This document shows positions 1-64,000 of a DNA stretch of 64,000 nucleotides, in pieces. The notes under the pieces were generated by a model. The model had not been told where the DNA came from. It made no database searches and saw only the letters and a list, made by a program, of their open reading frames with translations. This DNA comes from Nitrospira sp. CR1.3 (GTDB taxonomy: Bacteria > Nitrospirota > Nitrospiria > Nitrospirales > Nitrospiraceae). Numbering within the stretch: the first letter of the stretch is position 1; each line of letters begins with the position of its first letter. The stretch covers positions 1 through 64,000 of the forward strand of contig WIAH01000001.1 in the NCBI GenBank assembly GCA_014055525.1, in the 5' to 3' direction. A program made the translations under genes and the position numbers.

Positions 1-208
1 TCGCGATCGTCATGATCTTCGTCGCATCCCGCCGCCCCTGGCTCTCGCTCGCCTTCGCCACCTCGTCGTAGCTGATGAACTTCGCCATCCCTTTATCCGC
101 GCACACCTTCGTCAACGCCGCCGTCAATGTCGTCTTCCCATGGTCCACGTGCCCAATCGTCCCGATGTTCACGTGCGGCTTCTTCCGCTCAAATTTCGCC
201 TTCGCCAT
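1..208 (-). CDS. tuf: Elongation factor Tu, N-terminal part (cut by window edge)
   Basis: EF-Tu delivers aminoacyl-tRNA to the ribosome as a GTPase. The first 69 residues are visible, beginning [20 protein letters not shown] and containing the G1 loop GHVDHGKT. The start ATG (206-208) follows an AAAAGGAG ribosome binding site. The gene lies downstream of tRNA-Tyr, tRNA-Gly and tRNA-Thr on the same strand, the same order as tyrU-glyT-thrT-tufB in E. coli, so all four are probably co-transcribed from the promoter at 1037-1065. The switch I stretch reads ATKIMTIA where most bacterial EF-Tu proteins have ARGITIN; the switch Thr is kept. The rest of the gene is outside the window. Confidence 0.97.
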
Positions 209-265
209 AAATCACTCCTTTTCTAAATACCCTGAAGGTCTTATCCCGTCGCGCATTATGCAAAG

Positions 266-294
266 CGCTCCAGGTCGAGCAAGCTCTGTTTGGA
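266..294 (-). repeat. Spacer repeat after tRNA-Thr
   Basis: Just after the CCA end of tRNA-Thr the minus strand carries AGAGCTTGCTCGACC followed by GGAGCG. Nearly the same block follows tRNA-Gly (about 501-528) and tRNA-Tyr (about 768-795). The core GAGCTTGCTC (GAGCTCGCTC after tRNA-Gly) is self-complementary at its ends. A role in 3' processing of the tRNA precursor, or simple duplication of tRNA units, are both possible. Confidence 0.6.
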
Positions 295-366
295 GCCCAC
301 GACGCGGATCGAACGCGTGACCTCGTCCTTACCAAGGACGTGCTCTACCAACTGAGCTACGTGGGC
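291..366 (-). tRNA. tRNA-Thr (anticodon GGT)
   Basis: On the minus strand the sequence folds as a complete tRNA. The acceptor is GCCCACG paired with CGTGGGC, the D arm contains AGCTCAGTTGGTAGAGC, the anticodon loop is TTGGTAA with anticodon GGT, the T arm contains GTTCGATCC, and CCA is encoded. It is the last tRNA before tuf. Confidence 0.97.
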
Positions 367-500
367 CTTCCGGTTTCGTCTCGCGCCGTTCGCACTTCGT
401 GAAGCATGCCTCGCCATCAGTTGAATATGTCTCCCGTCCATCTGCGCTTCACGTCCCGAAACCCCAAGGCGCTATCCCATCCCCAAGAACGACTATCATG

Positions 501-528
501 GCTCCTGCTCGAGCGAGCTCGGTTTGGA
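501..528 (-). repeat. Spacer repeat after tRNA-Gly
   Basis: This is the second copy of the tRNA spacer block, reading AACCGAGCTCGCTCGAGC on the minus strand directly after the CCA end. It differs from the other two copies at a few positions, some of which keep the short GAGC/GCTC pairing. Confidence 0.5.
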
Positions 529-599
529 GCGGGCGGTGGGAGTTGAACCCACGACAGCCAGCTTGGAAGGCTGGGACTCTACCGCTGAGCTACGCCCGC
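525..599 (-). tRNA. tRNA-Gly (anticodon TCC)
   Basis: On the minus strand the acceptor GCGGGCG pairs with CGCCCGC, the anticodon stem CCAGC/GCTGG encloses loop CTTCCAA (anticodon TCC), the T arm contains GGTTCAACTCC, and CCA is encoded. It is the middle gene of the Tyr-Gly-Thr-tuf string. Confidence 0.97.
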
Positions 600-767
600 C
601 TTAGCCTATTGCTTGAGAAACGCCTAAGGTGTTGATCCGCTCGCAGGCCTCCAAAACAAGAACACTGAAGGTGTCGATCCCGTTCGTTTCGTCTTGAACT
701 CGCCGGCCCTAACTTGCTAATTCAAGAAACTTCGCGGTGCGTATCCGCTTGCGCACCATTGTTGAGC

Positions 768-795
768 GCTCGCGGTCGAGCAAGCTCTGCTTGGT
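768..795 (-). repeat. Spacer repeat after tRNA-Tyr
   Basis: This is the third copy of the spacer block, reading AAGCAGAGCTTGCTCGACC on the minus strand directly after tRNA-Tyr. It is almost identical to the copy after tRNA-Thr, although the tRNA bodies themselves differ. Confidence 0.6.
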
Positions 796-876
796 GGGCA
801 GGCAAGGATTCGAACCTTGGAAGCCGATGGCAACAGATTTACAGTCTGCCCCCTTTGGCCACTTGGGTACCTGCCC
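792..876 (-). tRNA. tRNA-Tyr (anticodon GTA)
   Basis: On the minus strand the acceptor GGGCAGG pairs with CCTGCCC. The anticodon stem CAGA/TCTG holds GTA, there is a long variable arm as expected for a class II tRNA, the T arm contains GGTTCGAATCC, and CCA is encoded. At 85 nt it is the first gene of the tRNA-tuf transcript. Confidence 0.97.
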
Positions 877-1254
877 GAAACAGCCAACGCAAATTTTCAA
901 TCGCAAAATCGTTGTCTTCCTTCATCATCTGGGATGAGAAAAGAAGAGTAGGCCGGTCCACGCACAGCACCTCCTTCCTTACAAGCAAGGATGAAAGTAC
1001 TGAGCCACGGACACAGCCTTGTTCAAGAAACGCCCGATTCTATTGATGAAGTCTCACGAAGTCAAGGGGCAAAGCGCCAGAGACAGAATTTTTTCTTTCC
1101 GACCGGCCTTCGTCCTCCCCGACAACCAATTCAATCCGTCCAATATTAGGGTGGACTAATTTCAGACCTCCCGCTAACGTCTTCGAGGACATTCAGACCA
1201 ACGGACGAGCTGGGAGTTGGAACCTGCCGATTTCCATGGAGTTACACAACGCGA
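877..1254. other. Intergenic region upstream of the tRNA-tuf operon
   Basis: This stretch holds the operon promoter (1037-1065) and the transcribed leader (877 to about 1030). On the minus strand the leader contains a small hairpin, TCCTT-GCTTGT-AAGGA. I see no protein gene. The part from 1066 to 1254 shows no feature I can name; it lies downstream of the stop of the metallopeptidase-like gene. Confidence 0.6.
1037..1065 (-). promoter_or_regulatory. Sigma-70 promoter of the tRNA-tuf operon
   Basis: On the minus strand, -35 TTGACT (1060-1065), a 17-base spacer and -10 TAGAAT (1037-1042) are followed by a GC-rich discriminator, CGGGCG. GC-rich discriminators are typical of stringently controlled stable-RNA promoters, which fits the tRNA genes and tuf downstream. 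The predicted start is near 1030, giving a leader of about 150 nt before tRNA-Tyr. Confidence 0.75.
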
Positions 1255-2130
1255 TCACTTGCAGGGTCTGTCTTGCGGGAGAATCTGAGCCGGTGCAAGG
1301 ACCTGGGTGGCCTGCTGAATCAGACCATCGGAAAAACCTAGCGCTTCACTCATGAGATGCCGGACTTCTTCCGGTGACACGCGCGAAGCGGGAGCAAGGA
1401 ACCGCTTTCTTGCGATCGCGCGTTCATCAGGATTTTCCGGCTCGTAGTAACCCCGGATTTTTCCCTCGCGATCCGCTTCCCGTAGACGTCGAATCCAGGC
1501 ATCCCGATTCTTTCCTGGCTTCTGAATCGATCCCGCGGATTGCCGACCCGATTCCAGCTGATTCCAGACAGCCCAGCCGATGAAGACTGCCCAGGCTTCG
1601 TTTAACGCTTCCCACGATTCCCGCTCGCTCAAGAACCGCTCTTCTGTCTCCGCTCTTCGCTGCACAACCGGCGTGATCAACACGGTGCTGTAGCGACAAC
1701 GTTGTTGCGATCGCGCAAACGCTAGGATTGGATCTCCCTGATCCCCCGCCCGCGTCGTCATCACGTAATCCATGTATGCATGAAAGAGTTCGTGATACAG
1801 CGTCTCCATCTCGCCGTTGGTGAGTCGATTGAGCGGTCGCAGGGTCCCTCCCGCGACATTGAACGAGAGCGCGCGGTTCAATACCATTCGATGCTCGCCC
1901 AAATGATACTCTGCCGCGAACGCTTGAAGATCATCGAATTCAAACGTGACGAAGTCGGATGGGACGGCCTTTAAGAACTTTACCGGCAACCCGAGCTTTT
2001 CCGCTTCGGTGACAATCTGCTTCCAGATGTGCCCGGTGAATCTTTCTTCGCCGTGTCCGTCGATGGGTTGAAATAGCAACGCGGAGAGGACCCAGAACAG
2101 GATGGTGAGATACCCGATGCCGCGCATCAT
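1255..2130 (-). CDS. Secreted HExxH zinc-metallopeptidase-like protein
   Basis: A protein of about 291 residues starting MMRGIGYLTILFWVLS, whose hydrophobic N-terminus looks like a signal peptide, so it probably acts outside the cytoplasm. It carries HELFH at residues 113-117, the HExxH zinc motif, and NEAWA about 60 residues later, a plausible third-ligand helix as in gluzincins. I do not recognise a named family. An upstream extension to 2292 is open, but it would overlap the end of the helicase gene and has a non-secretory N-terminus, so the ATG at 2130 is preferred (22 bases after the helicase stop). The two genes are probably co-transcribed. Peptidase activity is inferred from the motif only. 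Confidence 0.65.
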   Translation of the reverse strand: MMRGIGYLTILFWVLSALLFQPIDGHGEERFTGHIWKQIVTEAEKLGLPVKFLKAVPSDFVTFEFDDLQAFAAEYHLGEHRMVLNRALSFNVAGGTLRPLNRLTNGEMETLYHELFHAYMDYVMTTRAGDQGDPILAFARSQQRCRYSTVLITPVVQRRAETEERFLSERESWEALNEAWAVFIGWAVWNQLESGRQSAGSIQKPGKNRDAWIRRLREADREGKIRGYYEPENPDERAIARKRFLAPASRVSPEEVRHLMSEALGFSDGLIQQATQVLAPAQILPQDRPCK

Positions 2131-2152
2131 GTGAAGCCTGCCCGGACGCCGA

Positions 2153-4180
2153 TCAATACAAATCGTCCCTGTATCCCCGCCAATCCGAATGGCTTCCCTC
2201 TTCAATGAGCGCCAACTGATCGAACATTGCCGGAGAGACGTGGTCCAGAAAGCGGGTCGGCTTCGACAGCAACATACCGCTGCCCTTATCAAACACGTTG
2301 ATCGGATACGTGAGATAGAGATGGCGTTTGGCGCGCGTCACCGCAACATAGAAGAGCCGGCGCTCCTCTTCCAGTTCCTCGTCGGTCACGAACGAATAGA
2401 TCGACGGGAATTTTCCGTCGACGACCCAGATGACGAACACGCACTGCCATTCCAATCCTTTGGCCGAATGGATCGTGGACAGCACCATCCGTTCATCGTC
2501 GCGGTCCGGCGCCTCCACATCCACCGCGCTGCCGTCGGGCGGTTCAAGCGCGAGATCGGCAAGAAACTGGTCGACCTCGGGATACCCCTCCGCAATGGTC
2601 TGCAGGTGGTCCAGATCTCTCGTCCGCTTCGGATAGTCGTCGTACTGTTCCCGGAGGATCGGGAGATAGTACTCATAAATATGATTGACCTGATCGGCGG
2701 TCCCCAGATCGTGAGACCCGGAGAGACTCTCCAGCGTATGTGCCAGATTTTTGAGACCCTGTCCCGATCGCCCGCTCACCTCGCGCAACACGTGATAGGG
2801 TCGTTCCGATTTGACCAGCGAGGCCAACAAATCCTGCGCCTTTTTCGGACCGACTCCTTCGACCAACATCAATACTCTGTGCCAACTTACTGCGTCGAGC
2901 GGGTTGGCAACGACCCGAAGATGGGCCAGTAGATCCTTGACATGGGCCGTCTCGATGAACTTCACGCCGCCCCGCTTCACAAAAGGCAGGCCTCGGCGGG
3001 ACAGCTCGATTTCCAAGTCGAACGAATGGAAGCTCGACCGGAAGAGCACGGCCACTTCGCCCAACGGCACGCCTTCCTCGCGCAGTTCCAAGATCTTCTG
3101 AGCCACGAAGCGCGATTGGGCATTCTCACCCGCGGCCTCCGCCAACGTCGGCAACGGTCCATCCAGCTTGCGCGTGAAGAGATGCTTGGTGTACTTCTCC
3201 GCGGCTTCCTCGATAATGCAGTTGGCGAGATCCAGGATCGGCTGCGTGCTGCGATAGTTTTCCTCAAGCTTGTAAATGGTCGCTCCCGGAAAGTTCGTCG
3301 GAAATTCCATGATGTTCTTGAACGTCGCGCCGCGGAACGCATAAATCGATTGGCTGTCGTCCCCGACGACCATGACATTCTGATGAGTCGAGGCGAGATG
3401 GCGAATCACGTCGGCCTGCAAGCGATTGGTATCCTGATACTCATCGACAAGGATGTGGCGATACAACTGCGAGATTGTCTGCCGAGCCTGTCGATCATCC
3501 GTCAGCAACCGCCTGAGCAGGACGAGCAGGTCGTCGTAATCCACCAGTTGGCGTTGGCGCTTGGCCGTCTGATAGCCTTTCTGCAATTGCCTGAGAGCTT
3601 CAAGATGATCGGCAAAATGACTGAACTCCTCCAAGAGGATGTCGTCCAGACTGCGCAGCGTGTTCTCGGCTTTGCTGAAGATTTCGGCGATCGTGCCCTT
3701 GCGGGGGAACCGCTTGTCTTTCTCATTGAGCCCCAGTTGCGACCGCACGAGCGCAATCAAATCTTCGGCATCGCTGCGATCGAGGATGGTAAAAGCCGGC
3801 TCCAGGCCGATGGCGCGGCCGTAGCGTCGCAGCAACATGTTGGCGACCGAGTGGAACGTCCCCCCGCAGACCCGCTCGCTGGGGGCGCCGATCAACTCGC
3901 CCGCCCGGTCGAGCATTTCTTGCGCCGCTTTGCGGGTGAACGTGAGCAGCAGAATATTGGACGGATCGACGCCGGAATCGATCAGGTAGGCGACGCGATA
4001 GACCAGCGTGCGCGTCTTGCCGCTGCCCGCCCCCGCAATCACGAGTGAAGGCCCATCACCGGCCGTCACTGCAGCCAACTGTTGGGGATTCAGCGCCGCC
4101 GCATAGTCGATGGAAAGCTTGCGCGGAACGGCATCATCCGGCGTCCGCTTCAGAATGTACGGCGTAATGTTTCGATTCAT
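2153..4180 (-). CDS. UvrD/Rep/PcrA-type ATP-dependent DNA helicase
   Basis: A 675-residue superfamily 1A helicase that unwinds DNA 3' to 5' in repair or replication restart. Visible motifs are Q motif region LNPQQLAAVTA, Walker A AGAGSGKT (residues 49-56), motif Ia LLTFTRKAA, the DEYQDT Walker B box, GDDSQSIYAFRGA (motif III), a motif V stretch LSTIHSAKGLEW and motif VI YVAVTRAK. Its length matches Rep/PcrA, slightly shorter than UvrD, and I cannot tell which paralogue it is. The start ATG at 4180 gives a normal N-terminus just ahead of the Q motif. The downstream secreted HExxH gene begins 22 bases after the stop. Confidence 0.93.
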   Translation of the reverse strand: MNRNITPYILKRTPDDAVPRKLSIDYAAALNPQQLAAVTAGDGPSLVIAGAGSGKTRTLVYRVAYLIDSGVDPSNILLLTFTRKAAQEMLDRAGELIGAPSERVCGGTFHSVANMLLRRYGRAIGLEPAFTILDRSDAEDLIALVRSQLGLNEKDKRFPRKGTIAEIFSKAENTLRSLDDILLEEFSHFADHLEALRQLQKGYQTAKRQRQLVDYDDLLVLLRRLLTDDRQARQTISQLYRHILVDEYQDTNRLQADVIRHLASTHQNVMVVGDDSQSIYAFRGATFKNIMEFPTNFPGATIYKLEENYRSTQPILDLANCIIEEAAEKYTKHLFTRKLDGPLPTLAEAAGENAQSRFVAQKILELREEGVPLGEVAVLFRSSFHSFDLEIELSRRGLPFVKRGGVKFIETAHVKDLLAHLRVVANPLDAVSWHRVLMLVEGVGPKKAQDLLASLVKSERPYHVLREVSGRSGQGLKNLAHTLESLSGSHDLGTADQVNHIYEYYLPILREQYDDYPKRTRDLDHLQTIAEGYPEVDQFLADLALEPPDGSAVDVEAPDRDDERMVLSTIHSAKGLEWQCVFVIWVVDGKFPSIYSFVTDEELEEERRLFYVAVTRAKRHLYLTYPINVFDKGSGMLLSKPTRFLDHVSPAMFDQLALIEEGSHSDWRGYRDDLY

Positions 4181-4278
4181 GAGGAAAACTAGAGGCGCCT
4201 GCGCTGTATAACATTATAAACGAGAGGGTTTCAACGAGCTCTGGAATCGGGGCGACTATGCCTCTTCCACGGCACCCC

Positions 4279-4308
4279 TTGGAGGCATACCAGCGTCTCA
4301 GCTATAAT
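4279..4308 (+). promoter_or_regulatory. Sigma-70 promoter of the gene at 4342
   Basis: -35 TTGGAG (4279-4284), an 18-base spacer and a perfect -10 TATAAT (4303-4308). Transcription would start near 4315, which rules out the open-frame ATG at 4258 and supports the ATG at 4342. Confidence 0.75.
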
Positions 4309-4341
4309 GGTCTTTTTGTTCAGGGAGGCCGAACAGGATAT

Positions 4342-5196
4342 ATGGCCGTGGGAAATACTCCTTATAATCAGCAACAACGCTCGCTTGCCGAACTGATTCT
4401 TGCCGTCGCCGGCGAATCGGTTACAGTCATGAAGAAGAACGCCCCCGAGCAGGCATTGAAACTCAAGCGCCAGGACGAATGGGGACTGTACCTCGAGTTT
4501 CTCAAAGTCATGTTCAATCTGACAGACAGGCTTTCGGCCTTCCACATTCCGATCAAGGACCAGCCGGAATTCATGAACGGGCTGGAAGATGCCGTGACCA
4601 CGCAACTCAAGACGGTGCTGGAGCCCGCCTTCGGCTCGGGCGTGGATCAGTCGGAAATCATGGTGACGATAGGAGGAGCCGTGGCGGAGAGTCGTGAACT
4701 GTATGAGCGCTATCGGTTTTCAATCACCGAAGACAGCAAGGCCAAGAATGACATGTTTGACGCCTTCGGCGGGCGCGTGGCCGAAGCGCTCGGAATGAGC
4801 GGCCATCCGCAGATCACATCAGCCGCGACAATCTGCGCCACCGCTGTCGTTCCAGCCATTGCCGCGATCCTCCAAGGGGAGGCGCCGCCGGCCACAGCCG
4901 GCATCTCGGCACAACCGGTGTCGGGGGTCGCAGGCTCGGCTGTCGCGGCGTCTACTGCGTCGAAAGGCCAGACCGGGAACGAAATCAAATTGATCAGTGT
5001 GATGTCCACCGTGACCGGTGAAGAAGTGGAAACACGCTGGGGACTCCATCCCCGCTTCCGCCAGGATCTCACTCGGGACGAAGCGCAGCAACTCACGAAG
5101 TTGATGAATCGAGTTGCGAAAATTCTTGGCGAACGCTACGCATCCGTGGCATTCTCGGACGAGTGGACCTCCTGGCATAAGGCCGGCCACGCCTGA
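4342..5196 (+). CDS. Conserved-type hypothetical protein (unknown function)
   Basis: A 284-residue protein starting MAVGNTPYNQQQ. The start is fixed by the promoter at 4279-4308 and by AGGAT just ahead of the ATG. The N-terminal two thirds is mostly helical in character, with no signal peptide. An Ala/Pro/Gly-rich linker lies near residues 180-215, and the C-terminal part has a short domain ending in a helix around NRVAKILGERY. I do not recognise the family. It precedes glgP by 67 bases on the same strand, so it may be co-transcribed with glycogen metabolism, but nothing in the sequence shows a functional link. Confidence 0.75.
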   Translation: MAVGNTPYNQQQRSLAELILAVAGESVTVMKKNAPEQALKLKRQDEWGLYLEFLKVMFNLTDRLSAFHIPIKDQPEFMNGLEDAVTTQLKTVLEPAFGSGVDQSEIMVTIGGAVAESRELYERYRFSITEDSKAKNDMFDAFGGRVAEALGMSGHPQITSAATICATAVVPAIAAILQGEAPPATAGISAQPVSGVAGSAVAASTASKGQTGNEIKLISVMSTVTGEEVETRWGLHPRFRQDLTRDEAQQLTKLMNRVAKILGERYASVAFSDEWTSWHKAGHA

Positions 5197-5263
5197 TTCG
5201 CCCGTCGCGGGATGCCGGCCATCCTCTCACAATCGCCTCGGTCCCCAATCACAAGGAGACGCA

Positions 5264-7423
5264 GTGGAGACTACGAATGTCGCTCAGGATTCACGAATCA
5301 CATTGCCGCTGAGTCTGGCCCGCCTCGCGGAGTTGTCCAAGAATCTTTGGTGGAGCTGGACGTTGGAAGCCCGTCAACTGTTCGAAACCATCGACCCCAC
5401 CCTTTGGTTTCTGACGCATCACAACCCCGTCAAGCTGCTCGCCGACGTGAAACCGGAACGGCTGGCGCGGCTGGCGGAAGATCCATCGTACCTCCGGCAG
5501 TACTCGGCCGTGATCAAACTGTTCGATGAGTATCGGGCGAATGGACACAGCTGGTTCAGCACCCAGCATGCGGCGTCCGCCAAAGAAACCATCGCCTATT
5601 TTTCGGCTGAATTCGGCCTCCACACGTCGATTCCCATTTATAGCGGCGGCCTGGGAATTCTGGCAGGAGACCACTGCAAGGAAGCCAGTGACCTCGGCGT
5701 TCCCCTGGTGGGGATCGGATTTATGTACCCGCAGGGATACTTCCGCCAGCGCATTACGCCAGAAGGCTGGCAGGAAGCCGCGTATGCGCCGTTCAATCGC
5801 GAGGACTCTCCGATTCATCCGGCGCTCACGCCTTCGGGAGAGCCCTGCCGGATCACCGTGGAGATGGGCGGGCGGGTCGTCGCCGCGGTTGTCTGGAAGG
5901 TGCTGGTCGGGCGTGTGCCGCTCTACCTCATCGATACAGATGTCCCGGAAAATACCCCGGAGAATCGCGCACTCTCCGCCCGATTGTACGGAGGCGATCA
6001 GGAAATGCGGCTCTGCCAGGAAATCTTGCTTGGCATCGGAGGCGTTCGGGTCCTTCGCACTCTTGGCATCGCGCCATCCGTTTGGCACGCCAATGAGGGG
6101 CATTCCGCCTTTCTGACTCTGGAACGGCTGCGCGAGTTGGCTCAAAAAGGCACTTCTCATGCCGAAGCGAGTGAGTTCGTCCGCCAGAGCACCGTCTTCA
6201 CGACCCATACTCCCGTCCCGGCCGGACATGACGTGTTTCCCCATTACCTAATGGACCGCTACTTTGCAGGATTTTGGGATCAGATCGGGCTCACCCGCGA
6301 TGAATTTCTTCGATTGGGAGACACACCGGAGTCTCACAGCCAAGGCTTCAACATGACCGCTCTCGTAATGAGATTGTCGGCACACATCAACGGCGTCAGC
6401 CGCGAGCACGGACGGGTGAGCCGCCAGATGTGGCAACACTTTTGGCCTGGTCTTCCCGTCGACCAGGTGCCGATTCGGAGCGTCACAAACGGCGTCCATG
6501 CGCCGACGTGGATCGCTCCGGATCTTCATCGGTTGTACAGCAGGTCACTCAGTCCAAACTGGGCAGAGACCTGCGACGACCCTGCAATGTGGCAGCGGGT
6601 CGCCGATATTCCTGACCATGAACTGTGGGCTGTTCGCCAAGCGGTCAAGCGAAAACTGATGGGGTTCATCAGAGAGCGGGCCCGCAACGGCTGGGTGCAA
6701 GGCCACCTTCAACCGTCACAAGTGCTCGCCCGTGGCACGCTGTTGGATCCCGAGGCTCTGACCATCGGATTTGCGCGACGGTTCGCGACATACAAACGGG
6801 CTACGTTGCTATTCAGCGATCTTGAGCGCTTGAAACGCCTTCTTCAAGACCGGTGGCGTCCTGTTCAATTGATCTTTGCAGGAAAAGCCCATCCGGCGGA
6901 TGAGCCGGGCCGCTATTTCATTCATGAGGTCTTAAACTTCTGTCAGGATCACAAACTTGGCGGCCACGTGGCCTTCCTGGAAGACTACGAAATGCACATG
7001 GCGAAGTACCTCGTGCAGGGCGTCGACATCTGGCTCAATACGCCCCGTTTTCCGATGGAGGCCAGCGGCACGAGCGGGATGAAGGCTGCGCTCAACGGCG
7101 CGCTGCACTTCAGCGTGCTCGACGGCTGGTGGCAAGAGGGATACAACGGCGCCAACGGCTGGGGTATCCAACCCTTAACCGACAATTCGGACGCCCAGGT
7201 CCAGGATCGTCATGACGCCGAACAGCTGTACCGATTATTGGAACAGGAAGCCGTGCCGCTCTACTATCAGCGTGATCTCGACGGCATCCCGCGCGGCTGG
7301 CTGCAACTGGTCAAAGAAAGCATCAGAACCGTCGCACCCGCTTTCTGCACCAAGCGAATGGTCAAGGATTACGTGGAGATGCTGTATACGCCGGCGATGG
7401 TCCGCACTCCGACGAAATGGTAG
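5264..7423 (+). CDS. glgP: Alpha-glucan (maltodextrin/glycogen) phosphorylase
   Basis: A 719-residue GT35-family enzyme that releases glucose-1-phosphate from alpha-1,4-glucans with pyridoxal phosphate. It belongs to the shorter bacterial type with an N-terminal domain beginning LPLSLARLAELSKNLWWSW. The PLP-lysine motif GTSGMKAALNG is near residue 603 (Lys about 607), and YFSAEFGLH and SVTNGVH blocks are also visible. The start is a GTG at 5264 with AAGGAG five bases upstream; the longer open frame from 5114 would overlap the previous gene. The enzyme probably works with MalQ (22227-24476), which supplies longer glucan chains. Confidence 0.95.
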   Translation: METTNVAQDSRITLPLSLARLAELSKNLWWSWTLEARQLFETIDPTLWFLTHHNPVKLLADVKPERLARLAEDPSYLRQYSAVIKLFDEYRANGHSWFSTQHAASAKETIAYFSAEFGLHTSIPIYSGGLGILAGDHCKEASDLGVPLVGIGFMYPQGYFRQRITPEGWQEAAYAPFNREDSPIHPALTPSGEPCRITVEMGGRVVAAVVWKVLVGRVPLYLIDTDVPENTPENRALSARLYGGDQEMRLCQEILLGIGGVRVLRTLGIAPSVWHANEGHSAFLTLERLRELAQKGTSHAEASEFVRQSTVFTTHTPVPAGHDVFPHYLMDRYFAGFWDQIGLTRDEFLRLGDTPESHSQGFNMTALVMRLSAHINGVSREHGRVSRQMWQHFWPGLPVDQVPIRSVTNGVHAPTWIAPDLHRLYSRSLSPNWAETCDDPAMWQRVADIPDHELWAVRQAVKRKLMGFIRERARNGWVQGHLQPSQVLARGTLLDPEALTIGFARRFATYKRATLLFSDLERLKRLLQDRWRPVQLIFAGKAHPADEPGRYFIHEVLNFCQDHKLGGHVAFLEDYEMHMAKYLVQGVDIWLNTPRFPMEASGTSGMKAALNGALHFSVLDGWWQEGYNGANGWGIQPLTDNSDAQVQDRHDAEQLYRLLEQEAVPLYYQRDLDGIPRGWLQLVKESIRTVAPAFCTKRMVKDYVEMLYTPAMVRTPTKW

Positions 7424-7482
7424 GGTCGGACCAACGCGGTCTCTCTCGACAGCTCCAGCCATGTGGTGCTATCTGTGAATTC

Positions 7483-8844
7483 ATGTTCGCTGTCCTCTTG
7501 TCCGTTGCGCTCTTCCTCATCGCCGATGATCCAGCCGCAGACGCCGTAACCGGAACAGCTGGGTCCACGCTTGAACGTGAAGCAGCTGAGGCCTTCCGCC
7601 GAACCGAGTACGACAAGGTGCTGAGTCTCTGGGAATCTCGGGCGCCCGATACTGCACCCTCAAGAACGCTGCTTCGTATCGTCTTCAAGAGTCAACTGAA
7701 ACTCGGGCGCACGGAAAATGCGATTGCCCTCTACGATCAGCTGGTCTCCGGTGATCAACCGGACGACCTCGCGCTATTACGTCCCCTGGCGTTGAGCATA
7801 CTCACGACCCATGTGCGGGACCCCAAGGAATATATCCGCATCGCCGCCTACACGGCATTGGCGGAACTCGGCCTTCCGGAGACACAGTCGATTCTGGAAG
7901 ACGGATTACTGGACCCCTCCCCGCTGGTGCGTGCCCGGGCCGTTGAAGGCCTTGGGCACGCCGGGTTGGCGTCCAAATCGGGGCCGTTACGACGGGCGTT
8001 GCAAGACGACATGCTGCCGGTTCGCATCGCTGCGATGAACGCGTTGAGCGAGAGTGGCGTCGCCGACATCATGCCTCGGATGATCGAAGTGGCCAGGACC
8101 GAAGATGGACCGGAAGGAGTCTTCGCCTATGCCGCGCTCTACAAGCTCGGCAGGCAGGACATGTTGAGCGACATTACCGGAGCCGCGACATTACCGGATC
8201 CGGAGACGCGTATGGCGGCGTTAGGCGTGCTGGGAAAGCTGAAGCGCCCCTCAAGTCTCGCGATCATTAGTCAGGGTGTGTACGATCCGGAAGCTTCTGT
8301 CCGCGCCTTTGCCGCAGGGGCTTTGGGAGACTTCGGCCAACCTGGGGCTGTCGCGCCGCTCACGCATGCCCTGGGAGACGAGCACGCGCGCGTCCGAGGC
8401 ATTGCCGCCGTCAGTTTGGGTCGGCTCGGGATACGAGACAATCGCCCGCTCCTGCAAGCGCTCACGCGCGATGCGTCATTGCAGGTCCGCGCCAACGCCG
8501 TCGAGGGGCTTCTACGATTGGGCGACTCCTCGGCTATGTTGGTCGCCACGGATTTGGCCCGGCATCCGGACCCGTCGATCCGGGCCGCGACAGCGCAAGC
8601 GCTCGGGGCATCAACCGACAAACAAGCCGTCACCATGTTGCAGATGCTGTTGCAGGACCAACAGCCTCAGCCGCGTCTCTTTGCCGCCAAGGCATTGGGG
8701 AAAACTCCGGCCCCTGTGTTTCCCCAGCTCAAGAAAGGTCTGCATGATTCGGACTCGGCGGTCCGTATCACCGCCGCTGGCAGCCTACTCCAACAGATCG
8801 ACCGCCAGATCAAGTCCACGACTCGTCGCGGACAGAAAGGATAG
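7483..8844 (+). CDS. Exported HEAT-repeat protein
   Basis: A protein of about 453 residues with an N-terminal hydrophobic segment, MFAVLLSVALFLIA, suggesting export or a membrane anchor. After a short helical region that looks TPR-like (about residues 20-90), it is made of tandem 30-residue HEAT repeats with the pattern VRARAVEGLGHAG, VRIAAMNALSESG, VRAFAAGALGDFG. Such solenoids are protein-binding scaffolds; the partner is unknown. The ATG at 7417 overlapping the glgP stop is an alternative start with no better binding site. The coiled-coil membrane protein follows two bases after its stop, so the two are an operon. Confidence 0.8.
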   Translation: MFAVLLSVALFLIADDPAADAVTGTAGSTLEREAAEAFRRTEYDKVLSLWESRAPDTAPSRTLLRIVFKSQLKLGRTENAIALYDQLVSGDQPDDLALLRPLALSILTTHVRDPKEYIRIAAYTALAELGLPETQSILEDGLLDPSPLVRARAVEGLGHAGLASKSGPLRRALQDDMLPVRIAAMNALSESGVADIMPRMIEVARTEDGPEGVFAYAALYKLGRQDMLSDITGAATLPDPETRMAALGVLGKLKRPSSLAIISQGVYDPEASVRAFAAGALGDFGQPGAVAPLTHALGDEHARVRGIAAVSLGRLGIRDNRPLLQALTRDASLQVRANAVEGLLRLGDSSAMLVATDLARHPDPSIRAATAQALGASTDKQAVTMLQMLLQDQQPQPRLFAAKALGKTPAPVFPQLKKGLHDSDSAVRITAAGSLLQQIDRQIKSTTRRGQKG

Positions 8845-8846
8845 GT

Positions 8847-9302
8847 ATGTGGAAATTTATCGGAATCTTTATCTTGAGTTTAGGATCCTTCGCGCTGGGC
8901 TTTTACTTCGGCCAACGGCCGGTCGGCACACTCCAGGATACGGTGGGTGACCTGCGCCAGTCGATCAAAGACATGTCGCGCAACGTGATCGATACCACGA
9001 TGGGAATTGAGCAGGATTTACGCCGACGGCAGGCCTTGCTCGAGGCGAAGTCCAAAGTCGTCCAATCACGATCCGACTTACTCGATAAGAACTTCGGCGA
9101 GGCCGCAAAGCAGCTAGCGGAGGGAGTCGCGGGCCTGGAAAACGCCATCAAGGGCGCAAAACAAGACTCCTCAACTCAGGCGGTGCGGGACGTGATCGGC
9201 ACACTCCAGGAAATGCGGCTGGAACTCACGATGGGAAAATCCGTTCCGATGAAGAAACTCAGCGAGGTTCAGCAGGAGATCGATCGGCAGTTGAACAGAT
9301 AA
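8847..9302 (+). CDS. Membrane-anchored coiled-coil protein
   Basis: A 151-residue protein with one N-terminal membrane segment (IGIFILSLGSFALGFYFG) followed by a charged helical region rich in Q, K, E and R (about residues 30-150) that should form a coiled coil. A ribosome binding site, AAAGGA, precedes the ATG. The gene is directly behind the HEAT-repeat gene. The shape suggests a tethered envelope spacer or partner of the HEAT protein; no enzymatic motif is visible and I do not know a name for it. Confidence 0.75.
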   Translation: MWKFIGIFILSLGSFALGFYFGQRPVGTLQDTVGDLRQSIKDMSRNVIDTTMGIEQDLRRRQALLEAKSKVVQSRSDLLDKNFGEAAKQLAEGVAGLENAIKGAKQDSSTQAVRDVIGTLQEMRLELTMGKSVPMKKLSEVQQEIDRQLNR

Positions 9303-9304
9303 CT

Positions 9305-10123
9305 CTAGGCGTTTGCTGGCTGCTTCTTCCACTTCGCCAAGATCCGCTCGACTCGCATCCGCACGACCATATCCGGATCCTTCGTCAGCGGCTTAATCGC
9401 GTCGCGTCCACGGTCGTCTCCGATGGCTTCCAGCGCAGCGGCGGCGGTCAATCGGGTAAACCAGTCCTTGTCGGCAAGCATTTCAACCAGCGGATTGATC
9501 GCGTCGGCGTGTTTGATTCGACCTAACGCCAGTACCGCCTGTTTTCGGACCAACTCGTCCTTGTCCTTGAGGGCGGCGACCAAGCGCGTCAAGGCAGGCT
9601 CGCCGAGTTCAACCAGTGCGTTGGTGGCGTCTTCTTTGAACTCGTCATTTCGGAGCTGCAGCATGAGCGGATCGAGCACCCGCTCGTCGCGAATCTTGCC
9701 TAGCGCACTAATCGCATACTTCCGAACGTCCCAATCACGGAGCAGTTTCAGGAGCATTTCCACCGCTGGAGAACCGATCTGGCCCAGCGCGTCGATAGCG
9801 ACTTCGCGAACCTGCCAGTCTCCGTCGCGCAAGGCATGACAGAGGGGTTCCACGCAGCGTTCGTCACCCATCTCGCCCAGCGTAATGGCTGCCTCACGCC
9901 GCACAACCCAATCAGGGTCCTTGAGCAGATCGATCTGGATATCGATCTCGTCCTTGGCCTTTTCTTCCTCCAGAACGACTTGCTCCGACTGCTCGCCGGA
10001 CAGTTCCGCCGACGAAACCTCACCCGCGAACTCCGCCGCCACCCGGTCGGTCAATTCATCGGTCGCGGTCTCCGCGCCGGCTTGAACCTGTTCGTCCTGC
10101 TCACGCTTGTCCGATTGTTCCAT
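9305..10123 (-). CDS. HEAT-repeat protein (PBS-lyase type repeats)
   Basis: A 272-residue cytoplasmic protein. Residues 1-75 are acidic and Gln/Glu-rich. From about residue 80 there are six HEAT repeats of the phycobilin-lyase type ([51 protein letters not shown]). Phycobilin lyases themselves are not expected in a non-phototroph, so this is a general protein-binding scaffold. The ATG at 10123 has AGGACAGGGAT upstream. It faces the HEAT gene at 7483-8844 across the coiled-coil gene; the two HEAT proteins differ in sequence and localisation. Confidence 0.85.
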
Positions 10124-10158
10124 ATCCCTGTCCTCTGCTGATCGCTCCTGTCGGAGTG

Positions 10159-10377
10159 CTACCCCGCGCTCGGAGTCGCCGCTTCGGCCGGCTTACTTCC
10201 CGCCGCATGCTTCTTCCGCAACGCCAACGCGCGTCGCTTCCGTTGTTCACGCTTCAATCGCTTCCGCAGCGCGCGGAGCGCCGCATCCCCTTCCGGATTG
10301 TTGTGTCCCTGCAGTTTCGCCACAACCTTCTTCTTCAGCCGCGTTTCGTCTGACTCTGCTGCCTGAATCTTTCCCAT
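10159..10377 (-). CDS. Small, strongly basic protein of unknown function
   Basis: A 72-residue protein starting [19 protein letters not shown], very rich in Lys, Arg and Ala, with a central [20 protein letters not shown] helix. The start is chosen because GGGGGAGG lies 10 bases upstream; the ATG at 10416 and the longer frame lack a binding site. The basic helix suggests nucleic-acid or ribosome binding, but no known domain is recognised. It sits 35 bases upstream of the HEAT-repeat gene on the same strand. Confidence 0.6.
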
Positions 10378-10499
10378 TGAACTTTCGCCTCCCCCTTCGA
10401 TCGACTCGTCGCTCATACCCGACCGACTACAGGTATCGGCCAAGAATGTAAGTTTAGTTGAGAGCTTCGCGCACTGTCAACCGCATGAAAGGCCGACAG

Positions 10500-11135
10500 C
10501 TAGGCCAGGAAGAGGGTCACCAACTCCGTGTGAGCGTCATGATCCGCTGCCAGCGTCGACGGGACACGCAAATTTCGGCGTTGAACCCAGAGATCGCTGG
10601 GGCGAAGTCTGAAGGGAGACCCGAGGACGGGATCGACCGGTTCCGGAACCACCCCTGAACAAAGAATGCGGACGACCGGGAGCGCCTCTAGCGCGTCGGA
10701 AGAGAGCAGGGCTTCCGGACGGCGTTCGCCGACAATTTCTACCTGAACCAACGAGAGCCCTCCGCGTTCCATTCCAAGACGCACCGCCGCGGCATGGGAC
10801 AGATCGAGAATTCGGCCGTTCACGTATGGTCCGCGATCCGTGATGCGGACAAAGAGAAACTTTCCGTTGGTCAGATTGACAACACGTACCACACTCCCGA
10901 GCGGGATTGTCCGGTGGGCGGCAGTCAATCCCTCCATGTCATAGAGCATCCCATTGGCTGCCTGTTTGCCATGAAACTGCTCTCCATACCAGGAGGCCAT
11001 ACCACGGTCTTTAATGCCCGCGTCGAATTGCGCATCCCCCTTGGGAATCCAGGAGCAAGCGCTCAGGATGAGTCCTGTGCCAAGCAACAGAGATAGAGCC
11101 AGAGGGCATTTCGACTGCATTGTATCGTAAGTCAT
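10500..11135 (-). CDS. RlpA-like septal/peptidoglycan lipoprotein
   Basis: A 211-residue lipoprotein. A signal peptide ends in lipobox LSAC (Cys about 26), followed by the double-psi beta-barrel of the RlpA family with GMASWYGEQFHGKQAANG, the conserved LTAAHRTIPLGS and the catalytic-type DRGPYVNGRILDLSHAAA. RlpA proteins cleave naked glycan strands at the septum or bind them. A SPOR domain is not visible, and the last 70 residues are unlike it. AGGTG precedes the ATG at 11135. An inverted repeat lies just upstream (11153-11190). Confidence 0.88.
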   Translation of the reverse strand: MTYDTMQSKCPLALSLLLGTGLILSACSWIPKGDAQFDAGIKDRGMASWYGEQFHGKQAANGMLYDMEGLTAAHRTIPLGSVVRVVNLTNGKFLFVRITDRGPYVNGRILDLSHAAAVRLGMERGGLSLVQVEIVGERRPEALLSSDALEALPVVRILCSGVVPEPVDPVLGSPFRLRPSDLWVQRRNLRVPSTLAADHDAHTELVTLFLA

Positions 11136-11152
11136 TTCAACACCTATGCATC

Positions 11153-11190
11153 AGGTTGAACTGACAGCCTTGCGCTCACAGGTTCAACCT
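11153..11190. repeat. Inverted repeat upstream of the RlpA-like gene
   Basis: AGGTTGAAC (11153-11161) and GTTCAACCT (11182-11190) form a perfect 9-base inverted repeat 20 bases apart, and a third half-site, GTTCAAC, is at 11206-11212. It starts 18 bases ahead of the RlpA start codon and could be an operator or a leader hairpin. No regulator is identified. Confidence 0.5.
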
Positions 11191-11364
11191 AAGGCCGCAG
11201 CATGGGTTCAACAATACCGAAAGTGTAGCCCCCGTCCCCCTACCTTCGGATGGAGGGCGAAAAGATTCCATGAACGGACATGAACAGTAACAGCCCAGCG
11301 ACTCCGTTGCCGCCATATGAATGAGATGAAGAGTGGGCCCGGTTGGCCGGTCTAGATCAGAACA

Positions 11365-11727
11365 TCAGGCTTTCGCCTGAATCGCCCGCGCGAACAAGCC
11401 CTCTGAGGTCTTCACATATGTCAACCAGACGATCTCTCCTACCTTTATCGTATGGAGCGCCACACGTTTCTGTCCGCGCAGAATCTTGGTTTGCGGTGTG
11501 ACCGTTGCTCCCACCGTCATATGGTTCTTGGGCGTGAGCGGCGTATTGACCACGATCAACTGCGGGGACTGGTTCAATGTTACGGCAATCACAGTCCCTT
11601 GTACCTTGTATGAACGGCTCTGTCCCGCCTCGCTCGAACGCGAGGGCAACAGGAACACCCCCACTGCGATCGCCACCACCGCTACTGAAAACCAGCGCCG
11701 AACCGGCGTGACGATTCCTTCTTTCAT
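11365..11727 (-). CDS. Small exported protein of unknown function
   Basis: A protein of about 120 residues starting MKEGIVTPVRRWFSVAVVA, with a clear signal peptide ending near SEAG. The mature part is a small beta-rich domain (YKVQGTVIAVTLN, LIVVNTPLTP, VGEIVWLTYVKT). This pattern resembles small OB-like or DUF5666-type exported domains, but I cannot assign a family. The start is uncertain: a GTG at 11751 is in frame, and neither start has an ideal binding site. Confidence 0.6.
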   Translation of the reverse strand: MKEGIVTPVRRWFSVAVVAIAVGVFLLPSRSSEAGQSRSYKVQGTVIAVTLNQSPQLIVVNTPLTPKNHMTVGATVTPQTKILRGQKRVALHTIKVGEIVWLTYVKTSEGLFARAIQAKA

Positions 11728-11960
11728 GTCCTGAGACCGTTCGGATTGCACGGGACTCTAACAGGATGCCCGTCGCCTGTAAAGTTGTCGGACCATGACG
11801 TGAAAATCTGAAACATGGGCCTGCGACGCTCTTGTGATATTGACTGCCTCCCGCCGGCTGAGTAAGATGCATCGGTGTCGTGGATCGAATGTCGATGACC
11901 AGCCCACCCGTGTAATCCTCGACGATATCCATTCAACAGCAGGTACGCCCGCGACGACGT

Positions 11961-12959
11961 ATGATTGACGTTCAGCAAGTCACGAAACGATACGGACAAC
12001 ACACCGCCATTGATCGCGTGACCTTTACTGTCGCGAAGGGTGAAGTGCTCGCCTTTCTTGGCCCGAACGGGGCCGGCAAGACCACGACCATGCGCATCTT
12101 GACCTGCTTCTTACCGGCGACCGAGGGAACGGCTCAAGTGGCGGGGTTCGACTGCATCGATCAGCCATTGGAAGTGAAACAACGGATCGGCTATCTCCCG
12201 GAAACCCCGCCGGTCTATCAGGAGTTGACCGTTTTCGAATACCTTCAGTTCGTCGGGCGGCTTCGCGGGCTCAAGTCTCAGGCGCTTCGGGGAGCGATCG
12301 TCCGGGAGGTAGAACGGCTTGGATTGGGGTCCGTGCAACACCGGTTGATCGGGAATCTCTCAAGAGGTTATCGGCAAAGGGTCGGACTGGCGCAGGCCAT
12401 GCTTCACGATCCTCCTGTCTTGATTCTGGACGAGCCGACCGTGGGGCTGGACCCTAAACAGATCATCGAAATTCGGGAACTGATCAAGAGTCTGGCCGGA
12501 TCGCATTCGGTGATCTTGAGCACGCACATTCTTCCCGAAGCCACAGCCGTCTGCCAACGCGTGGTCATCATCAGCGGCGGCCGCATCGTGGCCGAAGACA
12601 CGCCCGATCAATTATCCGCACGGCTTCGTCATTCGGAGAAAATTGCGATCGTCTTAAAACGACCACCGGCCGATGCGGAAGCCCGCCTGGCCCAGATCTC
12701 CGGAGTGCACCAGGTATTCGCCCAGGGCCCGGCCGGCGGTTTCATGCTTGAATGCGCGCTGGGCCAAGACGTTCGCGAAGAGGTCGGACGATTGGCCGTC
12801 ACCAGTGGATGGGGGCTCGTCGAGTTAAAGTCGATCTCCATGACTCTGGAGGACGTCTTTCTCCAGCTTACCCGGCATGAAGAAGGAGTTTCGCCAGCGG
12901 AGAACGCGCTCGAACCGACAGTCACGGCGCCGGCCGAAATCTCGGAGTCGTCGTCATGA
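11961..12959 (+). CDS. ABC transporter ATP-binding protein (GldA/NatA type)
   Basis: A 332-residue ATPase with Walker A GPNGAGKT (residues 34-41), signature LSRGYRQRVGLAQ, Walker B VLILDEPTVGLD and a switch His in LSTHILPEA. It energises the permease encoded next. The last about 100 residues are a C-terminal extension seen in ATPases of ABC-2 exporters. The stop overlaps the start of the permease gene by four bases (ATGA), so expression is coupled. It is the first gene of a four-gene module resembling GldA-GldF-GldG plus a DUF4340 protein. Confidence 0.93.
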   Translation: MIDVQQVTKRYGQHTAIDRVTFTVAKGEVLAFLGPNGAGKTTTMRILTCFLPATEGTAQVAGFDCIDQPLEVKQRIGYLPETPPVYQELTVFEYLQFVGRLRGLKSQALRGAIVREVERLGLGSVQHRLIGNLSRGYRQRVGLAQAMLHDPPVLILDEPTVGLDPKQIIEIRELIKSLAGSHSVILSTHILPEATAVCQRVVIISGGRIVAEDTPDQLSARLRHSEKIAIVLKRPPADAEARLAQISGVHQVFAQGPAGGFMLECALGQDVREEVGRLAVTSGWGLVELKSISMTLEDVFLQLTRHEEGVSPAENALEPTVTAPAEISESSS

Positions 12960-13726
12960 CACCGGTTTCGGCCATCATGGCGAAGGAACTCCGCTCCTAC
13001 TTCGTCTCACCGGTTGTTTACGTCGTGAGCGCGGTATTCCTGCTCATCGTCGGACTCCTGGCTTATCTCTATATTGTGTTTGCGGGAGCGCAGGCGATTC
13101 AGCTGATGCAGTTACAAGGCGGGCAGGCGCAGATTAATCTGAACGATCTGGTCTTCCGTAACCTTTTCGCGAGCGTTCGGTTCGTCCTGCTCATCGTACT
13201 GCCCATCCTTACCATGCGCCTCTTCGCGGAAGAACGAAAACTCCGCACCTTCGAATTTCTCATGACTTCACCGATCGGCTTGAACGAGATCGTCGCCGGC
13301 AAATTCATGAGCGTCCTGCTGGTGTTCCTTGGCCTGCTCGGCTTGACCGGATTGATCCCACTGACCCTTTCTTTGTTCAGCGACTTCGACTGGTATCCAA
13401 TATTGACCGGCTACCTTGGGCTGGCATTGCTGGGCGCGTTTTTCCTCAGTGTCGGACTCCTGGCTTCAGCCTTGACCGAAAATCAGATCGTCGCCGCCTT
13501 CGTGAGCTTCGGTTTTCTCCTGTTTATGTGGCTCCTCGCCGGTCTCGGCTCGCTTCTCGGCGACACGACGGCCGGACAGGTCCTCTCATACATTTCCTTC
13601 ATGGAACACTATGACCACCTGGTCCGTGGCTTGGTGGATACCAAGGACCTTGTCTACTTTGTGAGCGCGCTCATTTTATTGTTGTTTCTGGCCCACCGGG
13701 TGGTGGATTCGACCAGATGGAAATGA
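12956..13726 (+). CDS. ABC-2 type permease (GldF-like)
   Basis: A 256-residue integral membrane protein with about six hydrophobic segments, starting MTPVSAIMAKELRSYFVSPV, the usual opening of this permease family with the KELRSYF motif. RLFAEERKLRTFEFLMTSPI lies in the first cytoplasmic loop, as in GldF and NosY-like permeases. It overlaps the ATPase gene by four bases and the GldG-like gene by ten, so the three are one transcription and translation unit. The substrate is unknown. Confidence 0.9.
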   Translation: MTPVSAIMAKELRSYFVSPVVYVVSAVFLLIVGLLAYLYIVFAGAQAIQLMQLQGGQAQINLNDLVFRNLFASVRFVLLIVLPILTMRLFAEERKLRTFEFLMTSPIGLNEIVAGKFMSVLLVFLGLLGLTGLIPLTLSLFSDFDWYPILTGYLGLALLGAFFLSVGLLASALTENQIVAAFVSFGFLLFMWLLAGLGSLLGDTTAGQVLSYISFMEHYDHLVRGLVDTKDLVYFVSALILLLFLAHRVVDSTRWK

Positions 13727-15246
13727 AACTCAAGACCCTTCCGCTCGGCGTCGTCGGCGCCGCGCTGGCTGCCGCCGGCATGATTGGCTACAGTCTCGCG
13801 CCGGAGAAGCTCTGGCTCGTCACGATGGTCGAAGGATTGGCGCTGCTCTGTCTGATCCTGTTTTTCATCGCCCATTTTCAATCGCTCAAGACCTTTTCAT
13901 CCCGTCGCTCCACCCGCATGGGAGCGAACAGTCTCATCATGGTCGCCTTGATGATCGGAATCTTGACGATCGCCAACTTCCTCGCCGCCCGCCATTCCCT
14001 ACGCTGGGATTTTTCAGAGAACCAGAATTTTTCGCTTGCGCCCCAAACTCACCGCGTCTTACGCAGCCTGCCTCGCGACGTGAAGATCACGGTCTTCACG
14101 AGAGAGAAAGACCCTGGTTATCAATCTTATAAAGAACGCCTTGACAGCTATCGGCAAGCCAGCTCGAAAATCGCCGTCGAGTTCATCGATCCTGAACGGC
14201 AACCGAAATCGGCACAATCCTACGGCATTACCAGGACCGACACGGCCATTTTCGAAAGCGGCGCCCAGACAATCCGCGTGACCAACCCATCCGAAGCCGA
14301 ACTGACCGGCGCGTTGATGCGCGTTTCAAAGGACGAAAAGAAACGTATCCTCTTTCTTGAAGGCCATGGCGAGCATAGCCTCGACGATCGTGAGCGCTCG
14401 GGATTCTCCTCAGCCAGAGACCTGCTGACCCGGCAGGGTTATGAGGTCAATACGATCAGCCTGCTCACGAAGACCGGCGTCCCGGATCGCACGGCGATCT
14501 TGGCGCTCGCCGGTCCGCGCAAGCCGATCACGACCGAGGAATTGGATCGGATTCGGGTGTACATAGAGAGGGGCGGGCGTCTCTTGCTTATGGTCGACCC
14601 CGACTCGCAGGCCGATCTTACCCCCCTGCTCTCACGCTGGGGGCTCGGACTCGGTCCCGGCGTGCTCGTCGATTTGCAGGATCGGTTGGCGCAAGGCGAT
14701 CTGACGGCACTGCTTGTCCGCACCTTCACCGAACACGAAATCACGCAGGACCTCAACGCCGCAGTGTTGTTTCCCCTCGCCCGCCATATCACCTTTGATG
14801 AGCAAGCCGGCAAGGATTGGGACTATGTGCCGCTCGCGCGAACGTCGCCGAACAGCTGGGCTGAAACGGATCTCAAAGGCCGCGTCGTGAGCCTCAACGA
14901 AAAAGAGGATGTGAAGGGGCCGCTGCCGATGGCGGCCGCGCTGGCTCCCAAAACACCGCCGGCCGAAGGCAAACCCAGACCGGCCATGGTGGTCATCGGC
15001 AACAGCGCCTTTGCGACGAACGGTTTTGTGAACTTTCCCGGGAACAGCGATTTCCTGCTCCACGCCACAGGATGGCTGGGGGAAGACCGGGAGTTACTTG
15101 CCATCGGTCCCAGAGATCAAGCGCTCAGGCCTTTCGTTCCCAATCCGATTCAGGAACGGACGTTGCTATATGTTCAGGTGATCTTTCTCCCGACCCTGCT
15201 GTTCATCGCCGGCATCACGGTGTGGCGGAAGCGCCGACGACTGTAA
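13717..15246 (+). CDS. GldG-like ABC-transport auxiliary protein
   Basis: A 509-residue membrane protein with three N-terminal hydrophobic segments (residues about 8-25, 30-52, 72-90), then a large periplasmic region beginning WDFSENQNFSLAPQTHRVLR, as in the GldG/ABC_transp_aux family. The periplasmic part has a GIFT-like fold region (KRILFLEGHGEHSLDD) and a C-terminal membrane segment, LLYVQVIFLPTLLFIAGI. The gene overlaps the permease gene. In gliding Bacteroidetes the homologues act in motility; outside that group the module's role is not settled. Confidence 0.88.
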   Translation: MEMKLKTLPLGVVGAALAAAGMIGYSLAPEKLWLVTMVEGLALLCLILFFIAHFQSLKTFSSRRSTRMGANSLIMVALMIGILTIANFLAARHSLRWDFSENQNFSLAPQTHRVLRSLPRDVKITVFTREKDPGYQSYKERLDSYRQASSKIAVEFIDPERQPKSAQSYGITRTDTAIFESGAQTIRVTNPSEAELTGALMRVSKDEKKRILFLEGHGEHSLDDRERSGFSSARDLLTRQGYEVNTISLLTKTGVPDRTAILALAGPRKPITTEELDRIRVYIERGGRLLLMVDPDSQADLTPLLSRWGLGLGPGVLVDLQDRLAQGDLTALLVRTFTEHEITQDLNAAVLFPLARHITFDEQAGKDWDYVPLARTSPNSWAETDLKGRVVSLNEKEDVKGPLPMAAALAPKTPPAEGKPRPAMVVIGNSAFATNGFVNFPGNSDFLLHATGWLGEDRELLAIGPRDQALRPFVPNPIQERTLLYVQVIFLPTLLFIAGITVWRKRRRL

Positions 15247-15251
15247 CCTGC

Positions 15252-16628
15252 ATGCGATACTGGCCTACCCTGCTCATGGCCCTCGTGCTTGGAGGACTCG
15301 GCCTCTACCTCTATCTCGTCGAGTTTCCGGCCAAAGAGTCCCAAGACCGTCAGGAATCCGCAAGAAAGAAAGTGCTGTCGCTGGATCAACAAGCGATAAC
15401 GGGCTTGACCTTCAAGACCGACCGAACCGAGTTGCACTTCGAACGGAACCCCGACAAGGGCTGGATGTTGACAGCGCCCCTGCAGACCGAAGCGGATCAG
15501 CGCGAGATTCAAAATCTGATCCGAGCGCTCGTGACCGGATCGATCCATCGCGTGGTTGACGAAAATCCGGCCTCGCTTGCGCCGTTCGGACTCGAGACGC
15601 CCGTAACCACGATCACGATCACAACCGCCGGTGCGCGGGAGACCCTTTCGGTCGGCGACAGCGGGCCGCTTTCTTCCACGCTTTACGTGCTGCGGGAATC
15701 GGATCATGCCTTGCTCCTCACCGATATGGCGCCCAAAGACTTCGTGAACAAGAGCTTGATGACCTTCAGGCGAAAAGACATTCTGCATATGGCCAGAAGC
15801 GAGGTGGACCGCATTCGCCTGACCTACCCCACGACCGAAATCGTGCTCTACAACGTCAACGAGAAACCCAAGCCCAAATGGAAAATCCGCTACCCGGTCG
15901 AGGCGGAAGCGGACGTGAATGAGGTGCGCATGCTGTTGTTCCGCCTGGAAGACCTGAAGGCGTTGGGGATCGTCGATCCGGGACCGGAACGGGATAAGCT
16001 CGCGAAAACCCTCACTGCGCCGAAAGTGAAGATCACCCTGCATGCCGCAGACGGCGATCAAACGGTCAAACTCTACCAACCGAATCCCTCCAGCGGAGAA
16101 GCCATCGCGGAAACGGCTCCCGACGCACCGCTCTATCGCATCACTCCGACGGCCATCAAAGATCTCACCAAAGAGCTCTTCAATCTGCAGGACAAACGAT
16201 TGCTGGGAGCGGACGCCACCGACATCGCCATGCTCTCCGTCACCACACCAACCGGACAGTATGTGTTGATCAACCAGAGCGGAGAATGGGTGCTGGAAGC
16301 TCACCCGGCTGATAAGGTGAATCAGCAAACGGCTGATCTTTTCGTAAGTCGAGTCGCGAATGTGCCGGCCGAGGAGCGGGTTATGAAACAGTCCGGCCCG
16401 CTGGCGCCATACGGACTGGTGACCCCCGCAGCGGAATTCGTCGCGACTGGGCGAGACGGTAAACTCGTGGGCAAACTCTCGCTCGGGAGCCAATCAAACG
16501 GCCTTGTCTATGCGATGGGCCAGCGGCTGCAGGGCATCTACCAAATCCGAGCCGATCTGTTGAAGCAGATCCCGAGCAAACAAGACCTGCTCGCCGCGGC
16601 AGGCGATACGGTCAAGACGTCGAACTAA
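15252..16628 (+). CDS. DUF4340-domain protein, membrane anchored
   Basis: A 458-residue protein with one N-terminal membrane anchor, MRYWPTLLMALVLGGLGLYL, and a periplasmic region with repeated beta-rich DUF4340 units, each carrying a motif like LHFERNPDKGWMLTAPL followed by a loss-of-helix segment such as LAPFGLETP and LAPYGLVTP. The ATG at 15252 lies five bases after the GldG-like stop; a longer in-frame start at 15072 would sit inside that gene and is not credible. It is the last gene of the ABC module, where DUF4340 proteins are usually found. Confidence 0.88.
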   Translation: MRYWPTLLMALVLGGLGLYLYLVEFPAKESQDRQESARKKVLSLDQQAITGLTFKTDRTELHFERNPDKGWMLTAPLQTEADQREIQNLIRALVTGSIHRVVDENPASLAPFGLETPVTTITITTAGARETLSVGDSGPLSSTLYVLRESDHALLLTDMAPKDFVNKSLMTFRRKDILHMARSEVDRIRLTYPTTEIVLYNVNEKPKPKWKIRYPVEAEADVNEVRMLLFRLEDLKALGIVDPGPERDKLAKTLTAPKVKITLHAADGDQTVKLYQPNPSSGEAIAETAPDAPLYRITPTAIKDLTKELFNLQDKRLLGADATDIAMLSVTTPTGQYVLINQSGEWVLEAHPADKVNQQTADLFVSRVANVPAEERVMKQSGPLAPYGLVTPAAEFVATGRDGKLVGKLSLGSQSNGLVYAMGQRLQGIYQIRADLLKQIPSKQDLLAAAGDTVKTSN

Positions 16629-16690
16629 CACCCGTCTTGCCCTATCCCTTACCTGGACTTTTTGGACCCTCTTCAGTATCGTAGCCGCAT

Positions 16691-16767
16691 GCCCCCGTAG
16701 CTCAGGTGGATAGAGCAGCGGTTTCCTAAACCGCGGGTCGCACGTTCAATTCGTGTCGGGGGCACCA
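16691..16767 (+). tRNA. tRNA-Arg (anticodon CCT)
   Basis: The acceptor GCCCCCG pairs with CGGGGGC, the D arm contains AGCTCAGGTGGATAGAGC, the anticodon stem GCGGT/ACCGC encloses TTCCTAA (anticodon CCT), and CCA is encoded. It stands alone between the ABC module and the zinc-ribbon gene. Confidence 0.96.
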
Positions 16768-17060
16768 TACCAACCTTCGGTTGACCCGCGGGGCTATTGT
16801 TTCGCTTTATCGTTGTTGCGCCCCGCGGATAAACCCATTCAGTGGTTCTTTTACTCAACAATAATCGCTTGTTCCGACAGCTCATCGGGCATAGCCCCTC
16901 TCCAATGACGCCGCCGGATACAAACCTCAACAATTCCAAACATTAATTTCTTGTATGTGCCAGGGCTCCCCCTTCCGAAGTACCTCCTTTAGGTCTAACC
17001 AAGATCCGACAGGTCCGCTAACTTTTGAATCAGAGCGAGGACCCTTGTCGAAAGGAGAGC
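16768..17060. other. Non-coding stretch after tRNA-Arg
   Basis: No credible gene. The stretch is less GC-rich than its surroundings. It has a short AACC-TTC-GGTT hairpin right after the tRNA, which may end transcription or aid processing, and a 9-base inverted repeat, CCGCGGGGC (16786-16794) and GCCCCGCGG (16820-16828), around a 25-base AT-rich loop. The last part holds the AAAGGAG site of the next gene. Confidence 0.5.
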
Positions 17061-17306
17061 ATGATGAACTGTCGCCGTTGTCAGGGCTGCATGGCTCGAG
17101 ATCACTTTGTGGACCTCATGGAAAGCGGAGGAGAATGGTGGACGGCCAGTTGGCGCTGCATTAACTGCGGTTATGTTCTGGATCCGATCCTGGAACAGAA
17201 TCGCCGGAAACAGCAGGTCGAGATGGTCGCCGCTCCGGTACCGGCAACCGCTCTTCAAGAGGATCTCTCTGAGGAAGAATTGACCGAGTTCGACGCCGCG
17301 GCTTAA
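17061..17306 (+). CDS. Small zinc-ribbon protein
   Basis: An 81-residue protein starting MMNCRRCQGCMARDHFVDLM. It has CRRCQGC near the N-terminus and CINCGYVLD near residue 35, two Cys pairs that should bind one zinc. The tail (residues 50-81) is acidic and flexible. An AAAGGAG site lies three bases before the ATG. The second knuckle resembles the end of transcription-factor zinc ribbons, so a nucleic-acid or protein-binding role is possible. I do not know a name for it. Confidence 0.75.
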   Translation: MMNCRRCQGCMARDHFVDLMESGGEWWTASWRCINCGYVLDPILEQNRRKQQVEMVAAPVPATALQEDLSEEELTEFDAAA

Positions 17307-17426
17307 CAGTGCAGCCAAAATTCTGCCGAGGATCGGTCGCCGGCGAACGGCAAGGTCGCGCCTTGTCCGCTTTCCGGTGTTTTCTTGCCAGGTTGTGAGC
17401 CCTCGGCTACACTTTTCCCACACGCC

Positions 17427-18779
17427 ATGGCACGAGCAAGAGCAGAGCGGACCAGGTCAAAAACCGCCATCCTCGAAGACCTCGCTCAAGGGATGGAACG
17501 CCTCCAGAGCTTCATTCCCCAGATTGAGGATTTGGGCCGCGACGGCTTCCCTTATCTGGAAGGGGCGCGAGCAAGAACCGAGCTGCAGCTGAAGGAATGT
17601 ATCAAGAAGACGTTTGGAGAAAAGTCCCCGGAGTTCCAGACCTACCGACAGCATCGACTGTCCGTAGACACACCGGCCGACACCAAGCAGACCGTCGCCC
17701 TTCTCAAGAATCTTATCGCCGCGCTTGAGGATAAGAAACTGGAACTGCAGGGGCTTAAGCCGCCACCGTCTTCTGTTGAAGTGCCGCCGCCACCACCGCC
17801 TCCGACCACTCGACCGCAAATGACCTTGGTACCTTCCTCGATGACGACGGCACAGGTAACGATCACTCCGGCTGCACCGGCAACGCCGCCGCCCATGACG
17901 ATGTCAGTCGCGCTCACAACCAATCTCGACATGGCTCAACCTTCAGCCGGTTCACAGGCCTCATCTTCCGGCCCTGCGAGCGCACCGGTGACCGTGCCAG
18001 AACCCATGAGACCACAACCGAACGTCTCCGGAGAGGCTGCAGTTCCCGTTTCACCCCCGCAACCAGATCGGAAAGATGCCCCGCCAGAAATCAGCCCTCA
18101 GGCAACAGCTCCGGTCGCACCGATCGCCGAGCGGATCGTTCCTCCGGCTGCGGAACCGGCGCAAGCGCCAGCCAGGGCACAGGCTCAGGCGGCCGCCCCG
18201 CTGTCAGAAGTTCAGACGCCTCCGCCGGTAGTTGCGGTGGTCCAGGAAACCAAGATCGCGCAACCGGTTGAACCCATGCCTCACCTCAAGCCTCAATCGA
18301 CTGTCGAAGCGTCATCGGCCAACGATCCCGTCGACATCGTGAAATCACTCTGTAAGCGATTCCACATGGTTGCCCGGCAGTTGCGCCTTCGGGGCGAGTA
18401 CCGAGCCACGTTGGATGTCGAAGACGAACTCGACGCCCAGGACCTCCTGCACGGGCTCTTACGCCTGCACTTCGACGATATCGAGACAACCGAATGGCTG
18501 CCCAGTTATTCGAACGGAACTCCGCGCATCATGTTTCTATTGAATGACAGCCGTCTCGCGGTGATGGTAAAAAAAACCCGAACCGGTCTGACTACCAAGG
18601 ACCTGACCGAGCAACTCCGTATCGACGTCGAGCATTCGCGGACGCTCAAGCGATGTTCAACGCTCCTCTGCTTTGTGTACGACCCGGAAGGCCGCATCGG
18701 AAACCCAAGAGGCCTTGAAACCGATCTCATCAGCATCAGCGATCAGATGACCGTCGACGTCTATGTCGCACCGAAATAG
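17427..18779 (+). CDS. Pro-rich protein with C-terminal restriction-nuclease-like domain lacking acidic residues
   Basis: A protein of about 450 residues. Residues 1-120 are a charged helical domain (ARAERTRSKTAILEDLAQGM). Residues about 120-300 are a Pro/Ala/Gln-rich disordered linker with runs of proline. The last 150 residues resemble the PD-(D/E)XK domain of the DpnII/MboI-like type found at the end of many defence and signalling proteins: DELDAQDLLHGLLRLHFDDI, WLPSYSNGTPR, MVKKTRTGLTTK and LLCFVYDPEGRIGNPRGLE. Where I recall active members reading R-x-DFLL and EVKKT, this protein has RIMFLL (Met 369) and MVKKT (Met 380), so both metal-binding acids are missing. It is probably a binding rather than cutting module. 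The start could be 17385 instead. Confidence 0.7.
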   Translation: MARARAERTRSKTAILEDLAQGMERLQSFIPQIEDLGRDGFPYLEGARARTELQLKECIKKTFGEKSPEFQTYRQHRLSVDTPADTKQTVALLKNLIAALEDKKLELQGLKPPPSSVEVPPPPPPPTTRPQMTLVPSSMTTAQVTITPAAPATPPPMTMSVALTTNLDMAQPSAGSQASSSGPASAPVTVPEPMRPQPNVSGEAAVPVSPPQPDRKDAPPEISPQATAPVAPIAERIVPPAAEPAQAPARAQAQAAAPLSEVQTPPPVVAVVQETKIAQPVEPMPHLKPQSTVEASSANDPVDIVKSLCKRFHMVARQLRLRGEYRATLDVEDELDAQDLLHGLLRLHFDDIETTEWLPSYSNGTPRIMFLLNDSRLAVMVKKTRTGLTTKDLTEQLRIDVEHSRTLKRCSTLLCFVYDPEGRIGNPRGLETDLISISDQMTVDVYVAPK

Positions 18780-18917
18780 TGAGGCCATGCCATGAAGAGA
18801 GCGAAAGAAGCATCCGCTACATTGACAGGGGCACCGGGCATCCGGTACGTTGACGGCGAACCTGCCATTCCGGCGGTGCCCTGTACAATCCATGCGCCGG
18901 TTGACGGCGGGGTAGTC

Positions 18918-19172
18918 ATGGCGGACCGGGCCTACGTCTTGATCCACGTGCTGCCGGGACAGACGAGCAGCGTCGTCCGGGCATTGAGAGAGATCAAGCA
19001 GATCAAAACCGTCGATCCTTGTTGGGGCAAGCCGGACATCATTACGATTGTCGAAGTCGCGGACCAGGACGCATTGACTCAGTTGGTTCTGAGCCGGATC
19101 CATGCAATCGAAGGCGTCACCCAAACCGACACTCATCTGGTCTATCGATTGAAGGAAGCCAAGGCGAAGTGA
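18918..19172 (+). CDS. Stand-alone Lrp/AsnC-type ligand-binding domain (RAM domain)
   Basis: An 84-residue protein, MADRAYVLIHVLPGQTSS followed by GKPDIITIVEVADQ, which is the alpha-beta sandwich effector domain of Lrp/AsnC regulators without a DNA-binding part. Such stand-alone domains bind small ligands, often amino acids, and oligomerise. A longer frame from 18792 with 42 additional residues is open and has GAGG upstream, so the start is not certain; the shorter form matches the usual family length. It overlaps the following lipoprotein gene by four bases (GTGA). Confidence 0.75.
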   Translation: MADRAYVLIHVLPGQTSSVVRALREIKQIKTVDPCWGKPDIITIVEVADQDALTQLVLSRIHAIEGVTQTDTHLVYRLKEAKAK

Positions 19173-19615
19173 TCACCGCATTCCCGCGCGTCGCTCTCCT
19201 TACGCTCACCTTGGGAACAATCGGCTGCGCGGGCCCAACCATCCCGCACGATCCAGATCTCGTCGACGTGACGTTACCGGCCCCGGTCGATCGAGTCAGA
19301 ACCGCCGTCATCCAGGTTCTGACCGACGGGGGATACGAAGTGGACCAGAAGAACGATGAGCAGTTGACGACCGGATACCGTGAGGAAATACGCGGACCGT
19401 GGGACTGGCTCTTGCGCTGGCGCTTCGGAACCGGCAAAAGTCGGGTGGAAGCGCAGGTCACCGCGGCGACGGAGGAGAGCACCAGATTGCGCCTCAACGT
19501 GCTGTACGAAGGGAAGGACGGGCTCTTTACCAGGTGGGAGGACTCGCCGACCGCGCTGCCTCAAACCGCTGAAAACCAGTTGCGGCTGATTAAGAACGCG
19601 CTCCAGATTCTCTAG
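19169..19615 (+). CDS. Small lipoprotein of unknown function
   Basis: A 148-residue protein beginning at a GTG that overlaps the stop of the AsnC-type gene (GTGA). The signal peptide, ITAFPRVALLTLTLGTIGC, ends in a lipobox Cys. The mature part (VTLPAPVDRVRTAVIQVLTDGGYEV) looks like the two-helix, beta-sheet fold seen in small outer-membrane assembly lipoproteins such as BamC-like or DUF domains; this is a resemblance only. The coupling to the AsnC-type gene suggests joint expression. Confidence 0.75.
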   Translation: MITAFPRVALLTLTLGTIGCAGPTIPHDPDLVDVTLPAPVDRVRTAVIQVLTDGGYEVDQKNDEQLTTGYREEIRGPWDWLLRWRFGTGKSRVEAQVTAATEESTRLRLNVLYEGKDGLFTRWEDSPTALPQTAENQLRLIKNALQIL

Positions 19616-19624
19616 CGCTCGTTC

Positions 19625-21034
19625 TCAGCCCGCCTCTTTCTCTCCGCCTTCCGCATCCTCGCCCAGATCGACACCGAACCGTTCCGCCATCCGATACAAC
19701 GTCCGCCGATCGATCCCCAGGATCTTTGCCGCTTTGACCTTGTTGCCCTTCGTCTCTTTGAGCACTCGGATCAAATGACGTTTTTCTACTTCCTCCAGCG
19801 TGAGATAGGCATCTTCGGGAATGTCCGCCGGCTCGACTCTCGCCTCCGACATTGTTCCCGCTTGACGAATCGCGGAAGGCAAATCCTCCGGCGTCAAGAG
19901 CGGACCGTGACTGAGCGACACCGCCCGCTCAATCGCATTCTCTAATTCACGCACGTTGCCCGGCCACCGATACCGCTGCAGCAGCGCCAGAGTGTCAGGA
20001 TGAAACCCCCGCACCGCTCTCGTGGCCCCCGCTCCGCACTTTTGGAGGAAATGATGGGCCAACATCGGGATATCTTCATGACGCTCCTTCAGCGACGGCA
20101 ACGTAATGCGCACCACATTGAGGCGATAGTAGAGATCGTCCCGGAATTTTCCCTCTTTCACCAGTTGCTCCAAATCGCGATTCGTCGCGGCAATGATACG
20201 GACGTCCACCTTGATGGAAGCAGTCCCACCGACGCGTCGCACCTCGTGGTCCTGCATCACCCGCAGCAGTTTCACCTGGAGCGCCTGCCCGAGCTCTCCG
20301 ATTTCATCGAGAAACAGGGTCCCACCGTTCGCGGATTCGAAGAGACCGGTCTTGGTTCCGACCGCACCAGTGAACGCGCCTCTCTCATGGCCGAACATTT
20401 CCGACTCCAGCAGCGTGTCCGGCAGCGCGCCGCAATTCACCGGCACGAAAGCCTTGTCCCGCCTGGGGCTGTTCGCGTGGACAGCGCGGGCGATCAGTTC
20501 CTTTCCGGTCCCGCTTTCGCCTTGCAAAAGCACCGTGCTCTTGCCTTCAGACACCCGCGCGACCAGTTTGTACACTTCCAGCATCGCGGGACTGCTTCCC
20601 ACCAACGGAGACCAGTCATCCTTACCCTTGAGTTCTTCCCGAAATCGCGCGTTCTCTCGCACAAGCCGGCAATGGTCCAGGCTTCGTTGTACAACGAGTT
20701 TGATCTCTTCCTTCTTGAACGGCTTGGCCAAGTAGTCGTAGGCGCCTTGCTTGATCGCCTCAATCGCCCCTTCCAAGGATCCGAACGCCGTCAGCACCAC
20801 GATTGCGGTGTCCGGACTCAGACGCTTGAACTCGCGGAGAACCGTGAGCCCATCCACCGCCCCCATGCGAATATCCGTCAAAACCAGATCGACCGGCCCC
20901 TGCCGCCCGCGAGCGATGGCCTCTTCACCGCTGCCGAAGGCCTCCACGTCGTAACCTTCTTTCTTCAACGCCTCCGCCAGCAGCTCACGCGCGACCGCGT
21001 CATCGTCAACCACCAGTATATTCGCTGCCCCCAT
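19625..21034 (-). CDS. NtrC-family sigma-54-dependent response regulator
   Basis: A 469-residue regulator in three parts. The receiver domain has phospho-acceptor Asp54 in VLTDIRM and Lys104. The AAA+ domain has Walker A GESGTGKE (172-179), GAFTGA (219-224, which contacts sigma-54) and Walker B LFLDEIGE. The C-terminal Fis-type helix-turn-helix contains KVKAAKILGIDRRTLYRMAE. It activates sigma-54 promoters by ATP hydrolysis. The partner kinase gene ends eight bases upstream, so the two form a two-component system. The target genes cannot be read from the window; I found no convincing -24/-12 element nearby. Confidence 0.96.
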   Translation of the reverse strand: MGAANILVVDDDAVARELLAEALKKEGYDVEAFGSGEEAIARGRQGPVDLVLTDIRMGAVDGLTVLREFKRLSPDTAIVVLTAFGSLEGAIEAIKQGAYDYLAKPFKKEEIKLVVQRSLDHCRLVRENARFREELKGKDDWSPLVGSSPAMLEVYKLVARVSEGKSTVLLQGESGTGKELIARAVHANSPRRDKAFVPVNCGALPDTLLESEMFGHERGAFTGAVGTKTGLFESANGGTLFLDEIGELGQALQVKLLRVMQDHEVRRVGGTASIKVDVRIIAATNRDLEQLVKEGKFRDDLYYRLNVVRITLPSLKERHEDIPMLAHHFLQKCGAGATRAVRGFHPDTLALLQRYRWPGNVRELENAIERAVSLSHGPLLTPEDLPSAIRQAGTMSEARVEPADIPEDAYLTLEEVEKRHLIRVLKETKGNKVKAAKILGIDRRTLYRMAERFGVDLGEDAEGGEKEAG

Positions 21035-21042
21035 CGCTCCCC

Positions 21043-22200
21043 CTACAAAATGGATCCGCCCGGTTCAGGCATCTTACCAGGCAACGTCACCGTGACCACG
21101 GTCCCCTGTCCGGTTTCGCTTTTCAGAGATAGACTGCCCCCGTGAGCCAGCACAGTTTCGCGGCTCAAGAATAGCCCTAATCCCGTTCCCTTGCCAACTT
21201 CCTTCGTTGTAAAAAACGGCTGAAAGGCTTTTTGAACGTCTGCCTGCGGCATCCCGACACCTGTGTCACGCACCGCAATGGTAACCATCATCGGCGTCAT
21301 ATCGGGCGCCAGCCGTCGAGCCGTCTCCAGTTCCTCCTGCGTGGCCGCGCGACCGCCCACCTGCACCGTCACCGACCCCTGTTGCGCCGTGGCGGCAAGG
21401 GCATTGGCGAGCAGATTGACCAACACCTGATGAACCTTCTCCGCGTCGGCCCAGACCTGAGGAAGCCCGATCGCCAGGTCAACGGTGAGAGAAACACCTT
21501 TCGCATGAAACGCCGGCTCCATCAAAGCGGTCGCCGGATTGATGACCTGCTCCGCCGACATCCAGACCGGCTCAGGTCTGCGCTGTCTGGTGGAGGACAA
21601 GAGGTCTTGAATGATGCGAACGACGCGATTGAGCTGCTCATCGATGACCGTAATCCGTTTCTTCATGGCGGGCGTCACGCCCGGCTCCTCCGCCAGGGCT
21701 TGCACATGCCAGGCGATCGAGTGCAGCGGCGTGCCGACCTCATGCGCCACCGAGGCGACCAACTGCCCAACGGCCGCCAGCCGTTCAGAGCGGTTCAGTT
21801 GATCCTTCGCGTCGACCAGGAGCGTATTCGCGCGCAGCAGACTCTCAGTCTGCTGCGCCAAGGCGGCTTTTGCGGCTTCCTCTCTGGCTTTCCGCTCTTC
21901 CCATGTCATCCCCACGTAGGCCACCACCATCAACACCCCGGCGACCACCGATCGATTGATGACCGCGGCCTGAAATCGTCCCGGCTTCGTCGGCTGCATC
22001 AGTCCCAGGTACGTCGCCGCAACGCAACAAGCCACAGCCAGGACCATCAGCGCCCGATTGCGGACGCGAGCCACGAGCAGGATAGGAAAAACCAATCCGT
22101 ACGCCGCAACAACGTTTGCCGGCGCGACGGTTTCAAGAATGACGATCGCGACAAACACCACTCCCGCGATCGCCAGAAGAATGCGGTTCTGCCTGATCAT
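21043..22200 (-). CDS. Membrane sensor histidine kinase
   Basis: A 385-residue kinase. Several hydrophobic segments (about residues 6-100) form a short membrane domain without an obvious periplasmic sensor. A coiled-coil linker (residues 100-140) leads into the dimerisation domain with H-box VASVAHEVGTPL (phospho-acceptor His153). The ATPase domain shows N box LVNLLANALAAT, G1 DTGVGMP, and G2 KGTGLGLFLSRE. It should phosphorylate the NtrC-type regulator encoded right behind it. Confidence 0.94.
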   Translation of the reverse strand: MIRQNRILLAIAGVVFVAIVILETVAPANVVAAYGLVFPILLVARVRNRALMVLAVACCVAATYLGLMQPTKPGRFQAAVINRSVVAGVLMVVAYVGMTWEERKAREEAAKAALAQQTESLLRANTLLVDAKDQLNRSERLAAVGQLVASVAHEVGTPLHSIAWHVQALAEEPGVTPAMKKRITVIDEQLNRVVRIIQDLLSSTRQRRPEPVWMSAEQVINPATALMEPAFHAKGVSLTVDLAIGLPQVWADAEKVHQVLVNLLANALAATAQQGSVTVQVGGRAATQEELETARRLAPDMTPMMVTIAVRDTGVGMPQADVQKAFQPFFTTKEVGKGTGLGLFLSRETVLAHGGSLSLKSETGQGTVVTVTLPGKMPEPGGSIL

Positions 22201-22226
22201 CTCGATCGTTCGTCCGGAGGAAGGTC

Positions 22227-24476
22227 TTAGCTCAGCGGGCGGGTGGAACGCAAGACAGCGCCGAGATCCCGTAACCGTTCGTCTCCGAGAACGGCATCAA
22301 CCGAGACAGCGTACTTTCTGCTCCAATTCGGATGCGCGTCGATCGTTCCCGGAAGATTGGTCTGCGACAACTCTTCGAGCCCGTCTTCCAGATTGGCAAG
22401 CACCACCGCAGAGGAACTGCGGGCCAGGTAGACATGGATGGCTCGACAGAGCGCTGGCGTCATCGTAGGCACCGAGGCGGGATCGAGTTGCACCCCTTCC
22501 GGCAAGAGCCCTTCCTGTTTGAGCGCTTCCAGCATGCGTTCCTTGTCGCGCCGGCGCTCATCCCAGGCTTGACGCCTGGCTGCATCGTCCCGGAATGCGC
22601 CCAGCCCCGCCCGCACTTGAAGATCTTCCCCGGACCAGAATCCCGTCAACGTGGGCAGGTCATGAGTCGTCACGACAGCGAGCGATTGTTCCGGATACTC
22701 ATGCGGAGCCTTACAGGCTCCGTCTCCCCGGCGTTCGAAGTAGAAGACACGATAGGAGAGCACTCTGGCCTTTGCCAGTTGTTCCCTCACCCAATCCGGC
22801 ACCGTGCCGAGATCCTCTCCGATCACCAAGGTCTTGGACCGCACGCTCTCCAGCGCGACGATCGCCAGAAGATCCTCAAACGGATAATGCACGTAGGTCC
22901 CTTCAGCCGCCGGTCTGCCGCGCGGAATCCAGAAGAGCCGGCAGAGGGCCATGACGTGGTCCAGCCGGATCGCTCCGCCCAAACGGAGGTTGTTGCGCAA
23001 CAACCGAATGATCAATTCGTACCCACCGGCACGCAGAGCGAGCGGATTGACAGGAGGCAAGCCCCAGTTTTGTCCTTCCGGGCCTAAGGAGTCGGGCGGC
23101 GCCCCGCAGTCGGCATCGAGCGCCAGCATCGATTGATACATCCAGGACTCGGCCCCGTTGCGTTCCGCCCCGAGCGCCAGATCGTTATAGAGCCCGATCG
23201 GCATTCCCGCCTGCTCGGCGAGCCGCCGGTTCTCGCCGAACTGTTCGGATGCGATCCATTGAATGTACTGAAAGAAACGCACGCGCTTGCGATGGCGCTT
23301 CGCGTATTCCCGCACCGGAGGGCCGGGTGACTGAAACTGCGCGGGCCAATCGCGCCAGGTCGTCGCTTTCGGCTGGATCAGCCGCCGTTCCTCTTCGAGG
23401 GTTTGAAAGGTCGCGTACAACTCCAGCGGTTCCCCTTCGGCTTGGATGAATCGCTCCAGGAGTTTGGCGCGGGCGGTTTTCGGCTCCAGATCCGGCTCTG
23501 CGCCGGTGTAATGCTCTTTCAAGAATTGCCGGTAAGCCAGGTCCAGCATGGCACGTTTGGCCGCGGCAATGGCATCGTAGTCGACGCGCCGGCTCTCGCG
23601 CAGGGTCTTGAGCTTCGCTTGAAATTCCGGCGCATGAAATTGCCGCTGGGCATCCGGTGAAGCGAAAAATTCCGGCAGCCGTTCGAGATCGATGTAGAGT
23701 TCATTCAAAAAGAGACGGTTCACCGGAGAATAGGGACTGACGTGATGAGGCGCAGTATTGCGCAGGGCGTGAAGTGGATTGAGCCCGACCAATCCCGCGC
23801 CGAGCGATTTCCCGGCCCATTCGACTACCCTGCCGAGATCGGTGAAATCGCCGCATCCCCAGTTCCGGTCCGAGGACAGAGAATAGAGTTGAAGCCCCAA
23901 TCCCCACAGCCGTTGATGGGCGGCAAGAGAGGGCGGAAGGTAACACTGTTGCGGCGCGACGATGAGCCGCATGGTCCCCACCGGCCCCCCGACCAGTCCC
24001 TCCGCCTGCAGGGTCACCGTGTAGTAGCCGATCGACAAATCTTTCGGCAAACGGAGTTCCACCCGGACGTGGCGGCGTCCGTCGAGAAAGCGGACCTCGA
24101 CGGGCGAAAGTCCTGGCCCCGCTTCCCCGTCCTGCACCGGTTGCCCTCCTTCATCGAAGATATTCCAGCGCGCCACAACGGAACGTTCTTTGCCGTCTTC
24201 CAGCGCCAGGCAGCAGGTGACGAAGACATCCGCGGTGCTGTCACACACGACGCGAACTGGATCGCAGGGACGGCGCCACGGCGCCTCCTCCCACCCGCGC
24301 AACGCCCGCGTGAGCGCTTCAGCCGAATCGGCATGAAAGCCCATCGCAGATAAAATGGCGCGCCTGGTTTCGTCCGTTGTGACGTGGCGGGTCCCGCCGA
24401 TGTCATAGTAGTCCGAGGCGATGCCGACCCGCTCCGCAAGAGAGGTGAGAAGTGATGACTCGGTGGGCTCAGACAT
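22227..24476 (-). CDS. malQ: 4-alpha-glucanotransferase (amylomaltase)
   Basis: A 749-residue GH77 enzyme that transfers alpha-1,4-glucan segments between maltodextrins. Visible motifs are LWGLGLQLYSL, GDFTDLGRVVEWAG, GLNPLHALRN, the nucleophile region AIRLDHVMALCRLFWIP, IGEDLGTVPDWVR with the acid/base Glu, and TTHDLPTLTGFWSGEDL. It is longer than the roughly 500-residue type because of an N-terminal domain (residues 1-160), as in E. coli MalQ. It would work with the glucan phosphorylase at 5264-7423. Confidence 0.95.
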   Translation of the reverse strand: MSEPTESSLLTSLAERVGIASDYYDIGGTRHVTTDETRRAILSAMGFHADSAEALTRALRGWEEAPWRRPCDPVRVVCDSTADVFVTCCLALEDGKERSVVARWNIFDEGGQPVQDGEAGPGLSPVEVRFLDGRRHVRVELRLPKDLSIGYYTVTLQAEGLVGGPVGTMRLIVAPQQCYLPPSLAAHQRLWGLGLQLYSLSSDRNWGCGDFTDLGRVVEWAGKSLGAGLVGLNPLHALRNTAPHHVSPYSPVNRLFLNELYIDLERLPEFFASPDAQRQFHAPEFQAKLKTLRESRRVDYDAIAAAKRAMLDLAYRQFLKEHYTGAEPDLEPKTARAKLLERFIQAEGEPLELYATFQTLEEERRLIQPKATTWRDWPAQFQSPGPPVREYAKRHRKRVRFFQYIQWIASEQFGENRRLAEQAGMPIGLYNDLALGAERNGAESWMYQSMLALDADCGAPPDSLGPEGQNWGLPPVNPLALRAGGYELIIRLLRNNLRLGGAIRLDHVMALCRLFWIPRGRPAAEGTYVHYPFEDLLAIVALESVRSKTLVIGEDLGTVPDWVREQLAKARVLSYRVFYFERRGDGACKAPHEYPEQSLAVVTTHDLPTLTGFWSGEDLQVRAGLGAFRDDAARRQAWDERRRDKERMLEALKQEGLLPEGVQLDPASVPTMTPALCRAIHVYLARSSSAVVLANLEDGLEELSQTNLPGTIDAHPNWSRKYAVSVDAVLGDERLRDLGAVLRSTRPLS

Positions 24477-24524
24477 GATGGGGCAGAGTCTGAGTCAAGA
24501 TCACGGCTAAGTCAAGCTATCCTA

Positions 24525-24552
24525 TTGTTCTTGCAGATGATTTCAGTACAAT
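24525..24552 (+). promoter_or_regulatory. Possible promoter of the DUF72 gene
   Basis: TTGTTC (24525-24530), a 16-base spacer and TACAAT (24547-24552). The predicted start of transcription is only a few bases ahead of the ATG at 24562, so the message would be nearly leaderless. Confidence 0.4.
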
Positions 24553-24561
24553 ACGTCCCTC

Positions 24562-25476
24562 ATGGCCACCGGACATGCCTTGGTCAGATTCGGAACGAGT
24601 TCCTGGGCCTACGAAGGCTGGCAGGGACTGGTGTATCACCGGCCGTATGCGAAGAGCCGCTTCACTCAGGACTCACTCGCGGAGTATGCCGCCTACTCCA
24701 GCGACGAGATCGGTCATCCGCCGCTCTTTCGCACCGTCGGGATCGATCATTCATTCTATCGCCCGGCCGGCGCGGAACAGCTCGCGCATTACGCGAGGCA
24801 AGTGCCGGCCGATTTTCGCTTTTGCCAAAAAGTGTGGGAAGAGATCACGATTCCCGCTTATGCGAACCTGCCGCGGTACAGAGCCAAGGCGGGCGAGGCG
24901 AATCCCCGATTCCTGGACGCCGGCTTGTTTCGCGATATGGTCTTGAGACCGGCGGTGGAAGGGCTGGGTGACAAACTCGGCCCCTTCCTCTTCGAATTTC
25001 AACGGTGGGGCATTGAACCGACCGGCTTTCTCGATCAACTCGATCGGTTTCTCGGACAACTGCCCCCCGGTCTGGCTTATGCCGTCGAAGTGCGCAACCA
25101 AGTCCTGCTCAACGGACGATACCGGGATATCCTCCGGGCCCACAATGTCGCGCACGTCTACAACCACTGGACGGCGATGCCGACGCTGGCGGATCAACAT
25201 CGTGCGCTGGAGCAAAGCTTTACCGCCTCCTTCGTCGTCTTTCGCCTGCTCACCCCGCTCGGTCTCGCCCATGAAAAAGCGGTCGAGCGCTATAAGCCGT
25301 ATGACCGCATTGCTCAAGAGCAGCCCCGCATGAGACAGGACACGATCGCCTTGGTCAATCAGGCCCTGCAGGAAGGAAAATCTTCCTATGTGCTCGTCAA
25401 CAATCGAGCGGAAGGCTGCAGTCCCTTGACCATCCAAGCGCTCGTGTCGGCCTTCAACAGCAGGACGTCACCCTAG
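24562..25476 (+). CDS. DUF72 family protein
   Basis: A 304-residue protein of the DUF72 (YecE-like) family, predicted to fold as a TIM barrel. It opens with VRFGTSSWAYEGWQGLVY (the G-x-S-x-W signature), followed by FYRPAGAEQLAHYARQVP, DFRFCQKVWEEIT, AYAVEVRN and a near-terminal YVLVNNRAEGCSPLT, where many members have the conserved NN-H block. The biochemical role of the family is not established. It is divergent from malQ and shares the short spacer with it. Confidence 0.9.
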   Translation: MATGHALVRFGTSSWAYEGWQGLVYHRPYAKSRFTQDSLAEYAAYSSDEIGHPPLFRTVGIDHSFYRPAGAEQLAHYARQVPADFRFCQKVWEEITIPAYANLPRYRAKAGEANPRFLDAGLFRDMVLRPAVEGLGDKLGPFLFEFQRWGIEPTGFLDQLDRFLGQLPPGLAYAVEVRNQVLLNGRYRDILRAHNVAHVYNHWTAMPTLADQHRALEQSFTASFVVFRLLTPLGLAHEKAVERYKPYDRIAQEQPRMRQDTIALVNQALQEGKSSYVLVNNRAEGCSPLTIQALVSAFNSRTSP

Positions 25477-25584
25477 GCATGGCCCCTGGTGAGAGAATCC
25501 CGCGCATGGTAGGATGACGCCAAGATTGAATCGTTAAGTGGTGATCACGACCCCTTCTCAGAAAACGATCCCGAGGAGGTTGCC

Positions 25585-26313
25585 ATGTTGATGTCTAACA
25601 AGCATGTCGCATCGTTATTTCTCGGCATGCTGCTCCTCTCCCCGACGGCGAGCGGAGCCGCGGAACCCGTCAACAGCCAGGTCGAGGTGACCGGCCAGTA
25701 TCGCTACACTTTTCACGATCCCGAGACGGCGGCGAGCGCCATGACCCTTGCCTGCCGTGAAGCCTGGCGACTGGCCGTGGTCGAGTCCCCGCTCTATCGC
25801 GAGCAGACCGCCAGTGTGGTCGATTCCGCGCTGTTACGCGACGTGGCGAACAATTTGGTGACCAAGTATCTTCGCGATCAGCAGATACTCGAGCAGTCGG
25901 AACAAGGCAAGACTGTGTCCTGCCGCGTGCGAGGGATGCTCGTGTCGGATGAAGGCGCGAAAGCGATCCGCACCCAATTGGCGGGCGGCCCGCCGAGCGC
26001 CGAAGGAGTTGAACAGAACCGCACGTTAAAGATTCTCAACGTCCGTGATGAAGGAAACGGAACACTCTCGATCGAGTATCAGGCGCTGAGACGGATCGAC
26101 TGGCTGAACACCCATTATCAAGGCGGGCTGAGAGAAACAGCCGATATTATGGTGGACTTCTACGACGACCAGAAGTTTCTGATCAAGACCGACCGCTATC
26201 CAGCCAGACGGAGCGCCTCCGGAGACGACGTCATGAACCCCGGCGCGACCGGCGTCCTGAAAGTGACCAAACCGCTGGCCGCGAGAACCTATCGCGTGTG
26301 GCTGGTGAAGTAA
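25585..26313 (+). CDS. Exported protein of unknown function
   Basis: A 242-residue protein with a signal peptide (SLFLGMLLLSPTASGAAE) and a strong GAGGAGG site ahead of the ATG. Residues 30-130 contain VTGQYRYTFHDPETAASAMTLAC, resembling the start of LPP20/FlgT-like domains; residues 140-240 look like an immunoglobulin-like beta domain ending in AARTYRVWLVK. This is a resemblance, not a firm assignment. It is monocistronic, facing the toxin-antitoxin pair. Confidence 0.72.
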   Translation: MLMSNKHVASLFLGMLLLSPTASGAAEPVNSQVEVTGQYRYTFHDPETAASAMTLACREAWRLAVVESPLYREQTASVVDSALLRDVANNLVTKYLRDQQILEQSEQGKTVSCRVRGMLVSDEGAKAIRTQLAGGPPSAEGVEQNRTLKILNVRDEGNGTLSIEYQALRRIDWLNTHYQGGLRETADIMVDFYDDQKFLIKTDRYPARRSASGDDVMNPGATGVLKVTKPLAARTYRVWLVK

Positions 26314-26349
26314 CACGGCGGGATCGATAAAAGACGGAAACTTTCTTGA

Positions 26350-26751
26350 TCAAACTCCAAATCTGTCAACAGCCTTTGCGATCGAAGGAAAAGCCCGAAG
26401 CACTTGCCGATCGGCCGTGACAAGGGGAATTCTGAGGTCTTCAGCCAAGGCTACAAACTCGCAATCATAGGCTGAGCAGTGAGAAGCGAGCGAAAGCTCC
26501 ATGACGTGGGCAGTATGTACTGTGTATTCTCGTCCCTCCATCCAGTTTTCTGCCTCCTCGGCTAGCAGAATTCCATCCTCTAATGACATCTCTCCACGTC
26601 GAATGAGTCCAACAACACAGTTTCTAAATTCTGATCGCCATAGCCAGGGAACGACCCATACCCCATCCTTCGCTAGCACTGACTCGGCTCGGCTCGTCCC
26701 CTTTCCTTGCACGAATAGGTAGACGACCAGGTTCGTATCCACGACGATCAT
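26350..26751 (-). CDS. VapC-type PIN-domain toxin
   Basis: A 133-residue PIN-domain ribonuclease, the toxin of a type II toxin-antitoxin pair. The four-acid active site is present: Asp5 in VVDTNLVVYL, Glu in WLWRSEFRN, Asp in HCSAYDCEFVALAE, and a final Asp in LVTADRQVL. The start ATG overlaps the antitoxin stop by four bases, the common arrangement in such operons. VapC toxins usually cut tRNA or rRNA; the target is not known from sequence. Confidence 0.92.
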   Translation of the reverse strand: MIVVDTNLVVYLFVQGKGTSRAESVLAKDGVWVVPWLWRSEFRNCVVGLIRRGEMSLEDGILLAEEAENWMEGREYTVHTAHVMELSLASHCSAYDCEFVALAEDLRIPLVTADRQVLRAFPSIAKAVDRFGV

Positions 26752-26990
26752 AGACGTCCTTGCCGCTTCAGGCCGTTCAATACGCGATCAGTCAACGGCC
26801 CTTTTCGTGGTTTGACGCGCACCCGTCGAACGTGCGTCAAGAACGCTTCCGGATCCATTTGAACACTCCTACTGCTGCTTTTCAGCAAGACGATCACCTG
26901 TTGATTCATGCTTCGATGATGCCGAGCCGCCATGCGCTTTAGGTCCTGATACACTGAATCCGGAATATTCTTAATCGTCACCGTCGCCAT
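26748..26990 (-). CDS. FitA/VapB-type ribbon-helix-helix antitoxin
   Basis: An 80-residue protein starting MATVTIKNIPDSVYQDLKRM, a ribbon-helix-helix DNA-binding domain of the FitA-like type, with a C-terminal tail (about 45 residues) that would occupy the toxin active site. The ATG at 26990 has AGGTG upstream; an in-frame start at 27008 is inferior and would lie between the binding site and the operator. It probably represses its own promoter through the palindrome at 27015-27031. Confidence 0.9.
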   Translation of the reverse strand: MATVTIKNIPDSVYQDLKRMAARHHRSMNQQVIVLLKSSSRSVQMDPEAFLTHVRRVRVKPRKGPLTDRVLNGLKRQGRL

Positions 26991-27014
26991 AACACCTCTT
27001 GTGGACATCTAAAC

Positions 27015-27031
27015 GGTTCCATATTGGAACC
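27015..27031. promoter_or_regulatory. Palindromic operator of the FitA/VapC operon
   Basis: A perfect inverted repeat, GGTTCCA-TAT-TGGAACC, lies between the -10 box and the antitoxin start, across the expected transcription start. This is the usual position for autorepression by a ribbon-helix-helix antitoxin. Confidence 0.75.
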
Positions 27032-27060
27032 ACTCTACCGTTGCGTGCCTCTTGCGTCAA
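27032..27060 (-). promoter_or_regulatory. Sigma-70 promoter of the FitA/VapC operon
   Basis: On the minus strand, -35 TTGACG (27055-27060), a 17-base spacer and -10 TAGAGT (27032-27037). The -10 box touches the operator at 27015-27031. Confidence 0.7.
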
Positions 27061-27402
27061 GTAGGCAACAGGCTTCGGAGGATCTCAATGCGTGAAACCT
27101 CTTGGTTCACAACGAACCTACTGCTGTAACGTTGCAACGCTCTTCCCTCGGTCGGGCCACATTCCCGCGCGAAGCATTCACCTGAAAAAAGGCATCCACG
27201 AAGCGTTCCCTGGCCTGTTCGATGTCAACAAGCGCATTGATGATTTCGAAATTGCTGAGCGCGGTGACGATCGCAAAGCGTTCTCATACGAGGCCCAGGT
27301 TCTTGGTCGCGGACTCAAAACCCGACTGGGTGATCCCACCACTTTTTGAAGTATCCATCACACCTGAGCCTGCTGATCAGACCCCACTTTTTCCCTGTAG
27401 GT
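27061..27402. other. Gene-free stretch, possibly holding a decayed gene
   Basis: No intact gene I can defend. On the minus strand one frame reads FAIVTALSNFEIINALVDIE and continues to VGSL and a stop near 27110, with normal-looking protein composition but stopped upstream near 27283. An 85-residue plus-strand frame (27092-27349) also exists without a binding site. A degraded gene or element end is the likeliest content. Confidence 0.35.
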
Positions 27403-28851
27403 CTAGCGTTCGTGCAGACTTTCTTTTAGCGCTTTCAGAATTGGACTCAAGAGATATTCGATGATCCGTCGCTTGCCGGTCTTGATTTCGACGGCGACGG
27501 CCATACCGGGAGACAAGTTCACCGTTTTCCCGTTGACGAGGATCGTGGACCGTTCCAATCGGACACGCGCGGCGTAGACCAGGTGATCTGCTGACTTGGT
27601 TTGACTTAGTGTCTCATCTTTTGTCTTGTCGCGGTCGAGCGGCACCGCATCGTCCGACACTGTGACGACTTGACCGGGGATCGTGCCGTAGAGCGTAAAC
27701 GGAAACGTTTCGACCTTAATTTCGACGGGCTGGCCTTCTTTGACGAACCCCACATCCTTATTCTCGACCTGCGCCGCCACTTCGACGGGGTGATCTTTCG
27801 GCACCACGACCAAGAGTTGTTGCGCCGGTGTGACGACTCCCCCAACCGTGTGCACGGCCAGTTGCTGCACTACTCCGTCGATCGGCGTCGTGAGCCGCTG
27901 AAGCGTCGTCTTCTGTCCCGCCTTGGTCACCTCTTGAGCGAGGGAGGCAGCCTTTGTTTCAAGAGTCGCCAGCTCGGCCTGCTTGGTCTGCTGAAATTCC
28001 GACACGAGCGCTCGGTAGTTCTTTTCGCTTTCCGCGAGAGCCGCGCGATCTTGTACCAGCTTCATGCGCTGTCCGGCCAATTCCTGAGTTCTGTCAATGC
28101 GCTGCTCTTCGGCCTGGAGATACTCCATTTTCGTCGCAGCCTGATATTCCAGGAGTGACTTAAAGGTTTCAGCCCGTTCAGTTTCCATGGGCACGGTCGC
28201 TTCCAGCCGACGAATGTCTTCTTTGGTTTGCTCGATCGCGGCCTTTCGTCGATCGATCACATGCTGTGCCGCCTGCGCACGCGCCTGATATTCGGCCAGC
28301 TCTTCACGGAGGAGTTGATGCTGCAAGGCAACATACGTTGCATCCGCATCAGTCGGAGGGTCGAAGGTCGATTGGCCTGCGATCAGCGCTTGCAAGCGAG
28401 CAGCTTCGACTCTGGCTGCCCGGTACTCGTTCGACGCCCGGTCTCGATCGGCCCGGTTCAGCGTCGGATCGAGTTCGATCAGCACATCGCCTCGTTTGAC
28501 GACATGACCATCCTGGACATGAATGGCGGCGATGACGCCGCTTTCATAGGGTTGGATGACCTTGGAATAGCCGCTGGAGATGATTTTGCCTTGGGCGATG
28601 GCCACGATATCGATCCAGCCGAACGTGCCCCACAGCACGCCGGACGTAAACAGCGCCAGGATCACCCAGAGAATCGAGCGGCCGATCGGTGAAGGAGGCG
28701 CCTGCTGAATTTCCAGCACGGCGGGAAGAAATTCTGTCGCTCGTTGAGATGAGGGGGTCAGGAAACCTGCACCCATGGTTCCTGACCCATTTTCCAGCTG
28801 CCAAGCTGTCTTCCAAACTATCCAATGCTGCGATAAAGACCCGAATGCCAT
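27403..28851 (-). CDS. HlyD-family membrane fusion (adaptor) protein of type I secretion
   Basis: A 482-residue adaptor that links the inner-membrane ABC exporter to an outer-membrane pore. One membrane segment (about residues 60-80, WVILALFTSGVLWGTFG) is followed by a lipoyl half-motif (GVIAAIHVQDGHVVKRGDVL), a long coiled-coil hairpin (about 130-310), the second lipoyl half (TPIDGVVQQLAVHTVGGVVTP) and a C-terminal beta-barrel ending in GKRRIIEYLLSPI. The ORF begins 15 bases after the exporter stop; an inner ATG at 28776 with AGGAA is an alternative start. It most likely serves the RTX protein at 31792-42300. Confidence 0.94.
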   Translation of the reverse strand: MAFGSLSQHWIVWKTAWQLENGSGTMGAGFLTPSSQRATEFLPAVLEIQQAPPSPIGRSILWVILALFTSGVLWGTFGWIDIVAIAQGKIISSGYSKVIQPYESGVIAAIHVQDGHVVKRGDVLIELDPTLNRADRDRASNEYRAARVEAARLQALIAGQSTFDPPTDADATYVALQHQLLREELAEYQARAQAAQHVIDRRKAAIEQTKEDIRRLEATVPMETERAETFKSLLEYQAATKMEYLQAEEQRIDRTQELAGQRMKLVQDRAALAESEKNYRALVSEFQQTKQAELATLETKAASLAQEVTKAGQKTTLQRLTTPIDGVVQQLAVHTVGGVVTPAQQLLVVVPKDHPVEVAAQVENKDVGFVKEGQPVEIKVETFPFTLYGTIPGQVVTVSDDAVPLDRDKTKDETLSQTKSADHLVYAARVRLERSTILVNGKTVNLSPGMAVAVEIKTGKRRIIEYLLSPILKALKESLHER

Positions 28852-28865
28852 CGACTTCTATCCTG

Positions 28866-31028
28866 TTAGATCTCCACCTCGATCCGCCCGCCTTGAAGCC
28901 GGCACAGTCGTGCATAGGAGCCATTCCTCCCGAGCAAATCGTCATGGGTGCCGTCTTCGATGATCTCGCCTCTTTCCACGACGTAGATGCGATGGGCCGG
29001 CCGGACCGCGCTCAACCGATGGGCGATAATGAATGCTGTTCGGCCGTTGCAGATCTGAGCCATGTTTCGCTGAATGACGGCTTCCGATTCGTAGTCGAGC
29101 GCGCTTGTGGCCTCGTCGAAGATCAGAATCCGCGGATTGGCGACCAGGGCTCGCGCGATTGCGATCCGCTGACGCTGCCCACCGGACAAGGTACACCCCT
29201 GCTCGCCAACCGGCGTATCGTAGCCTTCCGGCAGTTCGAGAATGAATTCATGAGCCCCGGCCAGCTTGGCCGCCTGGATCACCTGTTCCACCTCAATCCC
29301 CGGATCGGTCAGGGCAATGTTGTCGCGGATCGAGCGATTGAACAGGAAGTTGTCCTGGAGCACAATGCCGACCTGCCGGCGTAACGAACTGGGATCGACC
29401 TGTGCCACGTCCACTCCATCGACGAGGATACGGCCGTGCTCGGGAACATAGAGCCGTTGAATCAATTTCGCGATCGTGCTCTTGCCGGATCCTGACCGCC
29501 CAACGATCCCGATGATGTGTCCCGGCATGACCGAAAATGAGACCTTGCGCAATACTTCGGATCCGTCCGGACGGTACCGGAAACTGATCTCCTCAAAGGC
29601 GATCTGTCCGCGCAATGGCTGAAGGGTTGTCCGATTGGCGTTGTACGAGGCCTCCGCTTGCGTATTCAGCACATCGCCCAGCCGTTGAACGGAAATGCCG
29701 ATCTGCTGGAACTCCTGCCAGAGGTTCACGATACGGAGCAGCGGGCCTGTGACCTGAGCCGATAACATGTTGAAGGCGATCAATTGGCCGATGCTCAAAT
29801 CTCCGTCGATGACCCGATAGGCGCCGACCCAGAGCACCGCGACCACGGTGATCTTCTGAATGCACGAGGCAATCTGGCTCGCTCCCGTAATGAGGATGGT
29901 CGCTCGAAAACTGGCTCGCACATAGGCGGCGAGTTGCTCCTCCCATGCGCGCAACAGCGGCGGTTCGACGGCGAGGGCTTTGATCGTCTGAATGCCGCTT
30001 ACCGCTTCCACGAGAAACGACTGATTGTCCGCGCCGCGGTTGAATTTCTCATGGAGCCTGGCGCGGATGGCCGGTGTGATCGTCATCGACAAGAGGGCAT
30101 AGAGCGGCAGCGAGGCCATGACGATCAGGCTCAGCATGGGGCTGTAAAGCCACATGACAACGAGGAACACAAACGTGAAAAAGACGTCTAAGACCACGGT
30201 GACGGAATTGCTCGTGAGGAACTGCCTGATGTGTTCCAGCTCGCGCACTCGCGCGACCGTATCCCCGACACGCCGCGCTTCGAAGTACGCCAGGGGGAGC
30301 CCGAGGATGTGACGGAACAATTGCGCGCCCAGGCCGACATCGATGCGATTGGTCGTATGCGAAAACAGATAGGTGCGCAGACCGCCGAGCGTCGCGTCGA
30401 ACATCGCCAGGGCAATCATGCCGATCGCCAAGACATGCAGCGTCGTGAAGCCTTTGTGGATCAGCACCTTGTCGATGACCACTTGGGTAAAGAGCGGCGT
30501 GAGGAGGGCAAACAGTTGCAGGAAGAACGAGGCCAGGAACACCTCGCCCAGCAATTTGCGATACTTCACGATGGCCGGGATGAACCAGGTGAAATCGAAC
30601 CTCAAATCCTGAAGCCGGAGATTGGCGCGCTTCGTAAACAACAGCAGCTCGCCGGTCCAACCCGATTCGAACTCCTCGCGAAGCTGAATCAGGGGGCGCT
30701 CGAGTACCGGGTCTTGAATCAGCGCCTTGTCGCCTTCGATCTTAGCCAGGACCACATACCGTCCGTCGCCTCGCTTCGCCATCGCAGGCAGCGGGGTTCC
30801 TGGCAGACGGCTCCATTGCGTGCGATGGACACCTGCCTTGAGTCCGAGATGCTTCGCGGCACGCAGGATGTCAATATCGGAAAACGAGAATCCGGACCGG
30901 GCAAACTGATGGCGCAACTGCGCCGCATCAGCCGGCACGTCATGAAAGCGAGCCAGGATGAGGAGGCAGAGGAGACCGGTATCAGTCTGGTGGGGAGAGG
31001 AGCCTGGCTGCTCGTCACGGTGAGGCAC
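28866..31028 (-). CDS. HlyB-type ABC exporter of type I secretion, with C39-like domain
   Basis: A protein of about 720 residues. Residues 1-130 are a C39-like domain whose active site is lost: the catalytic Cys position reads DTGLLC instead of DCGLAC, and the His position reads GRYVVL instead of GHYVVL, while the Asp of IQDP is kept. This is the non-cleaving, substrate-tethering type found in RTX exporters. A six-helix membrane domain follows (about 145-440), then the ATPase with GRSGSGKST, TLSGGQRQR and ILIFDEATSALD. The start is a GTG at 31028 with AGGGAA upstream; a TTG at 31052 is also possible. Confidence 0.94.
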   Translation of the reverse strand: MPHRDEQPGSSPHQTDTGLLCLLILARFHDVPADAAQLRHQFARSGFSFSDIDILRAAKHLGLKAGVHRTQWSRLPGTPLPAMAKRGDGRYVVLAKIEGDKALIQDPVLERPLIQLREEFESGWTGELLLFTKRANLRLQDLRFDFTWFIPAIVKYRKLLGEVFLASFFLQLFALLTPLFTQVVIDKVLIHKGFTTLHVLAIGMIALAMFDATLGGLRTYLFSHTTNRIDVGLGAQLFRHILGLPLAYFEARRVGDTVARVRELEHIRQFLTSNSVTVVLDVFFTFVFLVVMWLYSPMLSLIVMASLPLYALLSMTITPAIRARLHEKFNRGADNQSFLVEAVSGIQTIKALAVEPPLLRAWEEQLAAYVRASFRATILITGASQIASCIQKITVVAVLWVGAYRVIDGDLSIGQLIAFNMLSAQVTGPLLRIVNLWQEFQQIGISVQRLGDVLNTQAEASYNANRTTLQPLRGQIAFEEISFRYRPDGSEVLRKVSFSVMPGHIIGIVGRSGSGKSTIAKLIQRLYVPEHGRILVDGVDVAQVDPSSLRRQVGIVLQDNFLFNRSIRDNIALTDPGIEVEQVIQAAKLAGAHEFILELPEGYDTPVGEQGCTLSGGQRQRIAIARALVANPRILIFDEATSALDYESEAVIQRNMAQICNGRTAFIIAHRLSAVRPAHRIYVVERGEIIEDGTHDDLLGRNGSYARLCRLQGGRIEVEI

Positions 31029-31071
31029 GATGATTTCCCTGGATTGTCGCAACGATATCCGGTCTCATACG

Positions 31072-31100
31072 TTGACGGAAACATGCCTGTTCAGTATGGT
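31072..31100 (+). promoter_or_regulatory. Promoter of the Uma2-type gene
   Basis: -35 TTGACG (31072-31077), a 17-base spacer and -10 TATGGT (31095-31100). The start near 31107 gives a short leader to the ATG at 31123. Confidence 0.6.
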
Positions 31101-31122
31101 GAATCAATGCATGGGGGCCCGG

Positions 31123-31671
31123 ATGAATCTGGCAACCACGAAGCTGACCTATCATGATTACCTGCTTCTGCCGGATGACGGGAAGCGGTACGAGATTCTC
31201 GACGGAGAACTGTTCGCGACCCCGTCACCGGTCCCTCGACATCAACTCGTCGTCGGACGATTCCTCCATCACCTCATAACCTACCTCGAAGCCCACCCAA
31301 TAGGGACCGTGTTCACCGCTCCCTGCGATGTGGTGCTCAGCGATACGGATATCGTTGAACCCGATCTTATTCTGATATTGACAACCAGCCGTGCCAGCAT
31401 TACGGAGAAAAACGTTCCGGGTCCGCCAGACATTGTCCTTGAAGTGCTGTCCCCCGGCACAGCCGCTCGGGATCGCGACTTGAAACGCAAGCGATATGAG
31501 CGGTTCGGGGTGCAGGAGTATTGGTTGGTTGATCCCGACCAGAACACTCTCGAGATTCTCGCGTTAAAGGACGGAACGTATATTCATGTCTGCAGAGCGA
31601 CGCGGCCGACTGACTGCGTCTCCCCGCTCCTACCTGGATTGATCCTAAACCTTGCACGGCTTCTCGAATAG
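31123..31671 (+). CDS. Uma2-family (DUF820) PD-(D/E)XK nuclease-like protein
   Basis: A 182-residue protein of the Uma2 family, with KLTYHDYLLLPDDGKRYEILDGEL at its start. The nuclease-like core shows DIVEPDLILIL, then PPDIVLEVLSPGTAARDR and KRKRYERFGVQEYWLVDPD. The family has a restriction-nuclease fold and is common in cyanobacteria and mobile regions; its function is not established. In-frame ATGs lie upstream (31096, 31111), but the promoter position favours 31123. It is inserted on the opposite strand between the exporter and RTX genes. Confidence 0.88.
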   Translation: MNLATTKLTYHDYLLLPDDGKRYEILDGELFATPSPVPRHQLVVGRFLHHLITYLEAHPIGTVFTAPCDVVLSDTDIVEPDLILILTTSRASITEKNVPGPPDIVLEVLSPGTAARDRDLKRKRYERFGVQEYWLVDPDQNTLEILALKDGTYIHVCRATRPTDCVSPLLPGLILNLARLLE

Positions 31672-31699
31672 CCCTTTCGAGCCTCCGCATCACCGCCTT

Positions 31700-31791
31700 G
31701 GGGACTGACACCCTTCCCCGCGTCTGCGCGTGGTGTCCCCTTTCTTCTCTTCGGAACAGGGACAGGCACCGGCTGCGCCGGAGCCAGTCCC
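31700..31791. repeat. Pair of REP-like palindromes between Uma2 and RTX genes
   Basis: Two adjoining hairpins. The first pairs GGGG-ACACC (31700-31712) with GGTGTCCCC (31732-31740). The second (31759-31791) pairs GGGAC, GGC and CCGG with CCGG, GCC and GTCCC around loop CTGCG, with only A-A mismatches. The opening GGGACAGGCACC resembles REP-type elements in many bacterial genomes. No T-run follows, so a plain terminator is less likely, although the pair lies between convergent genes. Confidence 0.6.
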
Positions 31792-34700
31792 TCAATGCCA
31801 GTTGGCCGCCAGCACTGTTTGCACCTGTTGCGGCTGCTGATCGATGGCTTGGTCCCACGTGAGGCCTGTCTGTTGCGAGAAACCGGCCATCGCCTGGATG
31901 AGTTGATCCACTTGGGTATTCACGAGATGCTGCCCATGGCCGGCCTGGATATCTTCGATCTGATTCGTGGTGGGGCTCGTGTACCAATTCTGGATCGAGA
32001 TTGAATCGCTCGACCCATGCACCGCGAGACGCAGATCGTTGGCTTGCCGTGAAAGCACGAGGTCTAAGGGAGTGATCGCTGCGTCAAACAGCAGGTGGTC
32101 CTGGTTGCTTTGGAAGGGATCAGAGTCGACGATCGTATCATGGCCGTCGCCGCGGGCGAACGTGTACCTATCGTTGCCGGACCCACCGGTCAGCGTATCG
32201 TTGCCGGTGCCGCCGGTGAACTGATCGGCGCCGCTGCCACCGGCCAGGCTGTCGTTTCCTGCACCACCCCGGAGGATATCGTTGCCAGAACCGCCATCGA
32301 GCGTATCGGTGCCGTCGCCTCCGTCGAGCACATCGTCGCCGCTCCCGGCGTTGAGATTGTCGTTTCCCAACCCACCGAAGAGCGTATCGTCTCCGCTGCC
32401 TCCGAGGAGCGTGTCGTTGCCCCCACCGCCGTCGAGACTGTCGTTGCCCGAACCGCCATCAAGCTGGTTATTGCCGCTATTGCCGATCAGGTTGTTGTTG
32501 GCCGAACTGCCGGTGCCGTTGATGTTCGCCGCACCGGTCAGCGTGAGATACTCGACGTTGGAACCCAGATTGTAGGTCACAGCACTCTCGACCGTATCGA
32601 TCCCCTGATTCGCCGACTCCGTGACCACATCGCCAGTTTGATTCACGACGAAGGTGTCGTCGCCGGCACCGCCCACCATCGTGTCATTACCGAGGCCGCC
32701 GTCGAGCCGATCGTTGCCTGCGCCGCCGGTCAACGTATTGTTCCCACTGTTGCCGACTAGGACGTTGTCCAGCGCATTACCAGTCACGCTGATATTGGCG
32801 GTCCCTGTGAGCGTGAGATTCTCGACGTTCGCGCCGAGCGTGTAGGTGATGGAACTCTGCACCGTGTCTGTTCCCTCGTTGGCATTCTCGGTCACCACAT
32901 CGCCGGCGCTCTCGACGACGTAAGTGTCGTTGCCCGTTCCCCCAGTCAGCCGGTCAGCGCCGGGCCCGCCGTCCAAGAGATCGTTGCCGGCCCCGCCCAT
33001 GAGCGTATCGTTGCCGGCGAGCCCCGAGAGTTGATCGTTCCCGATGCCGCCCGTCAGCACATCGTTGCCGGCGGTGCCAGTCAAGATCTGGTCGGCACTG
33101 CTGACCGTGACCGTAAAATCATCGGCGGCGCTCAGACTCCCCGTATCCGTCGCCGTCACGGTGAGATTCAGCCTTCCGACATCGGCGCTGCCCGGCGTAC
33201 CGCTGAAGGTGCGGTTAATGGAATTAAAGTTAAGCCAAGTGGGGAGCGGATTGCCGTTGGTCAATCGCGCGCTGTAAGTCAGCACCTCGCCCGCATCAGG
33301 ATCGCTAAACGTATTCGCCGGGACAACGAAGCTGTACGCGGCACCTTGCGTCGCCTGTTGATCCGAGATCAGATTCGCCACAGTCGGAGCGTCATTTACA
33401 TTTTCTACCGTCAGGCTGAAGCTGTCCGAGACGCTCAAATTCTCTGCATCCGTCGCCGTCACCTTTACCTCCAAAGAGCCCACGTCACCGTTGGTCGGTG
33501 TCCCGATGAACATCCCGGTGCTTGCATCGAAGCTCAGCCAGGTGGGAAGCGCGCCGCGATTTGCCAGACTCGCGCTGAGAGTCAAGTGATCGCCCGCATC
33601 GGGATCAGCAAACGTATCCTCCGGCACCACCACATTGAACGGGGTGTCTTCCTGGACCACCTCATCTGCCAACGGGTTGGCGACGGTCGGAGCATGGTTG
33701 ACATTTGATGGAAACAGCTCGGCGAGGCTCGTTGTGCTGCCGTCGCCAAAGACCAATGTGTTCACCACCAGCGAGCCATTGGTGGCGGTGGGATCGAAAT
33801 TTGTAAGTACCGCCTTGTCTAATCCGCTACGGCCGACCTGAATGGTGAGGGTTCGCGCAGTTTGGTCCTGGGTGAACGTCAGATCGCCCAACTGAATACC
33901 GGCGCCGAACAGGATTCGATTACCTTCACCCGCCGAGGCGGTATCTTCGATCCGATCCACGCCGTCGCCGAGGTTGAAGGCATAAGTATCACCTCCGCCA
34001 CCACCCAGGAGAGCATCATCGCCCCGACCGCCAGCTAGAACATTCTCAGCGCTATTGCCCGTCAGTCGGTTGTCCAGGCCGTTGCCTCTCCCATCAATCG
34101 CCTCATCTCCGGCCAACATCAGGTGCTCAAGATGATCGCCTAGCTGATAAGAGGCACGACTTATCACTCTGTCGGTTCCCTCCCCCGCTGACTCCATGAT
34201 GATGTCGCCGACTCCGACAACATACACATCATCTCCGACACCGCCGATCAACATATCGATTGCAGTGTCGTTGATCGAGTCGTCAAGCACGGTAGCCGGA
34301 TCGATAAATTCGAATCCATTGGGCGAAAGGATCCGTCCATAACCTCCTATCAACGTGTCATTGCCCGCATGGCCTTCAAGGATGTTGGCCCCGATACTGC
34401 CGATTAGCACATTGTCCAAATTGTTTCCAACACCATGAGTGCCGCCGAACAGGAGCAAATTGTCTACATTATTCGGAAGTATCTGATCGGTGATGGCAAC
34501 CACCGTATCGCTGCCTTCATCAGGCAATTCAACGACTGTCGCATTGGGCAGATCGAAGAACGGGCCCTGAGTCGGATCGACCGCTGACAGGACTTCGTAT
34601 CCACCGATGAGGATGTATGTGTCGTCTCCCGGGCCACCAAGCAAGAGGTCCACGCCGTGAGCCCCCACACTGCTAAAGGGCGGCCCTCCCAGCATCCACA

Positions 34701-37700
34701 AGAACGGTCGGAGTACATCATTCCCTTGTCCACCGACCAACACATCACTCCCGTCGCCAAATTCGGTGAAGGACGGAATCGAGGCACCGCCGATGAGCAC
34801 GTCATTCCCTGCGCCACCATCGAGGATATTGTCCCCGTCGCCGCCACCGTGATCAGGCGCACCCATGATGACGTTGTCGAGCTCGTTCCCGATGCCAAGA
34901 ACGGCTTGACTCCCAATGTCAAACAGCAAGTTCTCCACGTTCCCAGAAAGAGAGTAATCCAGGAACGTCGTTACGGTATCGTTGCCTTCATTCGGAAATT
35001 CGACAACGATGTCTCCGGCTCCTACACCGTAGAGATCGTCTCCTTTCCCTCCAACCAGGGTGTCTGCGCCACTCGTGCCTCCCATGGTATCGTTTCCGTC
35101 CGTACCCGCACCCTGCTGTTCATGGCTGGTGAGGTAAGCCTGATCCCATACCGTCCCATCGGCAAATACGATCTGGCCTGGGAACGACAGTCCCATCTGC
35201 AATTCATCGAGCGTTCCCACGATGCCCAGCCTGTGATTCCCCGATTCAAATGCATACAGCCTGACATCAGCAGGAAGGACGTCGGGACCCAGTTGCACCG
35301 TATCTTCGACGGAAGGGTTGGCGCTGTCACACCCATAACCCCGTCCGAACACGAACGTGTCGATTCCAAGACCGAACAGATTATCGTTCCCTGCGCCTCC
35401 GTCCAAGAAATTGACGAGCCCCTGTCCGCCAAGAAAATCGTTCCCCGCACCGCCACGGAGAATGTTCTGCCCTCCGAGAGCGGACACGTTGTCATCACCG
35501 TCTCCTCCGTCGAGTTCGTTATCTCCCCCTCCCCCGGATAGCGAGTCACGTCCGTCACCACCCAACAGCACATCGCTGCCCTCACCTCCGTCTAGAAGAT
35601 CATTCCCGGCGCCCCCTTCGAGCCGATCGTTCCCGCCAAACCCATTCAAACGATCATTGGCGGCAGTTCCGATCAGCACATCATCACTAATCCCACCGTC
35701 CAATATCACACCGGGACCTGGGTCATGCACACCAGCCGATTTTTCCGACAGCATCGCCGCATCCCAGATCGTGCCGTCAGCGAATCGAACCTGTTTTGTC
35801 GAGAGATCAGATAGCGAGGAATAGAGGAGAATGAGGTGGTCGCTAGGACTCTCTTGGTTACTGGAGAAGGAAGGCAGTGACAAAAATAGCCCCGAAAGTC
35901 CGAAGCGATTTCCATATGCAAGAGATTCAGAGTCATCAAGTTGCCGTCTGGTGACGGTCGTTTGGTCAGGTGTGATTCCAGCATTCACCTGAATGGTGTC
36001 TATTTCTCCTGCAACCACATCATCCACCGCATCGATGCCGGAGCCGAATCCAAACAAATAGGCATCTTGGCCCGCGCCGCCACGCAGCACATCGAACCCT
36101 TCATTCCCTGCCAATGTATCGCTCCCCAATCCTCCCTCGAGCACATTTCTCTGACTGTTTCCCAACAGCACATTGTCGAGGGCGTTACCGATACCCACCT
36201 GAAGACCTGCGCCTGTCCCTCCGTAGATCGAAGTCGCGATCGCTTCGCCTGCATCTCGTCCGATCTGAAGGAACGGATCGATGTTCCTGGCTGTTTCTAG
36301 CAATGTCAGATTTTCTACGTTGACTCCCAACTGGTACGATCTGGTCGTCTGGATCGTGTCGATGCCTTCGCCCGCTCGCTCCATCACGATGTCGCCTGCG
36401 CTCACGACATAGGTGTCGTTGCCTCTTCCACCGGTCAGCACGTTGACCGCACTGTTGCCGGTCAACACATTGTCGAGGTCATTGCCGGTGCCATCGATCG
36501 GCGCCGAGCCGGTGAGTGTCAAATTCTCGAGGTTCGCGCCTAATGTAGAGGTCCGGTCCGTCACGACCGTATCGCGCCCTTCACCGGCTTGCTCAACGAC
36601 CGTGTCGCCCAGGCCTATAAAATAAGTGTCATCGCCAACCCCGCCGGTGAGCACATTCACACCGCTATTGCCTGTCAGCACATTGTCGAGTTCGTTGCCG
36701 ACGCCGGTGACCGTGGCGGTGCCGGTGAGCGTCAGATTCTCCACGTTGTCTGACAGCTGAATGCTGACGGCCGACTGCACCGTATCCAAGCCTTCATTGG
36801 CTAGCTCCGTGACGACATCCCCGCTATCATCCACCAGATAGGTGTCGTCGCCGGTCCCGCCAACCATCACATCGGCGCCGATACCGCCATCCAAGAAGTC
36901 GTTCCCGGCCAGCCCTGAGAGTTGATCATCTCCCGCCAATCCTTGAAACAGATCGTCACCAACTGTGCCGGTGAGATTGTCACTATCCGCTGTTCCGATG
37001 ATCGGTCGCCGCGCCAACTCGGCAATCGTCGCCGTATCCCAGACTGTGCCGTCGGCAAACCGCACTGCGTCGAGCTGCAACACCGCCGCCGTGAAAAACT
37101 GGGAGAGAGTCACGGCATCATGGCTGTCGCCGATGGTCAGCACCACGTCTTCGCCGTTCCTCGTGACCTGGAGATCAGTGGGCGTCACATCGGCCGCATA
37201 CTGAATCGCATCGTTTGTCCCACCCACATCGATCAGCCGATCCTGGCCGCTGCCACGACCAAGTAGATAGGTATCGTCGCCGCGGCTGCCGTTCAGCAGA
37301 TCGTCCCCTGTGCCGCCGTCCAGCACATCGTCGCCGGCGCCGCCTTGCAAGGTGTCGTTGCCGGCCAGGCCCTTCAATCGATCCGTGACGTTCGTCCCCG
37401 CCACCACATCGTTCCCCACCGTGCCGGTGAGATCAAACCCGCGGGCAATCAGTTGATCGTACGTCAAGACCGTGCCATCGGAGAACCGGTAAGAGTCCAC
37501 CGCATGGGGTCCCAGCACGTTGCCGCGATCGAACGACTCCAGCAGCAGCGTATCGCCGGACGTGCCGACACGGATCAGCATTTGGTTTGTCCCGAATCCG
37601 AATGCCGGCGCCTGCCAGCCCAGCGTCAGATCGGCAGGCGCCATTCCGGCGCCAAACACCACGCTGTTGCCTTGCCCCGTCTTGGCCAGATCCTCGATCG

Positions 37701-40700
37701 TGTCAATCCCATCCCCCGTCACAAACGTATACTGATCGTCCCCGGCTCCACCGTTCATCCGATCGTTGCCCCGACCGCCGATGAACAGGTCCCGTGCATT
37801 CGTCCCAAACAACGTATCGTCGAACTCTGTCCCCGGGACGTTGATCCCGCGATCTACCAACTGCGCATGCGTCAGCGTCGTGCCGTCGGAAAACTGAAAC
37901 TCATCGACGGCGCGTGAGTTGTAGATATCGGAGAAATTGGGGAAGTCCAACGACAGCCCATCTCCCTGCGTGCCGATCGGCAGTTCCAAGCCGTTGCCGA
38001 GACGATACTGCATGCCCGTGGCTGTAATGCCCGGTCCGAAGACCACCTGATTCGCATCGCTGGAGCCCGCGAACTCCACGATCTGATCGACGCCGCTCCC
38101 GAGCGAGAACCGATAGGTGTCGTTGCCGGAACCGCCCTCCAGACGATCGTTGTCGGCGCCCCCGTCGAACGTATCTGGTCCCTCGCCGCCATCCAGCCAG
38201 TCGTTTCCCTCTCCGCCTAGCAATAGATCTGCCCCGACCCCGGCAAACAGTTGATCGTTTCCTGTCCCTCCCTCTAAGACATTGTCGCCAGATCCCCCAA
38301 ATAGTCCGTCGTGACCTGCTAAGCCGACAATCCTCTGATAGCTCTCGCCGCCATTTAACACATCGTTGCCGCTCGTTCCCACGAGATCGAATCCTCGTGC
38401 CACCAACTCGGCATGAGTCAGGGTCGTGCCGTCGGTAAACTCGAAAACATCGATGCCTGCCGACTGGGTTGGATCAGCCGGATTAAACCCTTGAATGTAG
38501 ATAGTGCCGCCATTGGAGCCCACGCGCAGCATCAAGGAGCCGAGGCCGAGCGTGATGTCCTGCGAAGTAATGCCGGGCCCAAAGACTAGCTTGTTCCCTT
38601 CCCCCGACGTATCACTAATCGTATCGACGCCATCGCCAAGATTGAACATGTACGTATCGGCGCCCAATCTACCCGAGAGCTGGTCATTTCCGGTTCCACC
38701 GTCAAGCTCATCGCTGCCGCTGCCACCGAACAGTTGGTCGTTCCCTCCGCCGCCGACGAGAAGATCGTTGCCTTCTCCTCCATCCACAATGTCCTCGCCT
38801 TCATCCCCAATGAGTTCGTCATCGCCACTCTCGCCGGACAGCGTATCGTCACCAACGCCCCCCACCAGCAGATCCTGTCCGGCTCCCCCAACAACCTGAT
38901 CGGCCCCATCTTCGCCATCGAGAAAGTCGTCGCCGTCACCGCCAGACAGTAGATCGTCACCCGTTCCTCCTGCTAAGTCGTCGGCTCCGCCCTGGCCGAA
39001 GAGGCGATCGTGCTCTGTGCCGCCATTCAAGAGATCGTCGCCGTCCCCGCCTTGCAATTCGTCCGCCCCTTGTTCCCCATCTAAGATGTCATCCCCGGCT
39101 TCGCCAAACAGGCGGTCATTGTCACTGCCGCCGAGCACGAGATCCTCGCCTCCGCCGCCTTGCAGTTCGTCGGCCCCCGCGCCGCCATCGAGCAGGTCAT
39201 CGAAGCCGAGCCCCACGTTATTGGCGTAGTCGCCTACGAGCACGTCGTCCCCATCGCCGCCGTACAACGCATCTTCACCGCCGCCACCGATCAGAGTATC
39301 GTTTCCCCCTTCGCCCTCCAGCCAATCGTCGCCCTCCTGAATGATCCCGACCTGCAGATCGTCGCCGACCAGCTCATCATTGTCCTCGCCCCCCAAGAGG
39401 ACGTCGTCGCCCGCATCGCCTTGTAGATAATCGGCACCTTCGCCGCCGTCGAGGTAGTCGGCGCCGCCGGTCAGGCTGTTGAACGCTTGGCCTGGGAGGG
39501 TCGTCACAATGCCGGGATAAGTCAGTTCGAAATTCGGCGCATTTGAGGAAACTTGATCACCATAGAGATGGTCTGCACCGGTCCCGCCGTAGAGCACATC
39601 GTCCCCTCGCAACCCGAGCACCCAGTCATCCCCCGCTTCGCCATCCAGATAGTCATCGCCTGTTGTGGTTGATCCAAGCGCAATCGATTCCCCAGAAAGG
39701 ACATCGTTGCCGTCTCCGCCCCATACCACATCGTCCCCCGACCCGCCGTCGAGACCATCATTGCCAGGCCCGCCATACAGAACATCCTGGCCCAAACCAC
39801 CCTTGATCAGATCGATCTCACCACCCCCGTCGAGGACATCGTCGCCTTCAACCGCGAGGATCAGATCGCGTCCGGCTTCACCATAGATTCGGTCGTGCCC
39901 AGCCCCGCCGTGCAGCTCGTCATGACCGTCACCGCCATAGATTTGATGGTTGAACGCGGAGCTGCTGCTTTCCAGATCGAGAACGTCGTTGCCGCCGAAT
40001 CCCCGGGCAACATGATTGGCCGAGGCCGTAAAGGTTGGAGTATTGTCTGTGGCATCGCCGTCATAGGTCACGGTCGGTTGGCCATTGTTGTACTCAATGA
40101 CGGGCCCGGCGTTGTCTACGAGGTTGCCCGCATCGGCGAGTTTGATCCCGAGGGCGCCGGTGCTGAAGTTGAAGTTTTCAACAGCGAGAGTGCCGTTGAT
40201 GACGAGATCGGCACCGGACTTCACATAGGTAAATCGACCGTCAGCGCTCCCATAGGTACTTGCCGGATCGCCTTGCCGGCGAATTCCACCGACAAGCGTC
40301 TGATTGTCGAATTGAATGGTGCCGACCTTGTCGGAATCGACGATACGATCCTGTCCTTGGCCGGAGTGATAGACATGGGTATCGAGGCCGGTGCCGCCAT
40401 CCAACAGATCGTTGCCGAGCCCGCCGTTCAAACGATCGTTGTCGGCACCACCATAAAGTTGGTCGTCCCCTTGCTGACCGAGGAGAATGTCATTCTCGCT
40501 CCCGCCATGGAGCTCGTCATTATCGACACCACCTTCAAGATAATCTTGACCCGCCAAACCGTTGAGCACATCATCGCCGGCGCCACCATAGAGATGGTCG
40601 TTGCCGAGCCGGCCATCGAGCGGATCGTTCTCGGTCCCGCCAAAGGTGACGACTTCCGTGGCTGTGGCATTGCGGCCATTGTTGAAAAGGGTCGATTTGT

Positions 40701-42300
40701 CTTCATACAACGTGACGCTCGCATCGCCAGGTGTCCCATCGGCTCGTGTGAACTTCAGTGTTTCTGCCAACAGCTCAGCCCGATCACTCAATGCATTCAA
40801 TGTCCAAGTACCCTGGCCGATTTGGGCGTTGTAAAGGTCCACCGCCCCATTGACGTTGTGTTGCGTATAGTCCGCCCCAATGACTGCGAAGGGATTCAAG
40901 TCTTGCAAAGCAAAGCGATAGGCCATCCCGGTTGCGTCGGCGTTACGAGCCGCCGCATAGATCTCGTTGCTGCTCATGGTGGCCAGACTGATGATTTGGT
41001 AGGTCTGCGTCCCGACCGCACTTCTGACGGCTTCGAGATTGGCATAGAATTGACTGCGAAACGTAAGATCTCCAAAGTCATTCGTTTGGCGTCCAAAGGG
41101 CGTCGGGGTGTGGTTCGAGACGAAGATCCTGCCCAATCCATCCAATGCGTTCTCCAATGAGTTGCCCTCGGCGATGCCGGTCGTACCTATCGTCGTGCCT
41201 GAAGCACGCTGGTCCGAACTCGCGCCAAATATCTTCTCGATATCTCCTTTCGTGAGATTGGGATCGATCGACTGAAAAAGTTCGGATAGTGCCAAGGAAT
41301 CAATAAGCAGCGTGAAGCTATGCGTCGTCCCAAAGCTACCATTAAGCCCAAAAAACCCACCGAAGCCGTCCAAAATGGGTTGTCCTTCAATAAATACGCT
41401 CGTTTCAGCGCGATGCACACCGGAGTTAGCCACATAATCCGTATCTTCGTGATTGGCATGACCGACCAATTGAGTGATCTTGGAAAACGGACCGTCAGTT
41501 CTCGGAATATCTGACAAAGCTTGCGAAGTGGGGTGATATTGATCGAACACGGCTTGAAGTGCAGTCTGGTAGCGGAAATCGGTGTACAGACTTCCAGATG
41601 TACCGCTGTCGAACGGGTGACTATCTAAACCTTGGCTTGATAACTGATCGGCGAAGAAATCGACCATTTCCTTAATGCGCGCCCCCTCAGAGAGTCCCGG
41701 TGTGCCTCCGGACAGTTGTCCGCGTCCGGCACCATTAAACGTGTAGGTATGGTTGACGTCGGTCTCGTGCATCTCAGTGAAAACGGTGGCGAGGTGACCG
41801 CCCAGGGAGTACCCCGTCACGTTTAGCGTCGCACCATTCGGGAGCAGACCATCAGTCTTGAGCTGCTGATAGTATTTCTCCATGCTTACGAGCTGGCCAA
41901 AGGCGAACCCTTTGAAGAAGATCTCCCCGTCTGCGCCAGGTTGACCGTCGCGCTCGAAGTCTCCACCTTCAGATAGATTCCGGTATTCGGTACTGCGAAA
42001 GGAAAGGGTGTATGAATCAGTGGTTGTGTCCTTTAGTAGCGTCGCTGAAAATCCCGTCGCATCGTTGGCGTGATGGTCGACGACTTGGTAGCGGGAAGTA
42101 AAGTCCCTAGCTTGGCCGCTTTCGCGTGTTCCGGTAAAGCGCGTGAAGCCAGTAAGTGGGAAACCATCTCGGTTGTTGCCTAGAAGCAGCCTATCTGTTA
42201 TCTGGTCTGCATTCGATAAAGAAATACCCTCGAGATACGACTCCGCTGCCATCTGCTGGAGCGCAAACCCCAACCAAGTGCTGAATTCACCTTGTGGCAT
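31792..42300 (-). CDS. Giant RTX protein with N-terminal lipase-like domain
   Basis: A secreted protein of about 3,502 residues. Residues about 40-300 resemble a class 3 lipase/phospholipase A1 fold, with LSFRSTEYRNLS and nucleophile box GYSLGG (Ser165). From about residue 550 onward come blocks of calcium-binding nonapeptides (GGAGDDVLNG type), mixed with haemolysin-related segments (GDGVDTIEDLA...ADLTLG) and NLTLTG/GTGNDLDNVLTGN modules. Two cadherin-like/putative Ig domains (about 2867-3067, each with DAPTVAN and PTWLSFD-type motifs) precede the last RTX blocks. The C-terminal 100 residues carry the probable type I export signal. The start at 42300 has GGAGGG four bases upstream and overlaps the end of the preceding secreted gene; 42312 and 42324 are alternatives. 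Confidence 0.93.
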   Translation of the reverse strand: MPQGEFSTWLGFALQQMAAESYLEGISLSNADQITDRLLLGNNRDGFPLTGFTRFTGTRESGQARDFTSRYQVVDHHANDATGFSATLLKDTTTDSYTLSFRSTEYRNLSEGGDFERDGQPGADGEIFFKGFAFGQLVSMEKYYQQLKTDGLLPNGATLNVTGYSLGGHLATVFTEMHETDVNHTYTFNGAGRGQLSGGTPGLSEGARIKEMVDFFADQLSSQGLDSHPFDSGTSGSLYTDFRYQTALQAVFDQYHPTSQALSDIPRTDGPFSKITQLVGHANHEDTDYVANSGVHRAETSVFIEGQPILDGFGGFFGLNGSFGTTHSFTLLIDSLALSELFQSIDPNLTKGDIEKIFGASSDQRASGTTIGTTGIAEGNSLENALDGLGRIFVSNHTPTPFGRQTNDFGDLTFRSQFYANLEAVRSAVGTQTYQIISLATMSSNEIYAAARNADATGMAYRFALQDLNPFAVIGADYTQHNVNGAVDLYNAQIGQGTWTLNALSDRAELLAETLKFTRADGTPGDASVTLYEDKSTLFNNGRNATATEVVTFGGTENDPLDGRLGNDHLYGGAGDDVLNGLAGQDYLEGGVDNDELHGGSENDILLGQQGDDQLYGGADNDRLNGGLGNDLLDGGTGLDTHVYHSGQGQDRIVDSDKVGTIQFDNQTLVGGIRRQGDPASTYGSADGRFTYVKSGADLVINGTLAVENFNFSTGALGIKLADAGNLVDNAGPVIEYNNGQPTVTYDGDATDNTPTFTASANHVARGFGGNDVLDLESSSSAFNHQIYGGDGHDELHGGAGHDRIYGEAGRDLILAVEGDDVLDGGGEIDLIKGGLGQDVLYGGPGNDGLDGGSGDDVVWGGDGNDVLSGESIALGSTTTGDDYLDGEAGDDWVLGLRGDDVLYGGTGADHLYGDQVSSNAPNFELTYPGIVTTLPGQAFNSLTGGADYLDGGEGADYLQGDAGDDVLLGGEDNDELVGDDLQVGIIQEGDDWLEGEGGNDTLIGGGGEDALYGGDGDDVLVGDYANNVGLGFDDLLDGGAGADELQGGGGEDLVLGGSDNDRLFGEAGDDILDGEQGADELQGGDGDDLLNGGTEHDRLFGQGGADDLAGGTGDDLLSGGDGDDFLDGEDGADQVVGGAGQDLLVGGVGDDTLSGESGDDELIGDEGEDIVDGGEGNDLLVGGGGNDQLFGGSGSDELDGGTGNDQLSGRLGADTYMFNLGDGVDTISDTSGEGNKLVFGPGITSQDITLGLGSLMLRVGSNGGTIYIQGFNPADPTQSAGIDVFEFTDGTTLTHAELVARGFDLVGTSGNDVLNGGESYQRIVGLAGHDGLFGGSGDNVLEGGTGNDQLFAGVGADLLLGGEGNDWLDGGEGPDTFDGGADNDRLEGGSGNDTYRFSLGSGVDQIVEFAGSSDANQVVFGPGITATGMQYRLGNGLELPIGTQGDGLSLDFPNFSDIYNSRAVDEFQFSDGTTLTHAQLVDRGINVPGTEFDDTLFGTNARDLFIGGRGNDRMNGGAGDDQYTFVTGDGIDTIEDLAKTGQGNSVVFGAGMAPADLTLGWQAPAFGFGTNQMLIRVGTSGDTLLLESFDRGNVLGPHAVDSYRFSDGTVLTYDQLIARGFDLTGTVGNDVVAGTNVTDRLKGLAGNDTLQGGAGDDVLDGGTGDDLLNGSRGDDTYLLGRGSGQDRLIDVGGTNDAIQYAADVTPTDLQVTRNGEDVVLTIGDSHDAVTLSQFFTAAVLQLDAVRFADGTVWDTATIAELARRPIIGTADSDNLTGTVGDDLFQGLAGDDQLSGLAGNDFLDGGIGADVMVGGTGDDTYLVDDSGDVVTELANEGLDTVQSAVSIQLSDNVENLTLTGTATVTGVGNELDNVLTGNSGVNVLTGGVGDDTYFIGLGDTVVEQAGEGRDTVVTDRTSTLGANLENLTLTGSAPIDGTGNDLDNVLTGNSAVNVLTGGRGNDTYVVSAGDIVMERAGEGIDTIQTTRSYQLGVNVENLTLLETARNIDPFLQIGRDAGEAIATSIYGGTGAGLQVGIGNALDNVLLGNSQRNVLEGGLGSDTLAGNEGFDVLRGGAGQDAYLFGFGSGIDAVDDVVAGEIDTIQVNAGITPDQTTVTRRQLDDSESLAYGNRFGLSGLFLSLPSFSSNQESPSDHLILLYSSLSDLSTKQVRFADGTIWDAAMLSEKSAGVHDPGPGVILDGGISDDVLIGTAANDRLNGFGGNDRLEGGAGNDLLDGGEGSDVLLGGDGRDSLSGGGGDNELDGGDGDDNVSALGGQNILRGGAGNDFLGGQGLVNFLDGGAGNDNLFGLGIDTFVFGRGYGCDSANPSVEDTVQLGPDVLPADVRLYAFESGNHRLGIVGTLDELQMGLSFPGQIVFADGTVWDQAYLTSHEQQGAGTDGNDTMGGTSGADTLVGGKGDDLYGVGAGDIVVEFPNEGNDTVTTFLDYSLSGNVENLLFDIGSQAVLGIGNELDNVIMGAPDHGGGDGDNILDGGAGNDVLIGGASIPSFTEFGDGSDVLVGGQGNDVLRPFLWMLGGPPFSSVGAHGVDLLLGGPGDDTYILIGGYEVLSAVDPTQGPFFDLPNATVVELPDEGSDTVVAITDQILPNNVDNLLLFGGTHGVGNNLDNVLIGSIGANILEGHAGNDTLIGGYGRILSPNGFEFIDPATVLDDSINDTAIDMLIGGVGDDVYVVGVGDIIMESAGEGTDRVISRASYQLGDHLEHLMLAGDEAIDGRGNGLDNRLTGNSAENVLAGGRGDDALLGGGGGDTYAFNLGDGVDRIEDTASAGEGNRILFGAGIQLGDLTFTQDQTARTLTIQVGRSGLDKAVLTNFDPTATNGSLVVNTLVFGDGSTTSLAELFPSNVNHAPTVANPLADEVVQEDTPFNVVVPEDTFADPDAGDHLTLSASLANRGALPTWLSFDASTGMFIGTPTNGDVGSLEVKVTATDAENLSVSDSFSLTVENVNDAPTVANLISDQQATQGAAYSFVVPANTFSDPDAGEVLTYSARLTNGNPLPTWLNFNSINRTFSGTPGSADVGRLNLTVTATDTGSLSAADDFTVTVSSADQILTGTAGNDVLTGGIGNDQLSGLAGNDTLMGGAGNDLLDGGPGADRLTGGTGNDTYVVESAGDVVTENANEGTDTVQSSITYTLGANVENLTLTGTANISVTGNALDNVLVGNSGNNTLTGGAGNDRLDGGLGNDTMVGGAGDDTFVVNQTGDVVTESANQGIDTVESAVTYNLGSNVEYLTLTGAANINGTGSSANNNLIGNSGNNQLDGGSGNDSLDGGGGNDTLLGGSGDDTLFGGLGNDNLNAGSGDDVLDGGDGTDTLDGGSGNDILRGGAGNDSLAGGSGADQFTGGTGNDTLTGGSGNDRYTFARGDGHDTIVDSDPFQSNQDHLLFDAAITPLDLVLSRQANDLRLAVHGSSDSISIQNWYTSPTTNQIEDIQAGHGQHLVNTQVDQLIQAMAGFSQQTGLTWDQAIDQQPQQVQTVLAANWH

Positions 42301-43228
42301 TCTGCCCTCCATAACTAGCCTCACCGTGACTGGGAATTAGAGCTTTGGTAATAAACCAGTACGCAAAGTCTCCATCCTTATTCCTGCCAGGTCTGACACT
42401 GTAGGTTGGGCACACATTTCCTCCAAGCCACCAGACGCCAGTAAGATTGTTTCGAACGTGACCACTCCGAATAAACCCGCGACGTACAGCAAGTACCTCC
42501 ATTGTCCTCAAATCCACCAGAATTAGTTCTCCTCCAACTATTCCTAGATCGCGGTCATGAGGACGTTTTATGCCTCTCCAAGTAAAGCCAAAACGACTTC
42601 GAAGCTCTCTTACATTTTCTTGGTCCATCTTTTTCTTTTTCATCTGGTTGTATCCAGAATAGCGGCGGTACATGGTCCCAACAGATGGAGACACGCCAGC
42701 AGGTGGGAATGGAATTTCGAAAAATTGATAGGCCCCCAACGGGGGGTTTACAAATATCGTCTGAGGTGTTTCTGCCTCCCAATCCGTGTACCCGTAAGGA
42801 TCTTCCAACGCATACAAATGCGCCTGCATATCATCTGTAGCCTTTTCCCGCGGCCGCATCATGTAGAGTCCTTCGACATTCTCCACTGTCTTGTAGATGA
42901 ACTCCCCTGCTTCGGTCTTACAAAGGTGATCGAAGTACTGCTCCGGCGTCATGCCGGGCTTGTAGCCGCTGTCGGCCGGGAGAGGATTGGGAATCTTGAT
43001 TGAATGAGCAAAGCGGCCTTCCTCGGTGGCCAGTGGATCGGCGGGCTTGAGCTTCGCGACCTCACCACATACTTCGTTGGGCGCCAGCTTCCGGCTGGCA
43101 CACTGCTTCGTTATGTCCTTCAGCGCTTTGTCAAACCGTTCCGCCACCGTCTCGCCCTTGGCCGCATTGACTTGGCCAATTACCGCGAGTAGGCACACCG
43201 GCATCAACCATCTTGCAATCTCATGCAT
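42287..43228 (-). CDS. Secreted protein coupled to the RTX gene, unknown function
   Basis: A 313-residue protein with a signal peptide (WLMPVCLLAVIGQVNA, cleavage after residue about 22). The mature part has several Cys (CASRK, EVCGE, HLCKTEAG, GNVCPTYS), is rich in aromatic residues, and I do not recognise its family. GGAGG lies ahead of the ATG. Its stop lies 14 bases inside the RTX reading frame's start region, so translation of the giant protein is probably coupled to it. Composition is less GC-rich than the neighbours, a sign of possible transfer. Being Sec-exported, it may meet the RTX protein at the cell surface. Confidence 0.85.
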   Translation of the reverse strand: MHEIARWLMPVCLLAVIGQVNAAKGETVAERFDKALKDITKQCASRKLAPNEVCGEVAKLKPADPLATEEGRFAHSIKIPNPLPADSGYKPGMTPEQYFDHLCKTEAGEFIYKTVENVEGLYMMRPREKATDDMQAHLYALEDPYGYTDWEAETPQTIFVNPPLGAYQFFEIPFPPAGVSPSVGTMYRRYSGYNQMKKKKMDQENVRELRSRFGFTWRGIKRPHDRDLGIVGGELILVDLRTMEVLAVRRGFIRSGHVRNNLTGVWWLGGNVCPTYSVRPGRNKDGDFAYWFITKALIPSHGEASYGGQNATR

Positions 43229-43392
43229 GCTTATTCCTCCGTTGACGTGGATGATTTCAGAATGGTTGTCATACCTCCCGCGCCAGTAATGAATCCTCTA
43301 TGCCGTCATAACGCTGTCACCTGGCGTATGAGCCAGTGTTATCAAGCTGAAATACAACCATTTCGGTTTCCTTAGTTAAGAAAAGCGGCGGG

Positions 43393-43421
43393 ACTTTACG
43401 CTCGTGCGGAATGTGTGTCAA
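43393..43421 (-). promoter_or_regulatory. Sigma-70 promoter of the secreted protein-RTX operon
   Basis: On the minus strand, a perfect -35 TTGACA (43416-43421), a 17-base spacer and -10 TAAAGT (43393-43398). The start near 43386 leaves a leader of about 158 bases to the gene at 43228. The leader contains a hairpin with ATAAC/GTTAT outside and CTGGC/GCCAG inside. Confidence 0.75.
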
Positions 43422-43448
43422 GAAGAAATTTTTGGCGTTCCTTCTTGC

Positions 43449-43477
43449 TTGCAGCCACCTTGATACATGAGTACAAT
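43449..43477 (+). promoter_or_regulatory. Sigma-70 promoter of the second toxin-antitoxin pair
   Basis: -35 TTGCAG (43449-43454), a 17-base spacer and -10 TACAAT (43472-43477), ending 34 bases before the antitoxin ATG. Confidence 0.65.
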
Positions 43478-43511
43478 CGGCTATCAGTAGGCATTCCAGA
43501 GGAATGACACG

Positions 43512-43742
43512 ATGGCCTCTACGGTAAAGCAAAAAGTGACCGTGCAAGCTGGTGGTGTGGTGCGCGTGCAATCCCAAGAGCTTGTGCCAGGCTCTACCGC
43601 CGATGTCATTATCATTCCCAACACTCCAACGTTGCCGTCGCAGAAACTCGCTGGAGTGATCGGGAGCGCGACGGGGGGATTTGCGTCTCCTACCGAGGTC
43701 GACGCTTTTATCCGCCGAGAGCGCGACGCGTGGTCCGCCTGA
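43512..43742 (+). CDS. Probable antitoxin of a PIN-domain pair
   Basis: A 76-residue protein starting MASTVKQKVTVQAGGVVRVQ, with a beta-hairpin-rich N-terminus (AGGVVRVQSQELVPGSTADVII) like those of small antitoxins cognate to PIN toxins. The C-terminal SPTEVDAFIRRERDAW is the segment that typically touches the toxin. GAGGA precedes the ATG. The toxin gene starts 13 bases before its stop. Confidence 0.75.
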   Translation: MASTVKQKVTVQAGGVVRVQSQELVPGSTADVIIIPNTPTLPSQKLAGVIGSATGGFASPTEVDAFIRRERDAWSA

Positions 43743-44050
43743 ACCTCTCCGGACACGTCTATTTCGACACCAACATCTTTATTTATGCCCTTGAGGGATA
43801 CCAGGCCTTTCGTGCTGTGATGACAATTCTCTTCGAAGCGCTCGACCGAAGAGATTTCGTTGTCCCAGTCAGCCGCGAAGTGTTGATCGCGGCAGCCCGT
43901 CTTCGTGCAGACGCTAATCTTAAGCTTCCGGATGCCATCCATGTCGCCACCGCGCAGCTCACTGGCTGTGAGCAGTTCCTCACCAACGATACCCATGTCC
44001 CCACCTTGCGTGGCCTCACCGTTCGACTCTTATCTGAACTCTCGCCTTGA
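43730..44050 (+). CDS. PIN-domain toxin with an internal deletion
   Basis: A 106-residue PIN-domain protein. The first acid is present (VYFDTNIFIYALEGYQ) and the C-terminal half is intact (LKLPDAIHVATAQLTGC, FLTNDTHV). Between ALDRRDF and VVPVSREVL, intact members have about 35-40 additional residues including the conserved TS-x-LTLAE acidic helix; here that segment is missing in frame. The active site would lack one of its acids, so RNA cleavage is unlikely. The GTG start overlaps the antitoxin end. It could be called a pseudogene, but the frame is open. Confidence 0.75.
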   Translation: MVRLNLSGHVYFDTNIFIYALEGYQAFRAVMTILFEALDRRDFVVPVSREVLIAAARLRADANLKLPDAIHVATAQLTGCEQFLTNDTHVPTLRGLTVRLLSELSP

Positions 44051-44141
44051 GGACCGAGAGGAAACAAGACCGTTCAGCCTGAAATGACAGGCTGGGCGTT
44101 TTGATCGCCACCAAATTCCGGCCCAGCGCGGAAGATTATCT

Positions 44142-44765
44142 ATGGCTGGAGCTTTTCTTCTGAGCGGCCTTGGGCGTATCCTGACAGCTATGAAATGGTG
44201 GTATCTGTTTCTGGTCACCGTTCTGCTCGGGATAGTGATGCTTGCCTACCTCATTATCAGGCTGAACTTTCCAATTAACTTTGGAGGAATTTTTGGAATG
44301 GATGATCGGGCGAAAGCCACTCAGAGCGATGGCGGGAAGGCATCAGCGGCGAAAACCGCCTCCAAAGATGTTCTGTTGGACGAGCTACGGCAGCGGCATC
44401 AGCTGCGAGCGCTGACGGCGATCGAAGATGGAAAGCCGATACAGGAATTGCCGAAGGGTATCTACGGCTTCTCCACGTGCGGCGAATCGCTGAACGCGGC
44501 ACGCGGCATTAAAGCTTCCCTCGAAATTCATCGGCGTCGTGATGGGATCGATTACTACGTCGGGTATGCTTCCGATGAAGACATCGGAAAGTATCTGGCT
44601 CGTCAAAAGAACTTTCACATCCTCACGTTTCCTCGCGCAACAGACAAGGCCTCATCGCTGTTCGAAATCCCCATCGATTTCGTCTCGAAGTGTGAGGCCC
44701 GCCAGTTGAGCGATGGGTATCTGTTCGACCTGTTCGTGAGAGACATCCCCGAATTGCAATCCTGA
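44142..44765 (+). CDS. Single-pass membrane protein of unknown function
   Basis: A 207-residue protein with one strongly hydrophobic segment (WWYLFLVTVLLGIVMLAYLIIRL, residues about 19-41), a charged linker and a C-terminal soluble domain of about 115 residues containing PKGIYGFSTCGESLNAAR and DYYVGYASDEDIGKYL. I do not recognise the domain. GGAAGA precedes the ATG at 44142; an inner ATG at 44190 would begin directly at the membrane segment and is also possible. Confidence 0.65.
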   Translation: MAGAFLLSGLGRILTAMKWWYLFLVTVLLGIVMLAYLIIRLNFPINFGGIFGMDDRAKATQSDGGKASAAKTASKDVLLDELRQRHQLRALTAIEDGKPIQELPKGIYGFSTCGESLNAARGIKASLEIHRRRDGIDYYVGYASDEDIGKYLARQKNFHILTFPRATDKASSLFEIPIDFVSKCEARQLSDGYLFDLFVRDIPELQS

Positions 44766-44910
44766 GACGCGATCGACCGGTCTGTTCGCGTCCTCTTCCC
44801 GACTTTCCGCATTTAAACGGCTTCCTCATGTTTTTTTAAGGCCGTCCGGCCTAGGGCCGAACGTCTCTGTGCTTCCTGTTGTCATCGGTGTATAGGGACA
44901 ACCGAAGGGG

Positions 44911-45276
44911 ATGTCAGCCCGCAACATGCACACACTCCAGAAAGAGCAACGCGGGCATGTGCGGTATCCCGTCCAGTATTCTGGATCATTTTCGAGAAAA
45001 GGCATCAGCGCGAGAGGGGTGATCCTGAATTTGTCTCTTGCCGGCTGTCGAGCGCTGAGCGAGGCGCCGGTCGCCGCCGGTGAATTGGTGATTCTCATCG
45101 AGGTGCCGCGCCATGCGACGCCGTTACAGATACAACTCGGCGCAGTGCGCTGGTCGCAGGGATCTGAATTCGGCGTGGAGTTTCTTCGCCTGGAGCCGGA
45201 TCAAGAGCGACGGCTCCGCGAACTGATTCAAGAGAGTGAAGCGGACCAGGCGCTGCGGACGTGGCAGCGCGGCTAA
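44911..45276 (+). CDS. PilZ-domain protein
   Basis: A 121-residue single PilZ domain, the cyclic-di-GMP binding fold. It has basic HVRYPVQYSG at the start (the Arg-containing N-terminal switch), NLSLAGCRALS (the D/N-x-S-x-x-G motif) and a C-terminal GVEFLRLEPDQERRLREL. The classical RxxxR is reduced to one visible Arg pair, so nucleotide binding is uncertain. The window also encodes a diguanylate cyclase (62271-63275). An inner ATG at 44926 is an alternative start. Confidence 0.85.
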   Translation: MSARNMHTLQKEQRGHVRYPVQYSGSFSRKGISARGVILNLSLAGCRALSEAPVAAGELVILIEVPRHATPLQIQLGAVRWSQGSEFGVEFLRLEPDQERRLRELIQESEADQALRTWQRG

Positions 45277-45281
45277 GCTTC

Positions 45282-45818
45282 TCAGTTCGACCTTCGAGAA
45301 GCGTTGTGAGAGAGCGCGGCGCGGCGGCCCGAATAAAAGGTGCGGGTGGAAAACTCGATCGTCTTGTAGAGGGCCTCCACGGCGTCTTCCTTGCGGACGA
45401 AGGCCACCGCTCCCGCCGTGATCATCGCATTATAGTCGTGCGGGGTGTAGAGACTGGACACCCCGATGATCATGACCTGCGGGAGGCGTCTATTGATATG
45501 GCGCGTGGCCTCGACGCCGTTGACCTGCGGCAGATGAATGTCCATCAGGATGATGTCAGGCCGGTGCTGCTCCGCCAGCGCCTCGGCTTCTTCCCCATTG
45601 GACGCCTCCCCGACGACGAGAATCTCCGCATGTTCTTCTAACAGCACTTTCAGCAGATTCCGATCCGTCTCATTGTCATCAACCAACAGTACCCGCCGCT
45701 GCCTGCTTGTCGGGGCTTGCCCCTGTGCCCTCTCAGCCGGCGACGCAATCGGTCCTGTTGAACCTCCGCTCGAGCCCACTTCCGAAACAACCTGCACCAG
45801 TTCTTCGATCGCCTGCAT
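45282..45818 (-). CDS. Response regulator, receiver domain only
   Basis: A 178-residue protein. A variable N-terminal region of about 40 residues is followed by a CheY-like receiver with VLLVDDNETDR, phospho-acceptor Asp in IILMDIHLP, the conserved Ser of VSSL and Lys in AFVRKEDA. It lacks a DNA-binding output domain; the receiver is of the type that precedes LuxR-like domains. The ATG at 45818 follows GAGGG; the frame upstream starts only with a TTG that overlaps this site. Confidence 0.88.
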   Translation of the reverse strand: MQAIEELVQVVSEVGSSGGSTGPIASPAERAQGQAPTSRQRRVLLVDDNETDRNLLKVLLEEHAEILVVGEASNGEEAEALAEQHRPDIILMDIHLPQVNGVEATRHINRRLPQVMIIGVSSLYTPHDYNAMITAGAVAFVRKEDAVEALYKTIEFSTRTFYSGRRAALSHNASRRSN

Positions 45819-45991
45819 GATATCCCTCAATGATTCGTTCGTGATGAGCTATGATAGCCCATTGCCTCCCCTCACATACAAGAGGATGGCAAACTTTTTT
45901 CGTGACTCGCCCCGGCTCGCGAAATCAGGCCAATCTGTTGATGCCTTTCGATTCGTTCCGGATCGACGGGGACCCGCTCGCGTCCCCTGTG

Positions 45992-46828
45992 CTACTTCTC
46001 CGCGCCGATCGGCGGCAGATTGATGCCGAACCGCTCCAGACCCATGATGACGGTCAGTGCCGAGGGGGAGTGCTGGACGATTTCTTTTTGCACCTCGATC
46101 CGGCGGAGATCGACGAATTCCGGCGCGGTCAGGCCGAGTGATTCGCGATAGGCTCGGTCCGCAATACCACGCTGCTTCTCCGCTTTCTCACGCGACTCTT
46201 CCGCCTTCTGAAATTCGACCATCGTAATCTTCCGCTGTTCTTGAATGATCGTCTGGGTGGTCTGTTCCACCACACCCTTCGGCGGCAGAATACTGCCGAC
46301 AACCACGCGATTCAGCCGGACGGGGATACTCTGTTTTTCGATGAGCTTGACCTGTACTTCCCTGGCGATCGCCTCTTGCAGCTTGGTTCGGGTGGTCGGA
46401 TCGGTGGTCAATTGGAAGAGGGGGTACTTCTGCACTTCTTCCCGGACGAAGGTCCGGAAGGCTTCTTTCACATTGTTCTGATACCAATTCGGCCCGTAGC
46501 GGGAAATCAATTCCGGCGAGCGGCCCTCGATCACGTTCGCAATCATGAAGGCATCGAAGGAGACCGGGGCGTTTTCAGCAGAAATGATATCGAAGTGCTC
46601 CGAATACTGGACCGGACGGACATCGACATCGACGACCTTCGTCGTCGGCGCGACCCACACGCGACCGGTCTTCGTAGGAACGGGATCCACGCCGCCGTGA
46701 CCGAAGAAGAACGGCTGCTCGACCATCACGCCTTCGTGCCCTGCCTCGATCGCTACGCATCCACTGAACATCACCATCGCACCGACTCCCACCACGGCGC
46801 CCAGAGCACGACTCACTGGTCCCTTCAT
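45992..46828 (-). CDS. SPFH/prohibitin-family lipoprotein
   Basis: A 278-residue protein with a signal peptide and lipobox FSGC (Cys24), then a band-7/SPFH domain containing GVMVEQPFFFGHGGV, VDVDVRPVQYSEHFDI and a helical C-terminal region with QRGIADRAYRESLGLT. Most SPFH proteins use a membrane anchor; the lipid anchor here places the domain in the periplasm, as in some prohibitin-like lipoproteins. The binding site GAGGAGG precedes the ATG. The role is probably membrane-domain organisation or protease control; this is family inference. Confidence 0.88.
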   Translation of the reverse strand: MKGPVSRALGAVVGVGAMVMFSGCVAIEAGHEGVMVEQPFFFGHGGVDPVPTKTGRVWVAPTTKVVDVDVRPVQYSEHFDIISAENAPVSFDAFMIANVIEGRSPELISRYGPNWYQNNVKEAFRTFVREEVQKYPLFQLTTDPTTRTKLQEAIAREVQVKLIEKQSIPVRLNRVVVGSILPPKGVVEQTTQTIIQEQRKITMVEFQKAEESREKAEKQRGIADRAYRESLGLTAPEFVDLRRIEVQKEIVQHSPSALTVIMGLERFGINLPPIGAEK

Positions 46829-47029
46829 AGCAAACCTCCTCTTGTTCTATGTGTTCTCTGCCCGTTCCGAGCAGGATGGCCGGTGAATGCGCTGCTTCCT
46901 CTGTTCAATGCTCACGAGGAAATCTCTTTAGGTACACCTTACGAAGCGGACTCAAATAAAGTCAAACAAGTCAGCGGCGGAATCACGATGCAGCAATCAG
47001 GTGGTCGAACCGGCGGAAGGAGAGTCGGA

Positions 47030-47431
47030 TTAGAAGATACCGGCCTGCTTCTGAAGCCAGCGAATATACTGAGTGATTTGATCGACGTCTGCCGCAGACA
47101 CGCCGGGGATACTGGGCATGTTTCCGAATTCCCAGTGGTGGGCTTTCACACCGTTGGCTGCCGCGCGTTGGAAAGCCGCGTCACCGTGATGGTTGGGCTC
47201 ATAAATTTTGTGGACCAGGGGAGGTCCCTGGCCGGTACCGGCTCCTTGCGCCCCGTGACAGGCGGAGCAATTGGCGTTGAACTTGGCTTCTCCGGCCTGC
47301 AGTTCGACAGGGATGGCGCCGCCGCCGACCGCCGGCTTCGGTTGCGAGGAATCGCAGGCAGCGAGCGCAGCGAGTGCCGCCGCAAGTAGCCACACAGGCC
47401 GTCTCGATCTGGAAAGTGAGTACAGATTCAT
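47030..47431 (-). CDS. Cytochrome c lipoprotein (monohaem)
   Basis: A 133-residue protein with a signal peptide ending in lipobox LAAC (Cys26) and one haem motif, CSACH (residues 55-59). The axial Met is in FGNMPSIPGV, and the closing helix is VDQITQYIRWLQKQ. It is a class I cytochrome c held on a membrane by lipid and likely shuttles electrons in the periplasm. Its ATG overlaps the TGA of the upstream 58-residue membrane protein, so the two are translationally coupled. Confidence 0.92.
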   Translation of the reverse strand: MNLYSLSRSRRPVWLLAAALAALAACDSSQPKPAVGGGAIPVELQAGEAKFNANCSACHGAQGAGTGQGPPLVHKIYEPNHHGDAAFQRAAANGVKAHHWEFGNMPSIPGVSAADVDQITQYIRWLQKQAGIF

Positions 47432-47604
47432 CGGTGAGAACCGGACTCGCCCTCGGCTGCGTCCGGACGGCCGAACTGCTCGCGGAGCATCGCCTGCGTG
47501 CGTCGCAGAGTCATCCGCCGGTAGAGTCTGGCCATGATCGGCGCGACCACGATCAATCCGATGGTCAGATACATGAAAAATTCTTCGGGCGACAGGTCGT
47601 ACAT
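47428..47604 (-). CDS. 58-residue single-pass membrane protein
   Basis: A short gene encoding MYDLSPEEFFMYLTIGLIVV followed by APIMARLYRR and a basic, then acidic, tail. One membrane helix is expected at residues 10-27. The ATG (47602-47604) lies four bases after the queC stop, and the TGA overlaps the cytochrome c ATG (ATGA). The tight packing and the coupling support a real gene although no strong binding site is visible. It may hold the cytochrome or its partner at the membrane; the function is unknown. Confidence 0.7.
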   Translation of the reverse strand: MYDLSPEEFFMYLTIGLIVVAPIMARLYRRMTLRRTQAMLREQFGRPDAAEGESGSHR

Positions 47605-47608
47605 GCCG

Positions 47609-48307
47609 CTACGTTACTGCATATGCGGTGGGATCCACAACCCCGGCCTTGGCAAATCCCTCCCGGCGAATCAGACAACTGTCGCATCGCCCGCAGGCCA
47701 GTTCGCCGACCGGATCGTAGCAACTGTGCGTGAGCTCGAACGGCACCTTCAGGGCGATGCCTTCTCGAATGATCTCGGCTTTGGAACGCGTAAGCAGCGG
47801 CGCCTTGACTTGCAGCGCCCTCCCTTCGACGCCGGCCCTGGTGCCTTCTTTTACCGCCGCCTCGAAGGCGCGAATGAAAGCGGGGCGGCAGTCGGGATAG
47901 CCCGAGTAGTCGAGGACGTTCGCGCCGAAGTAGATCGATGTGGCGCTCACGGCCTCCGCATGAGCCGCCGCGAGGGACAGAAAAATGAGGTTGCGCCCCG
48001 GCACATAGGTGACCGGAATTCCTGTGCTCCGCTGCTCTCCGCTGCGATCTTTCGGAACCGGCTGGTCGGCGGTGAGGGCGGACCCGCCGATGGCGCGAAG
48101 ATCGATCGCGCAGACCAGATGATTCGTGATGCCCATCGCCTCCGCGATGCGCTTCGCCCGCTGCACTTCCACGACGTGGCGCTGTCCGTAATCGATCGTC
48201 AGGAAGTAGAGCTCGTTGCCGTCACGCTGCGCGATGGCCGCCGTGACGGTCGAATCCAGACCTCCGCTCGCCAGCACGACCGCCCGAGGCTTGGTCAAGG
48301 GGATCAC
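47609..48307 (-). CDS. queC: 7-cyano-7-deazaguanine synthase (QueC)
   Basis: A 232-residue enzyme that makes preQ0 from 7-carboxy-7-deazaguanine with ATP and ammonia, in queuosine synthesis. The PP-loop ASGGLDSTV is near residue 14, GQRHVVEVQRA follows, and the zinc site is in the C-terminal CYDPVGELACGRCDSCLIR. The GTG at 48307 lies five bases after AAAGGAG; the GTG at 48313 overlaps that site. No other queuosine genes are in the window. It is followed by the 58-residue membrane protein and cytochrome c. Confidence 0.95.
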   Translation of the reverse strand: MIPLTKPRAVVLASGGLDSTVTAAIAQRDGNELYFLTIDYGQRHVVEVQRAKRIAEAMGITNHLVCAIDLRAIGGSALTADQPVPKDRSGEQRSTGIPVTYVPGRNLIFLSLAAAHAEAVSATSIYFGANVLDYSGYPDCRPAFIRAFEAAVKEGTRAGVEGRALQVKAPLLTRSKAEIIREGIALKVPFELTHSCYDPVGELACGRCDSCLIRREGFAKAGVVDPTAYAVT

Positions 48308-48463
48308 GATCACTCCTTTGTATCTTCACAGTAGCCTAGCAAGGACGAGGGGAAGATCTCCATCGACGCGGCCATGGTACGTGGTTGAGGGGAAACCAAC
48401 GGTTCGGGGATGTCGCAGGGAAGCCGAGCAGGGTGAAACAGCGTCTCTCGCGTACGAGAGTCG

Positions 48464-49024
48464 TCAGTCCCGTTCTTCTTCTTTTTCGATTTTTTCGAGC
48501 AACTCTTCTCTCGACTGGCACTCGACACAAAGTTTCGCGAAGGGCACCGCTTCCAACCGGCGCTCGCTGATCTCGACCCCACATTCAGCGCAGATCCCGT
48601 AGGTGCCTTCTGACAAACGCACCAGCGCCTCGTCGATCGCCTGCCGGCGGCGATTGCGCATCTCCATCAGGGAAATCCCCAACTCGCGATCCAGATCCAT
48701 GAGCGCTTGATCTCCCACGTCGCGCGCGGACTCCAGGCGTCGCTGCTGATCTTCCGTCAGCGACTGCCCGAGACTGCCTTCGATCTCCTTGAGAATTTCC
48801 TGGCGCTTGCGCATCAGCATCTGCTGCAACGCATCGCGTCGGCGCTCGCGAGCCTCCCGTTCCTTCGCCGATTCCTTCGGCTTGGCCGCAAGTGGAGAAA
48901 TGGCCATGCTGACAGGCTTCTCGATCACGGCGGCGGCCGGCCGGCTTTGATTCTTGACGATCGGCTTCGGCGATGCTTTGGTTTTCAGGACCGGCTTCTT
49001 TTTCGCGGCGGTTTTTGTTGCCAT
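48464..49024 (-). CDS. DksA/TraR-family zinc-finger protein
   Basis: A 186-residue protein. The N-terminal 60 residues are basic and Ala/Lys/Pro-rich (ATKTAAKKKPVLKTKASPKP), then come a coiled coil (QQMLMRKRQEILKEIEGSLG to RRRQAIDEALVRL) and a DksA-type zinc finger, TYGICAECGVEI and LCVECQ. DksA proteins enter the RNA polymerase secondary channel and adjust transcription with ppGpp. The long basic extension is unlike E. coli DksA and may bind nucleic acid. The ATG at 49024 has AGAGGA upstream. Confidence 0.9.
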   Translation of the reverse strand: MATKTAAKKKPVLKTKASPKPIVKNQSRPAAAVIEKPVSMAISPLAAKPKESAKEREARERRRDALQQMLMRKRQEILKEIEGSLGQSLTEDQQRRLESARDVGDQALMDLDRELGISLMEMRNRRRQAIDEALVRLSEGTYGICAECGVEISERRLEAVPFAKLCVECQSREELLEKIEKEEERD

Positions 49025-49133
49025 GACGTCGTCCTCTCCTGGTGCGCGTCGATCAGCCCGAAAAAAGTTCGGCATTCATAGCACGGGCACCTACGGCTTG
49101 ACAAGGGGTTGTAGCACGAAGGTTCAGCGTGCT

Positions 49134-49658
49134 CTAGGGGTAGAGGATCGTCGAGTGGACGGGATAACCGGCCAATTTTTCCCGACCATGTAATCCCTTC
49201 AGTTCCACCAGGAAATCGAGCCCGGCAATCTCGCCACCCAGTTGGCGGATGAGCGTCACCGTGGCGGCAGCCGTGCCACCTGTCGCAAGCAGATCGTCCA
49301 CGATGAGGACCCGTTCACCTTTGGAAATCGCGTCCCGATGAATCGCCAGAGAGTTGGATCCGTATTCAAGGCTGTACTTGACCTCGAAGATGTCGGCCGG
49401 AAGCTTGCCGGGCTTGCGAACCGGCACGAATCCCGCTTTGAGACGCTGGGCCAAGGTCCCCGCATAGATGAATCCGCGCGATTCGATGCCCACGACCTTG
49501 GCGATGCGTTGATCCTGATAATAGGCCGTGAGCTCGTCCGCGATGGCGGAGAAGGCCACCGGGTCTTTGAGGAGTGTGGTGATGTCGTAGAAGAGAATGC
49601 CGGGCTTGGGAAAATCGGGCACTTCGCGGATGAGGGAGCGGTACTGATCGGCGGTCAT
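49134..49658 (-). CDS. apt: Adenine phosphoribosyltransferase
   Basis: A 174-residue purine salvage enzyme that converts adenine and PRPP to AMP. It shows IREVPDFPKPGILFYDITTL, VVGIESRGFIY and the PRPP loop VLIVDDLLATGGTA. Length and order match the family. Its ATG lies four bases after the stop of the sigma-factor gene, so the two are co-transcribed. Confidence 0.97.
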   Translation of the reverse strand: MTADQYRSLIREVPDFPKPGILFYDITTLLKDPVAFSAIADELTAYYQDQRIAKVVGIESRGFIYAGTLAQRLKAGFVPVRKPGKLPADIFEVKYSLEYGSNSLAIHRDAISKGERVLIVDDLLATGGTAAATVTLIRQLGGEIAGLDFLVELKGLHGREKLAGYPVHSTILYP

Positions 49659-49662
49659 TGAC

Positions 49663-50628
49663 TCAGAGCAAATCCGATTGTGTCAGCGTTTTCCGTTCGA
49701 TGGTGTGGCGAAGGCGGCTCAGCGCAGCCATTTCGATCTGCCGGACCCGCTCGCGCGTGAGACCCAGCTCGGAGCCGATCTCCTCCAGCGTCTTGGCTTC
49801 GCTCCCGTCCAGCCCGAACCGCGACACAATAACAGTTTGCTCTTTGTCCGGCAACTCCTTCACCCAGGCCATCATCTCCGTCCGCCGCAGCACCCCTTCG
49901 GCCGTATCCGCCGGCGACGGGCACATGGGGTCCTCGATGATGTCCCGCAAGAAGGTATCGGCCCCGTCGTTGATGGGACTGTCCAACGAACAGGTGGTGC
50001 GAACGACCTGCTTCAGGTCCAAGACCTCTTCTTCCGTCGTCTTCAGTTTGTCGGCAACCTCGGCCGCCGTCGGTTCGCGTCCTAACGCCTGGACCAGCAC
50101 CTCGACTCGGTTGAGATAACGGTTGAGCCGCTCGACGACGTGGACAGGGAGCCGCACCAGCTTTCCCTGATTGATGATGGCGCGCTCGATGTACTGCCTG
50201 ATCCACCAGGAGGCGTAGGTGCTGAATCGGAAACCCCGCTTGTAGTTGAATTTTTCGACAGCCTTGATGAGTCCGATGTTGCCTTCTTCGACGATGTCGG
50301 AAAAGGGAAACCCTCGGTGGATATACCGTTTGCCGATACTGATGACGAGGCGAAGGTTGGATTCGATCATCTGCTGACGGGCTTGCTCGTCGCCGGCCAT
50401 CACGCGTTTGCCAAGCTGCTGTTCCTGTTTGAATGTGAGCAAACTCGAGCGGCGGATTTCCCGGAGGTAGCTTTTCAGGGTATCGAGCCCCTCAGACCGG
50501 CGACTGGACTTGTCCTCGTCGCCTGACGACTCGTCCCGGTCCCCGGCATCGCCCACCTCGTCGTCGCGGTCGGCGCTCTGTCGGCGCGCTTCGCTCAGAT
50601 CCTCGAAATCGTCCTCTCCCCTCGCCAT
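49663..50628 (-). CDS. RNA polymerase sigma factor, sigma-70 family (RpoS/RpoD type)
   Basis: A 321-residue sigma factor. An acidic region at residues 1-48 is followed by region 1.2 ([18 protein letters not shown]), region 2 ([36 protein letters not shown]), region 3 ([17 protein letters not shown]) and region 4 with helix-turn-helix [20 protein letters not shown]. Length and the lack of a long region 1.1 or non-conserved insert fit a group 2 (RpoS-like) factor. AGAGGA precedes the ATG at 50628. Confidence 0.94.
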
Positions 50629-50653
50629 ACCATCCTCTAGTAGATGAGCGGTC

Positions 50654-50950
50654 CTAGTAGCGGACTCGAAAGTCCACGAACCGTCCTGTCGCCGTTCCCC
50701 ACTCCACCTTGACCGTTGAAACCCGCGATGCGGGAGGGCCGGCTTTTAAATCTTCAATCAACGAGTCGATCCGAGTCTTGAGACCTTCCACCTCGAGCTC
50801 GACGCCTCCGTCATCAAGGTTCCGCACCGTCCCCTGCAATCCGCGCGATGAAGCGACCCGAACGGTGAAGGCCCGATACCCCACACCTTGGACTCTCCCG
50901 GCCACAGAGATCATCGCCCGCACGATTGCCGTTTCAATTGGATCGGCCAT
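50654..50950 (-). CDS. Acylphosphatase
   Basis: A 98-residue enzyme that hydrolyses acylphosphates. It contains the signature [14 protein letters not shown] with the catalytic Arg, and [17 protein letters not shown] with the catalytic Asn. The start is uncertain: ATGs at 50950, 50959 and 50974 are in frame and none has a good binding site. It lies 25 bases upstream of the sigma-factor gene on the same strand. Confidence 0.93.
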
Positions 50951-51191
50951 GAAGGGCATCACAGAAACGGTCATCGACCCATGGACGTGACCGCTCCGAC
51001 GAAGGAATATTCTCACACCTGCCGGGAGGCGTCACGTTTTTTACACTTCTGCGCGTCGAAATAACAGCGTCGTTTTCCGAAAGCGTCAAGGAGGAGCGTC
51101 TGGAAAACCTGTCCGCGGTGTCAATCTCGCCGCGCTCTGGTTAGAATAGGGAGTGACCGGATCGGTTGGTCGCAACGATGGAGGAACCGTC

Positions 51192-52295
51192 ATGATCATC
51201 GGAGTCCCCAAGGAAATCAAAGATCATGAATATCGCGTCAGCATTACACCCGAAGGCGTGCGGGCTTTGCGTCTGGCGGGTCACGAGATCTGGGTCGAGG
51301 CGTCCGCCGGAGCGGGCAGCGGGCACTCCGACGCAGAATATCGTCACGCCGGGGCCTCGATCGCGCAGTCAAAGTCAGAGGTCTTCGAGCGCGCCACCCT
51401 TATCGTCAAGGTGAAAGAGCCGCTGCTGTCCGAATGCAGCTACTTTCGATCCGGCCAGACGCTCTTTACCTATCTCCATTTGGCTTCATTGCCGGAATTG
51501 ACCAAGAAACTGCTCGAAAGCAGAGTCACGGCGATCGCCTACGAGACGGTCGAAGCCAAGGACGGAACGATTCCAATGCTCAAGCCGATGAGCGACATCG
51601 CCGGCCGGATGTCCGTTCAGATCGGCGCGCGGTACCTGGAGAAGACACAGGGCGGCCGCGGTGTTCTGCTCTCAGGAGTGCCGGGCGTGGAGCCTGCCAA
51701 GGTCGTCGTGCTCGGGGCAGGCATCGTCGGCAGCGCGGCAGTTAGAATCGCCGTCGGCATGGGAGCACAGGTGACGGTCGTCAATCTCGACCTTGAGCGA
51801 CTCCGGCTCTTGGACGATCAGTACCAGGGCAGAATCGTCACTCGTGCTTCCACTCAAGCCGCCATCGAGGAATCGGTCCTTGCCGCCGACCTTGTGATCG
51901 GGGCGGTCCTTGTTCCTGGGGCGCGCGCGCCGAAGCTCGTCTCGCGAGGGTTGGTGGCTCGCATGAACCCCGGATCCGTGATTGTGGATGTCGCCGTCGA
52001 CCAAGGAGGTTGCATCGAAACCACCAGGCCCACCAGTCACTCGGACCCGGTCTATGTCGTAGACGGTGTGCTGCACTATTGCGTCGCGAACATGCCGGGG
52101 ATTGTGCCGCGCACATCAACCGCCGCGCTCACGAACGCTACGCTGCCCTACCTGCTCAGGCTGGCCGCAGAAGGGGTCGATGCGACAATACGAGCCGATG
52201 CGGGATTCGCCAAGGGTGTGAACCTCTTTAATGGAAAAGTCACTTGTCGGGCGGTGGCTGAAGCCCATGGCTTGCGTTTCGACCCCGTGATGTAA
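51192..52295 (+). CDS. ald: Alanine dehydrogenase
   Basis: A 367-residue NAD-dependent enzyme interconverting L-alanine and pyruvate plus ammonia. It begins [20 protein letters not shown], with Arg15, Lys75 (KVKEP) and His96 (YLHLA) at the positions expected for pyruvate binding and catalysis, and the NAD loop [14 protein letters not shown]. The ATG at 51192 follows GGAGGA; an upstream ATG at 51153 is not supported. The gene can also serve ammonium assimilation. Confidence 0.97.
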
Positions 52296-52333
52296 GACAA
52301 TCGCGCTTCGTTTCACACGGCCGCACAACAGGT

Positions 52334-52412
<79 letters not shown>

Positions 52413-52579
52413 CCGCACTTCGTGTGGGCCGCGCGCTCATTTTCGGTTTTGGGAAGGATGCGCGCGGATAGACGCCTCCAGTGCGGAAGCGTTTCTATGT
52501 CGTGGATAGCTCGTGCCGCCGAGCATCCGGGTCTCATAGGCACTCACGCCGGCAAGACTCACCCTGGAGATCGCCCATC

Positions 52580-52960
52580 ATGAATGCAGCCGACTCCTGC
52601 AATGCGTGCCATGCCACCGGCGTCGCATTAATGAAACTCTCCCTCGGCAAAGATTTCTTCGGCAGAACTTACGATCGCCTGTCTCCGTCGAGCGATCAAA
52701 GCCCGATGTGGTATTGCGAAGGTTGTTCGATGCAGAAAAACCTTCAGCGCGACTTTCGCGACATCCGCGCTGAGCATGACAAGCTCGCGGCCGGTCAACA
52801 GTCGGAACTCTCAAACCCGGAAGCGTTTCAGCGCGCCACGTTGCGGCTGCGGGAAATCGTCGCCATTCTCGGCGGATCATCGGGCCAATCCACCTTACTG
52901 AGCGCCGCCGACGTGAAGCAACTGATCGACCGGTTTCAAACCACCACCATGCAAGCCTGA
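52580..52960 (+). CDS. Small protein with two CxxC motifs, first gene of the Fe-S cluster
   Basis: A 126-residue protein with NACHATGVALM (as CNACH) at residues 7-11 and WYCEGC about 40 residues later, followed by a helical C-terminus with a disordered Gln/Ser stretch. CNACH has the CxxCH form of a haem site, but no signal peptide is present, so a zinc or iron site formed by the two CxxC pairs is more likely. It starts a run of four tightly spaced plus-strand genes (to 54073), two of which are ferredoxins. I do not recognise the family. Confidence 0.7.
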   Translation: MNAADSCNACHATGVALMKLSLGKDFFGRTYDRLSPSSDQSPMWYCEGCSMQKNLQRDFRDIRAEHDKLAAGQQSELSNPEAFQRATLRLREIVAILGGSSGQSTLLSAADVKQLIDRFQTTTMQA

Positions 52961-52977
52961 CAAGTCGGGATTGAGCC

Positions 52978-53328
52978 TTGCCTGCATTCAAACGACATAT
53001 CTTCGTCTGCACGAATCAACGAAGCCCTGAGGACCCGCGCGGCAGTTGCTCGAATCGCGGCTCGGAATCGTTGCACGCCCGCTTCAAGCAGGAAGCCAAA
53101 CGCCTCAATCTCAAGAACATCGTTCGCGCGAACAAGGCCGGCTGCCTCGACCATTGCGAACTGGGACCCAGCGTGGTGATCTATCCCGAAGGCGTGTGGT
53201 ACAGCGTGAAATCGGAAGGCGATGTGACCGAGATTATGGAGCGCCACATCCTAAAGGGAGAAGTCGTCACTCGTTTGCTCATGCCTGACCACCCGGTTCC
53301 GGTGAAACTCCCTCCCCTGATCTCCTAG
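52978..53328 (+). CDS. Thioredoxin-like [2Fe-2S] ferredoxin
   Basis: A 116-residue ferredoxin with the thioredoxin fold. Four Cys lie in the usual spacing: C-x12-C in FVCTNQRSPEDPRGSC and C-x3-C in AGCLDHCELGPSVV. VIYPEGVWYSVK and a C-terminal helix complete the domain, as in NuoE-like and Cyanobacterial/Aquifex-type ferredoxins. The start is a TTG at 52978, which follows the stop of the preceding gene by 17 bases. It is probably an electron carrier for a partner in this cluster. Confidence 0.85.
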   Translation: MPAFKRHIFVCTNQRSPEDPRGSCSNRGSESLHARFKQEAKRLNLKNIVRANKAGCLDHCELGPSVVIYPEGVWYSVKSEGDVTEIMERHILKGEVVTRLLMPDHPVPVKLPPLIS

Positions 53329-53348
53329 CGCAACCAGAGGATACTCCC

Positions 53349-53762
53349 ATGGCCGTCGAAGAAAAATGGAAGGCCAACTTGGAAAAAGTGGCTTTCATGA
53401 AACAATTTCCCGGCCTGCTGGGGAACTGGGAGGCGCTGCAGGGCAAGACCATCGAAGCGGTGATCGCGCTGAGAGGCAAGCAGGGCGCCGCAGCGATTAT
53501 TTTCAACGATGGAACCTTCACCATCGCGCCGCCCATGATGACGGAGCCTTACGAAATTACCGAAACCCTCACGGTTGCAAGAACCCACTTGGAGCGGACG
53601 CATCAAACCGCTTATGCGGAGTACGATCGTCTCGTCAAACGGGATCAAGAGGCGCTCAAGTCGGCACGGATTGAAAAGATCGTCGGCGCGATCCGGAACA
53701 ATTTGGAGCAGATTCCGGAGTTGAAAGAGCGGCTGAAAGCGCTCGTCAAGGAGTGGAAGTGA
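53349..53762 (+). CDS. Hypothetical protein in the ferredoxin cluster
   Basis: A 137-residue soluble protein starting MAVEEKWKANLEKVAFMKQF. The first half has a small beta domain (GKTIEAVIALRGKQGAAAIIF, DGTFTIAPPM), and the second half is a long helical stretch. No Cys or catalytic motif is visible and I do not recognise it. AGAGGA precedes the ATG. The following ferredoxin gene begins inside its last codons (GTGA overlap), so the two are coupled. Confidence 0.75.
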   Translation: MAVEEKWKANLEKVAFMKQFPGLLGNWEALQGKTIEAVIALRGKQGAAAIIFNDGTFTIAPPMMTEPYEITETLTVARTHLERTHQTAYAEYDRLVKRDQEALKSARIEKIVGAIRNNLEQIPELKERLKALVKEWK

Positions 53763-54073
53763 GCAGCCTCCCCGACAAGAACATGTTCGAGATCTTCTCG
53801 CAAGGCCTCTTTGAAGGAGTGAAGCCTATGATGGTCATTCGCGATCACCTCGTCCGTCACCCGGACCGGTGCATGCACAACGGCATCTGCATTCCGATCT
53901 GCCCGACCGGCGCCTGGCTTTCGACGCCGCCCTACAAGTTCGACCCCTCCCGCTGCCTCGAAAGCTGCCGGCTCTGTTTGGATGCCTGTCCCTCTCAGGC
54001 CATTTACGCGGTATTCAAGAAGGGGGATAAGATGCTGGAGCCGCAAAAAAAGTCGGAAGAGAATCGCCGCTGA
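53759..54073 (+). CDS. Ferredoxin-like protein with an altered first Fe-S motif
   Basis: A 104-residue protein. The second cluster motif is CLESCRLCLDACPSQAI (four Cys). The first reads DRCMHNGICIPICPTGAW; compared with the usual C-x2-C-x2-C-x3-CP pattern the second Cys is Asn, leaving three. This would suit a [3Fe-4S] cluster or a cluster with another ligand. The GTG at 53759 overlaps the previous stop and has AAGGAG five bases upstream. It ends in a charged tail. Confidence 0.85.
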   Translation: MSSLPDKNMFEIFSQGLFEGVKPMMVIRDHLVRHPDRCMHNGICIPICPTGAWLSTPPYKFDPSRCLESCRLCLDACPSQAIYAVFKKGDKMLEPQKKSEENRR

Positions 54074-54122
54074 CGAACGGCGCGCGGCCTCGGTTGTGCC
54101 ATCATGCGTTGATTCTCTTTAT

Positions 54123-55169
54123 TTAGATGATCTGTTTCCGCAGTCTTCCCCAATAAGCCGTCCCCACATAGCCGCAGGCGAAGGTCCCTGCTGTCAGCGC
54201 CATGATTTGATACACCTTGCTGCGAGGGATTTTCACTTTAACGGCAGGATTCAACAGATCAGGCGAAGTCAGCGCCAGCTTGAGAGATTCCCCGGCTGAG
54301 AGAATCGGCCACATACAGGAAAGGCGCAGTCGGGTTTCAGTCCGCGGAATCGCCATGGTGTAGAGCCAGCCTTGGTCAAGGTGCTCCACCGCTATGCGAA
54401 CCAGACGGCTCATGATCGGCTGCAAGCGCGGTAGGTGGCTCTGATCCAGCAACTCACGCGCGGTGAGGCCGGCCTCCGACAGGAGAGATTCCGGGATGTA
54501 GCAACGGCCCCTCTGCAGATCGTGCGCAACGTCTTTGACGATGTTCGTCAATTGCAAGCCTTTCCCGAATCGCACGCCCACTTCCGACATCCCTCTCACA
54601 TTCCACGAACGAAGCGCCCGGCGATGGGCGCACATCAGGTCCGTCCAGAATTCGCCCACACAGCCCGCCACGTAGTAGGTGTAGCGATCCAGATCGTCAA
54701 GAGTCTTGAGCGCGGCAAGATCTCTCGTTGACTCGCCGGGAAAGACGGTCAAATCCATCTCCATCCCTTGCGTGAGCGTCGTCATGAGACGCTGCACCCG
54801 CCTGCGATCGTCCGGTGCGAAGGACTGGAAGAGTCGGAAACAGTCCTCCAGCCGCTCAAGCAACATGCGCTCGGCAGAGTCCCGCTGAAGCGGTCCAATC
54901 GCCTGTTGAATGTCCCGGACCTGCGCCCAGGCGATGTGATCGCTGATGAATTGGGCTTTGAGCTGAGAAAGATAATCCAGCCGCCGCGGCCGGTCGATCA
55001 GTTCGGTGTCGGCGATCGTGTCGGCAGCGCGGGCGAAAAGGTAGGCCAGACTGACCTGGTCCCGGACATCAGCCGGGACCACAACCAGGGTCGTGTAGAA
55101 GAGACGCGAGACTCGCTTGAGGAGATCTCGGAGCAATTCCTGCGGGAGGACATCGGTGCCCGTGATCAC
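54123..55169 (-). CDS. Squalene/phytoene synthase family protein
   Basis: A protein of about 348 residues joining two prenyl diphosphates in hopanoid or carotenoid synthesis. It shows the first Asp-rich helix ARAADTIADT, DLDRYTYYVAGCVGEFW, and the second Asp helix NIVKDVAHDLQRGRCYIP. A hydrophobic C-terminal segment, IMALTAGTFACGYVGTAYW, may anchor it in the membrane. The start is a GTG at 55169, two bases after the cupredoxin stop; earlier starts would overlap that gene. I cannot tell squalene from phytoene synthesis by sequence alone. Confidence 0.9.
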   Translation of the reverse strand: MITGTDVLPQELLRDLLKRVSRLFYTTLVVVPADVRDQVSLAYLFARAADTIADTELIDRPRRLDYLSQLKAQFISDHIAWAQVRDIQQAIGPLQRDSAERMLLERLEDCFRLFQSFAPDDRRRVQRLMTTLTQGMEMDLTVFPGESTRDLAALKTLDDLDRYTYYVAGCVGEFWTDLMCAHRRALRSWNVRGMSEVGVRFGKGLQLTNIVKDVAHDLQRGRCYIPESLLSEAGLTARELLDQSHLPRLQPIMSRLVRIAVEHLDQGWLYTMAIPRTETRLRLSCMWPILSAGESLKLALTSPDLLNPAVKVKIPRSKVYQIMALTAGTFACGYVGTAYWGRLRKQII

Positions 55170-55171
55170 AC

Positions 55172-55597
55172 CTACTTTACTTCCAGCTTGCCTTCCATCC
55201 CCTTGTCCCGATGGCTCGGCATCGGCCAGAGACGCTTGTCGCAATAGATGGGGAAAACTCCCGGCTTGGTCGGCGTGAATTTCACCACGACGGTCTTGCC
55301 GGCGCCGACGTCCTGTTCGACGGACAAACTTCCGGCAGGATCCTTGATGATGAAATTGTGAGGGGTTATCGTCGTTACGCTCGTCAGGGTGAGCTCAACC
55401 GGCTTTCCCGCTTCAACAACCAGGTAGCCCGGAACATAGGAGTAACTATCCAGCGTGATCGTGGCCCGTTGCACCCCGTCTGCGGCAACGGGAACCGGAA
55501 AAGGCGCGACCGACTGCGGCATATCGGCCGCATAAGTAAACGTCCGAGCGGCCATGGCCAACACAACACTCGCGATCAAGGGCAAGAGGGACCGCAT
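55172..55597 (-). CDS. Exported cupredoxin-domain protein
   Basis: A 141-residue protein with a signal peptide (SLLPLIASVVLAMAARTFTYA) and a blue-copper-type beta domain. Candidate copper ligands are His in TITPHNFII, Cys in PIYCDKR, and Met in KGMEGKLEV near the end; a His or other fourth ligand in SHRDKGM is plausible. GGAGG precedes the ATG at 55597. It is probably a periplasmic electron carrier or copper-binding protein, co-transcribed with the squalene/phytoene synthase gene. Confidence 0.83.
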   Translation of the reverse strand: MRSLLPLIASVVLAMAARTFTYAADMPQSVAPFPVPVAADGVQRATITLDSYSYVPGYLVVEAGKPVELTLTSVTTITPHNFIIKDPAGSLSVEQDVGAGKTVVVKFTPTKPGVFPIYCDKRLWPMPSHRDKGMEGKLEVK

Positions 55598-55801
55598 ACG
55601 CGCCTCCAACATGAGACGTTTCTAACAGGAAGGGCGGGAACCGGTCAACTTTAGCCAACAAGGTCAAGCACTTCCCAACTCTTGACCTTCGTTCACCAGG
55701 AGTTATTGTAGAAACCTGCGCCTGACGGTTTGTATAATCACACCGGACCGAATTTCGCCCGAGGGTACCGTACGAGACGATGATCTGCAAGGAGGATATC
55801 G

Positions 55802-56722
55802 ATGAAGTGGCTTAAAGGAATCGGTTTGTTCCTGATCGCGAACGTTCTCATTTACCTCACGCTGTCATTTACCGCCAATATTCTGATCAACGCGGTGTTG
55901 CCGGCATTCGGTATTGACGTACGAGGAGTGTTCAATCAACAACTGCTCGTCTGGTCGCTTGTCATCGGCTTCGGCGGAGCCTTTCTCAGCCTGCTCTTTT
56001 CCAAGCAGATGGCCCGCGCCATGCTCGCTTGCCAGCAGATTACCCAGCCTCGATCACATGCCGAACAGGTCATCTATGGTTCTGTCCAGGAAATTGCCCG
56101 GCGGTTGAACATCAAGATGCCGGAAGTCTGGGTCTATGATTCGCCTGATCCCAATGCGTTCGCCACCGGCCCCAGCAAAAACAACTCGATGGTCGCCGTC
56201 TCAACCGGCCTGCTTCAGAACCTGAAGGAAGAAGAAGTGAAAGCGGTGTTGGCCCACGAGATGGGCCACGTGTACAACGGGGACATGTTTACGACGACCG
56301 TGCTGGCCGGGCTGATGAACACCTTCGTGTATTACATCAGCAACTTTCTGGCAAGTTTCGTCGGTCAGCCGCAGGGAGGCGATCGGGAAGAAGGCGGCTC
56401 CGCGGGCAATCCGATTCTTGCGATGGTGGTCTACTTCTTCCTGCAGATCGTCCTGTCGTTCCTGGCCATGGTGGTCATCAGCTGGCATTCACGCCGACGC
56501 GAGTACGAAGCCGACGCTTTCTCTGCGAAAGTCTACGGAAAACAGGCGATGATCGGGGCCTTGCAGGGCATCGATCGCTGGGTCAACCGCGCGCAGTTCG
56601 AGTATTCGAATCAGGATGCGCTCGCCACGATGAAGATCGCCGGCAAGTCGTCCGGTGTGATGCACCTCTTTGCGACACATCCGCCGATTGAAGCGCGGAT
56701 TGCCGCGCTTCAACAACTCTAA
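55802..56722 (+). CDS. htpX: HtpX-type zinc metalloprotease
   Basis: A 306-residue M48 membrane protease for quality control of membrane proteins. Two N-terminal membrane segments (residues 7-30 and 45-68) precede AHEMGHVYNG (HExxH at 152-156), then two further hydrophobic segments, and the third zinc ligand Glu in RRREYEADAF. An AAGGAGG site lies before the ATG. A TATAAT box at 55733-55738 lies upstream, but no good -35 is visible. Confidence 0.95.
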   Translation: MKWLKGIGLFLIANVLIYLTLSFTANILINAVLPAFGIDVRGVFNQQLLVWSLVIGFGGAFLSLLFSKQMARAMLACQQITQPRSHAEQVIYGSVQEIARRLNIKMPEVWVYDSPDPNAFATGPSKNNSMVAVSTGLLQNLKEEEVKAVLAHEMGHVYNGDMFTTTVLAGLMNTFVYYISNFLASFVGQPQGGDREEGGSAGNPILAMVVYFFLQIVLSFLAMVVISWHSRRREYEADAFSAKVYGKQAMIGALQGIDRWVNRAQFEYSNQDALATMKIAGKSSGVMHLFATHPPIEARIAALQQL

Positions 56723-56742
56723 CCGTCATGGAGGAGGCCGCC

Positions 56743-57336
56743 ATGTTGAACCGACTCATCGCTGTCTCAACCCTCGCACTGAGTTGCGGACTCATGATCG
56801 GCCTCCCCGATGGCCGGACTGAACAGGTAGGACCGCTCATGGCAGCCAAGACAACCAGTCTCTATGATTTCACGATGGACGATATCGATGGAAAGCCGGT
56901 CAACCTGAGCCAGTATCGCGGCAAGGTTCTACTGGTGGTGAACACCGCCAGTTTCTGCGGCAACACTCCGCAGTATACCGACCTTGAAACCCTGTATGAG
57001 CAGTACCATGAACGGGGATTTGAAATTCTGGCCTTCCCCGCCAACAACTTCGGACAGCAGGAGCCTGGTACCAACGCGGAGATCAAGGGGTTTTGTCTGA
57101 CCAAGTACAGCGTGACGTTTCCCCTCTTCAGCAAGATCAGCGTGAAGGGATCCGACAAGCACCCGCTCTATCAGTATCTCACGGAACAAAGCTCCTTCCC
57201 CGGCGAAGTGGAATGGAACTTCCAAAAGTATCTGGTCGATCGATCGGGCAATATCGTCGGTCGCTTTCATCACCGGACGAAGCCTCTTGCCCCCGAAGTG
57301 GTGAAAGAAGTCGAACGGGTGCTGGCGGCGAAGTAA
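56743..57336 (+). CDS. Exported glutathione peroxidase-like protein
   Basis: A 197-residue peroxidase. The N-terminal signal peptide, MLNRLIAVSTLALSCGLMIG, places it outside the cytoplasm. The catalytic tetrad is complete: Cys72 in NTASFCGN, Gln106 in FGQQEPG, Trp158 and Asn159 in VEWNF. It probably reduces peroxides with thioredoxin-like donors. The ATG at 56743 has GGAGGAGG upstream; the ATG at 56728 overlaps that site. It lies 20 bases after htpX, probably in one operon. Confidence 0.94.
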   Translation: MLNRLIAVSTLALSCGLMIGLPDGRTEQVGPLMAAKTTSLYDFTMDDIDGKPVNLSQYRGKVLLVVNTASFCGNTPQYTDLETLYEQYHERGFEILAFPANNFGQQEPGTNAEIKGFCLTKYSVTFPLFSKISVKGSDKHPLYQYLTEQSSFPGEVEWNFQKYLVDRSGNIVGRFHHRTKPLAPEVVKEVERVLAAK

Positions 57337-57341
57337 TGCCG

Positions 57342-57626
57342 CTAACTGTTTCTGAAAAAGCTGATGTGCCGCCGGTATTCCTGAATCGCGGCGCCTAATG
57401 CAGCGGCGCCGAGCGGAATGTTGGCCTCGAGCGTGTCTTCGATGGCGGGATCGTCGATAACCACGTCATAAAGATCCTGCAGATTTGTCCGTACTGGTCC
57501 CTGCGCCACCTCTCGCGGCATAAATATCTCTTTCCAGACTTCTTTTTCGACCAGACACACGTCCCGGAAACGCTCGTACAGCAACGTGAGCTTCTCCGGA
57601 TCGGTTATCATGACGCGGTTCCCCAT
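57342..57626 (-). CDS. Small hypothetical protein
   Basis: A 94-residue protein, mostly helical, with VMITDPEKLTLLYERFRDV at the start and LGAAALGAAIQEYRRHISFF at the end. CLVEKEVWKEIFMPREV is in the middle. No domain is recognised. Another ATG at 57611 could be the start. It ends five bases past the glutathione peroxidase stop, on the opposite strand. Confidence 0.7.
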   Translation of the reverse strand: MGNRVMITDPEKLTLLYERFRDVCLVEKEVWKEIFMPREVAQGPVRTNLQDLYDVVIDDPAIEDTLEANIPLGAAALGAAIQEYRRHISFFRNS

Positions 57627-57704
57627 GTGCGATTCTTGCTCCTGATTGTTTTTGGGATGACAGTCGCGCGAGGCAGTGCGCCGGCCTATCGAAAATCTCC
57701 AAAT

Positions 57705-58352
57705 CTATTTCGGCGCACCTGACTGGCCGGCGGGAGTCGGCTCCACAATGGTAAACCGCATGGTGCCGACTTGATTGACCGCATGAAACGGCTGCTGACC
57801 GAGCGGGGTGATGAACAGCTTGGCCAGGTACGTACCGGTTGCCCATTTGTCGCCAGGCTTCTTCAACTCCAAGAATCCGTAGCGTTCATGCCCCGGCACT
57901 TCCAACGTATCCTTCCCCAGCGGTGAAGCGGGAATCGTTCCATCCTGTCCCTCTAAAAACCACTGCGTGCTGAACTGGGCCGGATCCTCCAGCGGGGCGA
58001 CTTCGAACACGATGTAGATCGCCGGCGTATCGGGCGTGAAGACAGTGCCCGGATCAATCGGCTTCAGACGAGGATCCTGCGTGTACCATCCCTTCCTGCC
58101 GAAACTATCCCACTCGACGTCATACCCTTTCGCCATCTTGATCCACACGAAAATCGACTGCGGGACGCCCTTTCGCTGGTTGTCGAAAGACGGCAGCTGC
58201 GTCGGATCGATTTCGGTTGTAGACTGTTCTTTCGGAGCGACAAGATCTCTGGCGAGAGCCTGGTGCCACCCTCCTCCGATGCTCACGCCGAGCAGTAGGC
58301 CGGCGAAGACCCGCTGCCGCATGCGTCGGTAATCGGTCAATCGAACTATCAT
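57705..58352 (-). CDS. Exported protein of unknown function
   Basis: A 215-residue protein with a basic N-terminus and hydrophobic stretch (VFAGLLLGVSIGGGWHQALA) typical of a signal peptide. The mature part is beta-rich with many aromatic residues (DVEWDSFGRKGWYTQDPRL, YIVFEVAPLEDPAQF) and ends in GTMRFTIVEPTPAGQS. I do not recognise the family. A start at 58322 is possible. It precedes the small gene 57342-57626 on the same strand. Confidence 0.72.
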   Translation of the reverse strand: MIVRLTDYRRMRQRVFAGLLLGVSIGGGWHQALARDLVAPKEQSTTEIDPTQLPSFDNQRKGVPQSIFVWIKMAKGYDVEWDSFGRKGWYTQDPRLKPIDPGTVFTPDTPAIYIVFEVAPLEDPAQFSTQWFLEGQDGTIPASPLGKDTLEVPGHERYGFLELKKPGDKWATGTYLAKLFITPLGQQPFHAVNQVGTMRFTIVEPTPAGQSGAPK

Positions 58353-58481
58353 GGCCGCGGCACCTTGCTTTCATGGTATCGAGAGTTCGGCGGCGGGTCA
58401 ACAACGGTAGAACCCTCTAATCTTGCCAATTCATGGCGAAGGATCACGGCGTATGGTACTCTGCTCTTCATCCTATGAAAC

Positions 58482-59894
58482 TTGAGACGTTCCGGTGAGC
58501 ATTTCAGGGTCTGCCCCCCGCTCCAGAGTTATTCAAGCGGTTCCCCGGCGATTGAGGCCGGCGAACAGAGCCGGCGCTATGGTTTGCGCGACGGGGCCAG
58601 CCAGGCGGTCACCCAAGGCAGCGGCGAGCAGTTCCTGTCCGCCTTTGCCTTGTTGATGCATGCCAGTCCGCTTCAGCTCGGGATTCTCTCGGCGCTTCCT
58701 CAGTTGATCGGTACTGTCGCGCAACTGGCATCGGTCAAACTGCTGCGATGGTTTCCCGACCGGAAGAGTTTGATTCATACTGGCACCGTCGGGCAGGCTC
58801 TCTCGTGGATTCCAATCCTAGTGTGTCCTCTTCTGTTTCCACAGTGGGGGCCTTGGCTCATCATCGCGGGAGCGGCTGCCTACTTTTCCTGCAATCATTT
58901 CACGACGCCGACCTGGACCAGCTTCATCACCGACCAACTCGACCAGCACGAACGAGGAGTGTATTTCGCGCGCCGCGCTCAGATCGTCGCCGCCATCAGT
59001 TTCGGTTCGCTTTGCGCGGCGGGAGGACTACTCAGCCTGTGGCAGCATCAAGCCACGGCATGGATCGGCTTTGCGATGATTTTTGCCGTTGCGGGCACCG
59101 CCCGGGTGTTCTCCGCCGTCGCCCTTCATCCGATTCAGGACGTTCATCACTTCGAATCTCGATCGGTCCATGGAGGATTTCGCGCCTTCCTCGCGCAGAC
59201 CAGCCGGAGTTTCCGCCGTTTCCTTCTGTTCTCGAGCCTGATGCACCTGGCCGTGTTGATTGCAGGCCCGTACTTCGTGCTGTACATGCTGCGCGACCTC
59301 CACTTCTCCTATCTAGGCTATGGCGGATGGCTCGCCGCCGGAATTCTTGGACAACTCCTCACGCTGCAAGCCTGGGGCCGCTTTGGAGACCGGTTCGGTA
59401 ACAAGGCCCTCCTCTCCATCACGGGCTTCACCGTGCCGTTTCTGCCCATGCTCTACCTGATCAGCACTAACGCGGCCTACATGATGGGAGTGAACTTTCT
59501 CGGCGGTGTGACCTGGGCGGGACTGGCCCTCGGCCTTCAGAACTACGTCTTCGATGCGGTGAAGCCGGAGGACCGGGCAAAGGCCGTGGCCGTGAACAGC
59601 ACGGTCAACGCCATCGGATGGTCCTGCGGAGCGCTGCTGGGAAGCTGGCTCATCGCCATCCTGCCATCCGGCGCGGAACTGTCGCAGTTATCCATTCCTC
59701 TGGCTTCGAATCTGCCTTTGGTCTTTTTTCTCTCGGGAGTACTGCGATTAGCGGTTGCGGCAAGCTTGCTGGGACAATTCCATGAAGCTCGCGCCGTCGA
59801 GCAGGCGCCTTTTTCCAGGTTGCTCGTGGAAATTCCGCTCCTCAAAACCATGGCCCGGCTGGCTGCGAATCCTCTCTCCCGTCTCAGCAAATAG
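58482..59894 (+). CDS. MFS transporter
   Basis: A protein of about 470 residues with about twelve hydrophobic segments, an MFS-type secondary transporter. The loop after helix 2 carries FPDRKS and the one after helix 8 RFGDRFGNK, the MFS signature. The N-terminal region YGLRDGASQAVTQGSGEQFLSAFA is a family-like opening helix. The start is uncertain: only a TTG at 58482 is in frame near the promoter end. The substrate cannot be predicted. Confidence 0.85.
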   Translation: MRRSGEHFRVCPPLQSYSSGSPAIEAGEQSRRYGLRDGASQAVTQGSGEQFLSAFALLMHASPLQLGILSALPQLIGTVAQLASVKLLRWFPDRKSLIHTGTVGQALSWIPILVCPLLFPQWGPWLIIAGAAAYFSCNHFTTPTWTSFITDQLDQHERGVYFARRAQIVAAISFGSLCAAGGLLSLWQHQATAWIGFAMIFAVAGTARVFSAVALHPIQDVHHFESRSVHGGFRAFLAQTSRSFRRFLLFSSLMHLAVLIAGPYFVLYMLRDLHFSYLGYGGWLAAGILGQLLTLQAWGRFGDRFGNKALLSITGFTVPFLPMLYLISTNAAYMMGVNFLGGVTWAGLALGLQNYVFDAVKPEDRAKAVAVNSTVNAIGWSCGALLGSWLIAILPSGAELSQLSIPLASNLPLVFFLSGVLRLAVAASLLGQFHEARAVEQAPFSRLLVEIPLLKTMARLAANPLSRLSK

Positions 59895-59896
59895 AC

Positions 59897-60124
59897 CTAC
59901 CGTGGAGCCGTCGGCTGCGCCGCCCGCTCCTGTTCCTCCTGCTTCAGCTTGTCGAACGTCCGATCGGCATGACCCCGCACCTGATCAGGTGTGGGCTGCG
60001 CCATAGGCTTCGGCTGCTCGCTTGAACAGCCTGCCAGCGTGAGAAACATCACTCCGGCCATCAGCCCTCCGACGGTTGCTCCTGCCCTGTGTGACCAGCA
60101 CTTCACTCTCCCCGTAGAACCCAT
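59897..60124 (-). CDS. Small lipoprotein
   Basis: A 75-residue protein with a signal peptide ending in lipobox LAGC (Cys33) and a short Pro/Gln/Glu-rich mature part. AGGAGGG precedes the ATG. It lies 37 bases downstream of the CsgG-like lipoprotein gene on the same strand, so the two may be expressed together. The function is unknown. Confidence 0.75.
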   Translation of the reverse strand: MGSTGRVKCWSHRAGATVGGLMAGVMFLTLAGCSSEQPKPMAQPTPDQVRGHADRTFDKLKQEEQERAAQPTAPR

Positions 60125-60161
60125 AATTTTTCCCTCCTGATAAAAACCCGCAGGCCCCCTG

Positions 60162-60815
60162 CTATTCGAACGCCCGCTGCAAATCGACCATCGTCTGGTG
60201 AATGCTCCGCTCCAGCGCGTCGCGGCTCAATTGATGATAGTCCATGTTGTCCGCCGGCGACCAGTCTCCAAAACCCGGATCGTCCATTTTCGCAGTCACG
60301 ACATTGTGATAGACCACCTCGGCGCTTTCCACCCGAATAATCTTCGTCGTCACGGTAATCGGGCGTATGTGACTGGGGCGTTGAGCCATAAAGCGATCCC
60401 TCAATGTCGGCCCGTCGATCGAGTACAGCAATACGCTGTCCGCGCCCAACAACTGTCCGATTCGCAACGCGCTGTCGTCGCTGACGGCTCCCCCGCTCTG
60501 AAACCGCAACTCCGTCATGATGGTCGGCAAATGGAAGCGATCGACGATTCTCAACGTAGAGCGGTACCCTTTCAACTGGAACACCGCCCCTTCGAGTCGC
60601 CGATAGGCCTCTGAATAATCCGGATTCGACGAACGGGGGTAAAAAACTGCAATCCTTGTCACGTCGGCCGGTACCGTCATGGCAGGCCGAGCGCTCAAAA
60701 GGCTGGTCGTTTGGACGACCGGGGCGGCGGCGCTCCGACACCCGACCACACCGATGGCCAGCATAAAGAGGGTTCCTGATCCGATAAGCAGCCTTTCAGT
60801 CGTCATGGCCGCCAT
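60162..60815 (-). CDS. CsgG/LpoB-like lipoprotein
   Basis: A protein of about 217 residues with a signal peptide and lipobox VVGC, then a domain resembling the CsgG or LpoB family: VTRIAVFYPRSSNPDYSE, YRSTLRIVDRFHLPTIM, and SDDSALRIGQLLGADSVLLY, where family members read D-S-x-x-x-x-G-x-x-LGAD. CsgG is a curli secretion pore and LpoB a cell-wall synthase activator; which type this is cannot be told from sequence, and no curli genes are nearby. The start could be 60806. Confidence 0.75.
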   Translation of the reverse strand: MAAMTTERLLIGSGTLFMLAIGVVGCRSAAAPVVQTTSLLSARPAMTVPADVTRIAVFYPRSSNPDYSEAYRRLEGAVFQLKGYRSTLRIVDRFHLPTIMTELRFQSGGAVSDDSALRIGQLLGADSVLLYSIDGPTLRDRFMAQRPSHIRPITVTTKIIRVESAEVVYHNVVTAKMDDPGFGDWSPADNMDYHQLSRDALERSIHQTMVDLQRAFE

Positions 60816-60939
60816 ACCAAAACGTGGAACTTCCACCCTCTGGACTCAACCTGTCTCAAAGCCGGATATCATCATAATACTCCCCGCCTGACCGCAAAAC
60901 TACCTCCCGAAGGTCACCGAATCGAGTCCCAATAACACA

Positions 60940-60968
60940 TTGACTGAGCCGGATCATCGGGCTATTCT
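60940..60968 (+). promoter_or_regulatory. Sigma-70 promoter of yqeY
   Basis: -35 TTGACT (60940-60945), a 17-base spacer and -10 TATTCT (60963-60968). The start near 60975 gives a short leader to the ATG at 61001. Confidence 0.7.
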
Positions 60969-61000
60969 GGCGACAGAATTGCCCGACATTACGCGACGCT

Positions 61001-61447
61001 ATGTCACTACGCGACCGGCTCACCGAAGACCTCAAGACCGCCATGAAAGCCCGCGATCAGCTCCGGATGGACGTCATCCGCATGATCAAAGCGGCCGTGC
61101 TTAACAAAGAGGTGGAAGTCAAGAAGGATCTCGACGATGCTGAGATGAGCCGGATCATGACGACGATGATCAAACAACGCAAGGAGTCGGTCGAACAGTA
61201 TGAAAAGGGCAACAGGGCGGAATTGGCCGCCAAAGAGCGGCTGGAGATCTCCATCATCGAATCCTATCTTCCGAAAGCCCTGTCCTCGCAAGAGTTGTCC
61301 GGCATCGTCGATGCCGTGATTCGGGAAACCGGCGCAGGCTCGCTCAAAGACATGGGCGGGGTCATGAAAGCGGTCATGACCCGTCTGGCCGGGCAACCGG
61401 TCGACGGGAAACAAGTCAGCGACCTCGTCCGCTCTAGACTCCACTAA
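61001..61447 (+). CDS. yqeY: GatB/YqeY domain protein
   Basis: A 148-residue protein of the YqeY family, helical throughout, with MSLRDRLTEDLKTAMKARDQ, the conserved ESVEQYEKGNRAELAAKE and a C-terminal GAGSLKDMGGVMKAVM. It resembles the tail domain of GatB, which binds tRNA in transamidation; the role of the free protein is not established. A promoter lies at 60940-60968. Confidence 0.95.
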   Translation: MSLRDRLTEDLKTAMKARDQLRMDVIRMIKAAVLNKEVEVKKDLDDAEMSRIMTTMIKQRKESVEQYEKGNRAELAAKERLEISIIESYLPKALSSQELSGIVDAVIRETGAGSLKDMGGVMKAVMTRLAGQPVDGKQVSDLVRSRLH

Positions 61448-61453
61448 CTCGTA

Positions 61454-61488
61454 AAGTCTTAGACTCGACGCTCCGAGACTTCGGGTTT
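61454..61488 (+). terminator. Possible intrinsic terminator after yqeY
   Basis: AAGTCT (61454-61459) can pair with AGACTT (61476-61481), with CTCG/CGAG inside as an alternative, followed by CGGGTTTT. The T-run is short, so the call is tentative. Confidence 0.4.
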
Positions 61489-61583
61489 TCCTTCCTTCCC
61501 GCACGTTCCCTGCTATACTTTCCCTGTCCACTGCCGCGCCTTAGCGCATCGACAGCGGGCCGACAGGGAATGCCTGGGATCCT

Positions 61584-62222
61584 ATGACTATCCTCATCGT
61601 CGACGATTCGCCGGATCAGCATACGCTGCTGCGGTCCATCCTGGGGAAAGCGGGGCATACAGACATCCTGAGCGCCGACTCGGCGAAATCCGCTTCGTCT
61701 TTGTTGAACCTGAATGGCCAGGAACCGACCAAGCAGGTCGATCTGATTCTCATGGATGTGTTGATGCCGGAACAAGACGGAGTGGAAACTTGCCGGCAAA
61801 TCAAGAATTGCGCCCATCTTCGGGATGTTCCGGTCATCATGGTGACGGCCAAGAATGATCTCTCTAATCTTCAGGCCGCCTTTGCCGCCGGAGCCAACGA
61901 CTACATCAACAAGCCGGTGCAAGGCGTGGAGCTGCTGGCGCGGGTCTCCTCGGCGCTCGCGCTCAAACAGGAAACGGACCGCCGCAAAGCGCATGAAATG
62001 GACCTGCAGCGGAGCAATGAAGAACTGCAACGAGCGCTTCGAGAAGTCAAAGTGCTTCGTGGTCTGATCCCGATTTGCGCATCGTGCAAAAAAATCCGCA
62101 ACGACAGCGGCTTCTGGCAACAGCTGGAAGAATATCTCGGCGAACATTCCGAGGCCGAATTCAGTCACGGCCTTTGCCAACCCTGTATCAAAAAGCTTTA
62201 TCCTGGTGTTTACCGGGATTAG
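61584..62222 (+). CDS. Response regulator with C-terminal Cys-rich segment
   Basis: A 212-residue protein. The receiver (Asp58 in LILMDVLMP, Lys110 in DYINKPV) is followed by a coiled-coil linker and a 50-residue tail with LIPICASCKKIRND and SHGLCQPCIKKLY. This tail, a probable zinc knuckle with two CxxC pairs, also ends other bacterial receiver and PAS proteins. It lies 48 bases upstream of the diguanylate cyclase, whose receiver is closely similar, so the pair may have arisen by duplication. Confidence 0.9.
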   Translation: MTILIVDDSPDQHTLLRSILGKAGHTDILSADSAKSASSLLNLNGQEPTKQVDLILMDVLMPEQDGVETCRQIKNCAHLRDVPVIMVTAKNDLSNLQAAFAAGANDYINKPVQGVELLARVSSALALKQETDRRKAHEMDLQRSNEELQRALREVKVLRGLIPICASCKKIRNDSGFWQQLEEYLGEHSEAEFSHGLCQPCIKKLYPGVYRD

Positions 62223-62270
62223 CTGCTAGGATTTCTTGAATAATTCCTCATTTTCCGAGGCCTGGAGGCT

Positions 62271-63275
62271 ATGAGTATTCTCATCGTTGACGATTCTCCT
62301 GACGACCGCGCGCTTCTCCAGTCGATCCTGTCGGCGGCCGGTTACGACCATATTCTTGTGGCGGATTCCGCGACGAGAGCCTTCAGCCTGCTCGGCATGG
62401 AAGGCGGCAAGCAGGGAGCCGCCCGCGTCGACCTCATTCTCATGGACATCGTCATGCCGGAAATGAACGGCATCGAAGCCTGCCGGCAGATAAAAGCGGT
62501 TGAACGGTACCGCGACACACCGATCATCATGGTGACGGTCAAGACGGATCCCGTCGATTTGCAGCTTGCCTTCGCCGCGGGCGCGCTCGACTACATCGCC
62601 AAGCCCATCAATAAGATCGAATTGCTCACCCGTGTCCGTTCGGTGCTCCGGTTGGTTCATGAGATTGAACGGCGTCGAACGCACGAACAGGAACTGCTCG
62701 AAGTCATGCGCCAGCTCCAGGAAGCGAATCAGATGCTGCTGCGCCTCTCCTGTCTCGACGGCCTGACCGGCATCACGAATCGGCGGCAGTTCGACGACTT
62801 TCTCGATCAGGAGTGGCGCCGAGCCGTGCGCGAATCGACGCCGCTGTCCCTCATTATGCTCGATATCGATCGTTTCAAGGCTTATAACGACACCCAGGGC
62901 CACACGGCCGGGGATGAGTGCCTGCGGCAAGTCGCCAACGCGATTTCCGGCGCGGTCAACCGGCCCGGCGACCTGGTTGCGCGATACGGTGGAGATGAAT
63001 TTGTCGTCGTCCTCCCCGGCACGACGACCGAAGGCGCGGCTCAAGTGGCGGAAACCCTTCGTCGACGGATCGAATCCATCGGCATCACTCATTCCGAAGG
63101 AGAAGTCATGACGATCAGCGTCGGGTACGCCAGTACCATTCCCAGTCGGACGGCCTCCCAGACCGACTTGATCAAGGCAGCCGACCAAGCCCTCTATCAA
63201 GCCAAACAGGAAGGCCGCAATCGCGCCAAACAGGCCGGAATACTTTCCCTCGTTCCCCATTCGCACGAGGAGTAG
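62271..63275 (+). CDS. Response regulator diguanylate cyclase (receiver-GGDEF)
   Basis: A 334-residue protein with a receiver domain (Asp59 in LILMDIVMP, Lys in DYIAKPI) and a GGDEF domain with intact YGGDEF (residues 240-244 for GGDEF) and the inhibitory site RPGD (231-234). It makes cyclic-di-GMP when phosphorylated. Intact active and inhibitory sites indicate a working, product-inhibited enzyme. The PilZ protein at 44911-45276 is a possible effector in the same window. Confidence 0.95.
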
Positions 63276-63320
63276 CCGCTATCCCACGAGGAATGCCCCA
63301 GGGATGACTCCAAACGGACA

Positions 63321-64000
63321 TGCCACGCCATCCACGCCTTGCGCCTCGCAAACCCGCGAAATCGTCTCGGAGACCAACTCGTAACCCGATCGGTCTCTCC
63401 TCACGATCCTCGACTCAATCAGCTGTCCGTTCCTCTGGAAAACGCCGCCCCGCTGAACCGTTGCAAGATCCGACCGGCCTGCTGGAACGCTATCAGAAAA
63501 CGCTGAGAAAGCTTGCGCAAAGCGAGGCGTTGAACAGCGGAGATCTCCCTCAGGCCTTTCAAGCCATCACCGAAGCTTGCGGAAATCTACTCCAGGCCGA
63601 ACGGACCAGCATTTGGCTCTATGACGATCGTCGGACGTCGATCGCGCTCATGGATCTTTTTGAATCCGATGAGCATCGTCACAGCGCCGGCGCGATCCTG
63701 CAATCATCTGAATACCCGGCGTATTTTCGGGCCCTCGCAACCGAGGAGTGGGCCATTGCGGCGCACGACGCCCGTCAAGACCCCAGAACAAAGGAGTTTG
63801 CCCCCTCGTACCTCACTCCGCTCAACATCGGCGCGATGCTGGATGCCCCGATCAGACAGAAGGGACAGGTCGTGGGCGTGCTCTGTACTGAACACGTCGG
63901 AGGGCCGAGGCGATGGACCGTCTATGAAGAGCAGTTCACCAGTTCCCTGGCCACGATGGCGACGCTCGCCCTCGAGGCGGCCGAACGACGGCAGGCTGAA
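63321..64000 (+). CDS. GAF-domain sensor protein (N-terminal part, cut by window edge)
   Basis: The frame opens with ATG at 63321 (MPRHPRLAPRKPAKSSRRP), an in-frame stop lies a few codons upstream, and the frame stays open to the window end. After a basic, Ser/Arg-rich N-terminus of about 55 residues, a helix (LLERYQKTLRKLAQSEAL) leads into a GAF domain with AERTSIWLYDDRRTSI, APIRQKGQVVGVLCTEH and FTSSLATMATLALEAAE. Most such N-termini in this setting belong to histidine kinases or cyclases, but the output domain is outside the window. Confidence 0.8.

Follow-up and report, generated by a model that had tools for sequence, protein, structure and literature searches.

The locus and its protein

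The window, the whole stretch of 64,000 nucleotides analysed here, covers positions 1 to 64,000 of the forward strand of contig WIAH01000001.1 of Nitrospira sp. CR1.3 (GCA_014055525.1). It carries a gene for a protein of 450 aa, referred to below as the pseudo-nuclease, which is present in one copy in the genome. The features of the locus are the following.

16691..16767, + strand: tRNA-Arg(CCT), 0.66 kb upstream of the pseudo-nuclease, seen in 12 of the 13 loci scanned
17427..18779, + strand: pseudo-nuclease gene, 450 aa, an open reading frame with the conserved start MARA
17427..17768, + strand: N-terminal helical domain, residues 1-114, with four helices in the AF2 model (pLDDT 76.6)
17757..18323, + strand: Pro/Ala-rich linker of about 189 aa, residues 111-299, presumed disordered from its composition and dN/dS
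17886..17924 (approximate), + strand: short conserved linker motif PPMTMSVALTTNL, from motif scoring against shuffled linkers
18324..18776, + strand: DpnII/MboI-type PD-(D/E)XK domain, residues 300-450, from the PF18742 match and the AF2 model
18531..18533, + strand: Met369, where the catalytic Asp is expected (D298 of EcbAgaN), from the alignment
18564..18566, + strand: Met380, where the catalytic Glu is expected (E309 of EcbAgaN), from the alignment
18570..18572, + strand: Lys382, the retained Lys of the ExK motif (K311 of EcbAgaN), from the alignment
18918..19172, + strand: stand-alone Lrp/AsnC ligand-binding (RAM) protein, the downstream neighbour, from a domain match and synteny

The ATG at 17427 is backed by the common start of the orthologues, MARA. 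Downstream, the RAM gene, whose true start is probably 18918, is followed by a lipoprotein-like ORF and, on the opposite strand, by a sigma-54 activator (NtrC-type), a histidine kinase and malQ. Across 95 loci, each of these downstream neighbours occurs 84-90 times and their order is conserved, as it also is in genomes of the family devoid of the pseudo-nuclease gene. ABC transport genes are also found among the neighbours. The RAM protein displays a highly conserved core (DRAYVLI...IDPCWGKPDI...QTDTH.VYRL) and is encoded in 170 of 175 family genomes, some of them without the pseudo-nuclease, which rules it out as an obligate partner. The region upstream of the pseudo-nuclease, at 17058-17306, encodes a small zinc-ribbon-like protein with paired CxxC motifs, restricted to the genus of the window and some of its relatives.

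The first-pass annotation of the sequence had described a helical domain joined to a C-terminal domain through a long Pro-rich linker, and this architecture is recovered: Pro accounts for 45 of the 189 linker residues, and the AF2 model of the N-terminal part is helical. A Pfam search of the N-terminal domain finds no credible family, and Foldseek returns generic helical bundles only. Within the otherwise fast-evolving linker the hydrophobic motif PPMTMSVALTTNL recurs across several genera, and 65 of the 158 tested exceed the 99% level obtained with shuffled linkers. The motif may serve for docking.

A nuclease fold without its metal-binding acids

Residues 304-450 match the family REase_DpnII-MboI (PF18742) over profile positions 2-150 of 150 with E = 9e-50, the score of 168.6 bits comparing with a curated cut-off of 27. 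An AF2 model of residues 300-450, built from 99 sequences, is confident (pLDDT 92.2, pTM 0.88) and displays the order of elements seen in PD-(D/E)XK proteins: two helices, three strands, helix, strand, helix, strand. Residue 369 falls on the second strand, residues 380 and 382 on the adjacent third. The DpnII/MboI-like framework initially recognized by eye in the C-terminal domain is thus borne out by both the profile match and the model. Foldseek with this domain yields nothing below 1e-3; PD-(D/E)XK proteins occur only among the matches of better probability, which include SfsA, Shedu, EcoO109I, R.BspD6I, BstEII and a chain of the ASFV RNA polymerase, and support for the fold from this side is weak. 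The top-ranked Foldseek rows, metallo-beta-lactamases, have a TM near 0.17 and were taken as spurious.

The domain alignment comprises 240 loci, including 55 acid-intact members, most of which come from other phyla. The columns of residues 369 and 380 hold Asp and Glu in 100% of these 55 members, and both hold Met in the pseudo-nuclease, as the first reading of the sequence had claimed. By the pattern of active PD-(D/E)XK enzymes, the second-strand Asp (Met369) and the Glu of ExK (Met380) are absent and the Lys of ExK (K382) is present. The first reading had also allowed for intact acids at other positions; no compensating acid was found on either catalytic strand (residues 366-372 and 377-383) in the 131 orthologues lacking both acids.

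Among solved structures, the domain profile has a single credible relative, EcbAgaN (PDB 23wq, E = 3.6e-9), the DNase effector of a long-B pAgo system. Its residues D298, E309 and K311, counted along the profile alignment, correspond to Met369, Met380 and Lys382. The EcbAgaN mutants D298A and E309A-K311A have their DNase activity abolished (PMC10620215). By analogy, this equivalence is the strongest available evidence against the site working in the usual way; as EcbAgaN cannot do without the matching residues, we infer that the pseudo-nuclease cannot cut DNA. The two proteins share a homologous C-terminal domain and a two-domain layout with an unstructured connection; EcbAgaN, unlike the pseudo-nuclease, is an active Mn2+-dependent DNase with intact acids and an Argonaute partner.

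Distribution of the gene and of acid loss

A protein search gave a match in 148 of the family's 175 genomes, and in 101 of the 114 that are of good quality; the matched genomes are Nitrospira and relatives. A domain search of 396 genomes places PF18742 in essentially this family only within the phylum. Since some family genomes are without the gene, the pseudo-nuclease is dispensable in places. A search of the gene-lacking genomes for a divergent version came back empty; their upstream ORF is, by inspection, unrelated.

An orthologue could be read in 141 genomes of the family: both acids are absent in 131 of them, Asp alone is kept in 8 and Glu alone in 2; no orthologue keeps both. Position 369 is occupied by Thr (80), Ser (24), Ala (14), Met (10) or Asp (8), and position 380 mostly by Val (96), Ile (27) or Leu (9), Met at 380 occurring solely in Nitrospira sp. 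CR1.3. Whether orthologues share the two Met residues, a question raised with the first description of the site, is answered in the negative: the pair Met369/Met380 is found in Nitrospira sp. CR1.3 alone. Lys at position 382 is kept in 133 of the 141. The event is a loss of the acids across the clade, to which the choice of Met is incidental. Genomes G015 and G016 encode second, Asp-only pseudo-nuclease paralogues (L259:890-2059 and L260:2882-4033).

Phylogeny and selection

Nitrospiraceae sequences form a single clade (support 100/99), and the fully disarmed sequences a clade nested within it (99/98). On a second tree, with the two trait columns left out and the N-domain added, Asp undergoes at least three changes, which are forced by well-supported branches. 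For Glu, a history with regain takes three changes and one without regain takes more losses, because each of the two Glu-keeping sequences pairs with a Glu-lacking sister (98/95 and 93/93). The half-disarmed sequences of G004, G005, G009, G012 and G014 share the locus and are therefore orthologues; in G013, G164 and G165 the syntenic genes are absent on their short contigs. The pseudo-nuclease gene is inherited vertically, at a fixed locus.

The three parts of the protein experience unequal constraints. Pairwise dN/dS is mostly 0.03-0.15 in the PD-(D/E)XK domain, about 0.1-0.3 in many pairs in the N-terminal part, and mostly 0.4-0.6 in the linker in unsaturated pairs; values of 0.000 reflect synonymous saturation and carry no evidence. 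The PD-(D/E)XK domain is under strong purifying selection. Compared with acid-intact relatives of similar diversity, constraint was lost at positions 335, 342, 351-363, 369-370, 380 and 394 and gained at 309, 387, 423, 425 and 450, with R423 and G425 turned invariant; the losses cluster in the catalytic region. A shift of this kind is expected when constraint on the catalytic face is relaxed and passes to a different surface. With a net charge of -3 the domain is no evident DNA binder; its acid-intact relatives are just as acidic, and charge was set aside as uninformative on this point.

Relatives on mobile elements

The acid-intact members of PF18742 are short proteins of about 250-290 aa, for most of which the shared domain is roughly 43-56% identical to that of the pseudo-nuclease. 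Many have a helical N-domain followed by the nuclease domain, in the same order as the pseudo-nuclease. They differ from it in having D...ExK intact, in having no long Pro-rich linker, and in occurring in different phyla and on plasmids and integrative elements. Homology of the N-domains is moderately supported by profile-profile comparison, with a probability of 83% and a pairwise P = 9e-6, against 0.3% in a reversed control. Relatives of the nuclease domain are found in 206 plasmid records, mostly predicted conjugative, and in none of 50,697 phage records. Two of these relatives that were examined adjoin AbiEii/AbiEi and an Abi-family gene, respectively. The relative at L264:4659-5456 (NZ_MW655528.1), on an IncX4 plasmid, is labelled 'malate dehydrogenase', very likely a misannotation.

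Two loci, L261 and L262, encode fusions of the N-domain with Hypoth_Ymh (PF09509; E about 1e-34 and 6.5e-32), a family of predicted HEPN RNases linked to abortive infection (PMC3710099). At L262:3954-6817, tRNA-Arg(CCT) is followed by the N-domain-Ymh (HEPN) fusion and by ORFs that resemble recombinases in sequence. This looks like a genomic island, and its tRNA is the one that also lies ahead of the pseudo-nuclease locus. Because of this arrangement, arrival of the ancestor of the pseudo-nuclease in a tRNA-associated island is plausible but unproven.

Functional interpretation

Taken together, these observations make it probable that the pseudo-nuclease is a defence-type DNase domesticated by Nitrospiraceae and now acting as a non-cutting binding protein. 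An ancestor of Nitrospiraceae would have acquired a two-domain defence-type DNase (N-terminal helical plus DpnII/MboI PD-(D/E)XK), whose gene became fixed beside the cluster of RAM, NtrC-type regulator, histidine kinase and malQ and gained the Pro-rich linker of ~200 aa. The metal-binding acids would then have been lost in descendant lineages, Asp on at least three separate ones. The C-terminal domain may bind nucleic acid or a partner through the surfaces still constrained, candidates being the RFHxVARQLRLR helix, K382-x-T384 and the YDPEGRIG loop with R423 and G425. The helical domain could dimerise or dock a partner, the flexible linker tethering both domains.

Reuse of the fold for binding, possibly in a defence or regulatory setting, had been suggested in the first-pass annotation. 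Its retention for a non-cutting use is upheld by the clade-wide acid loss and the purifying selection; that the protein is a non-catalytic binding protein is a step taken by analogy, with less certainty than the loss of cutting. RecC and RPB5 are inactive versions of the PD-(D/E)XK fold kept for other functions (PMC1185551), and the pseudo-nuclease likewise combines a retained fold with lost catalytic residues and purifying selection. The nuclease-like domain of RecC resembles it as an inactivated PD-(D/E)XK domain with a new, non-cutting function, but belongs to an unrelated lineage, is part of RecBCD and does not derive from a DpnII/MboI-type mobile nuclease. The N-terminal domain of RPB5, which differs in being part of an RNA polymerase subunit, is likened by analogy and not by sequence.

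As for defence, the suggestion survives as a statement about ancestry. A present-day defence function is unsupported because the gene is near-core and vertically inherited and keeps a fixed place among housekeeping and regulatory genes, in a genome without Argonaute. The defence reading could take the form of a sensor, in which the dead domain binds phage DNA or protein and the helical domain signals. Such a sensor would agree with the HEPN-Ymh fusions of the N-domain and with the match to the pAgo-associated Helical-REase effectors (PADLOC profile Aga_Helical-REase, E = 2.7e-21), which covers the C-terminal domain only (residues 302-448). We consider it unlikely, given the near-core vertical distribution, a locus with no effector or Argonaute partner, and a genome of Nitrospira sp. 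CR1.3 with no Piwi match.

The preserved fold and most non-catalytic surfaces would also suit an immunity or dominant-negative protein directed against an active DpnII/MboI nuclease, or a decoy for phage inhibitors, and related mobile nucleases do exist in the wider bacterial pool. Acid-intact PF18742 relatives are found, however, in only three family genomes (G017, G041 and G084), as against 141 with a readable orthologue, and none in Nitrospira sp. CR1.3; an arms-race antidote is moreover ill-suited to vertical near-core inheritance and fixed synteny, so we hold this reading to be improbable. We see an equally slim chance that the protein is an enzyme still, using another metal site or catalysing another reaction on the same fold. 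K382, E/D334, D333, D400 and the YDPEG segment remain conserved, acids at 324 and 444 are fixed in the Nitrospiraceae clade only, and tRNA-splicing EndA, whose unrelated site sits on the opposite face of the fold, provides a precedent (PMC1185551). Against this, the catalytic strands are free of acids in all 131 orthologues lacking both, and conservation is relaxed in segment 351-363 of the catalytic face. Decay into a pseudogene in Nitrospira sp. CR1.3, the genome with the most unusual site (M/M) and a unique Ser404 where 130 of the 141 have Tyr, can be dismissed as very improbable in view of the open frame of 450 codons, the clade-wide conservation and the low dN/dS against its nearest relatives (about 0.05 against G046 and G050).

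Domestication of a defence-type DNase remains the preferred reading. A broader proposition, for which we regard the case as evenly balanced, is that a nuclease once used in mobile defence became, throughout the family, a near-core protein that does not cut, with the site disarmed convergently in several lineages, other parts more constrained, and a new housekeeping or regulatory function. A literature search found no paper on the Nitrospira pseudo-nuclease gene. The locus would provide a clean case of domestication, with acid-intact relatives, half-disarmed intermediates and a fully disarmed clade on one tree, and it singles out a near-core gene in Nitrospira, a major nitrifying lineage. PF18742 and PADLOC matches in these genomes should not be tallied as restriction or pAgo defence.

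A large repeat protein elsewhere in the window

The reverse strand at 27403-42324 encodes an RTX-repeat protein of 3510 aa with 38 HemolysinCabind stretches and He_PIG domains. The gene adjoins a peptidase-C39 ABC exporter and an HlyD-type gene, and from these sequence features its product is a probable large type I-secreted surface protein.

Follow-up and report, generated by a model that had tools for sequence, protein, structure and literature searches.

The stretch of the Nitrospira sp. CR1.3 genome analyzed here (the window, 64,000 nucleotides) carries a block of four genes, A-B-C-D, in which two ferredoxins of different type stand beside two proteins that, judged by their sequences, fit no known family. 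The block is conserved as a cluster in 62 of 68 relatives' loci. The best overall explanation, which we put forward tentatively, is that the four genes are transcribed as a unit and encode a cytoplasmic redox module built of two ferredoxins and accessory proteins. The carrier and operon part of this explanation is highly probable. The client of the module is more doubtful: it could be a cytoplasmic step that makes, or supplies electrons to, large iron-sulfur or molybdenum enzymes of the nitrite-oxidizing lineage, a guess drawn from a parallel with the nif region of Azotobacter, in which the ferredoxin FeSI directly follows the [4Fe-4S] ferredoxin Avin_01510 (PMC8561814). In soils, waters and treatment plants, Nitrospira oxidize nitrite and perform complete nitrification; their low-potential electron flow and the building of their large metal enzymes are only partly understood. 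The block is conserved in nitrite-oxidizing Nitrospira and close relatives, and it makes a good study target. A ferredoxin pair conserved in nearly every genome searched of the window's own family (f1) and of family f3, together with two orphan partners, makes a short test list of four genes.

All four open reading frames lie on the forward strand between positions 52,580 and 54,073, and all four reading frames are present. Gene A (52,580-52,960) encodes a CxxC...CxxC protein of 126 residues with no family above cut-off, B (52,978-53,328, TTG start) a thioredoxin-like [2Fe-2S] ferredoxin of 116 residues, C (53,349-53,762) a protein of 137 residues, and D (53,759-54,073) a two-site ferredoxin of 104 residues. 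The genes are separated by 17 nt (A-B) and 20 nt (B-C), and C and D overlap by 4 nt; the best start of D is the GTG at 53,759, which overlaps the C stop codon in a GTGA and has AAGGAG ahead of it. To the left lie alanine dehydrogenase (ald) and a tRNA-Pro (cgg; 52,334-52,410, forward strand, predicted by ARAGORN), the latter outside the module. The right boundary is a convergent squalene/phytoene synthase family gene (54,123-55,244, reverse strand; Pfam SQS_PSY, 8e-50). Among nine flanking window proteins scanned there was no isc, suf, nfu or mrp gene and no P450. Within 52,200-54,300, by consensus matching only, we found no sigma-70-type promoter and eight terminator-like sites, compared with 2.7 expected, including overlapping sites after the tRNA (52,421-52,440, forward) and after the hpn gene (54,064-54,082, reverse). 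In the proposed mechanism, A-B-C-D would be cotranscribed as one unit.

The segment with ald and tRNA-Pro (51,153-52,410 in the window) is inverted with respect to relatives. The ald gene has the opposite orientation in all 60 loci of named genomes that hold both ald and A, as does tRNA-Pro in the eight loci scanned for it; in two congeneric genomes, G001 and G006, ald points the way it does in the window. The inversion alters the sequence upstream of A.

Conservation was assessed in 68 loci from genome contigs of named genomes and in 29 further loci from other relatives. Order and strand of A-B-C-D were kept in 62/68; four loci had B-C-D without A, and two were cut by a contig end. Among the 29 further loci, 28 held all four genes and one ended after C. 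The preliminary description of a four-gene cluster packed with small gaps or overlaps is thus borne out, and the neighbourhood conservation within Nitrospirota for which it called was found, with D limited to Nitrospirales. Gaps of more than 300 nt were rare inside the block (A-B 0/63, B-C 1/67, C-D 0/67) compared with its edges (ald-A 10/60, D-hpn 19/53), and insertions of more than 1 kb were seen at the edges (7/60 and 14/53) and never inside (0/63, 0/67, 0/67). Some other gene pairs of the region are equally tight (gaps of more than 300 nt in 0/46 loci for rpoS-acyP and in 0/43 for hpn-cupr), so that the tightness of the block is ordinary operon behaviour. Against three relatives, dN/dS was 0.05-0.17 in ten of 12 comparisons, with dS saturated in the other two. 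D is under the strictest purifying selection (0.05-0.06), and its median identity of 88% is the highest of 15 genes compared. The low dN/dS, the kept order and strand, and the tight internal gaps against loose edges indicate that the block is conserved beyond chance.

Protein B is, by sequence, a thioredoxin-like [2Fe-2S] ferredoxin, as had been proposed, and is of the kind of Aquifex Fd1 and Azotobacter FeSI. A profile search (profile A2) matched the PDB entries of Aquifex aeolicus Fd1 (1f37, E 7e-26) and of FeSI, or Shethna protein I (5abr, 9e-19), and the alignment to these solved members covers nearly the whole length of B. The four putative ligands C11, C24, C56 and C60 are all present in 66/66 loci, and their numbers are identical to those of the FeSI ligands, Cys11, 24, 56 and 60 (PMC8561814). 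No Pfam cut-off was passed (2Fe-2S_thioredx, 12.4 bits against 24.8), and B also scored below the NCBIfam cut-offs for the Azotobacter model fdxn_Azotob (85.6 against 195 bits) and for fdxn_Clost (84.6 against 150). In four genomes (G039, G042, G045 and G303), in-frame stops that seemed to interrupt B proved, in the reading frames examined, to be ordinary gene ends. Given the likeness of B to a Shethna protein, we also considered a role in Shethna-type conformational protection of oxygen-sensitive enzymes. We rejected it because the protective protein is FeSII, of adrenodoxin type, and B resembles FeSI (PMC8561814).

FeSI is predicted to be cotranscribed with the [4Fe-4S] ferredoxin and with proteins of unknown function (PMC8561814). 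The block resembles that operon in combining genes for a cubane-type and a thioredoxin-like [2Fe-2S] ferredoxin and for small unknown proteins in one unit. Unlike there, the order of the two ferredoxins is reversed and C lies between them; the comparison is one of arrangement only. No nitrogenase genes were noticed by eye in the loci read.

Protein D is, by sequence, a two-site ferredoxin, and only three Cys ligands are left in site I. Site I reads C38xxNxxC44xxxC48P, with the second Cys replaced, and site II C66xxxC70xxC73xxxC77P. The seven Cys are without exception (64 to 67 residues read per column), and the replaced position holds Gln in 49, Asn in 17, Lys in one and Cys in none of the 67 loci, in agreement with the earlier view of D as a modified bacterial-type ferredoxin. 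A His stands one residue before this position in 66/67 and could be a candidate ligand too. D matches Fer4_7 and other Pfam families. It does not show the classic 2[4Fe-4S] pair of CxxCxxCxxxCP motifs: site I lacks the second Cys in all 67 loci, and site II follows CxxxCxxCxxxCP. From this pattern, site I is predicted to be other than an ordinary [4Fe-4S] site. We propose that it would carry either a [3Fe-4S] cluster or a [4Fe-4S] cluster whose fourth ligand is labile or not a Cys, at a relatively high potential, and that site II would carry a low-potential [4Fe-4S] cluster. The predicted [3Fe-4S] site that follows from the replaced ligand can be checked by EPR.

Several known ferredoxins share one or another of these features. 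Like the 7Fe ferredoxins FdxA and Azotobacter FdI, D has a three-Cys site beside a full site, and its second PDB match is FdI (1ff2). However, D is far under the cut-offs of all NCBIfam families listed; the best of them, FdxA_Protbact, gave 28 bits against a cut-off of 135. The Cys spacing of FdI differs from that of D, whose site II has CxxxC. Ferredoxins of the CXX?XXC(X)nCP type, from Mycobacterium and with CXXD in Pyrococcus, have the second Cys replaced as in D (Asn or Gln in 66/67). In contrast to D with its second complete site, they are mostly single-cluster proteins encoded beside P450 genes (PMC6237146). The Mycobacterium members examined, with Asn, His, Ser and other residues, Gln not among them, hold [3Fe-4S] clusters, and their His and Asn variants had more positive potentials (PMC6237146). 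Aquifex Fd6 and Fd7 are, like D, small soluble ferredoxins of an autotroph with the reverse TCA (rTCA) cycle, but they have a single [4Fe-4S] cluster with the motif CX2CX2CXnCP (PMC10052474); D differs from them both in its motif and in its number of sites.

The proposed CxxC nature of A was confirmed. The Cys C7xxC10...C46xxC49 are invariant, each in 60/60 residues read, and are followed by a three-helix C-terminal part. The pairs are predicted to form a zinc-ribbon-like or iron-binding knuckle, and the Cys may hold zinc. The window protein has no Pfam match, and Zn_ribbon_8 matched weakly in 4/23 relatives (best E 0.008). The AlphaFold2 model of A is fair (pLDDT 83) and found no PDB match with Foldseek at E <= 0.001; the best VIA-align hit (4hwh_A, Z 7.1, rmsd 2.9, 77 aligned) was within the range of common arrangements and was set aside. 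Protein C has no conserved Cys across the 68 loci. Its confident model (pLDDT 90) shows an N-terminal helix, a three-stranded sheet and long C-terminal helices. It likewise has no PDB match with Foldseek at E <= 0.001, and the best VIA-align hit (5vkh_C, Z 6.7, rmsd 3.6, 89 aligned) was set aside on the same ground. The only Pfam match of C is to the Med26/TFIIS N-terminal domain, over the last 38 residues (25.6 bits, cut-off 20.6), and Med26 matched 10/32 relatives at E 0.1 or better. Both C and D are present in one copy in the 3.46 Mb genome. The label of a four-gene iron-sulfur cluster therefore holds for B and D, which are clearly iron-sulfur proteins, and fails for C, without conserved Cys, and possibly for A, whose Cys may hold zinc. 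In the proposed module, C would act as a small adaptor, with A as an accessory protein that binds a metal, and B and D would be co-produced for one client, with electrons passed to that client or between the two.

We searched for the genes in 395 Nitrospirota genomes per search and counted the family tallies from the listed matches. D (E <= 1e-20) was found in 137 genomes, all in the order Nitrospirales (137/143): 109/110 in f1, 27/27 in f3, 1/3 in f2, 0/3 in f4, and 0/252 elsewhere in the phylum. A further search gave 5/8 for f2 and 0/4 for f4. C (E <= 0.001) occurred in 155 genomes (107 of f1, 25 of f3, one of f4, 15 of other orders of the class and seven of f22), and A (E <= 1e-8) in 129 (107 of f1, one of f2, 20 of f22 and one of f14), with 0/27 in f3. 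B-like genes (E <= 1e-15) were found in 200 genomes, often two per genome, and thus not all are orthologues. In plasmids, the sole search beyond the phylum, there was no match for A, C or D. B and D are kept with C gone in four genomes, two with A (G011, G037) and two without (G047, G276), and C occurs without D in all 22 C-positive genomes outside the order, as well as in f4. A small redox system, as originally suggested, remains a fair inference; the four genes are not one fixed unit, with C lost in places and A absent from f3. In one locus (L139, G159) a stretch of undetermined sequence in the assembly interrupts the block, and only the D end is left; G015, a genome from that family, showed neither A nor C nor D.

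Outside the order, A, B and C stand at separate places in the loci read, except for some B-C pairs, in the order B-C (L118, L121, L155) or C-B (L113). Their contexts there, read by eye, are mostly not iron-sulfur genes. Two settings away from the block are of the iron-sulfur kind: in f4 both known C genes (L135, L136) close a gene run that comprises Nfu, Mrp and DUF971, and in L152 (G201) B directly follows a lipoyl-synthase-like gene. The run stands without C in two of the four f4 genomes. C does not adjoin DUF971 in the DUF971 loci of 25 genomes outside f4 (about 3.3 kb or less each), and the window's own genome has no DUF971 match. In L135 (1622-5211) and L136, Rrf2 and ferredoxin genes precede the run, an iron-sulfur assembly setting; for L135 the genes were named by Pfam. 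A histone-deacetylase-family gene lies beside B in 5/5 loci of f9 and near A in all ten loci read of f22 (20 genomes). These deacetylase-neighbour loci are L118, L121, L143, L145-L147, L154-L156 and L159-L164, and Pfam was used to check the family name in L121 and L143. The shared deacetylase neighbours are weak evidence for an older shared neighbourhood. In the f4 loci L149 and L150 a deacetylase-family gene lies about 4 kb from B, and in L143 a 154-residue protein without Pfam match (4968-5429) stands between the deacetylase gene and A.

In Nitrospira, the 2M complex I is the proposed reductant of ferredoxin for the rTCA cycle (PMC6606698; PMC12342949). Scoring it by tandem NuoM, we found it in at least 19 of 26 genomes among the matches listed. 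Ten of the 19 lack D, comprising all four f4 genomes and six of other orders. Among the matches listed, G069 and G077 showed no tandem NuoM, and five genomes (G040, G043, G207, G226 and G272) were ambiguous. Since ten genomes have tandem NuoM and no D, D does not track the 2M complex I, and the idea of D as its obligatory partner is weakened. We also considered a place for D within the POR/OGOR clusters; the sole D of the genome is not at its two POR-type loci. A test for an NXR-like beta subunit in 18 genomes gave strong matches in three genomes each of f1, f2 and f3; in the four f4 genomes and the remaining five of f2, matches were weak or absent. All the matches were below the family cut-off. 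All nine genomes with a strong match have D, and f4 has neither a strong match nor D. From these NXR-like matches only, we infer that f4 corresponds to UBA2166 and f2 to NS-4. At the family level D follows the NXR-bearing clade; genome by genome this fails within f2, in incomplete assemblies, where G037 and G049 have D without a strong match (none and 7.7e-10) and D is missing from G040 and G043, whose NXR-like pieces are weak or broken. The match of D to NXR is not independent evidence, since the pattern would also follow if D had been gained once in one clade.

For a dedicated module we count the persistence of B and D after the loss of C, the iron-sulfur settings of C in f4 and of B in G201, and the presence of D in all nine genomes with strong NXR-like matches; beyond the order, the settings of A, B and C are mostly of other kinds, which counts against it. 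The four could instead be unrelated small genes on a shared promoter, each protein acting alone and the order kept by inertia, as across the ald to mfs region. The flanking genes are indeed likewise syntenic across the family, and A, B and C are found apart elsewhere, with C sometimes lost. However, large insertions fall at the edges of the block and not inside it, and the four-base C-D overlap, together with the adjacency of B and C in other families, argues for some selection. We consider this explanation improbable. Nor do we think it likely that the block is an iron-sulfur assembly or repair module serving many enzymes, with B and D giving electrons or clusters and A and C as carriers or adaptors. 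The same two settings speak for it (C is last in the run in both f4 genomes that have C), as does the occurrence of B and C in f4, where NXR-like matches are only weak; but the run without C in the other two f4 genomes, the DUF971 loci with no adjoining C in the 25 genomes outside f4, the missing DUF971 match in the window's genome and the want of conserved metal-binding Cys in C all point the other way.

D, with B, might also be a general low-potential carrier from the 2M complex I to the pyruvate and 2-oxoglutarate:ferredoxin oxidoreductases (POR/OGOR) of the rTCA cycle. These enzymes of Nitrospira need reduced ferredoxin, for which the 2M complex I is the proposed source (PMC6606698; PMC12342949), and D is near-universal in f1 and f3. 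Against this stand the ten of 19 tandem-NuoM genomes, among the matches listed, without D, and the place of the sole D away from the POR-type loci. Moreover, UBA2166, probably our f4 and so without D, has the rTCA cycle and no NXR according to PMC12342949, and in N. moscoviensis another ferredoxin has been proposed, from a cluster that is highly expressed and also holds nuoF and the gene of an iron-sulfur insertion protein (PMC6606698). The single-cluster CX2CX2CXnCP form of the rTCA ferredoxins of Aquificota (PMC10052474) and the more positive potentials that accompanied Asn at the fourth ligand place (PMC6237146) also fit poorly with it, and we consider it unlikely. The site I prediction and the Azotobacter FeSI arrangement lead us to prefer a dedicated module, with a role in redox or maturation, to a ferredoxin of general rTCA use. 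In a bolder form of the dedicated module, for which we see only a slim chance, D would be a two-site ferredoxin of a new kind whose origin coincided with that of the nitrite-oxidizing Nitrospirales, and together with A, B and C it would make or power a part of the nitrite oxidoreductase system. If true, nitrite oxidation would have a dedicated redox module in a role comparable to that of the accessory ferredoxins of nitrogenase.

Among the papers listed for Nitrospira and ferredoxins, supplementary gene lists apart, there is no report of the block and no pathway with all four proteins, in keeping with the first impression of an unrecognised system. A, B, C or D may already stand unnamed in the NXR-linked gene lists of the PMC12342949 supplements. 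Elsewhere in the window (57,342-58,352), two small proteins of 94 and 215 residues without Pfam match lie beside a glutathione-peroxidase-family gene, and they are present in 43/68 and 40/68 of the relatives' loci, respectively.
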